The notes beneath the pieces were generated by a model, which was not told the DNA's origin, made no database searches, and worked only from the letters and a program-made list of their open reading frames with translations. Both the position numbers and the translations under genes were made by a program. This document shows positions 1-39,443 of a stretch of DNA of 39,443 nucleotides, one piece after another. The stretch comes from Bacillota bacterium (GTDB lineage Bacteria; Bacillota; SHA-98; UBA4971): NCBI GenBank assembly GCA_012842395.1, contig DUSX01000032.1, positions 1 to 39,443 on the forward strand. The letters are read 5' to 3'. Numbering within the stretch: position 1 is the stretch's first letter; every line of letters begins with the position of its first letter.

Positions 1-115
<115 letters not shown>

Positions 116-120
116 GGCTT

Positions 121-154
121 TTTTATTCTGCCCCCACTTTTATTCTGCTCCCAC
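121..154. repeat. Tandem duplication of a 17-bp unit behind the 5S gene
   Basis: TTTTATTCTGCCCCCAC at 121-137 is repeated at 138-154 with one change (C to T). The first copy begins in the T-run that ends the rRNA operon. A similar string, TTCTATTCTGCCCCC, occurs at about 36614-36628 before spoIID. Probably a small slippage duplication; no function is evident. Confidence 0.7.
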
Positions 155-156
155 TA

Positions 157-185
157 TTGCAACGGCTTCGAGCAAGGTGTATACT
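157..185 (+). promoter_or_regulatory. SigmaA-type promoter for the CxxC zinc-ribbon gene
   Basis: TTGCAA (157-162) and TATACT (180-185) are separated by exactly 17 bp. Transcription would start near 192 and give a leader of about 125 nt. In that leader GTAGCCCT (257-264) can pair with AGGGCTAC (290-297), ending six bases before the Shine-Dalgarno AAGGAGG at 304-310. Confidence 0.65.
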
Positions 186-318
186 CTAAATGCCTGAAAC
201 CGAGGGTTGACTGGACCAGCAAACCCGCTCCTTATTCGGAGTTCTTGCCTCCACACGTAGCCCTGAGGACACGGCGAATACGGCCCTTGAGGGCTACATT
301 GGTAAGGAGGTTTCTTTC

Positions 319-621
319 ATGTACCAGGACAAGACCCTCGTGTGCAGGGACTGCGGTCGGGAGTTCACTTTCACCGCAAGCGAGCAGGAGTTCTTCGCGT
401 CGAAAGGATTTGAGAACGAGCCCAGCCGTTGCCCGGCGTGCCGGGCGGCTCGGAAGCAGGCTAACCGTGGCGGTCGTTTCGGTGATCGCCAGGAGCCTCG
501 CGAGATGTATCCGGCCATCTGCTCCAACTGCGGAGCTGAAACCACCGTCCCGTTCAAGCCGCGCAACGACAAGCCTGTCTACTGCGCCGAGTGCTTCCAG
601 GCAATGAGAGCCAGGCGGTAA
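319..621 (+). CDS. Small zinc-ribbon protein with two CxxC pairs (CxxC-x17-CxxC type)
   Basis: A 100-residue protein. The N-terminal half has a zinc-ribbon pattern (CRDC at about 9-12, CPAC at about 38-41), as in the probable zinc-ribbon family zf-trcl. The C-terminal half carries CSNC, a gap of 17 residues, then CAEC, which matches the CxxC-x17-CxxC domain. Two structural zinc sites are therefore likely. The start is set by AAGGAGG about nine bases upstream of ATG. It is a single-gene unit with its own promoter, a possible leader hairpin (257-297) and a terminator at 740-771. Proteins of this type are common in clostridia, but I know of no established role; nucleic-acid binding or zinc homeostasis are guesses. 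Confidence 0.85.
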   Translation: MYQDKTLVCRDCGREFTFTASEQEFFASKGFENEPSRCPACRAARKQANRGGRFGDRQEPREMYPAICSNCGAETTVPFKPRNDKPVYCAECFQAMRARR

Positions 622-739
622 ACAGCGAGCCGGGCTGCTGCGCTCACGATCAATGGAATCCGGGCCTTGGGGGAGCCCGAGAGGGCTCGAAGGGCCGGAT
701 TTCGGAGGTTGCGGTTCGAAGCCTGAAAGAAAACGCAGG

Positions 740-771
740 GGACCCGCGTCATGCGACGCGGGTCCTTTCCT
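740..771. terminator. Bidirectional rho-independent terminator between the zinc-ribbon gene and phoU
   Basis: GGACCCGCGTC (740-750), a four-base loop and GACGCGGGTCC (755-765) form an 11-bp stem followed by TTTCCTT. On the minus strand the stem is followed by a T-rich stretch (complement of 724-735). It can therefore serve both convergent genes. Confidence 0.8.
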
Positions 772-776
772 TCCCG

Positions 777-1433
777 TCAGTAGCTCTCCCGCAACCCCGT
801 GACCATGTAGATGACCCGCTCGCCAATGTTTGTGGCATGGTCCGCGATGCGTTCCAGGAACCTCGCAACGAAGAGGAGGTTAGCGGCCTGGCTGCTCGTC
901 GTCGTGTCGGAGCTGTTCACGATGAACCCCATCAGCTCGTCGAAAAGCTCCTCGTAGATCCTGTCTACCTGGTCGTCGGTGGCACACGTCTTGCGGGCAA
1001 GGTCGGGGTCTCTCGCCACGAAAGCATCAAGGCAGCCCTTGATCATTCCTGTGGCGAGCTCGGCCATTCTGGGGATGTCAACCAAGGGTTTTATGAGAGG
1101 CTGCTTGCCGATGCGGACGGCGATCTCCGATATGTTCACGGCATGGTCTCCCATGCGCTCCAGGTCGGTGATCACCCAGATAGCCGTGGCTATCATACGT
1201 AGGTCGCCCGCCAGAGGCTGCTGTAACGCAAGAAGCTTGAGGCACTGCTCTTCAATGGAGAGCTCGAGATCGTCCACGCGCTTGTCGTTTTCGATGATCT
1301 GCCTGGCGAGATCCACGTCCTGGTGCGCGAGGGCTTCGATGGCGAGGTGGACTGCTTCCTCAACCGTGCTCCCCATCATTAGGATGTTCTGCTTCAGGGC
1401 ACGAAGCTCCTGTTCGTATGCCCGTCTCGTCAC
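777..1433 (-). CDS. phoU: PhoU, phosphate transport/regulon regulator
   Basis: PhoU couples the Pst transporter to the PhoR kinase and keeps the Pho regulon off when phosphate is plentiful. The product (218 residues from the chosen start) has the two PhoU repeats, visible as the paired segments WVITDLERMGDHAVNI and FVARFLERIADHATNI, with the acidic/His metal-binding positions (E/D-R-x-x-D-H) intact in both. An open frame extends 32 codons further upstream to 1529, but that extension is Cys/His/Arg-rich and unlike PhoU. The GTG at 1433-1431 has GAGGGG upstream and gives the usual family length, so I chose it. It is the last gene of phoB-phoR-pstB-phoU and lies directly behind pstB. Confidence 0.93.
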   Translation of the reverse strand: MTRRAYEQELRALKQNILMMGSTVEEAVHLAIEALAHQDVDLARQIIENDKRVDDLELSIEEQCLKLLALQQPLAGDLRMIATAIWVITDLERMGDHAVNISEIAVRIGKQPLIKPLVDIPRMAELATGMIKGCLDAFVARDPDLARKTCATDDQVDRIYEELFDELMGFIVNSSDTTTSSQAANLLFVARFLERIADHATNIGERVIYMVTGLRESY

Positions 1434-1469
1434 CCTTGACACTTCCCCTCGGTCTTCAGCCAGTGTTGC

Positions 1470-1508
1470 GCAGTGTCGCGCGTGCTTACCGCAGTGTCGC
1501 GTGCTCAC
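1470..1508. repeat. Imperfect tandem repeat in the pstB-phoU junction
   Basis: GCAGTGTCGCGCGTGCTTAC (1470-1489) is followed by GCAGTGTCGCGTGCTCAC (1491-1508), a two-base-shorter near copy; a third partial CAGTGTTGCG sits at 1461-1470. It lies in the roughly 88-bp gap between pstB and the chosen phoU start. No function is evident. Confidence 0.5.
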
Positions 1509-1521
1509 AGGGTCCGCTGTC

Positions 1522-2382
1522 TCAACCAAACCTGCCCGTTATATAGTCCTCCGTGCGCTTGTCGCGCGGTCGCTCGAATATCTCTTTCGTCTCACCATAT
1601 TCTATAAGCTCACCGGATAAGAAGAACCCTGTCTTGTCAGATACTCGCCCCGCCTGCTGCATGTTGTGGGTGACGATCACTATCGTGTAGTCCTGCTTGA
1701 GATCGGTCATGAGATCCTCGATCTTTGCTGTCGATATGGGGTCGAGCGCCGAACACGGCTCATCCATCAGGAGCACCTCGGGTTCTACTGCGAGCACTCT
1801 CGCAATGCACAGCCTCTGCTGCTGCCCGCCTGACAACCCCAGCGCAGAGTCCTTCAGCCTGTCTTTCACCTCGTCCCACAACGCCGCGGCCCTGAGGCTT
1901 CGCTCAACAATGTCGGGAAGAGTGGCTTTCGTCGCGAGTCCGTGAATGCGCGGCCCGTAAGCCACGTTATCGAACACGGACATGGGGAACGGATTGGGTC
2001 GCTGGAATACCATGCCCACTCTCTTGCGAAGTCCCACCAGGTCAACACCGGGCCCGTAAATGTCCTGTCCGTCGATGGTGACACGCCCCTCGATTCTCAC
2101 GCCAGGGATGATATCGTTCATACGGTTCAGAGTGCGGAGAAACGTTGATTTGCCACACCCCGACGGCCCGATCAACGCTGTTATCTTCCGCTCCTCGATG
2201 GAAATGGATATGTCCCTGAGAGCGCGAAAGGAGCCGTAGAACAGATTAAGTCGCGAAGTCACTATTTTCGGCAGTAGTGCGCCCACACGCCCGCGTCCGA
2301 CCGCCGGGCTCTTGCTCTTGTTCGAGCCCTGCCTTGTCTCTTGTTCATGCGATGCGATCTCCAGGACAAGCCTTGAGGTCAC
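1522..2382 (-). CDS. pstB: PstB, phosphate ABC transporter ATP-binding protein
   Basis: ATPase of the high-affinity phosphate importer PstSCAB, acting at the inner face of the membrane. Of 286 residues, the core shows Walker [10 protein letters not shown] (72-80), the PstB-typical [20 protein letters not shown] region (121-140) with the Q-loop Gln, the signature LSGGQQQR (183-190), Walker B VLLMDEP (203-209) and switch His239 (VTHNM). The N-terminus is about 30 residues longer than most PstB. The GTG start at 2382 is preceded by GGGAGGG and kept for that reason. No pstS, pstC or pstA is adjacent although phoR lies only 257 bp upstream, so the permease and binding protein must be encoded elsewhere or be lost. 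A Pho-box-like repeat lies upstream (2504-2541). Confidence 0.95.
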
Positions 2383-2503
2383 CGGACGTTTTTCCCTCCC
2401 CCTCGCGTTGCGCCTTCCGAGCCTGTTTGGGCGAGCTTGCTCGAGCCGCAGGTCGTCACAAGGCCCATTGTGACATATCCCTGTTGCTCCCGTGTTGTGC
2501 CTG

Positions 2504-2541
2504 CGTTAAGCGTTATTGCGCCGATGTTAAATCGGGGTTAA
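2504..2541 (-). promoter_or_regulatory. Pho-box-like direct repeats upstream of pstB
   Basis: Read on the minus strand: TTAACC (2541-2536), TTAACA (2530-2525) and TTAACG (2509-2504). The first two start 11 bp apart and the third 21 bp further. Known PhoP/PhoB boxes of Bacillota are TT(A/C/T)ACA direct repeats with 11-bp periodicity. The position 120-160 bp upstream of the pstB start suggests that pstB-phoU has its own phosphate-controlled promoter inside the phoR-pstB gap. The rest of that 257-bp gap holds no recognisable gene. Confidence 0.55.
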
Positions 2542-2639
2542 CCATGACCCGCCCGTCCGTCACCCGGCAGCCGGTGCCCGGTTCGCTTGCGGAGGCCGGA
2601 GCCGAAGCCGAGGACCGGCCGTGGAGGCCCAGGCGCGAC

Positions 2640-4415
2640 TTAAGCGTTGGGCAAGGTGAATGAAAACGTGGACCCCTCTCCTGGCGTGCTCGCTACCCAT
2701 ACCCGACCGCCGTGACGCTCGACTATGTGCTTCACGATGGCGAGTCCCAGTCCCGTCCCTCCAAGCTGGCGCGACCTCCCCTTATCCACCCGGTAGAATC
2801 GTTCGAATATCCTCGGCAGATGCTCAGGCGGGATCCCGATGCCTGTGTCGCACACGTCCACACGGGTCGCACCGTCCTCCTGACGCGCACGAACTTGCAC
2901 CTGCCCGCCCTCAGGGGTGTACTTCACCGCATTATCCAGGAGGTTTACGAAAACCTGGACGAGGAGAGCCTCGTCAGCGGGCACGGGCGGCAGGTCTGGG
3001 CTTATCTCCACGGAGATGTGGATGTTCCGTTGGAGAGCCTTGCCTTGGACTATCCCGAGAGCGGCTTCGACCACGGCCTGGAGCGACACGGGGGTCTTCC
3101 GAACCTCCGTGCCCCTTGACTCGAGTTTCGACAGCTCCAAGAGATCGGATATTATCTGCGCCAGCCTGTCCGTCTCACGACTGATGATGCCCAGGAACCG
3201 TTCAAGGGTCGCCCTGTCGTCCATGGCCCCCTCGAGGAGGGTGTCCACGAATCCCTTTATGGACGTGACAGGCGTACGAAGCTCATGGGACACGTTGGAG
3301 ACGAAATCCGTGCGGATCTGCTCGAGCCGCCTGACCTCGGTTACATCATGGAGCACGGCCACCGCGCCCGTCACGGCCCCATTGTTGCCCTCCAATATCG
3401 GCGCTGAGAGCACGCCGATGGTTGCCGGGCGTGGGTTCCTCAACTTTATCTCGCGGGTGTCGGCCTCGCCGCGCATCGCGGACTCGAGCGCCTCCGCGAG
3501 GTCGTGGTTGCGGACTGCCTCGAGGACGTACTTTCCGAGCGCTCGCTCTTCAGAAACGCCCAGCATCTCACAGGCGGCGCGGTTCACCAGAAGGATCCTC
3601 CCGTATGGGTCGACGGCGATGACGCCGTCTGCCATCGCCGCGAGGATCGTTTCCATGCGGTTCTTGCGTTCGGCAAGCTCGCTGATGCTACGCTCGAGTT
3701 CAGAAGCCATGTGATTGAAGGCCGCGCCAAGCTGGCCCAACTCGTCAGGGCTGCTGACACGGATCTTGCGCTTGAAGTTCCCGCGCGCTATCTCCCGCGC
3801 TGCCTCGGCCATATCCCGCAAGGGATTGCCGATGCTTCTTGCCAACAGCACGCTGAGGCCCGCCGCCATGAGCGCGACGAGGACGCTTACCTGGAGGATG
3901 AGCCGCCTTATGATTCCCGTGAGCCTGTCTACTTGCGAGAGGGGCATCGCCAGCCTCACGAATCCTATGACCCTGCCGCCGTCCCGAGACATCACAGGCA
4001 TCGCCACGTACCTCAGGCGTGCGCCAAGGGTGGTGCTGTAGCGCACAGCCGTGCCAGTCCCGGTCTTGAGCGACTCGAGGACCTCGGGCCTAGTGGCATG
4101 CCCCTCCATAGTGGCGGGATCTTCCTCGGAATCTCCGAGCACCGCTCCATTCGAACTCATGATCGTCACCCGGAGACCAGTTTTGCTGCCGATGTCGTCG
4201 GCGACGCGGTCCATGACGTCCATGCCGCGCCCGTTCTCAAGGTCCGGCCGGACGAGCTCTGAGAGCAAGAGGGTCTCGGCCCTCATCTCCTGGTCAAGCC
4301 TGGCGATGAAGTAGCCTTGGATGGATCTCGTGAGGCACACGCCGATGATGAGCAGGGACGAGAAGACGACGATGAGATATGTGAGGGTCAACCGCCTGCG
4401 GTATCCGGCAACCAT
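2640..4415 (-). CDS. phoR: PhoR-type membrane sensor histidine kinase
   Basis: A 591-residue sensor kinase of the phosphate response. Order of parts: membrane segment at about 9-29; extracytoplasmic sensor domain about 30-168; second membrane segment about 170-192; HAMP about 190-245; PAS about 250-360 (MADGVIAVDPYGRILLVNRA); HisKA with phospho-acceptor His377 in FVSNVSHELRTP; HATPase_c with N box NLLDNAVKYTPEGG (491-504), G1 DTGIGIP (523-529) and G2 GGTGLGLAIVKHIVERHGG (552-570). This architecture is standard for Gram-positive PhoR. It lies 48 bp behind phoB and is surely cotranscribed with it. The start codon has only a distant purine-rich site (GAAGGGAG, about 14 bases away). Confidence 0.92.
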   Translation of the reverse strand: MVAGYRRRLTLTYLIVVFSSLLIIGVCLTRSIQGYFIARLDQEMRAETLLLSELVRPDLENGRGMDVMDRVADDIGSKTGLRVTIMSSNGAVLGDSEEDPATMEGHATRPEVLESLKTGTGTAVRYSTTLGARLRYVAMPVMSRDGGRVIGFVRLAMPLSQVDRLTGIIRRLILQVSVLVALMAAGLSVLLARSIGNPLRDMAEAAREIARGNFKRKIRVSSPDELGQLGAAFNHMASELERSISELAERKNRMETILAAMADGVIAVDPYGRILLVNRAACEMLGVSEERALGKYVLEAVRNHDLAEALESAMRGEADTREIKLRNPRPATIGVLSAPILEGNNGAVTGAVAVLHDVTEVRRLEQIRTDFVSNVSHELRTPVTSIKGFVDTLLEGAMDDRATLERFLGIISRETDRLAQIISDLLELSKLESRGTEVRKTPVSLQAVVEAALGIVQGKALQRNIHISVEISPDLPPVPADEALLVQVFVNLLDNAVKYTPEGGQVQVRARQEDGATRVDVCDTGIGIPPEHLPRIFERFYRVDKGRSRQLGGTGLGLAIVKHIVERHGGRVWVASTPGEGSTFSFTLPNA

Positions 4416-4463
4416 CGTGGCGTCTCAACTCCCTTCGTGGGCTACAACGGTGGCTGGACCGGC

Positions 4464-5168
4464 CTAAGTGTCGTCCCTGAAGCGGTAGCCCACGCCGTGC
4501 ACGGTCTGAATGTACGCGGGCCGTGAGTCGTCTTTCTCTATCTTCTGTCGCAGGCGCCTTATGTGCACGTCCACGGTGCGCATGTCCCCCTCATAGTCGT
4601 ACCCCCACACTTTCTCAAGGAGCGAGTCTCTCGTGAGGACCTTCCCTTTGTTGGCCACGAGGACCCGGAGGAGCTCGAACTCTTTCGGCGTGAGCTCCGT
4701 CCGCACGCCTCGCACCTCGACCTCGAACCGTGCTGTGTCGATAACGAGGTCTCCCACGCGCATGCGCTCGTGTGTCTCGCCCTCGTGCGTTTCCTTGAGG
4801 TCCATCTCCCGTCTGCGAAGCAACGCCTTCACCCTCGCCACAAGCTCGCGCGGACTGAAAGGCTTCGTGACGTAATCGTCGGCGCCCACGGAAAGCCCTA
4901 GCACTCTGTCGAACTCCTCGCTCTTTGCCGTGAGCATGAGGACGGGTACGTTGGTCTCGCGGCGAAGCTGCTGGCACACCTCTATGCCGTCCACTCCGGG
5001 GAGCATCAGGTCGAGAATGACGAGGTCGGGTGCTTCGCCGCGCGCGCGCCGGAGACCCTCCTCGCCGTCGGATGCAGTAATGACCGTGAAACCCTCCTTT
5101 TCGAGGTTAAACCGGACCAACTCAAGGATTGGAGGTTCGTCATCAACCACGAGTATCTTCTTGGCCAT
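4464..5168 (-). CDS. phoB: PhoB/PhoP-type response regulator (OmpR family)
   Basis: A 234-residue DNA-binding response regulator, partner of the PhoR encoded downstream. The receiver domain (1-118) has the acidic pocket DDE (9-11), phospho-acceptor Asp53 (VILDLMLPGVDG), Thr80 and Lys102 (TKPF). The C-terminal winged helix (about 135-232) ends in the typical RRLRQKIE and VHGVGYRF segments. GGAGGGTGG lies just upstream of the ATG. It is the first gene of the minus-strand unit phoB-phoR-pstB-phoU. On the minus strand a TATAAT at 5245-5240 could be its -10 box, though no good -35 is seen. Confidence 0.94.
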   Translation of the reverse strand: MAKKILVVDDEPPILELVRFNLEKEGFTVITASDGEEGLRRARGEAPDLVILDLMLPGVDGIEVCQQLRRETNVPVLMLTAKSEEFDRVLGLSVGADDYVTKPFSPRELVARVKALLRRREMDLKETHEGETHERMRVGDLVIDTARFEVEVRGVRTELTPKEFELLRVLVANKGKVLTRDSLLEKVWGYDYEGDMRTVDVHIRRLRQKIEKDDSRPAYIQTVHGVGYRFRDDT

Positions 5169-5593
5169 GGTCCACCCTCCGTTCCATATACGTTCGCGTG
5201 CCGGGCCGCGCTCGCGTCCTCGCAGCGTTTCTCATGCTGATTATAACTTTGGACGGGTTCGGGCGCCAGCGCGATAGCGCGACCGCCGCAGGGAACGAAA
5301 GGGAACGTGAGAAGTACTTATGGTATAATGACTGTGGCCACGAATCCTGTCGAGGGGCCTGATGTTCCGGGGCCCCGACATCGTGGCATGGCGAGCGTGC
5401 CCCGGCGACGTCGGCCAGGCCTTTAGGAGTAGGAGCCCCAGCTGACGAGCCATGCCTCCGAGCTGTGTCGACAGGCCGCGCTCAGCTCACTAGGGGCGTC
5501 GATGGCCTTGTTCGCACGGCCGGGCGCGCAGATGAGCGCAGATGACTATCTGGCCCGACGCCTGACGGCCAAGGGCGCGGGAGGACGCCGTTT
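5169..5593. other. Divergent intergenic region between phoB and the hydrogenase-like kinase gene
   Basis: This 425-bp stretch has no convincing gene. It holds a TATAAT on each strand (minus 5245-5240 for phoB, plus 5324-5329 for the kinase operon). The plus-strand leader of about 258 nt contains foldable segments: GGGGCC (5354-5359) with GGCCCC (5371-5376), and a nested hairpin at 5377-5412 with GGCA/TGCC at its core. No known riboswitch was recognised. Confidence 0.5.
5321..5329 (+). promoter_or_regulatory. Extended -10 promoter element for the sensor kinase-regulator pair
   Basis: TGGTATAAT has the TGn extension plus a perfect -10 hexamer. The -35 position (about 5301-5306) shows no match to TTGACA, which is acceptable for extended -10 promoters. 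The same TGGTATAAT string occurs before asnS at 17709-17717. Confidence 0.5.
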
Positions 5594-8131
5594 GTGAACG
5601 TCGTCACAACTATTAAGGGGAAATGCAAGAGCTGTTATGCGTGCGTGAGAAACTGCCCCGTGAAGGCGATCAAGGTTGAGGGCGGCCAGGCGACCGTCAT
5701 GGAGAACCTCTGCATCGCATGCGGGTACTGCGTGCGCGTGTGCGCCCAACACGCCAAGCATATCAAGGAAGACCTGCCGGCGGCGCGGGAAGCGGCCCGG
5801 TCTGGTGAGGCCTACGCTATGCTGGCGCCCTCCTTCGTGGTGGAGTTCGCGGGCGAGTTTCGTCCGGGACAGGTCGTGGAGGCGCTCCGACGAGCGGGGT
5901 TTGCCGGGGTCTACGAGGTAGCGTGGGGGGCTGAACGCGTTACGCAGGAGTACATCAGGCTGGTCCAGCAGGAAGGCCGCCGCGGTATCATCTCCACGCC
6001 GTGTCCCGCCGTGGTGAACTTGGTCGAGGCGAAATTCCCAGAGCTCTTGCCCAGGCTTGCCCCGGTCGTTTCGCCGATGGTGGCTGCGGGACGGATGATA
6101 AAACGAGTGCACCCTGGCGCCCGCACTGTCTTCATTGGCCCTTGTGTTGCGAAGAAGAGCGAGATCGAGGACCCCGAGGTTGCTGACGCCGTTGATGTCG
6201 TGCTAACCTTTGCCGAGCTCAGGTCGCTTTTAACCGATCTGCCAGTCGAGGTGGAGTCCCTTCCCGACTCAGATTTTGACCAGCCGGGCGCTTACCTCGG
6301 GAGGCTGTATCCTGTGGCCGGCGGCCTTCTCCGAAGCGCTGCGTTCCACGCGGACATTCTTGAGAACGACATCATCACGGTGGAAGGGAAGGACAACTGC
6401 ATAGAGTTCCTGGAAGCCCTGAAGCGCGGGCGGGAGTGTCCTGAGTTCGTAGACATGCTCTTCTGCGAGGGGTGCATAAACGGGCCCATGATTACGAGCC
6501 CGCTGCTCGGGTACGCGAGGAGACGCGTGGTTGTGGATTTCACCAGGCAGGCGGAGCGGGAGCGGGCGGAGCGCGGCCTCGCAGCGCAGGCTGCCGGCTG
6601 CGCGGCCATCACCGCGTCCCACCCATCGTTTCCGCCCATCGAAGCCAGGCGCTTTTTCCGGCCGAGGAACATAGTGCTTCCCACGCCCACCGAGGCCGAC
6701 ATCCGCCGCATACTGAAGGAGCTTGACAAGACCCGGCCTGAAGACGAGCTAAACTGCGGAGCGTGCGGGTACAACACGTGCCGCGAGAAAGCCGTCGCCG
6801 TCTTCCAAGGGCTCGCCGAGAACAAAATGTGCCTACCGTATCTGATAAAGCAACTCGAGCTCCACAACAGGCTGCTCGCTGACTTGAAGGCGTACCACGA
6901 AGACATCGTGCAGAGCATCACCGAGGGCATCGTGGTGGTGGACCGCAACATGGTCGTCACAAGCTTCAACGATGCTGGAGGGCGCGTGAGCCGCCAGGCG
7001 GCCGCCGAGGCGATCGGGCGCAGCATATTCGAGGTCTTGCCCGCCTTGAACACCCCGGAGTGCAGACGCGCCTTCGAGGAGGCGGTCGCTCGCGGGGTGC
7101 CGACCGAGATCGGGGAAGTTACTTACCTTCTGAGAAAAGCCGGGGATGGGGACACGCGTCGCGCCCACGGCGCGTCCCTCGAGGCCAAGGAGAAGGTCAT
7201 CGTCAACCTCAAAGTGAGCCCTCTCAAGAACTCCAGCGGCGAGGTGTACGGGGCCGTCCTTTTGAGCGATGACATCACCGAAAGGCGGAGGCTCGAGGGT
7301 CAGCTCATCCAATCCGACAGGCTTGCCGCCCTGGGGCAACTCGCCGCCGGGGTGGCCCATGAGATCAACACCCCGCTTACGCTGATATCAGGATACACGG
7401 AGCTACTGGTAGGCATGCTCGGCGCGGATGGCCCTGGCGCGTCCTATCTCAAGACCATCGCGGAGGAGGCTGATAGGATCGCCGAGATAGTGCGGAGCCT
7501 CCTCAGCTTCGCCAGGCCAGCCGCGACGCCCTCCGGCAAGTGCAAGGTCAATGAGACCGTCGAGAGGACTCTCAAGATATTCGGCGGCCAAATGGCCCAC
7601 AAGGGCGTTGAGGTTAAGGTCGACCTCGATGCCGCGGACCCTGAGGCCGCGATCGATGTCGGGGAGCTGCAACAGGTGCTGCTCAACATGGTGCTCAACG
7701 CCATCCAGGCTATGCCTCACGGGGGGCTCCTCACGATATCCACGAGAGCATGCGCGCGGCCTGGAGCCAGCGACCTTTCCGCAGGCAACGTCCATGAGAG
7801 CCCGCAGATGGCCCCTGAGAACGGGCGGTCGGTCGTGGTGGGGGGCGGTCGGCGCGGCGGTGCTGGCGCAGCCAACGTGGTGCCGCTGGCCAATGGCGAC
7901 ACGGTGGAGATCGTCATCGCCGACACGGGTTGCGGTATTCCCGAGGAGAACCTCGGCAGGATATTCGACCCATTCTTTACCACCAAGGAAGTGGGGAAAG
8001 GCACCGGCCTGGGGCTCTCCATAAGCTTCGGCATAGTGGAGAAACACGGCGGGTTTATCCGAGTCGAGAGCGAGGTTGGCAAGGGCACGACGTTCACGGT
8101 GACCCTGCCGGCCTCCACGAGGGAGGCGTGA
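5594..8131 (+). CDS. [FeFe]-hydrogenase-like sensor histidine kinase (ferredoxin, hydrogenase-like domain, FeS, PAS, kinase)
   Basis: An 845-residue soluble protein. Two [4Fe-4S] motifs come first (C11/C14/C17/C21 and C40/C43/C46/C50), then a region resembling the C-terminal catalytic domain of iron-only hydrogenase (about 72-345). Its H-cluster motifs are altered: STPCPA (134-139) where hydrogenases have TSC(C/S)P; GPCVAKKSE (182-190) for MPCxxKxxE; CEGCINGP (291-298) for MACPGGCxxGG. A PF04060-type cluster follows (C388, C391, C396, C413), then PAS (about 432-565), HisKA with His589 (VAHEINTPL) and HATPase_c (N box near 698-705, DTGCGIP 777-783, GKGTGLGLS 801-809). A Gly/Ala-rich insert (about 720-768) lies inside the ATPase domain. 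The GTG start has GGGAGGA eight bases upstream. The next gene, six bases on, is its likely NtrC-type partner. Known of the family: such domains can act as redox or H2 sensors. Inferred: it controls the hydrogenase operon downstream. Confidence 0.9.
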   Translation: MNVVTTIKGKCKSCYACVRNCPVKAIKVEGGQATVMENLCIACGYCVRVCAQHAKHIKEDLPAAREAARSGEAYAMLAPSFVVEFAGEFRPGQVVEALRRAGFAGVYEVAWGAERVTQEYIRLVQQEGRRGIISTPCPAVVNLVEAKFPELLPRLAPVVSPMVAAGRMIKRVHPGARTVFIGPCVAKKSEIEDPEVADAVDVVLTFAELRSLLTDLPVEVESLPDSDFDQPGAYLGRLYPVAGGLLRSAAFHADILENDIITVEGKDNCIEFLEALKRGRECPEFVDMLFCEGCINGPMITSPLLGYARRRVVVDFTRQAERERAERGLAAQAAGCAAITASHPSFPPIEARRFFRPRNIVLPTPTEADIRRILKELDKTRPEDELNCGACGYNTCREKAVAVFQGLAENKMCLPYLIKQLELHNRLLADLKAYHEDIVQSITEGIVVVDRNMVVTSFNDAGGRVSRQAAAEAIGRSIFEVLPALNTPECRRAFEEAVARGVPTEIGEVTYLLRKAGDGDTRRAHGASLEAKEKVIVNLKVSPLKNSSGEVYGAVLLSDDITERRRLEGQLIQSDRLAALGQLAAGVAHEINTPLTLISGYTELLVGMLGADGPGASYLKTIAEEADRIAEIVRSLLSFARPAATPSGKCKVNETVERTLKIFGGQMAHKGVEVKVDLDAADPEAAIDVGELQQVLLNMVLNAIQAMPHGGLLTISTRACARPGASDLSAGNVHESPQMAPENGRSVVVGGGRRGGAGAANVVPLANGDTVEIVIADTGCGIPEENLGRIFDPFFTTKEVGKGTGLGLSISFGIVEKHGGFIRVESEVGKGTTFTVTLPASTREA

Positions 8132-8137
8132 TGTCCG

Positions 8138-9649
8138 TTGGCTGGCGGCACGGTGCTGGTGGTTGATGACGAGGAGAAAATGTGCGAATTCTTGCAGCTT
8201 GTCCTCGCTCAGGACGGGCATCAAGTGGTGTGCGCCTCAAGCGGCGAGCGGGCCCTCGAGGAGATAAGGTCCGGTGACGAGATCGACGTCATCGTGACCG
8301 ATCTGATGATGCCGGGGGTCACCGGCATGGAGGTTCTCGAGGAGGCCAGGAGGTCGCTTCCCGATACGCCGGTCGTGGTCATCACCGGCTATTCCACGGT
8401 CCAGAACGCGGTGGAGGCCATGAAAGCCGGGGCGTTCGACTATCTGCCCAAGCCCTTCAAGGTGGACGAGGTTAGGCTCGTCGTGAAAAAGGCGCTGGAG
8501 CGGCGGGAGATCGCACTCGAGAACCGGAGGCTCCGCCGTGAGCTCCAGTCGATCAGGGAGAGGTCCAGCGACATCATAGGTGCAAGCCGGGAGATGCAGG
8601 CCGTCTTCAAGCTCGTGGAGAAGGTAGCGAGGACCGATGCCACCGTGCTCGTCCGGGGCGAAAGTGGAACGGGCAAGGACCTCATCGCACGGGAGATCCA
8701 CCGTCAGAGCCTCAGAGCCGCGAAACCGTTCGTCAGCATAAACTGCGCAGCGCTTCCCGAGACCCTGCTCGAAAGCGAGCTCTTCGGCCATGCACGGGGG
8801 GCGTTCACGGGCGCGGTCTCGACCAAACGCGGGCTCTTCGAGGAAGCCGACGGCGGCACGGTGTTCCTGGATGAGATCGGTGACGTGAGCCTCGCGCTCC
8901 AGGCGAAGCTGCTCCGTTTCCTTCAGAGCAAGGAGTTCATCCGGGTGGGAGAGACGTCGGTGAGGCGTGTGGACGTGCGAGTCATCGTTGCGACAAACAG
9001 GGACCTCGAGGAGGCCATAGAGCGCGGGGACTTCAGGCGCGATCTTTACTACCGCCTCAACGTGATCACCGTCCATCTGCCGCCTCTCCGTGACCGGCGG
9101 GAAGACATACCGCTCCTCGCGAAGCACTTCGCCAGGAAGTACGCGTCGAGCCTCCTCAAGGGGCCAGTGACCTTCTCCAAAGAGGCCATGGCCGCCCTTG
9201 TCGCGTACGACTGGCCTGGGAACGTGCGGGAACTCGAGAACGCTGTGGAACGCGCTGTCGTCCTGGCCGAGGGCAGCGAGCTTTCGCTGGAGGACCTCCC
9301 GGACGAGATCGTCCGGAGGGTGAGCGGCCGCGCCGGCGCGGTTGGAGCCGGGGATGATGCCGCGGCTGGGAAGGGCACAAGGGGAACGGGGACAGAGACG
9401 GCGACGGGGCCAGAGGCGGCGGCTCGCGCTGTGGGCGCCGTCAGATTCGACGAGGCGGTCGACTCCTACAAGCGCGAACTCATAGCAAAGGCACTGGAGC
9501 AGGCCGGCGGCGTCCAGGCCAGGGCCGCGGAGATCCTGGGGCTGAAGAGGACCACCCTGAACGAGATGATGAAGAGGCTGGGAATGACGCGTCCGGACAC
9601 CCGCAGGCGACCTGGCCCGGCAGACGCAGCCAAGATTTTGGACGAATGA
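8138..9649 (+). CDS. NtrC-family sigma54-dependent response regulator
   Basis: A 503-residue enhancer-binding activator. The receiver domain (1-120) has phospho-acceptor Asp55 (IVTDLMMPG) and Lys105. The AAA+ domain (about 145-385) has Walker A GESGTGKD (174-181), the sigma54-contacting loop GAFTGA (221-226), Walker B TVFLDEIG (241-248) and the R-finger region [11 protein letters not shown] (299-309). A Fis-type helix-turn-helix (about 438-483, ending in [21 protein letters not shown]) binds DNA. A 40-residue Gly/Ala/Thr-rich linker separates the last two domains. The TTG start lies seven bases behind the kinase stop. GAFTGA implies direct activation of RNA polymerase with sigma54, and a consensus sigma54 promoter lies about 150 bp downstream of this gene, before the hydrogenase genes. 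That promoter is its probable target. Confidence 0.94.
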
Positions 9650-9710
9650 GCCAACACTTTGGACATCACGGGGCCTTCATGGGCCTGCGCCGCGCCGGAC
9701 CACGTCTGTG

Positions 9711-9720
9711 ACAGGCCTGT
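9711..9720. promoter_or_regulatory. Candidate upstream activator site (palindrome) for the sigma54 regulator
   Basis: ACAGGCCTGT is a perfect 10-bp palindrome set in TGTGACAGGCCTGTGAGA. It lies about 75-85 bp upstream of the -24 element, roughly 100-110 bp before the expected transcription start, which is the usual distance for NtrC-type enhancer sites. Assignment to this regulator is inferred. Confidence 0.4.
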
Positions 9721-9730
9721 GAGAGACCTA

Positions 9731-9785
9731 GAAACCCGCTCGGGACGTTGCTCTGAGGCGATCCCGGCGGGTTTCGCGTTTTCCG
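9731..9785 (+). terminator. Probable terminator of the kinase-regulator operon
   Basis: GAAACCCGC (9731-9739) pairs perfectly with GCGGGTTTC (9767-9775), extended inside by CGGGA/TCCCG. The stem is followed by GCGTTTTCC, a weak T-run. It separates the regulator gene from the sigma54 promoter that begins 20 bp later, and lies between the candidate enhancer and the promoter. Confidence 0.55.
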
Positions 9786-9794
9786 CGGAGATGG

Positions 9795-9811
9795 TTGGCA
9801 CGCAACTTGCT
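9795..9811 (+). promoter_or_regulatory. Sigma54 (-24/-12) promoter of the hydrogenase operon
   Basis: TTGGCACGCAACTTGCT fits the consensus YTGGCACGrNNNTTGCW almost perfectly: GG of -24 at 9797-9798, GC of -12 at 9809-9810, and the required 10-bp offset. Transcription would start near 9822. The next gene downstream (9990) opens the hydrogenase unit, and the gene upstream encodes a sigma54 activator with GAFTGA. I saw no comparable match elsewhere in the window. Confidence 0.88.
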
Positions 9812-9989
9812 TCAACCCCCTGGCGAAAAGCGACCGGCGGCGAAACAGGACGGCGCCACGACGGCAGCACGGGTGATGGCAATGGGACCGTGAGTGAATG
9901 CCACGGTGTCTTGCCTGGGGATGGCTGCGCGAGAGGGCGCTGAAAGTCGGCGGCCGATTGTGAAGTAAGGCACAAAGGAGGGACCCGGC

Positions 9990-10190
9990 ATGTCGGCGGT
10001 GGCTCTCAAAAGGGAGGCAGCGCTCCGTGATTCGGCCCCAGATGTTGACGAAGACCTCCGGGCTGAGTACGAGAAGGCCATGCAAGAATACGGGCTTTCC
10101 TATCCGGACGGCACGTGGTTCAAGCGCGCCGCCCGCCTCGAGCGGCAGATCCGCGAAGCCCGCATGGAAGCGAAGTTTGACGAGAACTAA
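9990..10190 (+). CDS. 66-residue protein of unknown function, first gene behind the sigma54 promoter
   Basis: AAGGAGGGACCCGGC directly precedes the ATG, a very strong ribosome-binding site, so this frame is very probably translated. The product is short, highly charged and likely mostly helical, with a central YGLSYPDGTWFKRAARLE stretch and an acidic/basic C-terminus (AKFDEN). It has no cysteines, no membrane segment and no signal peptide. I do not recognise the family. Its place between the sigma54 promoter and hydB suggests a role with the hydrogenase, for example as an assembly factor, a small subunit or a regulator. After it, 183 bp precede hydB and contain a hairpin CCGGGCG-TCTG-CGCCCGG (10260-10277) without a T-run, possibly an mRNA-processing or stabilising element. 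Confidence 0.8.
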   Translation: MSAVALKREAALRDSAPDVDEDLRAEYEKAMQEYGLSYPDGTWFKRAARLERQIREARMEAKFDEN

Positions 10191-10373
10191 GACGGCCGGC
10201 GCGACCCAACATTCGCCCCTGCAGTCGACCGAACGTCACAAGGCTGTGGGTGTCCTGCTCCGGGCGTCTGCGCCCGGCCGGACCCGCTGACGGGGAGAAT
10301 TCCCAAGCGAGGTTCGATTGGGTGGCGAGTGACCGATGTTTCCGAGCCGACCAACACGGTAAGGAGTGAGAGA

Positions 10374-12239
10374 ATGATGAGCCCGTTCTGCCGTGCTCAC
10401 ATCCTGGTGTGCGCGGGTGCCGGGTGCGTGTCCTCGGGCTGTCAGGCTGTGTACGAAGCCCTCATGAGCAACCTCGAGACCGAAGGGGTCCTCGGCGAGG
10501 TAAAGGTCATTCAGACCGGCTGCGTGGGATCGTGCGACCTGGGCCCAGTGGTTGTGGTTTACCCGGAAGGCACGTTCTATCAGCGAGTCCGTCCCGAGGA
10601 CGTTCCGGAGATCGTGCGTGAGCACATCGTGAAGGGCAGGCCCGTGGAGCGCTTGCTCCATAGGAGCGCCGACGGAACCCTGGCGCCGAACTTGGCCTCG
10701 ATTGATTTCTTCAAGAAGCAGGTCAAGGTGGTCTTGCGTAACTGCGGGGTCATAGACCCCGAGAACATCAACGAGTACGTAGCGCGCGATGGCTATGAGG
10801 CTCTCGCACGGGTCCTCACCGACATGGAGCCCAGGGAGGTCATCGACATCGTCAAGAGATCGGGCCTCAGGGGACGCGGCGGAGCGGGATTCCCGACCGG
10901 TTTGAAGTGGGAATTCGCCGCGCGCGTGAGGGCGGACCAGAAATACGTGGTTTGCAACGCAGACGAAGGAGACCCTGGCGCGTTCATGGACAGGAGCGTG
11001 CTTGAGGGCGACCCGCACAGCGTGATAGAGGCCATGGCAATAGCGGGCTACGCCATCGGCGCGAACCAGGGCTACGTATACGTGCGGGCAGAGTACCCGC
11101 TGGCGGTGGCACGGCTTTCGCACGCCATCCGGCAGGCTCGCGAGTTCGGTGTGCTGGGCGAGAACCTCTTCGGGTCCGGTTTCGACTTCGACGTCGAGAT
11201 CAGGGTAGGGGCAGGAGCCTTCGTGTGTGGCGAGGAGACGGCCCTCCTCGCGTCCGTGGAAGGCAAGCGCGGCATGCCTAGGCCGAAGCCGCCGTTCCCC
11301 GCGAACGAGGGCCTCTGGGCGAAACCGACCGTTATCAACAACGTCGAGACCCTCGCGAACATTCCGCCCATCATCCTGCGGGGCCCCGAGTGGTTCGCGA
11401 GCATCGGCACGGAGAAGAGCAAGGGAACGAAAGTCTTCGCGCTCGCTGGCAAGATAAACAACACAGGGCTTGTGGAAGTGCCCATGGGGACCACGCTGCG
11501 GGAGATCGTGTACGAGATCGGCGGTGGGATACCCGGTGGGAAGGCCTTCAAAGCCGCACAGACTGGCGGGCCTTCAGGTGGTTGCATTCCCGCGGCTTTC
11601 CTCGACACGCCCATGGAGTACGATACACTGGTGAAACTGGGCGCCATGATGGGGTCGGGGGGCCTCATCATCATGGACGAGGATACCTGCATGGTGGATA
11701 TCGCTAGATTCTTCCTGCAGTTCACGCAGGACGAGTCGTGCGGGAAATGCGTTCCGTGCAGGGAAGGGACGAAGGTGATGCTTGACATCCTGACTCGCAT
11801 CACCGAAGGAAAGGGCCAGCCGGGGGACATCGAGACACTCGAGGCTCTCGGCAACACGATAAAGAACACTGCGCTTTGCGGGCTGGGCCAGACCGCTCCG
11901 AACCCCGTGCTAAGCACCATCAGATACTTCAGGGACGAGTACGAGGCTCACATCTACGAGAAGAGATGCCCCGCGGGCGTGTGCAAGGCGCTCACGCGCT
12001 ACCGCATAGACGCGGACAAGTGCAGAGGGTGCGGGCTCTGCGCGAAAGCGTGTCCTGTCGGCGCCATCAGTCTCGCGGAGGCTGAGGCCGAGGAGACCGC
12101 TGCGAGGGCGGCATCCGCGGGTGGCGCTGCCGCCGGTCACGCCAGGAAGCGCAGGGTCTATGCTATAAACACTGACCTATGCCAGGGATGCGGGGCGTGC
12201 GCGAGCGCGTGCCGTTTCCAGGCGGTGGTGAAGAGGTGA
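10374..12239 (+). CDS. hydB: HydB, NuoF-like flavoprotein subunit of the NAD(H)-linked [FeFe] hydrogenase
   Basis: A 621-residue subunit expected to bind FMN and NAD(H) and to perform electron bifurcation in HydABC complexes. The N-terminal thioredoxin-like [2Fe-2S] domain has C13, C18, C50 and C54. The NuoF core has the Gly-rich [13 protein letters not shown] (167-179), the [10 protein letters not shown] segment (195-204) and the [4Fe-4S] ligands [12 protein letters not shown] (C456, C459, C462) plus C502. The C-terminal 2x[4Fe-4S] domain (C550/553/556/560 and C603/606/609/613) has a 40-residue Ala-rich linker between its two motifs. A GTG start 45 bases upstream (10329) is possible, but AAGGAG lies seven bases before the ATG at 10374, which I chose. 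It is followed closely by hydA and hydC. The usual order in Thermotoga and Moorella is hydC-hydB-hydA; here it is B-A-C. Confidence 0.95.
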
Positions 12240-12244
12240 AGGCG

Positions 12245-14134
12245 ATGAATACCGCTCTGCCGCAAAAACAGGCTGAAGCTCACAGCACGGGGGCGCCGGA
12301 GCAGGCGCCAGCGCCCGCTCCAGCTTCAACTCCGGTCGTCGCCCCGTCCCCCGCGCCCGCGAAGGTGGTTAGGCTCACCATAGACGGGCAGGAGGTCGAA
12401 GCGCGCGAGGGCGAGACCGTGCTCGACGCAGCGCGACGGGTAGGCCGAGACATACCTACGCTGTGCTACCACCCTGCGGTCGGCCGCATCGGCTCCTGCA
12501 GGGTCTGCGTAGTGGAGATCGAGGGGGCGAGAAACCTTCCCGCATCGTGCGTGACGCCGGTAGCCCAGGGCATGGTGGTGCACACCAACACGCCTGCGGT
12601 GCGCGAGGCGCGCCGCACCGTGGTGGAACTCCTCCTCGCGGCTCACCCCCACGACTGCCTCAAGTGCGAGAGGAATGGGCGGTGCGAGCTTCAGAACCTC
12701 GCGATGCGTCTAGGCATACGGACCGCGAGGTTCAACAGGGAAAGGGAACACAGGGAGCCTGACGCATCCAGCCCGGCGCTGGTACGCCAGCCGGACAAGT
12801 GTGTCTTGTGCGGGCGCTGCGTGAAGGTGTGTAACGAGATTCAAGCCACGGGCGTGCTTGGCTTCGCGTACAGGGGCACTCGTTCATGTGTCACGCCCAT
12901 GTTCGAGCACGGGCTTGGGGAGTCCAAGTGCGTGTCGTGCGGTCAGTGTGCTAAAGTTTGCCCGGTTGGAGCAATAAGCGAGAAAGAGGAATGGGACCGC
13001 GTTCTGGATGCGATCGCCGATCCGAATCTCCATGTTGTCATTCAGGTCGCTCCTGCTGTGCGGGCTGCCATTGGGGAGGAGTTCGGAATCCCCGCGGGCA
13101 CGGCGGTTACCGGGAAACTCGCCACGGCGCTCCACCGGCTTGGATTCGACGCGGTGTTCGACACCCAGTTCACGGCGGACCTCACGATTATGGAGGAAGG
13201 CCACGAGCTTCTGGAGCGCATGAAGTCCAGGGGCAGGCTGCCGCTCATCACCTCGTGCAGTCCTGGATGGGTGAGGTTCTGCGAGACGTTCTTCCCGGAT
13301 TTCCTCGAGAACCTGTCGTCGTGCAAGTCGCCCCAGCAGATGATGGGAGCTGTAATAAAGACTTATTACGCCAAGAAGGCGGGGATCGCGCCGGACAAGA
13401 TCTTCAGTGTTTCGGCCATGCCGTGCACCGCGAAGAAGTACGAATGCGCGCGGCCGGAGATGAACGCCTCTGGCGTGCGCGACGTCGATGTCGCCCTCAC
13501 CACGCGGGAGCTCGCCCGCTTGATCAAGGCTGCGGGCATAGACCTTGCCAGCCTGCCTGACGGGGAGTTCGACCCTCCGCTCGGCATCTCCACGGGCGCC
13601 GGGACCATCTTCGGCGTGACCGGGGGCGTGATGGAGGCGGCGCTGCGCACGGTCTCCGAGGTCGTCGCGAAGAGATCTGCGGGCAAGGCGGCGGGCGGCG
13701 GTAAGCTGGAGTTCGTCGAAGTGCGCGGCCTTGAGGGCATACGTGAGGCCGTCGTTGACCTGGGCGGGCAGCAGGTTCGTGTCGCAGTGGCGTCCGGCCT
13801 TGGGAACGCCGCGCGACTTCTCCAGAGGATTCGCGATGGCAAAGCATCATATCACTTCGTGGAGATCATGGCTTGTCCAGGCGGGTGCATCGAGGGTGGG
13901 GGCCAGCCGAGGTCGGGCGACCCCGAGATCGCGGCGAAGAGGGCCAGCGCCGTGTACGCCGAGGACGGGCGCATGAAAGCCAGGCGGTCCCATGAGAACC
14001 TTGCGGTGCGAAGGCTGTACGAGGAGTTCCTGGGCGAGCCGGGCAGCGAGGTCGCACACCGGCTTCTCCACACGACGTATCACAGTGTGGAGGAAGCCGC
14101 CCAAGTGGCGAGCGCCAGGAAGGAGGCCATGTGA
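12245..14134 (+). CDS. hydA: HydA, catalytic subunit of the bifurcating-type [FeFe] hydrogenase
   Basis: A 629-residue H2-activating subunit; with HydB and HydC it interconverts H2, NAD(H) and ferredoxin. An Ala/Pro-rich tail (about 13-40) precedes a [2Fe-2S] ferredoxin domain (C74, C85, C88, C102), a His-ligated cluster (H134, C138, C141, C147) and two [4Fe-4S] clusters (C186-C196, C229-C239). The H-cluster domain has TSCSPGW (336-342), MPCTAKKYE (392-400) and EIMACPGGCIEGGGQP (540-555). TSCSP instead of TSCCP is, to my knowledge, a frequent variant in clostridial enzymes. The small-subunit domain ends with a LYEEFLGEP...AHRLLHTTYH-type segment (about 591-613). The ATG at 12245 was chosen over one at 12179 because it has GAGGTGAAG upstream and does not overlap hydB. 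The maturases HydE, HydF and HydG are not in the window. Confidence 0.97.
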   Translation: MNTALPQKQAEAHSTGAPEQAPAPAPASTPVVAPSPAPAKVVRLTIDGQEVEAREGETVLDAARRVGRDIPTLCYHPAVGRIGSCRVCVVEIEGARNLPASCVTPVAQGMVVHTNTPAVREARRTVVELLLAAHPHDCLKCERNGRCELQNLAMRLGIRTARFNREREHREPDASSPALVRQPDKCVLCGRCVKVCNEIQATGVLGFAYRGTRSCVTPMFEHGLGESKCVSCGQCAKVCPVGAISEKEEWDRVLDAIADPNLHVVIQVAPAVRAAIGEEFGIPAGTAVTGKLATALHRLGFDAVFDTQFTADLTIMEEGHELLERMKSRGRLPLITSCSPGWVRFCETFFPDFLENLSSCKSPQQMMGAVIKTYYAKKAGIAPDKIFSVSAMPCTAKKYECARPEMNASGVRDVDVALTTRELARLIKAAGIDLASLPDGEFDPPLGISTGAGTIFGVTGGVMEAALRTVSEVVAKRSAGKAAGGGKLEFVEVRGLEGIREAVVDLGGQQVRVAVASGLGNAARLLQRIRDGKASYHFVEIMACPGGCIEGGGQPRSGDPEIAAKRASAVYAEDGRMKARRSHENLAVRRLYEEFLGEPGSEVAHRLLHTTYHSVEEAAQVASARKEAM

Positions 14135-14135
14135 C

Positions 14136-14732
14136 ATGTCGGCAGCGCAGACCAAGCAGACGAAAGACAAGCGCGCCCGCCTCGAGGTCGCACCGAAGCC
14201 GGGCGAAGCTGGCGGGACCGCTTGCAAGTGTCAAGGGAAGCTCCCGGACGATAGGTACGGCATTCTGGATGACATCATCGCCAAGCACAAGGACGTCCCT
14301 GGATCACTCATACCCGTGCTTCACGAAGCTCAACAGCTCTTCGGCTGCCTTCCGGAAGACGTGCAGACCCGGATCGCGAAGGGCCTCGGAGTGCCGGAGA
14401 GCGAGGTCTACGGGGTCGCCACGTTCTACTCGCTTTTCTCGCTTCGCCCGAAAGGTAAGTGGACCGTGAACGTGTGCCTCGGCACCGCCTGTTACGTAAG
14501 GGGCGCTGCGGCGTGTCTGGAGGCCGTAAAGAAGGAGCTCGGCGTGGACATCGGCGGCACCAGTCGTGACGGGCTTTTCACGCTTCAGGCCGTGAGGTGT
14601 CTCGGTGCGTGCGCGCTTGCCCCGGTGGTCATGATCGGCGATACGGTGTTCGCACGCGTCAAGCCCGAGGACATTCCGAGGATACTTGCGGAGTACGCCG
14701 CTAGTCATTCCAGCGAGTCAGCCGCGAGCTAG
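14136..14732 (+). CDS. hydC: HydC, NuoE-like [2Fe-2S] subunit of the hydrogenase
   Basis: A 198-residue thioredoxin-like ferredoxin subunit. The NuoE fold is shown by the N-terminal helix region (LIPVLHEAQQLFGCLPEDVQ), VYGVATFYSLFSLRPKG, and the cluster ligands C114 and C119 (CLGTAC) with C155 and C159 (CLGAC). It passes electrons between the flavin of HydB and the rest of the complex. A basic 35-residue N-terminal extension contains an extra CKC (C30, C32). The ATG at 14136 has AAGGAGG nine bases upstream and starts one base after the hydA stop, so the two are translationally linked. A frame open 48 codons further upstream is a shadow of hydA. Last gene of the sigma54 unit. Confidence 0.95.
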   Translation: MSAAQTKQTKDKRARLEVAPKPGEAGGTACKCQGKLPDDRYGILDDIIAKHKDVPGSLIPVLHEAQQLFGCLPEDVQTRIAKGLGVPESEVYGVATFYSLFSLRPKGKWTVNVCLGTACYVRGAAACLEAVKKELGVDIGGTSRDGLFTLQAVRCLGACALAPVVMIGDTVFARVKPEDIPRILAEYAASHSSESAAS

Positions 14733-14783
14733 CCCGGTCGTATACTCTACCAGATAAATCAGACATCACCGCTCCCACGCTGT

Positions 14784-16617
<1,834 letters not shown>

Positions 16618-16662
16618 CGACGCGATGTTCCGCTTTCGTTGAAAATGAAAGGAGTGTGACCA

Positions 16663-17478
16663 GTGCGAATGAGGCGATTGAAATGGGTGATCCTGGGTTT
16701 GGTGCTGGTGGCGGTCTCTGTGCTGCCGCAGATGGGGGCGTTGGCGGAGGAGCCGCCTGTGAAGCTCCTCATCAATCCTAACCCGAGCCCTGACTTCAAG
16801 GCGGAGATCTGGGTCGACAGGGGCCAAGGGTCTACGTATTACCCTGGGGATCCCATTAGCGTTTACTATAGGGCAAACCGGGCGAGCTATGTCTATGTGT
16901 TGGACATCCTTGCCTCCGGGCAACTGAGGTGGCTCGTGCGGGATACATGGGTTCAAGCAAACAGGACCTACACCCTGTCGGGCACGGTCGAGCCGCCCTC
17001 AGGAACGGAGTACCTGATCGTGTTCGCTTCCACCCAGAAGCTGCCGCTCAGCGACCTCGAGGAATCCGCCCAATCGGGGCGCGTCTACATCCAGGGCCAG
17101 GCGAACATCGTGATCGGCAACATCCAGGCCAAGATACAGATCGTGCCGCAGAAGGCGTGGGTGAGCGGGTATACATACTTCTATGTGGGCGGGAGCTATC
17201 CGCCGATCCCGCCGGAGCCCACGCCGGTGCCTCAGCCGGTTCCGCAGCCGCCGGTGCAGCAGTACGGCGCGGTGCATGTATCGAGTTACCCCTCAGGGGC
17301 GAGGGTGTTCTTTGACGGTGTAGAAAAGGGAAAGACCCCCGTGTTGCTGCAGAGGGTGCCTCTTGGAAGCCACGAGGTTACGCTCATCCTTTCCGGGTAC
17401 TACACGTTCACGCGGAAGCTCGAGGTGAAACACGAGCAGACGTATTACGTCAGTACCTCGCTGCGGCGCATTGAGTGA
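16663..17478 (+). CDS. Secreted DUF4384-PEGA domain protein
   Basis: A 271-residue exported protein of unknown function. A signal peptide (positive MRMRRLK, hydrophobic core 9-22, likely cleavage after GALA at about 28) is followed by a DUF4384-like domain (about 40-165, with PGDPISVYYRANRASYVYVL). A Pro-rich linker comes next (about 179-198), then a PEGA domain (about 201-268: GAVHVSSYPSGARVFFDG, then KGKTPVLLQRVPLGSHEV). PEGA domains are found in surface proteins and are thought to bind cell-surface components. The GTG start has AAAGGAGTG upstream. It lies 45 bp behind guaB without an evident terminator, so it may be cotranscribed, but a functional link to purine synthesis is unlikely. Confidence 0.85.
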   Translation: MRMRRLKWVILGLVLVAVSVLPQMGALAEEPPVKLLINPNPSPDFKAEIWVDRGQGSTYYPGDPISVYYRANRASYVYVLDILASGQLRWLVRDTWVQANRTYTLSGTVEPPSGTEYLIVFASTQKLPLSDLEESAQSGRVYIQGQANIVIGNIQAKIQIVPQKAWVSGYTYFYVGGSYPPIPPEPTPVPQPVPQPPVQQYGAVHVSSYPSGARVFFDGVEKGKTPVLLQRVPLGSHEVTLILSGYYTFTRKLEVKHEQTYYVSTSLRRIE

Positions 17479-17642
17479 GTGAGTGGCGCGAGCTTCTGGC
17501 GGAGGATGCTGGATGTCCCCAGTGACTGCCGACTTGCGCGGTCCCGGCGACGGCTTTGCCGGCTTTGGGTGGGCCGAGATAGGATGGCGCGGGGGATCCA
17601 GCGGTCTCCTGGCGACACACTCGATACTTGGTGGACTTAGTG

Positions 17643-17676
17643 GACAGCCCGGGCGGGCCGTGCCGCCCGGGCTGTC
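17643..17676 (+). terminator. Strong hairpin behind the PEGA gene
   Basis: GACAGCCCGGGCGG (17643-17656), a six-base loop and CCGCCCGGGCTGTC (17663-17676) form a perfect 14-bp stem. There is no T-run, but its place between the PEGA gene and the asnS promoter suggests transcription termination. The remaining 17479-17642 holds no gene and no T-box motif. Confidence 0.55.
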
Positions 17677-17708
17677 GATGTCCGCGCGTGGCAAGGGCCT
17701 TCCAGGGG

Positions 17709-17717
17709 TGGTATAAT
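17709..17717 (+). promoter_or_regulatory. Extended -10 promoter element before asnS
   Basis: TGGTATAAT (TGn plus perfect -10 hexamer) lies about 72 bp before the asnS start. No clear -35 hexamer is present. Confidence 0.5.
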
Positions 17718-17788
17718 ATGAGCGGCTGAGCGGAGCGCAAATCAAGGTCGGGGCGGAAGGCAGGCCAAACGGAGGTGGGTCAAACCAA

Positions 17789-19081
17789 GTGGAAAGCGTG
17801 CACATAGCGCATATCGGTGAGCACGAGGGCGAAGAGGTACAGCTCCGGGGCTGGCTCTATAACAAGAGGTCCAGCGGGTCGGTGCTGTTTCTAATCGTGC
17901 GGGACGGAACCGGTTTCATCCAAGTGGTCGTGGTGAAAGGCCAGGTGCCCGATGAGGACTTCGCCGCGGCCGACAGGCTCACGCAGGAGTCGTCGCTCGT
18001 GGTGCGGGGCTCCGTGAGGGCTGACCGGAGGGCACCGGGCGGGTATGAGATCTCCGCCTCTGGCGTCGAGGTCGTGTCGCTTGCCGAGGAGTATCCCATA
18101 TCGCTCAAGGAACACGGTGTCGACTTCCTGATGGATCACAGGCACCTGTGGCTCCGCACCCCGAGGCAGGTCGCCATCATGCGGGTGAGGAACGAGGTGG
18201 TCAAGGCGATCCGCGATTTCCTCGACGAGCGCGAGTTCGTCCTTGTAGACGCGCCGATCCTCACGCCATCGGCGTGCGAGGGCACGACCACGCTCTTCGA
18301 GACTGATTACTTCGACACCAAGGCGTATCTCACACAGAGCGGCCAGCTCTACATGGAGGCCGCCGCCATGGCCCTCGGCAAGGTGTACTGCTTCGGGCCG
18401 ACCTTCCGGGCCGAGAAGTCCAAGACCAGAAGGCACCTCACCGAATTCTGGATGGTTGAGCCCGAGATGGCCTGGGTTGATCTGGATGGCAACATGAGGC
18501 TCCAAGAGGAACTCGTGAGCTACGTGGTGCAGCGCGTGCTTCAAAGAAGGGCGAGGGACCTCGCCACGCTCGAGCGCGACACTTCGAAGCTGGAGAAGGT
18601 GGAGCCGCCTTTCCCGCGGATCACGTATGACGAGGCTTGCGACATCTTGCGCAAGCACGGGGTAGAGTTCGAGTGGGGCAACGACTTCGGCGGCGGCGAT
18701 GAGACCGTCCTAGCGGAGCAGTTCGACCGCCCAGTGTTCGTCCATAGATACCCCACGGCCTGTAAGGCCTTCTACATGAAACCCGACCCGGGCCGGCCCG
18801 ACGTGTGCTTGTCGGCCGACCTTCTCGCGCCCGAGGGGTACGGCGAGATAATAGGGGGCGGGCAGAGGATAGACGATGCTGGCCTTCTTGCGCAGCGCAT
18901 CGAGGAACACAAGCTTCCGGCGGAAGCGTACAAATGGTATATGGACCTCCGCCGGTACGGCTCGGTGCCGCACTCGGGATTCGGTCTCGGCGTGGAGCGG
19001 ACCGTGGCCTGGATCTGCGGCCTCGACCACGTGCGCGAGACAATTCCCTTCCCGAGGCTTCTTAATAGGATCTACCCGTGA
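17789..19081 (+). CDS. asnS: Asparaginyl-tRNA synthetase
   Basis: Charges tRNA-Asn with asparagine. The 430-residue class IIb enzyme has an N-terminal OB-fold anticodon-binding domain (about 1-105, [20 protein letters not shown]), a motif 2 region [20 protein letters not shown] (206-225) and motif 3 GLGVER (399-404) followed by [13 protein letters not shown]. The [11 protein letters not shown] wording and the absence of an aspartyl-specific GAD insertion favour AsnRS over AspRS. The GTG start at 17789 has GGAGGTG upstream. It has its own promoter and a hairpin in front. The downstream secreted-protein gene follows after 10 bp and is probably read from the same transcript. Confidence 0.93.
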
Positions 19082-19091
19082 GGTGAACGAC

Positions 19092-20816
19092 ATGAGGGCC
19101 CCAGGAAACGTCCCCTCCTCGCGCGTCCGAGCTCTGGCTGCGTGCGTCATCGTTTTCCTGGCGCTGGTTATGACCGGGTCGCCGCAGGCCCCGGCTCTGG
19201 CCATGGCTGGGACAGGGTCGGTTGCTGTCATGGGGAACGACGGCGACCTGGCCGCCGGCATTGGATACATTGAACGCGGGATGTTTGAGGAGGCCGCTGC
19301 CGCGCTCTCGCGCGCGATCGCGGAGAGCCCCGACGCGCCCGAAGCGCCCGATGTGGCAAAGGCCTTTGATCTCCTCGGCTACGCGACGTGGTGCATGGGC
19401 CGGGAGGAGGAGGCTTTGGCCGCATTCCGTCAGAGCCTGCAGCACGCCGCCGACGCTCGCGAACAGTTCCGCGCAAGGGTCGGCGCAGGGCAGGCGCTGC
19501 TGGACCTGGGAAAGGTGGAGGATGCCTGCTGCGAGTTCGAGGCTGCGCTCGAGGTCGCAACGGGGCCGGAGGATCTCGATGTTGCGTACACGCTTCTCGG
19601 CATAGCAAAGTTCGAGGCAAACGACACGGTCGGGGCGGCGGAGATGTTCTCCCGCGCGCTGGAGGCCTTCCCGCAGGACCCGGTGGCCTCGGCCTACCTA
19701 GAGAAGCTTTCGTTCGGCGTGCCCATACACTTCGGAAGCGTCAGAGAGGCGCTTCAGAAGGCGGCCCTCGCCCTCGGGGGGCGCCCGGGCGGGGCTGCCG
19801 CTGCGGCACTACCACTGGCCGAGGGTGACGAGGACGGGGTCGCGGGAGATGTCATGGGCGCCGCGGATTCCGCGGGAAGTCCCAGCAGTGAAGCGGACAT
19901 GAACGGCGCGCCTGCGCTCTTGAGCGGTGTGCTGCTCATAAACGGGGGAGCTTCGTATGCCACGACGTCGCAGGTGAGACTCATGCTAGGCGTGGACCCG
20001 GCCGTTCCTTTGCGGGGGTTCTTCCTTGCCGTGGGCGACGAGCCGTTCAGGTGGCATGACTGGAGGTCCGCGGTCATAGAGTGGTGCCCGCGCGGCGAGG
20101 TTAAGGACGGGAAGACCGTCATCAAAGCGGTCTATTACGCTGCCGGCACTTCTGCGCCTGGTGGCGGCACGAGCGGCGGCGGAGCAGGGATGGCCGCGCA
20201 GGGCGCGTGCGTGGCGGAGGCTTCCATCGTGCTGGACCGAGAGCCGCCTTGGGGCTCGCTTGAGATAAACAGCGGGGCGCGCTTCACCAACGAGACACGG
20301 GTTAGCTTGCGGTTACAGGCGAATGACCGCACGAGCGGCGTGCTCAACGTGTCCATGAGCAACGACGGTGCCACGTGGAGTGCGTGGACCATGTACCAGC
20401 TCACGAAGGACTGGGACGTTCCGCCGGGCGACGGTGTCAAGAGGGTGTACGCTCGGTTCCAGGACAGAGCGGGGAACGTGTCCGCGCCAGTCTCGGCCCG
20501 GATCGTGCTAGATACGCGTCCCCCGGGCCTGTTGTGGGTTCGCGTGGCCGCCCTCGGCGCGACAACGGCTGACATCGCGTGGACGACCGATGAGGATTCG
20601 GATTCCGCGGTCGAGTACGCCGAGGACCAGGATGCGGGGCGGAAGTCGACCACGGTGCGAGACAAGGACATGACTATGCTTCACCATATCAAGTTGGATG
20701 GCTTGAAGCCTTCGACCAAGTATAGGTTCAGGGTTCTGTCTCGAGACGCGGCGGGGAACGTCGCCGTCTCCCGGGTGCTCGAGTTCTCCACAAAAGCGGC
20801 GAATGCTGGGTCGTGA
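19092..20816 (+). CDS. Secreted protein with TPR repeats and Ig/FN3-like C-terminal domains
   Basis: A 574-residue exported protein that I do not recognise as a named family. A signal peptide (hydrophobic 14-28, cleavage near ALAMA at about 35-39) is followed by three to four TPR-like helical pairs (about 52-205: GYIERGMFEEAAAALSRAIA and later copies). A Gly/Ala/Asp-rich spacer follows (about 228-275). The C-terminal part has beta-sandwich-like segments: about 278-350, then 378-475 (NGARFTNETRV-like, DRAGNVS), then an FN3-like domain (about 478-568, with KLDGLKPSTKYRFRVLSRDAAGN). Such domains bind proteins or polysaccharides outside the cell. ATG 19092 has GAGGTG upstream; the longer frame to 18876 overlaps asnS and is rejected. 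Confidence 0.8.
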   Translation: MRAPGNVPSSRVRALAACVIVFLALVMTGSPQAPALAMAGTGSVAVMGNDGDLAAGIGYIERGMFEEAAAALSRAIAESPDAPEAPDVAKAFDLLGYATWCMGREEEALAAFRQSLQHAADAREQFRARVGAGQALLDLGKVEDACCEFEAALEVATGPEDLDVAYTLLGIAKFEANDTVGAAEMFSRALEAFPQDPVASAYLEKLSFGVPIHFGSVREALQKAALALGGRPGGAAAAALPLAEGDEDGVAGDVMGAADSAGSPSSEADMNGAPALLSGVLLINGGASYATTSQVRLMLGVDPAVPLRGFFLAVGDEPFRWHDWRSAVIEWCPRGEVKDGKTVIKAVYYAAGTSAPGGGTSGGGAGMAAQGACVAEASIVLDREPPWGSLEINSGARFTNETRVSLRLQANDRTSGVLNVSMSNDGATWSAWTMYQLTKDWDVPPGDGVKRVYARFQDRAGNVSAPVSARIVLDTRPPGLLWVRVAALGATTADIAWTTDEDSDSAVEYAEDQDAGRKSTTVRDKDMTMLHHIKLDGLKPSTKYRFRVLSRDAAGNVAVSRVLEFSTKAANAGS

Positions 20817-20912
20817 GCGTGCATGGTCCACGGTCCCGAGCATGACGTGGGTTCCGGCTCTTTCTCTCGCCTGAGCCCCGGCGGGGGCGGAGTTGACAAG
20901 GTTAGTTGGAGG

Positions 20913-20970
20913 GCCACACCGGCAACCCTGGACAAGACTTGCGCGCTGGGAAGCAGCGCGGACTTGTGGC
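20913..20970 (+). other. Foldable leader segment upstream of the FAD dehydrogenase gene
   Basis: CGCGCTG (20942-20948) pairs with CAGCGCG (20954-20960), flanked by ACAAG/CTTGT (20932-20936 with 20963-20967). An alternative outer pairing GCCACA (20913-20918) with TGTGGC (20965-20970) competes for the same bases. It lies in a 238-bp non-coding gap. No known riboswitch class was recognised. Confidence 0.35.
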
Positions 20971-21054
20971 GATGTGCCGAGTTAGGTCGGGGCCGAGGGT
21001 GCTCCCGGAAAGGAGCGCCAGGCTGGCTCAAACGAAGGAGAGGTTCAAAGCGCG

Positions 21055-22461
21055 ATGGGCGAAACGAAACCTGATCGCTACGACGTCATAATCGTGGGCG
21101 CGGGCCCGGCGGGCATCTTCTCCGCGCTCGAGCTCGTGGAGGCGACAAGCGGCCGGATCAAGATTATCATCACCGAGAAGGGCTCAGACCTGGATGCCAG
21201 GGTCTGTCCCTCCAACGAGGGCAAGACCGCGTGTCGTCGGTGTCGGCCGTGCAGTATCGTGTCGGGGTGGGGCGGTGCCGGCGCGTTCAGCGACGGGAAA
21301 CTCACCCTGTCAACGAAGGTCGGGGGAATGCTCGACGTATACGTGAGCGATCAGAAGCTCAAGGAGCTCATCGAATACGTGGACGGAATCTACCTCGGGT
21401 TCGGGGCCCCCACCAAGGTTTACGGGGGCGACGAGGAGGCGCTTCACGAGCTCGAGCGGAAAGCCCTCATGGCGGAGCTGAAGTTCATTCCCGCGAAGAT
21501 CAGGCACCTGGGCACGGGCAAGACCAAGGATATACTGGACGGCATGAAGAAGCACCTCGCCCGATATGCCGAGATAGCGCTTCGCGAGAGCGCAACTAGG
21601 ATCTTGGCGCAAGACGGCAAGGTTGTCGGGGTTGAGACGTCCAAGGGCCGCACCATCTTAGGGGACTACGTCATCGTGGCCCCTGGGAGGGACGGTGCCG
21701 AGTGGCTCGTCCAGGAGGCGCGCAGGCTTGGGCTCTCAATGGCCATCAATCCTGTGGACATCGGCGTGCGTGTGGAGCTGCCGGCCGTGGTGGCGGAGCC
21801 TCTCACGAACGTGGCGTACGAGTCAAAGCTCATCTATCACTCGCGTTCCTTTGACGATAAGGTGCGCACCTTCTGCATGTGTCCTTACGGCGAGGTTGTC
21901 ACCGAGAGCTCGGACGGGCTGATCACGGTCAATGGTCACACTCATTTTGAGAAGAAGACGGAGAACACCAATTTCGCGCTTCTTGTGAGCAAGACCTTCA
22001 CCGAGCCGTTCAAGGACCCCATAGCGTACGGCAAATACGTGGCTGGTCTCGCAAACCTCCTCGGCGGAGGGGTGATCGTCCAGAGGCTGGGCGACCTGAT
22101 CACGGGCCGCCGGTCTACCAAGGAGAGGCTCTCCAAGGGCACGGTCGTGCCCACGCTGGAGGACGCCACTCCGGGCGACCTGAGCTTGGTGTTTCCATAC
22201 AGGCATCTCGTAAGCATCATAGAAATGCTCAAGGCGCTCGACGCTGTGGCGCCGGGCGTCTATGGGCGCAACACCCTGCTGTACGGGGTCGAGGTCAAGT
22301 TCTATTCGTCCCGCCTGTCGGTGACCAGCTCCCTCGAGACGCAGGTGAAGAACCTCTTCGCTATCGGCGACGGCGCCGGCATCACAAGGGGGCTCATGCA
22401 GGCGTCCGCTTCAGGCGTCGTGGCGGCCCGGGAGATCCTTAGCCGGCTCGGAAAGCGCTGA
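21055..22461 (+). CDS. FAD-dependent dehydrogenase (COG2509-like NAD(P)/FAD oxidoreductase)
   Basis: A 468-residue flavoprotein. The N-terminal Rossmann motif IIVGAGPAGIFSALEL (12-27) binds FAD. A conserved cysteine group C51, C60, C63, C66 (CPSNEGKTACRRCRPC) comes before GWGGAGAFSDGKL, a segment typical of this family. The C-terminal FAD-contact motif is NLFAIGDGAGITRGLMQA (at about 433-450). Substrate and partner of this family are not known to me. The four cysteines could hold an Fe-S cluster or zinc, or serve in redox chemistry. The start has GGAGAGG 11 bases upstream. It is a single gene between two non-coding stretches. Confidence 0.85.
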   Translation: MGETKPDRYDVIIVGAGPAGIFSALELVEATSGRIKIIITEKGSDLDARVCPSNEGKTACRRCRPCSIVSGWGGAGAFSDGKLTLSTKVGGMLDVYVSDQKLKELIEYVDGIYLGFGAPTKVYGGDEEALHELERKALMAELKFIPAKIRHLGTGKTKDILDGMKKHLARYAEIALRESATRILAQDGKVVGVETSKGRTILGDYVIVAPGRDGAEWLVQEARRLGLSMAINPVDIGVRVELPAVVAEPLTNVAYESKLIYHSRSFDDKVRTFCMCPYGEVVTESSDGLITVNGHTHFEKKTENTNFALLVSKTFTEPFKDPIAYGKYVAGLANLLGGGVIVQRLGDLITGRRSTKERLSKGTVVPTLEDATPGDLSLVFPYRHLVSIIEMLKALDAVAPGVYGRNTLLYGVEVKFYSSRLSVTSSLETQVKNLFAIGDGAGITRGLMQASASGVVAAREILSRLGKR

Positions 22462-22483
22462 CTCGGAAGGCCCAAAGTCGTTG

Positions 22484-22512
22484 TTGACGGCGGATGGCAC
22501 ATAAGCTATACT
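22484..22512 (+). promoter_or_regulatory. SigmaA promoter of the ABC exporter leader
   Basis: TTGACG (22484-22489), exactly 17 bp, TATACT (22507-22512). Expected start is near 22519. It produces a leader of nearly 390 nt before the ABC ATPase gene, containing a short ORF and an attenuator. Confidence 0.8.
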
Positions 22513-22589
22513 CAAAGTTGGCAATAGTGGGAATGCTTACGTGGGCCAGGGGGAGTATTTACAGTGAGAGGAGAAGGGAGGCTGCGCGG

Positions 22590-22712
22590 ATGATCAGCAG
22601 AGTGCCATGCATCGTCAAGGTACGGCTTGCCGGTGTTGCCGCACGCCGCGCGCTCGTCAGCGCGCGTTCTAATGGCGGTTCCGTTCGTGCGCGGCCTGAC
22701 CCTGTCCTGTAG
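22590..22712 (+). CDS. Putative 40-codon leader peptide of the ABC exporter operon
   Basis: The ATG is preceded by AGGGAGG with an eight-base spacer, the best ribosome-binding site in this leader. The peptide is Arg/Val/Ala-rich and basic (about nine Arg/Lys in 40), with no known domain. The coding stretch contains the perfect hairpin CGCGCGCT-CGTC-AGCGCGCG (about 22647-22666). Its last codons overlap the 5' arm of the predicted antiterminator (22698-22704) and its stop lies in that loop, the arrangement expected for a regulatory peptide. Translation is inferred, not shown. Confidence 0.5.
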   Translation: MISRVPCIVKVRLAGVAARRALVSARSNGGSVRARPDPVL

Positions 22713-22768
22713 CTGGTAGATAATGGCAGGGTCGTGGGCCGCACGAGTGCCCACGACCCTTTCTATTT
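22698..22768 (+). terminator. Attenuator: mutually exclusive antiterminator and terminator hairpins
   Basis: Terminator: AGGGTCGTGGGC (22728-22739) pairs with GCCCACGACCCT (22749-22760) in a perfect 12-bp stem followed by TTCTATTT. Antiterminator: GACCCTG (22698-22704) pairs with CAGGGTC (22727-22733), which is the 5' foot of the terminator stem, so only one can form. A ribosome finishing the leader ORF would cover GACCCTG and favour termination. A ribosome stalled earlier would leave it free and favour read-through into the ABC genes. Confidence 0.7.
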
Positions 22769-22905
22769 GGCGCCACGTAGGCCGTGGCGTTCGCTTCAGG
22801 AGAGTCGTGGGAGGACCCGGCTCTCCTTTTTGGTTTTCTGCTAGCGAATGGATTTCTCCACTCTGGCTTTGCAGCGCCAGGGTTTGAAGGCGAGGTTTGG
22901 AGAGG

Positions 22906-23961
22906 ATGCAGGAGCGAGAGACAGCACTTGAGTGCATCGGCGCGCGGAAGGCGTTCTATGTGAGGAAAGAGACGGCGCCCAAGACGGCCAAGACAAGACC
23001 ATCCAGCACGTGCCAGGCCGAGGCCCAGCCAACCCCGGCAACGGAGAGGCATACCGGCGGGGAGGCGGTCGTGCAACCCAACGTGGCGAGGAAAGGGCCT
23101 GGCATTCGGGCCGGGGAAGCTGGAACGGGTGAGGTCTGTGGGACCGGTCAGCCCGCGGGCGTGAACGGGAGGGAGCGGCCAAGGCTGGCAGTGCAGAGGG
23201 CGGTCGCCGCGCTCTTTCCAAGGAGCGTGAGAGTAGAGGCTGTATCGGGCGTGACGTTCAGCGTAAAGCGCGGCGAGATATTTGGCATCCTAGGGCCCAA
23301 CGGCTCGGGCAAATCCACGCTCATCAGGCTCATCTCCACGTTGCTCCTGCCTGACGAGGGCGAGATCAGGGTGTTCGGCCACGACGTGGTAAAGGAACGT
23401 TTCGCGGTGAGACGCTTGATAAACCGCGTGTCCGTGGAGGCTGCCTTCTTCAAGAAGCTGTCGGCCATGGAGAATCTCAGCTACGCCGCGCGTCTCTACG
23501 ACGTCGACATCCGCTGGGCGCGCCGAAAAGCCATCGATATCTTGACCCGCCTGGGTTTCAGCGAGAGCAAGGCGTACGAGCCGCTCGAGGACCTATCCCG
23601 CGGCATGCAGCAGAAGGTCGCCGTGGCAAGGGCGTTGCTGACGTCCCCTGTGCTTCTGCTGCTCGACGAGCCGACGACCGGGCTCGACCCGGTGTCCAAA
23701 CGCGAGGTGCAGGATTACGTCCTTGAGGTAAGGGACTCCCATGACACGACGGTCATCCTGACCACCCACGACATGCAGGAGGCTGACAGGTTGTGCGACA
23801 GGGTGGCGATCATCGACCAGGGCAGGTTCGTGGCCTTGGATACGCCCGGCCATCTCAAAGAGAGCCTCGCTACGAACGGGGAGACGGTGACTTTGGAGGA
23901 CGTGTTCTTCGCGCTTACTGGGAAAGCGCTGAAGGAGTCGCATCCCGAGGAGGCGGATTAG
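22906..23961 (+). CDS. ABC-2 type exporter ATP-binding protein with an N-terminal insert
   Basis: A 351-residue ATPase that pairs with the membrane protein encoded next. Numbered from ATG 22906: Walker A GPNGSGKST (130-138), signature LSRGMQQK (230-237), Walker B VLLLLDEPT (249-257), switch His288 (TTHDMQEADRLCDRV). The usual Q-loop Gln is not evident; the equivalent region reads NRVSVEAAFFKKLSAMENL. The odd point is a low-complexity insert of about 75 residues (about 22-97, rich in Thr, Ala, Gly, Pro and Arg) between the first beta strand and the ABC core. A TTG nine bases upstream could also serve as start. The domain set resembles drug or lipid exporters of the CcmA/NatA class; the substrate is unknown. 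The long attenuated leader suggests inducible expression. Confidence 0.92.
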   Translation: MQERETALECIGARKAFYVRKETAPKTAKTRPSSTCQAEAQPTPATERHTGGEAVVQPNVARKGPGIRAGEAGTGEVCGTGQPAGVNGRERPRLAVQRAVAALFPRSVRVEAVSGVTFSVKRGEIFGILGPNGSGKSTLIRLISTLLLPDEGEIRVFGHDVVKERFAVRRLINRVSVEAAFFKKLSAMENLSYAARLYDVDIRWARRKAIDILTRLGFSESKAYEPLEDLSRGMQQKVAVARALLTSPVLLLLDEPTTGLDPVSKREVQDYVLEVRDSHDTTVILTTHDMQEADRLCDRVAIIDQGRFVALDTPGHLKESLATNGETVTLEDVFFALTGKALKESHPEEAD

Positions 23962-23962
23962 C

Positions 23963-24811
23963 GTGGTTGAACTCGCAAGAGAGCTGAGGAGGAGCTACGC
24001 TCTAGTGGAGCGGAACTTCAACCTCATCAAGCGATACATAGGCTGGGAGATCGTGTTTCTCATATATACGGTGGTGAACACTCTTACGATTGCGTTCATC
24101 GGCGTGAACCCCGCCGGGGCGGCCACCGGCGGGGGTGCCGGGGGAGGCGCAGGCGCAGCCATGGGCGGCGACAGGGTGCTCTACCTCGTCGTCGGTGCGC
24201 TTCTTTGGGGATTTCTGTCCGTGCTTTTTCACGAGGTCGCGGAGTCGGTGCAATGGGAGCGCTGGGAAGGAACCATCGAATACTCGTTCATGGCGCCAAT
24301 GAAAAGGCTATCGTATCTCGGTGGGGTGTGCCTGTACGCTGCGACGTACGGAGCCGTGAGGACCGTCGTGGTCATGATCGCGGTTGCGGCCCTGTTCAAG
24401 TTGGACCTTGCCAGTGCTAACCTGGGCGCCGCGCTCGCCGTGCTCATACTGTCCAGCCTCTCGTTCATCGGCGTCGGGCTGATGGCTGCGGTCTTGCCGT
24501 TATTGTCCCCGGAGCGAGGCTCGCAGGCGGCGCACATCCTGGAGGCGGCGATCCTACTCGTGTCGGGCGTGTACTACGAAGTGGACGTCTTGCCTACATG
24601 GCTCCGGCCGCTTTCCCGGCTTTCGCCCGCCACATACACGCTCCGAGCCGCGCGTGCGGCCCTGCTTGAGAATGCCTCGATTCGAGACATCGGTGGTGAC
24701 CTCATACTTCTCCTTGTCATCGGAGTGGTCTTGATCCCGCTGGGCCTCAAGGTATTTGACTTGGGCGAGCTTCACGCGATGCGCACGGGGAAACTCAAGA
24801 GAAGCGGTTGA
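23963..24811 (+). CDS. ABC-2 type exporter membrane protein
   Basis: A 282-residue integral membrane partner of the preceding ATPase. About six hydrophobic segments are visible (near 28-48, 70-90, 118-143, 152-180, 190-207, 245-263). A Gly/Ala-rich loop lies between the first two (about 50-70), and the ABC-2 type SRLSPATYTLRAARAALL motif at about 218-235 precedes the last membrane span. The GTG start lies one base after the ATPase stop, with GAGGAGG just before, so the two are translated together. Substrate unknown. Confidence 0.9.
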   Translation: MVELARELRRSYALVERNFNLIKRYIGWEIVFLIYTVVNTLTIAFIGVNPAGAATGGGAGGGAGAAMGGDRVLYLVVGALLWGFLSVLFHEVAESVQWERWEGTIEYSFMAPMKRLSYLGGVCLYAATYGAVRTVVVMIAVAALFKLDLASANLGAALAVLILSSLSFIGVGLMAAVLPLLSPERGSQAAHILEAAILLVSGVYYEVDVLPTWLRPLSRLSPATYTLRAARAALLENASIRDIGGDLILLLVIGVVLIPLGLKVFDLGELHAMRTGKLKRSG

Positions 24812-24815
24812 TACA

Positions 24816-24844
24816 TTGATGAGGAGGGTCGTTTGTGCTATAAT
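24816..24844 (+). promoter_or_regulatory. SigmaA promoter of rpmE
   Basis: TTGATG (24816-24821), 17 bp, TATAAT (24839-24844) with a TGC extension. It begins 5 bp after the permease stop codon. Confidence 0.8.
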
Positions 24845-24894
24845 CAGGCCGTTGAGCGTTGACGCGGCGGCAGCGTGTCCGGGAGGTGAGCGAG

Positions 24895-25095
24895 TTGAAG
24901 AAGGGGATTCATCCTGAGTACTTCATAACCACCGTCACTTGCGCGTGTGGCGAGAAGTTCGAGGTCGGGTCGACCCGCAAGGACCTTAGGGTCGAGATAT
25001 GCTCAAAGTGCCATCCGATGTTCACCGGCAAGCAGAGGATAGTCGATACCGGCGGCCGGGTGGAACGGTTCAAGAAGAGGCACGGCCTGTCGTAA
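24895..25095 (+). CDS. rpmE: Ribosomal protein L31 (zinc-binding type)
   Basis: A 66-residue large-subunit protein. It begins MKKGIHPEY and has the zinc ligands C16, C18, C36 and C39 (CAC ... CSKC), marking the zinc-containing C+ form, followed by HPMFTGKQR. The TTG start at 24895 is set by GGGAGGTG six bases upstream; the longer frame to 24859 is not L31. It has its own promoter and a terminator at 25121-25145. In many Bacillota it follows rho, but here it follows the ABC exporter. Confidence 0.97.
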
Positions 25096-25120
25096 CAGAC
25101 GGAACTCATTCGAAGCGAAA

Positions 25121-25145
25121 GCAGAGCCCAGGCGGCTCTGTTTTT
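25121..25145 (+). terminator. Rho-independent terminator behind rpmE
   Basis: CAGAGCC (25122-25128), loop CAGGC, GGCTCTG (25134-25140), then TTTTT. The T-run touches the region just before tdk, so some read-through or an internal promoter must supply tdk. Confidence 0.85.
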
Positions 25146-25160
25146 GTGAAGAGGGGAAAC

Positions 25161-25763
25161 GTGTTGAGAAAGGGAGAAGCGCCCGGACGGATCGAGGCCA
25201 TAGTTGGTCCCATGTTCAGCGGCAAGACCGAGGAGCTCATACGCCGCGTGAAGCGGGCCAGGATCGCCGGGCTTGAAGTGCAGGTTTACAAGCCGGCCAT
25301 AGATGACAGGTACAGCGCACGCGAAGTCAGCTCGCATTCCGGAGGCAGGATGGACGCGGTGCTCGTGGAGGGTGCCGCAGAGGTGCTGCGGGCGACCGCC
25401 CACGGAGAGGCCGTGGATGTGGTCGCCATAGATGAGGCCCAGTTTTTTGACGAGGCAATAGTCGGGGTGTGCGATGCGCTCGCGTCAAACGGCGTGCGCG
25501 TCATCGTGGCAGGGCTGGACACGGATTTCCGGGGCGAGGCGTTCGTCCACATGGCCAAGATAATGGCCATCGCAGACCAGGTGACCAAGCTGGATGCGGT
25601 GTGCGAGGTGTGCGGGGCACCCGCGACGCGGAGCCAAAGGATCATCAACGGAATGCCCGCGCGCTTCGATGATCCCATAGTACTCGTTGGGGCGAAGGAG
25701 TCGTATCAGGCCAGGTGTCGCAAGTGCCACGTGGTGCCTGGTAAGGAGGCGCTTTCGATTTGA
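25161..25763 (+). CDS. tdk: Thymidine kinase (type II)
   Basis: Phosphorylates thymidine to dTMP for salvage. About 200 residues: P-loop GPMFSGKTEE (16-25), the DEAQFF motif (91-96) with the catalytic Glu, lasso/zinc domain cysteines C148, C151, C186 and C189 (CEVC, CRKC), and the Tyr of the thymidine-binding loop near 182. The start is uncertain between GTG 25161 and TTG 25164, both behind GAGGGG; GTG 25146 lies in the terminator tail and is less likely. It overlaps the next gene by four bases. Confidence 0.95.
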   Translation: MLRKGEAPGRIEAIVGPMFSGKTEELIRRVKRARIAGLEVQVYKPAIDDRYSAREVSSHSGGRMDAVLVEGAAEVLRATAHGEAVDVVAIDEAQFFDEAIVGVCDALASNGVRVIVAGLDTDFRGEAFVHMAKIMAIADQVTKLDAVCEVCGAPATRSQRIINGMPARFDDPIVLVGAKESYQARCRKCHVVPGKEALSI

Positions 25764-26635
25764 GCGGGGACTTCTTTTATGGCGGCCAGGCGGTCATCGA
25801 GGGCGTGATGATGCGGGGCAGGAAGGCCATCGCGATAGCGGTGAGATGCCCGGACTTGACGGTCGCGGTGACAAGGCAGCCCATCGGGACGCTTACCGCG
25901 AAGTACCCCGCGCTCCGGCTTGCTTTCGTGCGCGGGGTGGTGGCGTTCATCGAAACGCTGATCGTAGGAATCCGCGCGCTCATGTTCTCGGCTGACCAGG
26001 CTGCGGGCGAGGGCGAGGAGGAGAAACTGAAGCCATGGGAACTCACCCTCACTCTCCTCGTGTCGCTCGCCGTGTTCGTGGCTCTGTTCATAGTGCTGCC
26101 GAACCTCGTGGCCGTCCTGTTGCAAAAGTGGCTCCGTTCCACGGTCGCCGTGAACCTCGCCGAAGGCGTGTTCCGCCTGGTCGTGTTCCTCGGTTACATT
26201 GTCGCTGTGTCGCGGCTGCAAGATATTCAGCGGGTATTCCAGTACCACGGTGCCGAGCACAAGGTCATCCACAGCTTCGAGGCGGGAGAGGAGCTTGTGG
26301 TCGAGAACGCCAGGCGCCACAGCACGCTACACCCGAGGTGCGGCACGGCCTTCCTGCTCATCGTCATGGTCATCATGGTGCTCATGTTCTCGCTGCTCGG
26401 AAGGACGTCCCTGCTCCTCCGGATCGCTACGCGTCTTGCGCTTCTGCCACTGGTCACCGGGGTATCCTACGAGGTGGTGAGGCTCGCAGGGCGGCGCAAC
26501 CCACCGCGCATCGTCGAGCTTGCCATCACGCCCGGGCTGTGGCTCCAAAAGCTCACGACCCGTGAGCCGGATGACGCCCAGCTTGAGGTGGCTATCGCCG
26601 CTCTGAAAGAGGTGCTTGAAGCGGACGGCGTCTAG
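25760..26635 (+). CDS. DUF1385 membrane protein, YqhQ-like
   Basis: A 291-residue polytopic membrane protein of the DUF1385 family. Family hallmarks are YGGQAVIEGVMMRG (7-20), YHGAEHKVIHSFEAGEEL (162-179) and HPRCGTAFLLIV (191-202), whose His/Glu/Cys residues could bind metal. Hydrophobic segments lie at about 55-75, 94-122, 133-152, 196-214 and 217-235. The TTG start overlaps the tdk stop (TTGA), with AAGGAGG ten bases upstream. The biochemical role is not known to me. Its place before prfA is common in clostridia. Confidence 0.9.
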   Translation: MSGDFFYGGQAVIEGVMMRGRKAIAIAVRCPDLTVAVTRQPIGTLTAKYPALRLAFVRGVVAFIETLIVGIRALMFSADQAAGEGEEEKLKPWELTLTLLVSLAVFVALFIVLPNLVAVLLQKWLRSTVAVNLAEGVFRLVVFLGYIVAVSRLQDIQRVFQYHGAEHKVIHSFEAGEELVVENARRHSTLHPRCGTAFLLIVMVIMVLMFSLLGRTSLLLRIATRLALLPLVTGVSYEVVRLAGRRNPPRIVELAITPGLWLQKLTTREPDDAQLEVAIAALKEVLEADGV

Positions 26636-26797
26636 ACGTGCCTCTGCGTCAAGGGTGGTCACGCAGGGTGTGGTTTGCCGGGACGAGATTCGGGCATGCA
26701 CCTCTCCACGCCCCGGCTTCGCGCGATTGCTCGAGGCGGGGGATGCCGCTCGTCCGGCGGCGCGCCCGCGCGCGGTCGGGTTGAGGGGGTGAGATCG

Positions 26798-27865
26798 ATG
26801 TTGGACAGGCTTGACGCGCTCGAACAAAGGTACGAGGACCTCGAGGCTACGCTCGCGGATCCGGCGGTCGTTGCCGACCAGGAGAGATACCAGAAGTCGG
26901 CGAAAGCCCACGCCAGCCTTGAGGAGATCGTCACGAAATACAGAGAGTACAAGAAGACCTGCGCCGAGATCAACGACGCACGGGAGATGCTCAAGTCGGG
27001 TGCGGACCCGGAGCTCGAACAGTTCCTCCGGTCCGAGCTCGATAGGCTCAAAGCAGAGGAGTCGCGGCTCGAGAGGGAACTCAAGATCCTGCTTCTCCCG
27101 AAGGATCCCAACGACGAAAAGGATGTCATAATGGAGATTCGCGCGGGCACGGGCGGTGAAGAGGCGGCTCTATTCGCTGCCGACCTCTACAGGATGTACG
27201 CCCGCTACGCCGAGCAGCAGGGCTGGCAGATCGAGATCATGAGCTCGAACCCGACTGACCTTGGTGGGTTCAAGGAGATCATATTCGCCGTTCAGGGGCG
27301 CGGCGCGTACAGCAAACTCAAATATGAGAGCGGCGTTCACAGGGTCCAGCGTGTGCCGACCACCGAGGCTGGAGGGCGCATTCACACGTCCACGGCCACC
27401 GTGGCGGTCTTGCCCGAAGCCGAGGAAGTCGAGGTGGACATCCGTCCCGAAGACCTTCGCATCGACGTATACCGGTCCACCGGGCACGGCGGACAGAGCG
27501 TCAACACCACCGACTCGGCGGTGAGGGTGACCCATATTCCCACGGGAATGGTCGTCACGTGCCAGGACGAAAAATCGCAGCTCAAAAACAAGGAGAAGGC
27601 CCTGCGGGTGCTTCGCGCCAGGCTTCTCGACAAGCTTCAGCGAGAACAGAAGGCTGAGATGGATGAGGCCAGGCGCATGCAGGTTGGGACCGGCGAACGG
27701 AGCGAGCGGATCCGCACGTACAATTTCCCGCAGAACCGCGTGACGGACCACCGGATCGACCTCACTCTCTACAAACTCGGCCAGGTCCTCGAGGGAGACT
27801 TGGACGAGATAATCACCGGGCTCATCACGGTCGACCAAAGCGAGAGGTTGAAGAAGATTGGCTAG
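26798..27865 (+). CDS. prfA: Peptide chain release factor 1
   Basis: Recognises UAA/UAG stop codons and hydrolyses peptidyl-tRNA. The 355-residue protein is of normal length. The coiled N-terminal domain is about 1-105; the stop-codon reading loop is PTT (187-189, in [15 protein letters not shown]; the PxT form marks RF1); the catalytic GGQ is 231-233 ([17 protein letters not shown]). The ATG at 26798 lies behind GAGGGGGTGAG; a frame open to 26675 has no family similarity. The gene overlaps prmC, whose product methylates this GGQ. Confidence 0.97.
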
Positions 27866-28766
27866 GCCTGTCGGGATCGTTACGGTTCGGGACGCGCTGC
27901 GCGTGGCCACGACGCGACTGGCCGATGCCGGGATCCCCACGCCGCGCCTGGACGCGGAGGTCTTGCTGGCGCACGTGCTCGGGACGCGGCGCGAGGTCCT
28001 GTACGCCCATCCAGAGAGGCGGCTCGAGCCTGACGAATACGCGGCATACCAGGCAGCCCTGGAGCGGCGGCTCACGAGGCTGCCTGTGGCCTACATAACA
28101 GGCAGGAAAGAGTTCATGTCCCTTGAGTTCGTCGTGGACGAGAACGTGCTCATCCCTAGGCCCGAGACGGAGACGCTCGTTGAAACGGTGATCGAACGGC
28201 TCAGGGCACGTGAGGGAGGTGCCACGATCGTTGCGGACATCGGCACCGGCAGTGGGGCGATCGCGGTGAGCATCGCATGGTTCGTTCGTGACGTGTCGCT
28301 CGTCGCCGTTGACATCTCTCCCGAGGCGCTCCGCGTGGCGCGTGAGAACGCCAGCCGTCACGGGGTCGAGAAGAGGATCCAGTTCCTGCAAGGCGATCTG
28401 CTCTCGCCCCTCGAGGGGCGAGGTCTCGAGGGCAGGGTGTTCGCCATTGTGAGTAACCCGCCTTACCTCTCTCGTAGAGCCATGGCGAGCCTTCCGCCGG
28501 AGGTCGCGAAGGAACCGCGCGTGGCCCTCGCCGGGGGAGAACAGGGCGTCGACTTCGCGCGCGCGATTCTCGAGGGCGCGCCAAGATACCTTTCGGACGG
28601 CGGGTTCGTTGCGCTCGAAGTCGGCCATGACCAGGCTGGCCTCGTGAGAGGCTTTGCAGCGGAGGAGCTCGGGTACTCGTCTGTGGATGTGGTTCGCGAC
28701 TACGCCGGAACAGAACGCGTGGTCGTGGCGGTGGCGGGCCGCGCCCACGCGCGGAACGAGCGATGA
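27858..28766 (+). CDS. prmC: Release-factor glutamine methyltransferase
   Basis: Methylates the Gln of the GGQ motif in release factors with S-adenosylmethionine. 302 residues: N-terminal helical RF-binding domain (about 1-90), SAM-binding motif [12 protein letters not shown] (127-138), and catalytic NPPY (200-203) in IVSNPPYLS. The TTG start overlaps the prfA end by eight bases, so translation is coupled. The prfA-prmC pairing is widely conserved. Confidence 0.96.
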
Positions 28767-28770
28767 TGTG

Positions 28771-28866
28771 ATGGTATCTCGAAAGGAGGACGAGACGGCT
28801 GGCCATAGTGCCTCGCTCACGTGGTTGCCGTTTCTTGAGAAGTGGAAGCGCGCGGTTCCCGTATGA
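28771..28866 (+). CDS. Possible 31-codon coupling ORF before ywlC
   Basis: An ATG at 28771 opens a short frame that ends in ATGA, sharing four bases with the ywlC start at 28863. This layout is typical of translational coupling. There is no clear ribosome-binding site before it; an AAAGGAGG occurs inside it (28782-28789) without a start codon at the right distance. The product (MVSRKEDETAGH...) has no recognisable family. It may be only a spacer, or a relic of a shorter prmC-ywlC junction. Confidence 0.25.
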   Translation: MVSRKEDETAGHSASLTWLPFLEKWKRAVPV

Positions 28867-29927
28867 TCGGGGGGACAGAGATAATACGGCTGGACCCAGG
28901 TCGTCCGGACATGGCGGCCATCCGGAGGGCCGCGGAGGTGATTCGCGCGGGCGGCCTGGTGGCGTTCCCGACTGAGACCGTCTACGGACTCGGCGCGGAC
29001 GGCCTTTCGGCCCGCGCTGTCGCAAGGATATTCGAGGCTAAGGGCCGGCCGCAAGACAATCCCCTCATACTTCACGTCGCCGCTCCCGAGGATGCCCGCC
29101 GCGTGGTGCTGAGCGTGCCGCACTCTGCGAGGATGCTCATGGAAAGGTTTTGGCCCGGTCCCCTCACGCTGGTGCTCCCGAAGAGGCCGGAGGTTCCCGA
29201 CGAGGTGTCGGCAGGCCTCGCGACTGTGGGAGTACGCATGCCCGACAACACCATTGCTCTCACTCTCATAGCAGAGTCCGGCGTTCCCATCGCTGCTCCG
29301 AGCGCCAACGCGTCAGGACGGCCGAGCCCTACGTCAGCTGACCACGTCATCGCCGACCTCGCCGGGAGGATTGAGATGATCCTCGACGGTGGGCCCACTA
29401 GTGTGGGCGTGGAGTCCACTGTTGTGGACATGACCTCGAGCCCTCCGACCGTCCTGAGGCCCGGAGGAGTCACCGTCGAAGAACTGCGTGAGGTGCTTGA
29501 CGCCGTGGACGTGGCGGCCGCGGATTCCGTCGCGCCGCCGACGAGCGGCCCGGTGCGGTCCCCCGGGATGAAATACACGCATTACGCGCCAAAGACCCCC
29601 GTGATCCTCGTGGAGGGCGATGCGGGCGCAGTCGCCCGGCGCATCCTCCGTGAAATCGAGATGCGCCGCGCTGCGGGCGATAGAGTAGGCGTGATGTGCT
29701 CGCGTGAGACCGAGGAGATGTACGCCGGCCGGGCTGACATAGTTCGCGCAGTAGGGTCGCGGGCGGACCTCGCGACCGTCGCGGCCGCCCTCTTCGCCAC
29801 GTTACGCCTCTTCGACACCGACGGGGTTGACGTGGTGTTCGCAGAGGGATTCGACCAGAGGGGCCTGGGATTCGCCATCATGAACAGGCTGCGCCGCGCC
29901 TCGGGCGGCCGCATCATCCACGCTTGA
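28863..29927 (+). CDS. ywlC: L-threonylcarbamoyladenylate synthase (Sua5/YwlC type)
   Basis: Makes threonylcarbamoyl-AMP from Thr, bicarbonate and ATP, the first step of t6A37 tRNA modification. 354 residues: YrdC-like domain (about 10-205) with PTETVYGLGADG (36-47), KGRPQDNPLILHV (60-72) and a later SANASG; then a linker with SPGMKYTHYAPK and a C-terminal Sua5 domain (about 240-354). The length and second domain mark the Sua5 form rather than short TsaC. The ATG start overlaps a short upstream frame; a GTG seven codons earlier (28842) is possible. Named after Bacillus, where it is also followed by ywlE and rpiB. Confidence 0.95.
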   Translation: MIGGTEIIRLDPGRPDMAAIRRAAEVIRAGGLVAFPTETVYGLGADGLSARAVARIFEAKGRPQDNPLILHVAAPEDARRVVLSVPHSARMLMERFWPGPLTLVLPKRPEVPDEVSAGLATVGVRMPDNTIALTLIAESGVPIAAPSANASGRPSPTSADHVIADLAGRIEMILDGGPTSVGVESTVVDMTSSPPTVLRPGGVTVEELREVLDAVDVAAADSVAPPTSGPVRSPGMKYTHYAPKTPVILVEGDAGAVARRILREIEMRRAAGDRVGVMCSRETEEMYAGRADIVRAVGSRADLATVAAALFATLRLFDTDGVDVVFAEGFDQRGLGFAIMNRLRRASGGRIIHA

Positions 29928-30134
29928 GCCCAGTCGGGCGCTCAGCGGGAGTGCAGGAATCTTCGCGGTTTTCGAGAGGGGTTGCTGATGATCGCACGAT
30001 GGGTGCCGTCAGCATTCGGCCGCTGGCCTTGCGGACCAGATTCCGTCGAGATGTTCCGCTTGGGGCGCCGCCCGTGAGTGCAAGGCCGGCGACGGGCCGA
30101 CTGATACGCACACACCTCTGGGAGGTGGCAGGTA

Positions 30135-30662
30135 ATGGCACTGCCCAAGCGAATCGTGGTGGTATGCAGCGGGAACACGTGCAGGAGTGCCATGGCCGAA
30201 GCAATGCTGCGCAAGGCCCTCGCGGATGAGTTTGGTGCGCGGGCTTGCGGCGTGACGGTCGAGTCAGCCGGCCTTTTCGCCAGCGAGGGCGAACCGGCTT
30301 CTGAGAACGCCCGGGCGGTCATGATGGAGCGAGGCATCGACATCTCGTCCCATCGGGCGCGTGTGCTAAGCGAGGACGTGGTGGAGGGCGCCGACCTCGT
30401 CCTCGTCATGACAGCCGCTCACAAGCAGATCCTGCTCGAGAGGCATCCTTCGTTGAAGGGGAAGGTTTTCACGCTCAACGAGTTTGCCGGCCTCGAGGGC
30501 GAACTCGGCACCGACACGCGTGATCCGTTCGGAGGATCGGTGAGCGTATACCGGGCAGCAGCCGATGCCATCGAGAAGGCCGTCGCGCGCTCGGTGAAGC
30601 GGATCGGAGAAATGTGTGCGGAAAACCGCACGGGGTCGAAGGAACCCTCGGGACACGAGTAG
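30135..30662 (+). CDS. ywlE: Low-molecular-weight phosphatase, probably protein-arginine phosphatase YwlE
   Basis: 175 residues with the LMW-PTP P-loop CSGNTCRS (11-18; nucleophile Cys11, Arg17) and the general-acid loop DPFGG (130-134). Thr15 occupies the position that in Bacillus YwlE (CTGNTCRS) favours phospho-arginine, where classical tyrosine phosphatases carry Ile. Together with the ywlC-ywlE-rpiB order this argues for an arginine phosphatase opposing an McsB-like kinase. The start has GGGAGGTGGCAGG upstream. The 207 bp before it and 241 bp after it show no gene. Confidence 0.9.
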   Translation: MALPKRIVVVCSGNTCRSAMAEAMLRKALADEFGARACGVTVESAGLFASEGEPASENARAVMMERGIDISSHRARVLSEDVVEGADLVLVMTAAHKQILLERHPSLKGKVFTLNEFAGLEGELGTDTRDPFGGSVSVYRAAADAIEKAVARSVKRIGEMCAENRTGSKEPSGHE

Positions 30663-30903
30663 AAGTTATTACGCTGACCACGTGCGGTGTCGTGGGTTTC
30701 CATCTCTTTCCCCGGAGATGCTGGGGTTGCCGGTGCTTGCACGACGGGCCGTGGAGAGTTCGGTGAGAGCGCATGGCGAATTCGAACAAGTCACGGCGCG
30801 GGCGAGCCGTGCCTGGAGGGCAGGGCCGACAGCCCGGGGTAGGGCCTCGGGATTGAAAAGCAACGCGAACCTCTGGCCATCCAGCTAGGGAGGTGCTGCA
30901 CCA

Positions 30904-31353
30904 GTGAGAGTTGCCATAGGCAGCGACCATGCCGGCTTCGAGATGAAAGAGATCCTCAAGGAGTTCGTGAGATCCCTCGGGCACGCGGTCGAGGACTTCG
31001 GCGCGCCGTCCTCCGACCCTGTGGATTACCCCGACATAGGTTACAAGGTGGCGAGGGAGGTCGCGTCCGGCCGGTTCGACAGGGGCATTCTCATATGCGG
31101 GACAGGCATAGGTATGTCCATCGTCGCGAACAAGGTGCCGGGGGTGCGCGCCGCGCTCGTGGGGGACACCGAGACTGCGAGGCTCGCACGCGAGCACAAT
31201 GACGCGAACATTCTGGCCCTCGGTGCAAGGGTCGTCCGGCCCGAGTATGTACGGGACATCGTGAGGGTCTTCCTGGAAACAAGTTTCGCGGGCGGGCGGC
31301 ACGCTCGACGCGTGGAGAAGATCGCGCTGGGAGAAGCGGGAAAGGGGAAGTGA
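30904..31353 (+). CDS. rpiB: Ribose-5-phosphate isomerase B
   Basis: Interconverts ribose 5-phosphate and ribulose 5-phosphate in the pentose phosphate pathway. 149 residues with [10 protein letters not shown] (6-15), DYPDIG (41-46), catalytic Cys65 in [12 protein letters not shown] (61-72) and [14 protein letters not shown] (96-109). All RpiB/LacAB-family catalytic features are present. The GTG start follows GGGAGGTG. It lies two bases before upp and is probably cotranscribed with it. Confidence 0.96.
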
Positions 31354-31355
31354 GA

Positions 31356-31985
31356 ATGTCCAAAGTCCACCTCATCGATCACCCTCTCATTCAACACAAG
31401 CTCACGTTCATCAGGGACAAGAACACGGGCGCCAAAGACTTTCGAGACCTCGTGAGCGAGGTCTCGACGCTCATGGCTTACGAGGTCACCCGCGATTTCC
31501 CTCTCGAGGACGCCGAGGTGGAAACGCCGATAGGTCCGGCCAAAACCAAGGTCATTGCCGGGAAAAAGGTCGGCATCATAGCGATCCTGAGAGCTGGCCT
31601 CGGCATGGTGGACGGAATGTTGAGGCTGATACCTGCCGCGAAGGTCGGGCACATCGGCATTTACCGTGACCCGGAGACACTGAAGCCCGTGGACTATTAC
31701 TGCAAGCTCCCGCCGGACGTGTCTGAGCGCGATCTGATAGTGGTCGACCCGATGCTCGCGACTGGCGGGTCTGCCACAGCAGCGATCAGGTTCCTCAAGC
31801 AGCGGGGCGCCGCCAATATCAAACTAGTGGTCCTCATCGCCGCGCCGGAGGGCATCAAGATGGTACAAGAACACCATCCCGACGTCGACATCTTCACTGC
31901 GGCGATAGACGAACGTCTGAACTCCCACGGGTATATAGTGCCCGGCTTGGGCGACGCTGGCGACAGACTCTTCGGCACGAAGTAA
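31356..31985 (+). CDS. upp: Uracil phosphoribosyltransferase
   Basis: Salvages uracil to UMP using PRPP. The 209-residue protein is of usual length. It has [12 protein letters not shown] (77-88), the PRPP-binding motif [12 protein letters not shown] (129-140) and the uracil-binding C-terminus with [17 protein letters not shown]. The ATG at 31356 lies behind AAAGGGGAAG; an in-frame GTG two codons earlier is less likely. In Bacillus, glyA precedes it and the atp operon follows; neither is present here. Confidence 0.97.
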
Positions 31986-32160
31986 CGCGACACCTGCGGG
32001 CGGCGGCCGCCGGCGGCTGCGGGTTAGCGCGCCGGCCGCGGCGGCCACGCGCGGCCGATCGGCGGCGGCTGCGGGCGGGAGCTGTAGCGGTCGCCGCGTG
32101 ACCGACCGGTTGGCGCCCAAGCTGCAGAAGGGCCGGGCGAGGAAGGGCGAGGGGATGGAG
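31986..32160. repeat. Extremely GC-rich intergenic region with a 13-bp direct repeat
   Basis: Almost all bases at 31990-32100 are G or C. CGGCGGCTGCGGG occurs at 32011-32023 and again at 32063-32075, separated by GGCCGCGGCGGCC-like palindromic sequence (32033-32057). It could fold strongly in RNA or DNA. It contrasts with the other intergenic regions of the window, which are less GC-rich than the genes. Confidence 0.6.
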
Positions 32161-32161
32161 G

Positions 32162-32626
32162 GTGGAACTCAACGACGAGGCGCGTGAGCGGCCTTCCTGG
32201 GACGAGTACTTCATGGAGATCGCGCGGATCGTGGCAAGCCGATCAACCTGCCTTCGCCGCCACGTGGGAGCGATCGCCGTGAGGGACAGGCGGATCTTGG
32301 CGACCGGTTACAACGGCGCGCCCACAGGGCTTGCGCATTGCGCTGAAGTGGGGTGCCTTCGTGCCCAGCGGGATGTTCCGTCGGGCGAGAGGCACGAACT
32401 CTGTCGTGGTTTACATGCGGAGCAGAACGTGATCGTGCAGGCAGCGTTGCACGGCATAAGCATCAGAGGCGCAACCATATACTGTACAAACCACCCGTGC
32501 GTCCTGTGCGCCAAGATGCTCGTAAACGCGGGCGTTACGGAGATCGTATACGCTGGGGAATACCCAGATGATCTGGCCTCGGGCATCCTTGGGGAGGCCG
32601 GGATCAAAGTAAGGCGTTTCGTTTGA
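32162..32626 (+). CDS. comEB: dCMP deaminase, ComEB-like
   Basis: Deaminates dCMP to dUMP for dTTP synthesis. 154 residues of the cytidine/deoxycytidylate deaminase superfamily: zinc ligands H85 (with proton shuttle E87, in LHAEQN), C113 and C116 (HPCVLC). The [19 protein letters not shown] start and [14 protein letters not shown] (47-60) are typical of bacterial ComEB. The GTG start follows GAGGGGATGGAGG. The upp-comEB-wecA-wecB order is common in clostridia. Confidence 0.94.
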
Positions 32627-32643
32627 TTTTGTACGGGTGTACC

Positions 32644-32673
32644 TTGACGCGGGTTTGAAGCCGCGGTTACAAT
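32644..32673 (+). promoter_or_regulatory. SigmaA promoter before the tagO/wecA-wecB pair
   Basis: TTGACG (32644-32649), 18-bp spacer, TACAAT (32668-32673). The expected start is near 32680, about 120 nt before the tagO/wecA start. Confidence 0.6.
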
Positions 32674-32802
32674 GAGCTTGATTGGGTCCTAAGCTGGGAA
32701 TCTACTGAGTTTGTCTTGCTCAGGTGCGGTCCCGGCGTCCGGAGCGCTTACGCCATTTGGGCGTCGCTCCTGGTTCTGTCGGAGAGGAAGTGCGAAACCG
32801 GT

Positions 32803-33870
32803 ATGTCCCCTTATGTCCTCGTCTTCGCGGAGGCCTTCGCCATTACCCTCGTCTTGACGCCGATCGTGCGCGCGGGCGCCTTGCGCGCCGGCCTGGTGTA
32901 CATGCCGAACTCGCGGACGGTCCACACGCGGCCCATGCCGGTGCTCGGCGGGGCGGCGATCTTCGCCGGGTTCTTGACGGTGATCCTCCACCGGGTGGGC
33001 CTCGGCCATGATATGCTGGGTCTTTTGGTGGGCGGGGCCATTGTCTTCGCGGTCGGGGTACGCGACGACGTCCGCGAGCTCCCGGCGTTGCCGAAGTTCC
33101 TCGGGCAACTCGCCGCGGCAGTGGCCGCGGTGTGGCTCGGCGTCCGCATCGAGTTCGTCACGAACCCGTTCGGTCCGGGCATGATATACCTGGGCTGGTG
33201 GGGCATTCCCGTGACGCTGTTCTGGATCCTGGCTCTCACGAACGTAGTGAACTTCCTGGATGGTCTCGATGGTTTGGCAGCCGGCGTGTCCTCGATAGCC
33301 GCGTTTGCGCTGTTCTCGGTTGCCGCATCGCGAGGTCAGGCTTTCGCGGCGAGTCTCGCCGTCGCCCTCGCCGGCTGCGCCGTGGGATTTCTCCCCTTCA
33401 ACTTCAACCCCGCGAAGATATTCATGGGGGATGCCGGCGCCATGTTCCTCGGGTTTGCCATCGCGGTGATCTCGGTGGAAGGAGCCTTGAAAGGCGCGGC
33501 CACCATCGCTCTCGCCATCCCCATGTTCGCGCTGGGTGTGCCGATCATAGATACCGCGTTCGCCATCGCGCGGAGGGTCCACAACGGAACGCCGTTCTAT
33601 CAAGCTGATAAGGATCACATCCACCACCGCCTGCTCGCCAAGGGGTTTTCCCATCGGGGCGCGGTGATATTGATCTACCTCGTCAGCGGCGTGCTGGCTT
33701 CGTGCGCCGTTCTGATGGCGCGTGTTCACGCCACGGCCACGTTGTACCTGGTCCTTGCGATCGTGGCAGGCGCTGCGATGGCGGGGCTGAGCCGGCCCAG
33801 AGGGGCCCGCGGGGTACATTCGCGGGCGAACGCTGGAACACACACACATGTTCCCCATGGGCAGGCATGA
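32803..33870 (+). CDS. Undecaprenyl-phosphate N-acetylglucosaminyl-1-phosphate transferase (TagO/WecA type)
   Basis: Transfers GlcNAc-1-phosphate from UDP-GlcNAc to the lipid carrier, the first step of many cell-wall polymers, at the inner membrane. About 355 residues with roughly ten membrane spans: MPVLGG (45-50), the Asp pair D88-D89 (GVRDDV), NVVNFLDGLDGLAAG (147-161), FNPAKIFMGDAGAMFLG (201-217) and the HIHHRL motif (272-277) that separates WecA/TagO from MraY. The ATG at 32803 has GGAGAGGAAG 12 bases upstream; the frame is open upstream to 32716 but that part is not conserved in the family. Followed by wecB, which makes the ManNAc donor used in the next step. Confidence 0.92.
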   Translation: MSPYVLVFAEAFAITLVLTPIVRAGALRAGLVYMPNSRTVHTRPMPVLGGAAIFAGFLTVILHRVGLGHDMLGLLVGGAIVFAVGVRDDVRELPALPKFLGQLAAAVAAVWLGVRIEFVTNPFGPGMIYLGWWGIPVTLFWILALTNVVNFLDGLDGLAAGVSSIAAFALFSVAASRGQAFAASLAVALAGCAVGFLPFNFNPAKIFMGDAGAMFLGFAIAVISVEGALKGAATIALAIPMFALGVPIIDTAFAIARRVHNGTPFYQADKDHIHHRLLAKGFSHRGAVILIYLVSGVLASCAVLMARVHATATLYLVLAIVAGAAMAGLSRPRGARGVHSRANAGTHTHVPHGQA

Positions 33871-33950
33871 AGAACCTGCCCGTCGGCACGCTCACACACC
33901 TAAGAACGAACCCGCGCGTCCGCAAGCAATCGGCCCAAGGGGGGTGCTTC

Positions 33951-35102
33951 ATGCCCCGCAAGAAAGTCATGGCGGTCTTTGGAACGCGGCCGGAGGCCAT
34001 AAAGATGGCGCCTGTGGTGCGCGCCTTACGGAACTGCAATGCCATTGACTGCGTCGTGGTGGTGACGGCGCAGCACCGGGAGATGCTCGACCAAGTGTTG
34101 CGCCTCTTCAACATCGTGCCCGACTACGATCTCGATATCATGCGCGAGGGGCAGTCGCTCACCGACATCGCGGTGAGGGCGCTCGCCGGGCTTGAGGCGC
34201 CTCTGGTGAACGAAAGGCCCGACCTCGTTCTGGTCCACGGGGACACGTCCACGACGTTTGTCGCGAGCCTGGTCGCTTTCTATCACCACGTGCAAGTGGG
34301 GCACGTCGAGGCGGGGCTGAGGACACGCGACAAGTATTTTCCGTTTCCGGAGGAAATGAACAGGCGACTTACCGGGTGTCTCGCGGATATCCATTTCGCG
34401 CCTGTGGAGAACCACAAGCGGAACCTTCTGGCGGAGGGGGTCGAGGCCGAGGCCATCCACGTGACCGGCAACACTGTGATCGACGCCTTGCTGGATGTGG
34501 CGGGTCAGCCTTATGAGTTCCGCGACCCGGCGCTCGCCGCCATCGACTTCGACCACCGGAAGGTGCTGTTGGTGACCGCGCACCGCCGCGAGAACCTGGG
34601 CGAACCCATGCGGGAGATATGCCGCGCCCTGAAAGACATCGTGGAGGACTATCCCGACGTAGAGGTGGTTTTCCCAGTGCACATGAACCCGCTCGTAAGG
34701 GCGGATGTCATGGGGATCCTCCGAGGCATTCCTCGCGTTCACCTAATAGACCCCGTCGACTATCAGACCATGGTTGCGCTGATGAAGCGATGCTACATGG
34801 TGCTGACCGACTCCGGCGGCCTGCAAGAGGAGGCACCGTCGCTGGACAAGCCCGTCATCGTCCTGCGCGACGTGACGGAGCGGCCTGAGGGGCTCGACGC
34901 GGGCACGCTCGTCCTCGCCGGAACGGAGCGCAAGCGAATCGTGGAAAGGGCGAGTGAGCTCCTAGAGGACTCCGCAGCCTACGCCAGGATGGCGTGCGCC
35001 CGAAACCCGTACGGCGACGGCCGCGCATCGCAGCGCATCCTCGCAGTCCTTCTGTGGAGGTTCGGCCTATCTCTCGAGCGTCCAGAGGATTACAGCGGGT
35101 GA
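33951..35102 (+). CDS. wecB: UDP-N-acetylglucosamine 2-epimerase (non-hydrolysing)
   Basis: Interconverts UDP-GlcNAc and UDP-ManNAc for teichoic-acid-like or other surface polymers. 383 residues, GT-B fold: GTRPEAIKMAP (11-21), HGDTSTTFVA (96-105), GHVEAGLRT (117-125), TAHRRENLG (209-217) and TDSGGLQEEAPSL in the C-terminal half. The ATG at 33951 lies behind AAGGGGGGTG; the longer frame overlaps the preceding gene. In many clostridia the atp operon follows, but here 180 bp of non-coding DNA leads to murA. Confidence 0.95.
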   Translation: MPRKKVMAVFGTRPEAIKMAPVVRALRNCNAIDCVVVVTAQHREMLDQVLRLFNIVPDYDLDIMREGQSLTDIAVRALAGLEAPLVNERPDLVLVHGDTSTTFVASLVAFYHHVQVGHVEAGLRTRDKYFPFPEEMNRRLTGCLADIHFAPVENHKRNLLAEGVEAEAIHVTGNTVIDALLDVAGQPYEFRDPALAAIDFDHRKVLLVTAHRRENLGEPMREICRALKDIVEDYPDVEVVFPVHMNPLVRADVMGILRGIPRVHLIDPVDYQTMVALMKRCYMVLTDSGGLQEEAPSLDKPVIVLRDVTERPEGLDAGTLVLAGTERKRIVERASELLEDSAAYARMACARNPYGDGRASQRILAVLLWRFGLSLERPEDYSG

Positions 35103-35154
35103 AACTGGGCACGATATGGTACCATGAACTGGCTCGCCGGGTTGAAGTTTCCAG

Positions 35155-35183
35155 TTGAAGCCCCCCGATGCCGGTGATACACT
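35155..35183 (+). promoter_or_regulatory. SigmaA promoter of murA
   Basis: TTGAAG (35155-35160), 17 bp, TACACT (35178-35183), in the 180-bp gap before murA. The expected leader is about 93 nt. Confidence 0.6.
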
Positions 35184-35282
35184 CTCTACGTGGCTGCGTA
35201 AAGGCCAATTGCGGGGTCCCGCAAGCGCGCGGCGGCTGATTGCCCGGGCTGACACTGGGCTTTTCAGAGAGGAGGAAACCGC

Positions 35283-36581
35283 TTGGACAGTATCCTCATC
35301 CGGGGAGGGGTGAGGCTCTCGGGGCGGGTTGTCGTGAGCGGCGCCAAGAACGCGGCGTTGCCAGCCATAGCAGCGGCGCTGCTCACTAGCGACGAGGTCA
35401 CGGTCTCGGGGGTGCCGGCCCTGGATGATGTGGACACCATGTGTGAGCTATTGGAGAGCCTCGGCGTGTCCGTGAGCGTCGCCTCGGGGCGAGTGAGGCT
35501 CTGCACCTCCCACGCGGCGGCGGCTCAGGCTCCCTATGACCTCGTCAGGAGAATGAGGGCCTCGTTTCTAGTCGCGGGGCCGCTTCTCGCGCGGTTCGGC
35601 GCAGTGCGCATGCCTATGCCGGGCGGTTGCGCCATTGGTTCCAGACCCATAAACCTTCACCTCAAGGCGTTTGCGGCTATGGGCGCCGAGCTCGCAGTTG
35701 GGAACGGCTACATCGAAGCTGTCTCGCCCGCGCGTGGGCTGCGAGGGGCCCGCGTGTATCTGGATTACCCGAGCGTGGGTGCGACCGAGAACGCCATGAT
35801 GGCGGCGGTCCTGGCCGACGGCGTCACCATCATTGAAAACGCCGCGCAGGAGCCGGAGGTCGTGGACCTCGCAAACCTGCTCTCGGCCATGGGCGCGAAG
35901 GTAAGGGGTGCGGGAACCGGAGTGATCAAGATCGAGGGCGTGCGCGAGCTGCACGGAACGACCCACGCGATCATACCCGACCGGATCGAAGCAGGTACTT
36001 TTATGACCGCCGCGGCGATCACCGGAGGGGACGTGATCGTCGACAACGTGGTCCCCGAGCACCTCGCGGCGGCCATAGCGAAGTTGCGCGAGGCGGGCGC
36101 GGTCATCGATACCCAAGGCTCCAGCCTGCGCGTGCGCGCGCCCCGGGACATCAAACCCCTTGACATCAAGACCATGCCGTATCCGGGATTTCCTACCGAC
36201 CTGCAGGCACAATTCATGGCGCTTCTTTCTGTGGCTAGAGGCACGAGCGTTATCACCGAGACCGTGTTTGAGAACAGGTTCATGCACGTTGATGAGCTCA
36301 TCCGGATGGGAGCGAAGATCAAGATAGACGGTCGCTCTGCCGTGGTGGAGGGTGTGGAGGCCCTGTCCGGAGCACCGGTGAAAGCCACCGACCTTCGGGC
36401 CGGGGCGGCTCTCGTTGTGGCGGCTCTCGCATCGCAAGGCGAGACCGAGATCTTCGGTGTTGGGCACATCGACCGCGGGTACGAAGCCATTGAACACAAG
36501 CTGCGTGCGCTGGGCGCGATTATAGAGAGACGCACTTGTGCCCCGAGATCGCTGGTCGCCGGAGGGACCGGCGCGTCCTAG
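35283..36581 (+). CDS. murA: UDP-N-acetylglucosamine 1-carboxyvinyltransferase
   Basis: Adds enolpyruvate from PEP to UDP-GlcNAc, the first committed step of peptidoglycan synthesis. 432 residues of the EPT fold: Lys22 in GAKNAALP (20-27), Arg91 region [14 protein letters not shown] (89-102) and active-site Cys116 in [13 protein letters not shown] (110-122). The Cys, rather than Asp, predicts fosfomycin sensitivity. The TTG start has GAGGAGG seven bases upstream. Lying just before spoIID, it corresponds to the murAA copy of Bacillus. Confidence 0.97.
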
Positions 36582-36695
36582 GGTCTTAGGGATGGCGCCC
36601 CGCCCGTTGTTGTTCTATTCTGCCCCCGAGGCGCGTAAGGATAGCCTGGAATCCGCGTAAGACAAGCGGTTGCCTTTGGGCGGGGGGCAGGCTGG

Positions 36696-37724
36696 ATGGA
36701 CAGGGCGGTGGTGTTCTCCGTCGGGTTTTGCATTCTGGTGGTTCTCGTTGTGCCGTCTGTGCTGGTGCGCGGGTGTGACTTCGGAATCGCACCCCGCGAA
36801 AGGGCCGCGGGACCGAACATCAGGGTGTTCATGGTTTCCACTGGGCAGACGGTGGAGATGCCCCTGGACGAGTACGTCAGAGGCGTGGTCGCCGCGGAGA
36901 TGCCGGCCTCGTTCGGGCTAGAGGCGCTGAAAGCGCAGGCGGTCGCGGCGCGCACGTTCGCCGTGAGGAGAATGAGACAGTTCGGAGGACCTGGGTGCAC
37001 GGCTCACGCGGGCGCGGACGTGTGCACGGACAGCCAGCATTGCCAGGCGTGGGTATCCGATGACGAGCTGCGGAAGCGCCTCGGGTACCTCGAATACTAC
37101 GCGTACGTGCGCAAGATAGCGAGCGCGGTCGAGTCCACCTCAGGGAAGGTCGTTACCTACCAGGGGAAGCCCATCGAGGCATACTACCACGCCGCTTCGG
37201 GTGGATCGACCGAGAACTCCGAGGACGTGTGGCAGACGGCCGTCCCTTACCTGCGGGCCGTGTCCACGCAGTTTGAGGCGAAGGAGCCGAGCTTCCAGGA
37301 GCGGGTCGAGTTCACCGTCGACGAGCTTGAGAAGAAACTCGGAGTCAAGCTGACGCAGAAGAAGGTGAGGACATACAAAGTCGCGGGCAAGGACGTCCAA
37401 GTGGTCGCCGAGGAGAAGATGGACCGGCCCATCGAGGTACTGAGCGCCTCGCCCACAGGAAGGGTTAAGGAGATCCGCATCGGCGACAAGATCTTCTCCG
37501 GTTTCTCGCTCCGTGAGGCCCTCGGGCTGCGCTCCACCAAGCTGACCTACCAGATGACTGGGGATAAGGTCTCCTTCACCACCACCGGCTACGGTCACGG
37601 CGTCGGGATGTCGCAGTACGGGGCCCAGGCCATGGCCCAAGCCGGCAAGACCTACGTAGATATCCTCAAGCACTACTATACGGGCACCGAAGTCACAACG
37701 CTTGCAGGAATAGAATCCCGCTGA
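36696..37724 (+). CDS. spoIID: Stage II sporulation protein D, peptidoglycan lytic transglycosylase
   Basis: Membrane-anchored lytic transglycosylase of the SpoIIDMP engulfment machine, made in the mother cell. 342 residues: one N-terminal membrane anchor (about 5-25), MPLDEYVRGVVAAEMPASF (55-73) with presumed catalytic Glu68, LKAQAVAARTFAV (78-90), a Cys/His cluster C101, H104, C110, H115, C116 in the region known to bind zinc in SpoIID, the substrate segment YYHAASGGSTENSEDVW (163-179), and the C-terminal GHGVGMSQYGAQAMA (300-314). No convincing sigmaE promoter was found in the 114 bp upstream. Confidence 0.96.
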   Translation: MDRAVVFSVGFCILVVLVVPSVLVRGCDFGIAPRERAAGPNIRVFMVSTGQTVEMPLDEYVRGVVAAEMPASFGLEALKAQAVAARTFAVRRMRQFGGPGCTAHAGADVCTDSQHCQAWVSDDELRKRLGYLEYYAYVRKIASAVESTSGKVVTYQGKPIEAYYHAASGGSTENSEDVWQTAVPYLRAVSTQFEAKEPSFQERVEFTVDELEKKLGVKLTQKKVRTYKVAGKDVQVVAEEKMDRPIEVLSASPTGRVKEIRIGDKIFSGFSLREALGLRSTKLTYQMTGDKVSFTTTGYGHGVGMSQYGAQAMAQAGKTYVDILKHYYTGTEVTTLAGIESR

Positions 37725-37833
37725 CCCAGGAATGAGATCCCGCTATTCCCTTCTTGGCGGTTCCCAGGCTACTGGTTGCACTCGAGGAGGTCCTCCGCAC
37801 GGGAGTGCTTCACCATGCCGGGGGCTCGGGCTC

Positions 37834-37865
37834 GCGCGCGCTTTGGCGCGCGCTTTGCCTTTCTT
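37834..37865 (+). terminator. Rho-independent terminator behind spoIID
   Basis: GCGCGCGC (37834-37841), loop TTTG, GCGCGCGC (37846-37853), then TTTGCCTTTCTT. Confidence 0.75.
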
Positions 37866-38108
37866 CCCACACGTAGCCCGTCCGAAGCCAAGCTCGTCTC
37901 GGTATGGTGCTGCGCGTTTTCGTCACTTTCCTCGAGGGCTTTTTGAGGACGCCAGGGTTGACGGTGCTTGCACGATTGGCCGCCGAGGATTTGGCCAGCC
38001 TATGCACCGAATTCGGACGAGGCGCGCCGTAAGCGCGTCGCGCCTGGAAGGCAAGGCCGAATGCCTGCCCAACTCCCTATCACCCTCTTTCAGGGTCTGC
38101 ATAGGCCT
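37866..38108. other. Non-coding stretch between spoIID and the M23 gene
   Basis: A frame is open through much of 37732-38424, but it crosses the terminator, overlaps the M23 gene and encodes low-complexity Arg/Ser/Gly sequence, so I do not call it. No known RNA or repeat was recognised. Confidence 0.4.
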
Positions 38109-38137
38109 GCATAACCAGGAAACAAGTGGGGAGAATA
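38109..38137 (+). promoter_or_regulatory. Possible sigmaF/sigmaG promoter of the spoIIQ-like gene
   Basis: GCATA (38109-38113) fits the -35 GYWTA. GGGGAGAATA (38128-38137) fits the -10 GGHRANAMTW in nine of ten positions. The 14-bp spacer is one short of the common 15. In Bacillus, spoIIQ is transcribed by sigmaF, so the match agrees with the gene call. Confidence 0.5.
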
Positions 38138-38165
38138 TCGCTGGGGTGATGGTATGGAGGGAAAG

Positions 38166-39212
38166 ATGGGGAGAAGGAAGAGACAGCTATCTTCGGAAGG
38201 AAGCCGGGCGCGCCTTATGCGCCTCGTTCAGCACGGAGCTCGAACATGCGTGCGTGGTGTGGCGAACGCGTGGAGCAGCCTGTCGAGGGCGATGCCGCCC
38301 CGAAACATCGCGATGGTGGTGGCGGCGGGGGGCTTCGCCTTCGGGCTCGGGTTCGCGCTTGGACGGCTCAACATGTCTCCCGCGGCGCCTCTCCAGCGCG
38401 GCTACGTCACCATCGAGCCGCTGAAATCCGGGGACGCGGGAACGACCGTGGCCGAGGCTCCTCAACCGGAGACCACGGAAGGCAAAGCTGCGCCCGTGGA
38501 TGCTCAGACTCCGCCAACGGGGGCGGCGGCGACCGAGGTGAGGCGCTCGTCACCAGCCGGTAGCGACGACGCCAGCTCAGGCGGGGAAACCGGCGACCAG
38601 ACGGACGCGGAAGAGGGCCGGGGACAGACGGGCTCGAGCTCGGTCGGCAGGGAGGCAACGCCAGTGACAGCGGCCGTCCCCACCAACGTGGATGACACGT
38701 CCGGTTTGGTGGGACCTCGTCCGTCAGCTAGCGGCACGACGACGTCACACGGCGCGACCGGGGGCGGAGCTGTACCGGGCAGCGGTAGCGCTGAAACCCG
38801 GGCCGGGTCAGCGGGGACGCAGACAGCACGCGAAAAGGTGCTCATGCCCGTGCAAGGACGCGTGATCTCTGAGTTCGGGTGGAGGAGGCACCCAGTCTTC
38901 GCCGATTGGCGCTATCATACCGGGATCGACATCGCGGCCTCGGAGGGGATTCCAGTGAGGGCGGCGCTTTCTGGAAAGGTCGTGGAGGTGGATAACGACA
39001 GGCAACTAGGCCTTTACGTCGTCCTCGAACACCAGGGCGGGCTCCGCACGAAGTACGGGCACCTTCAGTCGAGCTCGGTGGCCCCGGGCGATCAAGTGGC
39101 CCAGGGACAATCCATCGGTAGGGCCGGATCGTCTGGCGTCACGTCCGGGTGCTACCTACACTTCGAGGTGATTCGCGGAGGAAAGGCGGAGGATCCCAGG
39201 GAATTCCTGTAG
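38166..39212 (+). CDS. SpoIIQ-like membrane-anchored M23 (LytM) domain protein
   Basis: About 348 residues: a basic cytoplasmic N-terminus, one membrane span (about 46-66), a long Thr/Ser/Gly/Ala-rich linker (about 85-220) and a C-terminal LytM/M23 domain (about 224-348). Zinc ligands His251 and Asp255 (HTGID) and His332 (HFE) and the YGHL histidine (299) are present, but the HxH motif reads YLH: Tyr330 replaces the first, catalytic histidine. Position after spoIID, before spoIIID, and a sigmaF-like promoter point to SpoIIQ, the forespore partner of SpoIIIAH. SpoIIQ of Bacillus is also a degenerate M23. ATG 38166 has GGAGGGAAAG upstream; ATG 38154 is an alternative. Confidence 0.85.
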   Translation: MGRRKRQLSSEGSRARLMRLVQHGARTCVRGVANAWSSLSRAMPPRNIAMVVAAGGFAFGLGFALGRLNMSPAAPLQRGYVTIEPLKSGDAGTTVAEAPQPETTEGKAAPVDAQTPPTGAAATEVRRSSPAGSDDASSGGETGDQTDAEEGRGQTGSSSVGREATPVTAAVPTNVDDTSGLVGPRPSASGTTTSHGATGGGAVPGSGSAETRAGSAGTQTAREKVLMPVQGRVISEFGWRRHPVFADWRYHTGIDIAASEGIPVRAALSGKVVEVDNDRQLGLYVVLEHQGGLRTKYGHLQSSSVAPGDQVAQGQSIGRAGSSGVTSGCYLHFEVIRGGKAEDPREFL

Positions 39213-39308
39213 ATGTCAGTAAGTAAGGCAAGGCTCACGTAAGGGCCCAGCCAGGGTTTCGCACCCCCCTTAAGGCGAAGCTTGAAGCCCCGCCCCGGCA
39301 GGGCCTGA

Positions 39309-39337
39309 CATATCTCGCTGCTCCCCGAATATACATT
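39309..39337 (+). promoter_or_regulatory. Possible sigmaE promoter of spoIIID
   Basis: CATATC (39309-39314) resembles the sigmaE -35 (GHATA core ATA). TATACATT (39330-39337) matches CATACAMT at six of eight positions, with a 15-bp gap. spoIIID is a known sigmaE target in Bacillus and clostridia. The preceding 39213-39308 holds nothing recognisable. Confidence 0.45.
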
Positions 39338-39368
39338 GTATTAAACCGGGGGCAGGGGGGCAGTCGAG

Positions 39369-39443
39369 ATGAGAGAGTACATCCGGCGTCGGGTGCTGGA
39401 CGTGGCTGGCCACATCATCGAGACCAAGTCCACGGTCAGACAG
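39369..39443 (+). CDS. spoIIID: Stage III sporulation regulator SpoIIID, N-terminal 25 codons only
   Basis: The reading frame MREYIRRRVLDVAGH, then IIETKSTVRQ, closely parallels the SpoIIID N-terminus (Bacillus MHDYIKERTIKIGKYIVETK). SpoIIID is a small helix-turn-helix protein that adjusts mother-cell gene expression. The gene runs off the window; the helix-turn-helix would start just beyond it. The ATG follows a G-rich stretch (GGGGGGCAGTCGAG). In Bacillus the next gene is mbl/mreB-like. Confidence 0.9.
   Translation, partial: MREYIRRRVLDVAGHIIETKSTVRQ

Follow-up and report, generated by a model that had tools for sequence, protein, structure and literature searches.

A putative ribosome-mediated attenuator with two terminators upstream of a DrrA-like ABC exporter in Bacillota

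The exporter locus and the anatomy of its leader

The DNA analyzed (the window, 39,443 nucleotides) originates from a 3.1-Mb draft genome, the relatives of which on record are uncultured Bacillota. The leader studied here is located between the gene for a FAD-dependent protein (end at 22461) and the gene for the ATPase of an ABC exporter (start at 22906). The exporter noted downstream of the leader in an initial annotation was identified as a DrrA-like ATPase followed by an ABC-2 permease:

22906 to 23961, + strand: ABC exporter ATPase, DrrA-like, 351 aa
23963 to 24811, + strand: ABC-2 type permease, DrrB-like, 282 aa

Comparison with the DrrAB exporter models (TIGR01188/TIGR01247) gave 248.8 bits for the ATPase (curated cut-off 312.45) and a score of 44 for the permease (curated cut-off 223.05). 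The pair is related to DrrAB, yet lies below the curated cut-offs and is therefore not filed among its members. No plasmid-borne copies of the ATPase were found at E 1e-70. Between the first strand and the Walker A motif, the ATPase contains a long, low-complexity and poorly conserved insertion (residues ~18–108, 22955–23230), which is variable in length within the genus and far shorter in the sister genus. A 5S rRNA gene with a truncated 5′ end occupies positions 1–115 at the start of the window. In a search with Rfam 15 at the gathering score, the window gave this 5S rRNA only and 16 related loci gave one tRNA; for the leader, nothing meaningful (T-box, riboswitch, or known leader) was obtained even at E values up to 5.

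The leader comprises the following elements:

22484 to 22512, + strand: sigma-70/sigma-A type promoter TTGACG-17-TATACT, 10/12 matches
22574 to 22581, + strand: Shine-Dalgarno (SD) sequence AAGGGAGG of the leader ORF, kept in 14 family leaders
22576 to 22587, + strand: segment 0, the SD and following bases, predicted to pair with segment 1 as anti-antiterminator (0:1)
22590 to 22712, + strand: leader ORF of 40 codons, ATG to TAG, MISRVPCIVKVRLAGVAARRALVSARSNGGSVRARPDPVL, subjected to codon-position analysis with 8 homologues
22617 to 22625, + strand: codons 10–12, Lys-Val-Arg, candidate macrolide-type (+X+) stall site
22689 to 22706, + strand: segment 1, the final ORF codons, able to pair with either segment 0 or segment 2
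22725 to 22742, + strand: segment 2, the 3′ half of the antiterminator, including the 5′ arm of T1
22729 to 22768, + strand: terminator T1, stem 22729–22739/22749–22759, T-tract TTTCTATTT
22749 to 22759, + strand: segment 3, the 3′ arm of T1, of which 22750–22757 can pair with the 5′ side of T2 (anti-T2, 3:4)
22769 to 22791, + strand: spacer hairpin GGCGCCACG/CGTGGCGTT in the T1–T2 interval, with different sequences across species of the genus
22798 to 22838, + strand: terminator T2 (segments 4 and 5), stem 22798–22807/22818–22827, T-rich tail

The promoter had been rated as a good sigma-A promoter, and only ~0.2 sites with 10/12 matches are expected by chance in a 1-kb region on both strands; promoter-like boxes were also present upstream of the related leaders that were read. 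With the likely transcription start near 22519, the predicted length of an RNA terminated at T1 agrees with the ~250 nt proposed earlier. The 40-codon ORF with its strong ribosome-binding site was recovered at 22590–22712 and 22574–22581, and the antiterminator half-sites 22698–22704 and 22727–22733 were exact, as parts of a longer helix than first noted (inner portion 22698–22706/22725–22733, outer portion 22691–22696/22737–22742). The competing 12-bp terminator with a T-run corresponds to T1, which has 11 pairs plus one A-T pair at the base, followed by TTTCTATTT. The description of T1 as the only terminator did not hold, as a second terminator with a T-tract, T2 (22798–22827), had been missed. 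Together with the overlooked pairing of the SD (0:1) and the relay pairing 3:4, the element is thus larger than the first reading suggested.

The segments form a chain of possible helices, 0:1, 1:2 (antiterminator), 2:3 (T1), 3:4 (anti-T2), and 4:5 (T2), in which neighbors are mutually exclusive. In the window, 0:1 joins 22576–22587 in the SD region with 22689–22702 in the last codons of the ORF, and 3:4 joins 22750–22757 with 22804–22811, overlapping T2 at its inner four pairs only. Calculated in isolation, the energies were −28.6 kcal/mol for the antiterminator hairpin, −24.3 for T1 and −19.9 for T2, and those of the duplexes were −20.7 for 0:1 and −15.9 for 3:4; folding of the leader RNA was 3.6 sd below that of dinucleotide shuffles. 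The apical loop of the antiterminator (22710–22724, right after the stop) carries a CTGGTARAT-like sequence that is kept in both genera though unpaired, and a matching loop occurs in L014–L019; possible reasons are a pause site, a loop contact, or the stop context.

Conservation in three genera and recurrence in other phyla

The leader was found in 6/6 genomes of the genus and 6/7 of the sister genus; a third genus of the class contributed two further instances. In every case it precedes the orthologous ATPase; genome G009 has neither the transporter nor the leader. An RNA model built from 14 leaders and run over the class returned one strong copy per genome, that of the window included, and two only in G013, where the transporter is present twice. 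A more distant genome gave a weak match (E 0.165), located directly upstream of its ATPase gene. The two exporter copies of G013 each have their own leader (L038 and L041); in the second, changes in the T1 arm and the T2 side compensate each other at two pairs.

All five segments are retained in 14/14 leaders from the three genera. Compensatory changes in the antiterminator stem, proposed as a check on the initial annotation, were present: 94.3% of the cells of its 15 pairs were paired in the 14-leader alignment, and three pairs were changed on both sides (13 cells, a count reached by 0/500 shuffles). For T1, 95.5% of the cells were paired, and for T2, 100% with two pairs changed on both sides; the two terminators taken together gave 97.5% with three double-changed pairs in 11 cells (0/500 shuffles). 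The antiterminator and T1 share the segment 22729–22739 and both helices covary, in line with their proposed competition. For 3:4, 89.6% of the cells were paired, with two double-changed pairs in 4 cells (6/500 shuffles), and in most of the sister genus this helix has 6 uninterrupted pairs. Shifting the helix partners by 1–3 columns lowered the paired cells to 26–58%. The compensatory changes thus argue for 1:2, T1, and T2, and more weakly for 3:4. The motif GTGGG inside T2 is exact in 13/14 leaders, and its retention in what is mostly a loop would be explained by pairing with the 3′ arm of T1; in the 14th leader, L041, two relay pairs are preserved by double changes.

In the leader ORFs, which range from 18 to 57 codons in the family, the start (ATG or GTG), the SD, and the stop (TAG, TAA, or TGA) are kept, and indels are multiples of three. 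Differences at codon positions 1/2/3 amounted to 254/253/422 among 8 homologues, counted without the last eight codons, since these double as segment 1. In the true frame, 207 synonymous versus 386 nonsynonymous codon differences were observed (207/593 changed codons synonymous), whereas the shifted frames gave 71/423 and 49/445 (71/494 and 49/494 changed codons). Judged by these substitution patterns, the leader ORF is evolving as a coding sequence.

Among 84,980 species searched, 80 relatives of the ATPase were recovered from other Bacillota, Chloroflexota, Bipolaricaulota, and other phyla; many showed 60–70% identity. In other Bacillota and in Chloroflexota, the plan of the leader recurs before these genes with unrelated sequences: the SD region and the ORF end are AGGCCGTACC and GGTACGGCCT in L040, AGGTCGTTGAA and TTCAACGACCT in L102, GGTGAGTGGG and CCCACTCACC in L072, and AGGCGCAAT and ATTGCGCCT in both L111 and L114. 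Most such distant leaders then continue with two terminators sharing one arm sequence. Several Gemmatimonadota, Bipolaricaulota, and Chloroflexota loci among the ATPase relatives gave no leader candidate.

Among ORFs with an SD, an SD-to-ORF-end complementarity score ≥20 was found for 28/81 (34.6%) near the exporter versus 13/675 (1.9%) elsewhere in the same loci, with near-identical genomes still counted. In a permutation test across loci, the own pairings of 52 leaders, the ORFs of which were picked by SD strength and in a few family loci by hand, were compared with pairings across clades. The own helices exceeded the cross-locus pairings with combined p values of ~3e-9 for 0:1, ~5e-8 for 1:2, and ~7e-8 for 3:4 (33, 33, and 23 clades, respectively), and 11/33, 11/33, and 7/23 clades ranked at 0.05 or better. 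The null for 3:4 was high, with 38% of the cross-locus pairings scoring 20 or more; in single loci this test is weak, since GCCGTGGGC frequently occurs in both terminators, whatever the phylum.

Predicted switching and relation to known attenuators

We regard it as probable that the leader is a five-segment ribosome-mediated transcription attenuator, with a macrolide-like ribosome inhibitor as its most likely signal. We infer ribosome stalling, the kind of drug, readthrough of transcription, and the exported compound. The earlier proposal that the position of the ribosome decides the fold is supported, as a predicted switch, by the anatomy, the covariation, and the coding signature. With no ribosome on the ORF, 0:1 would pair and leave segment 2 free for T1, which would use up segment 3 so that T2 forms too; owing to the 0:1 pairing, the untranslated leader is therefore predicted to be off as well. 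A ribosome running freely to the stop would cover segment 1 and block the antiterminator, and T1 and T2 would form (off). If a ribosome stalled on the start codon or shortly downstream of it, or else at Lys/Arg-X-Arg while a following ribosome occupied the SD, segment 0 would be covered and segment 1 free, upon which 1:2 would form and T1 could not. The freed 3′ arm of T1 would then pair with the 5′ side of T2 (3:4), the two being drawn together by the spacer hairpin, and the weakened T2 would allow transcription of the exporter (on).

The states were evaluated with a folding model in which a ribosome footprint of ~16 nt on each side was imposed (its start was one base off, which is immaterial at the resolution of the model). 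For the RNA of the window before T1 is complete, the probability of the antiterminator was 0.86–1.00 with a ribosome at codons 1–3, 0.05 without a ribosome, and 0.00 with a ribosome at the stop; 0:1 reached 0.90 without a ribosome, and neither helix formed with a ribosome at the stop. Once T1 was complete, equilibrium folding gave T1 in every state; hence, switching in the window would have to be kinetic, with the antiterminator persisting. The predicted pattern was seen at equilibrium in the seven relatives L045, L038, L072, L071, L040, L102, and L111, with T1 at 0–0.3 for a ribosome on the start codon or on codon 3 and >0.9 for one at the stop; in L045, T1 was 0.89 without a ribosome, 0.00 at codons 1 and 3, and 0.99 at the stop. 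Equilibrium switching was absent from the model for L055, L060, L067, L069, L076, and L086. The model allows 0:1 to form around a ribosome at codons 6–20, a range that includes KVR at codons 10–12, so that a stall at KVR would work only through steric exclusion or with another ribosome queued behind it. KVR lies ~30 nt from the start codon, a distance that would let another ribosome occupy the start codon and thereby cover segment 0; where the motif is at codons 2–5, as in other leaders, the stalled ribosome itself would do so.

The sequence contains a short ORF with an SD, an antiterminator and a terminator that exclude each other, and an anti-antiterminator overlapping the ORF. By this anatomy the leader can be placed with attenuators of the vmlR, mef(E), or BmrB kind, for which drug induction would be predicted here too. 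The mef(E) pump is of the MFS type and differs in this from the present exporter. The vmlR leader of Bacillus subtilis likewise has an upstream ORF within an anti-antiterminator, an antiterminator, and an intrinsic terminator, is switched on by a stalled ribosome, and contains a second downstream barrier opened by the same rearrangement; however, its ORF encodes a tripeptide, the downstream barrier is a hairpin that sequesters an SD (SL-4), and its gene product is an ABC-F protein, not an exporter (PMC9226507). Unlike in vmlR, the ORF considered here has an SD that pairs with its own final codons, and a further terminator serves as the second barrier. The mef(E)/mel leader, which the proposed drug class and target resemble, couples a macrolide signal to transcription attenuation of an efflux operon, with a leader peptide MTASMRLR containing R-x-R, but it is a different RNA, described with one Rho-independent terminator, from streptococcal mobile elements (PMC4335068). 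The bmrB leader of BmrCD from Bacillus subtilis is induced by ribosome inhibitors and has been modeled with the same three-helix logic; in contrast, its single terminator lies inside the bmrB coding region, and what its anti-anti-terminator does was left open (PMC4191407). In ErmDL, Arg/Lys-X-Arg/Lys is likewise present and is the site of drug-dependent arrest, but this peptide precedes an erm methyltransferase and not a DrrA-like exporter (PMC8298421). A survey from 2010 treated ABC leaders as a loose group and reported a tandem terminator in some rimP leaders (PMC2965389). In the open-access literature searched, we found no description of the leader of this exporter or of a two-terminator relay, and no papers matching tandem terminators in attenuators. 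Both the relay to a further terminator and the distribution across phyla look new.

Leader peptide motif and candidate signal

In 28 nonredundant leader peptides, hand-picked after the leaders had been seen though not by the +X+ motif, Arg/Lys-X-Arg/Lys occurred 32 times versus 16.2 ± 3.5 in residue shuffles and was present in 24/28 peptides versus 12.3 expected. Other Arg/Lys spacings showed no excess (adjacent, 15 versus 16.9; two apart, 7 versus 15.6; three apart, 9 versus 15.0). The +X+ motif is an arrest motif for ketolides and, less strictly, for macrolides (PMC8298421), and the mef(E) leader peptide contains R-x-R (PMC4335068). The leader had been described as Arg/Val-rich, which is better read as a +X+ motif, KVR at codons 10–12. 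A translation-inhibiting compound as trigger, also suggested at that stage, gains independent support from the spacing-specific excess; the induction itself we infer. The pattern points to a macrolide-like ribosome inhibitor as the most likely signal, which the exporter presumably removes.

Generic sensing of any early-acting translation inhibitor, with +X+ being incidental, is a less likely alternative. Start-codon arrest by lincosamides, pleuromutilins, or initiation inhibitors would then be sufficient, consistent with the folding model, which switches best with a ribosome at codons 1–3, and with the mode of operation of vmlR (PMC9226507); it leaves, however, the spacing-specific enrichment of +X+ unexplained. 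The same spacing bears on amino acid attenuation, in which the Arg-rich leader would respond to scarce charged Arg-tRNA, as the trp and his leaders monitor their own amino acids. Although Arg makes up 13.7% of leader peptide residues, more than any other amino acid, there are no runs of Arg codons, adjacent R/K pairs are at chance level while exactly the X-spaced pairs are doubled, and the gene encodes an exporter rather than an arginine gene product, which makes this reading very improbable. Arginine starvation as the signal is disfavored by the residue spacing. We attach equally little weight to a switch set by arrest close to the conserved C-terminal RPDP/RPxxD, whether intrinsic or dependent on the exported compound as a ligand: Arg-Pro near the C terminus is retained in many Bacillota leaders, but a ribosome arrested there would cover segment 1 and favor termination, and the RP codons (CGRCCY) are required by the RNA pairing anyway, so that no peptide-level reason is needed. 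Finally, T1 and T2 might simply terminate the upstream operon, the ORF and antiterminator having arisen by chance. The upstream gene does end at 22461, and T1/T2 would stop its transcripts too; nonetheless, this reading is hardly credible for a leader that has its own promoter, a coding signature, and compensatory changes in helices that compete, and whose layout reappears ahead of the same exporter in other phyla.

Returning to the macrolide-like signal, the chances appear evenly balanced that these leaders form an undescribed cross-phylum class of attenuators, in which the SD pairs with the ORF's own last codons and antitermination is relayed across two terminators with repeated arms, and which, in Bacillota and Chloroflexota, detect macrolide-like drugs and regulate a widespread exporter with a DrrA-like ATPase. 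The lineages with such leaders are mostly known from uncultured genomes. If true, antibiotic-sensing ribosome-mediated attenuation would extend far past a handful of model Firmicutes and the resistance genes of mobile elements, into lineages where little is known of such regulation, and a natural exporter for ribosome inhibitors would be indicated. The leader also makes it possible to test cleanly whether termination depends on ribosome position in such bacteria, and whether a relay turns two terminators into one tight switch.

An Arg-Pro pair few residues before the stop (22692–22703 in the window; also in L040, L039, L067, L102, L072, and L122) is recurrent in distant Bacillota and probably just follows from the RNA pairing (CGRCCY), a role of the peptide itself being less likely. 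In Chloroflexota-type leader peptides (L060, L061, L066, L110, L111, L112, and L114), a terminal PCRIAP running into segment 1 is strongly conserved.
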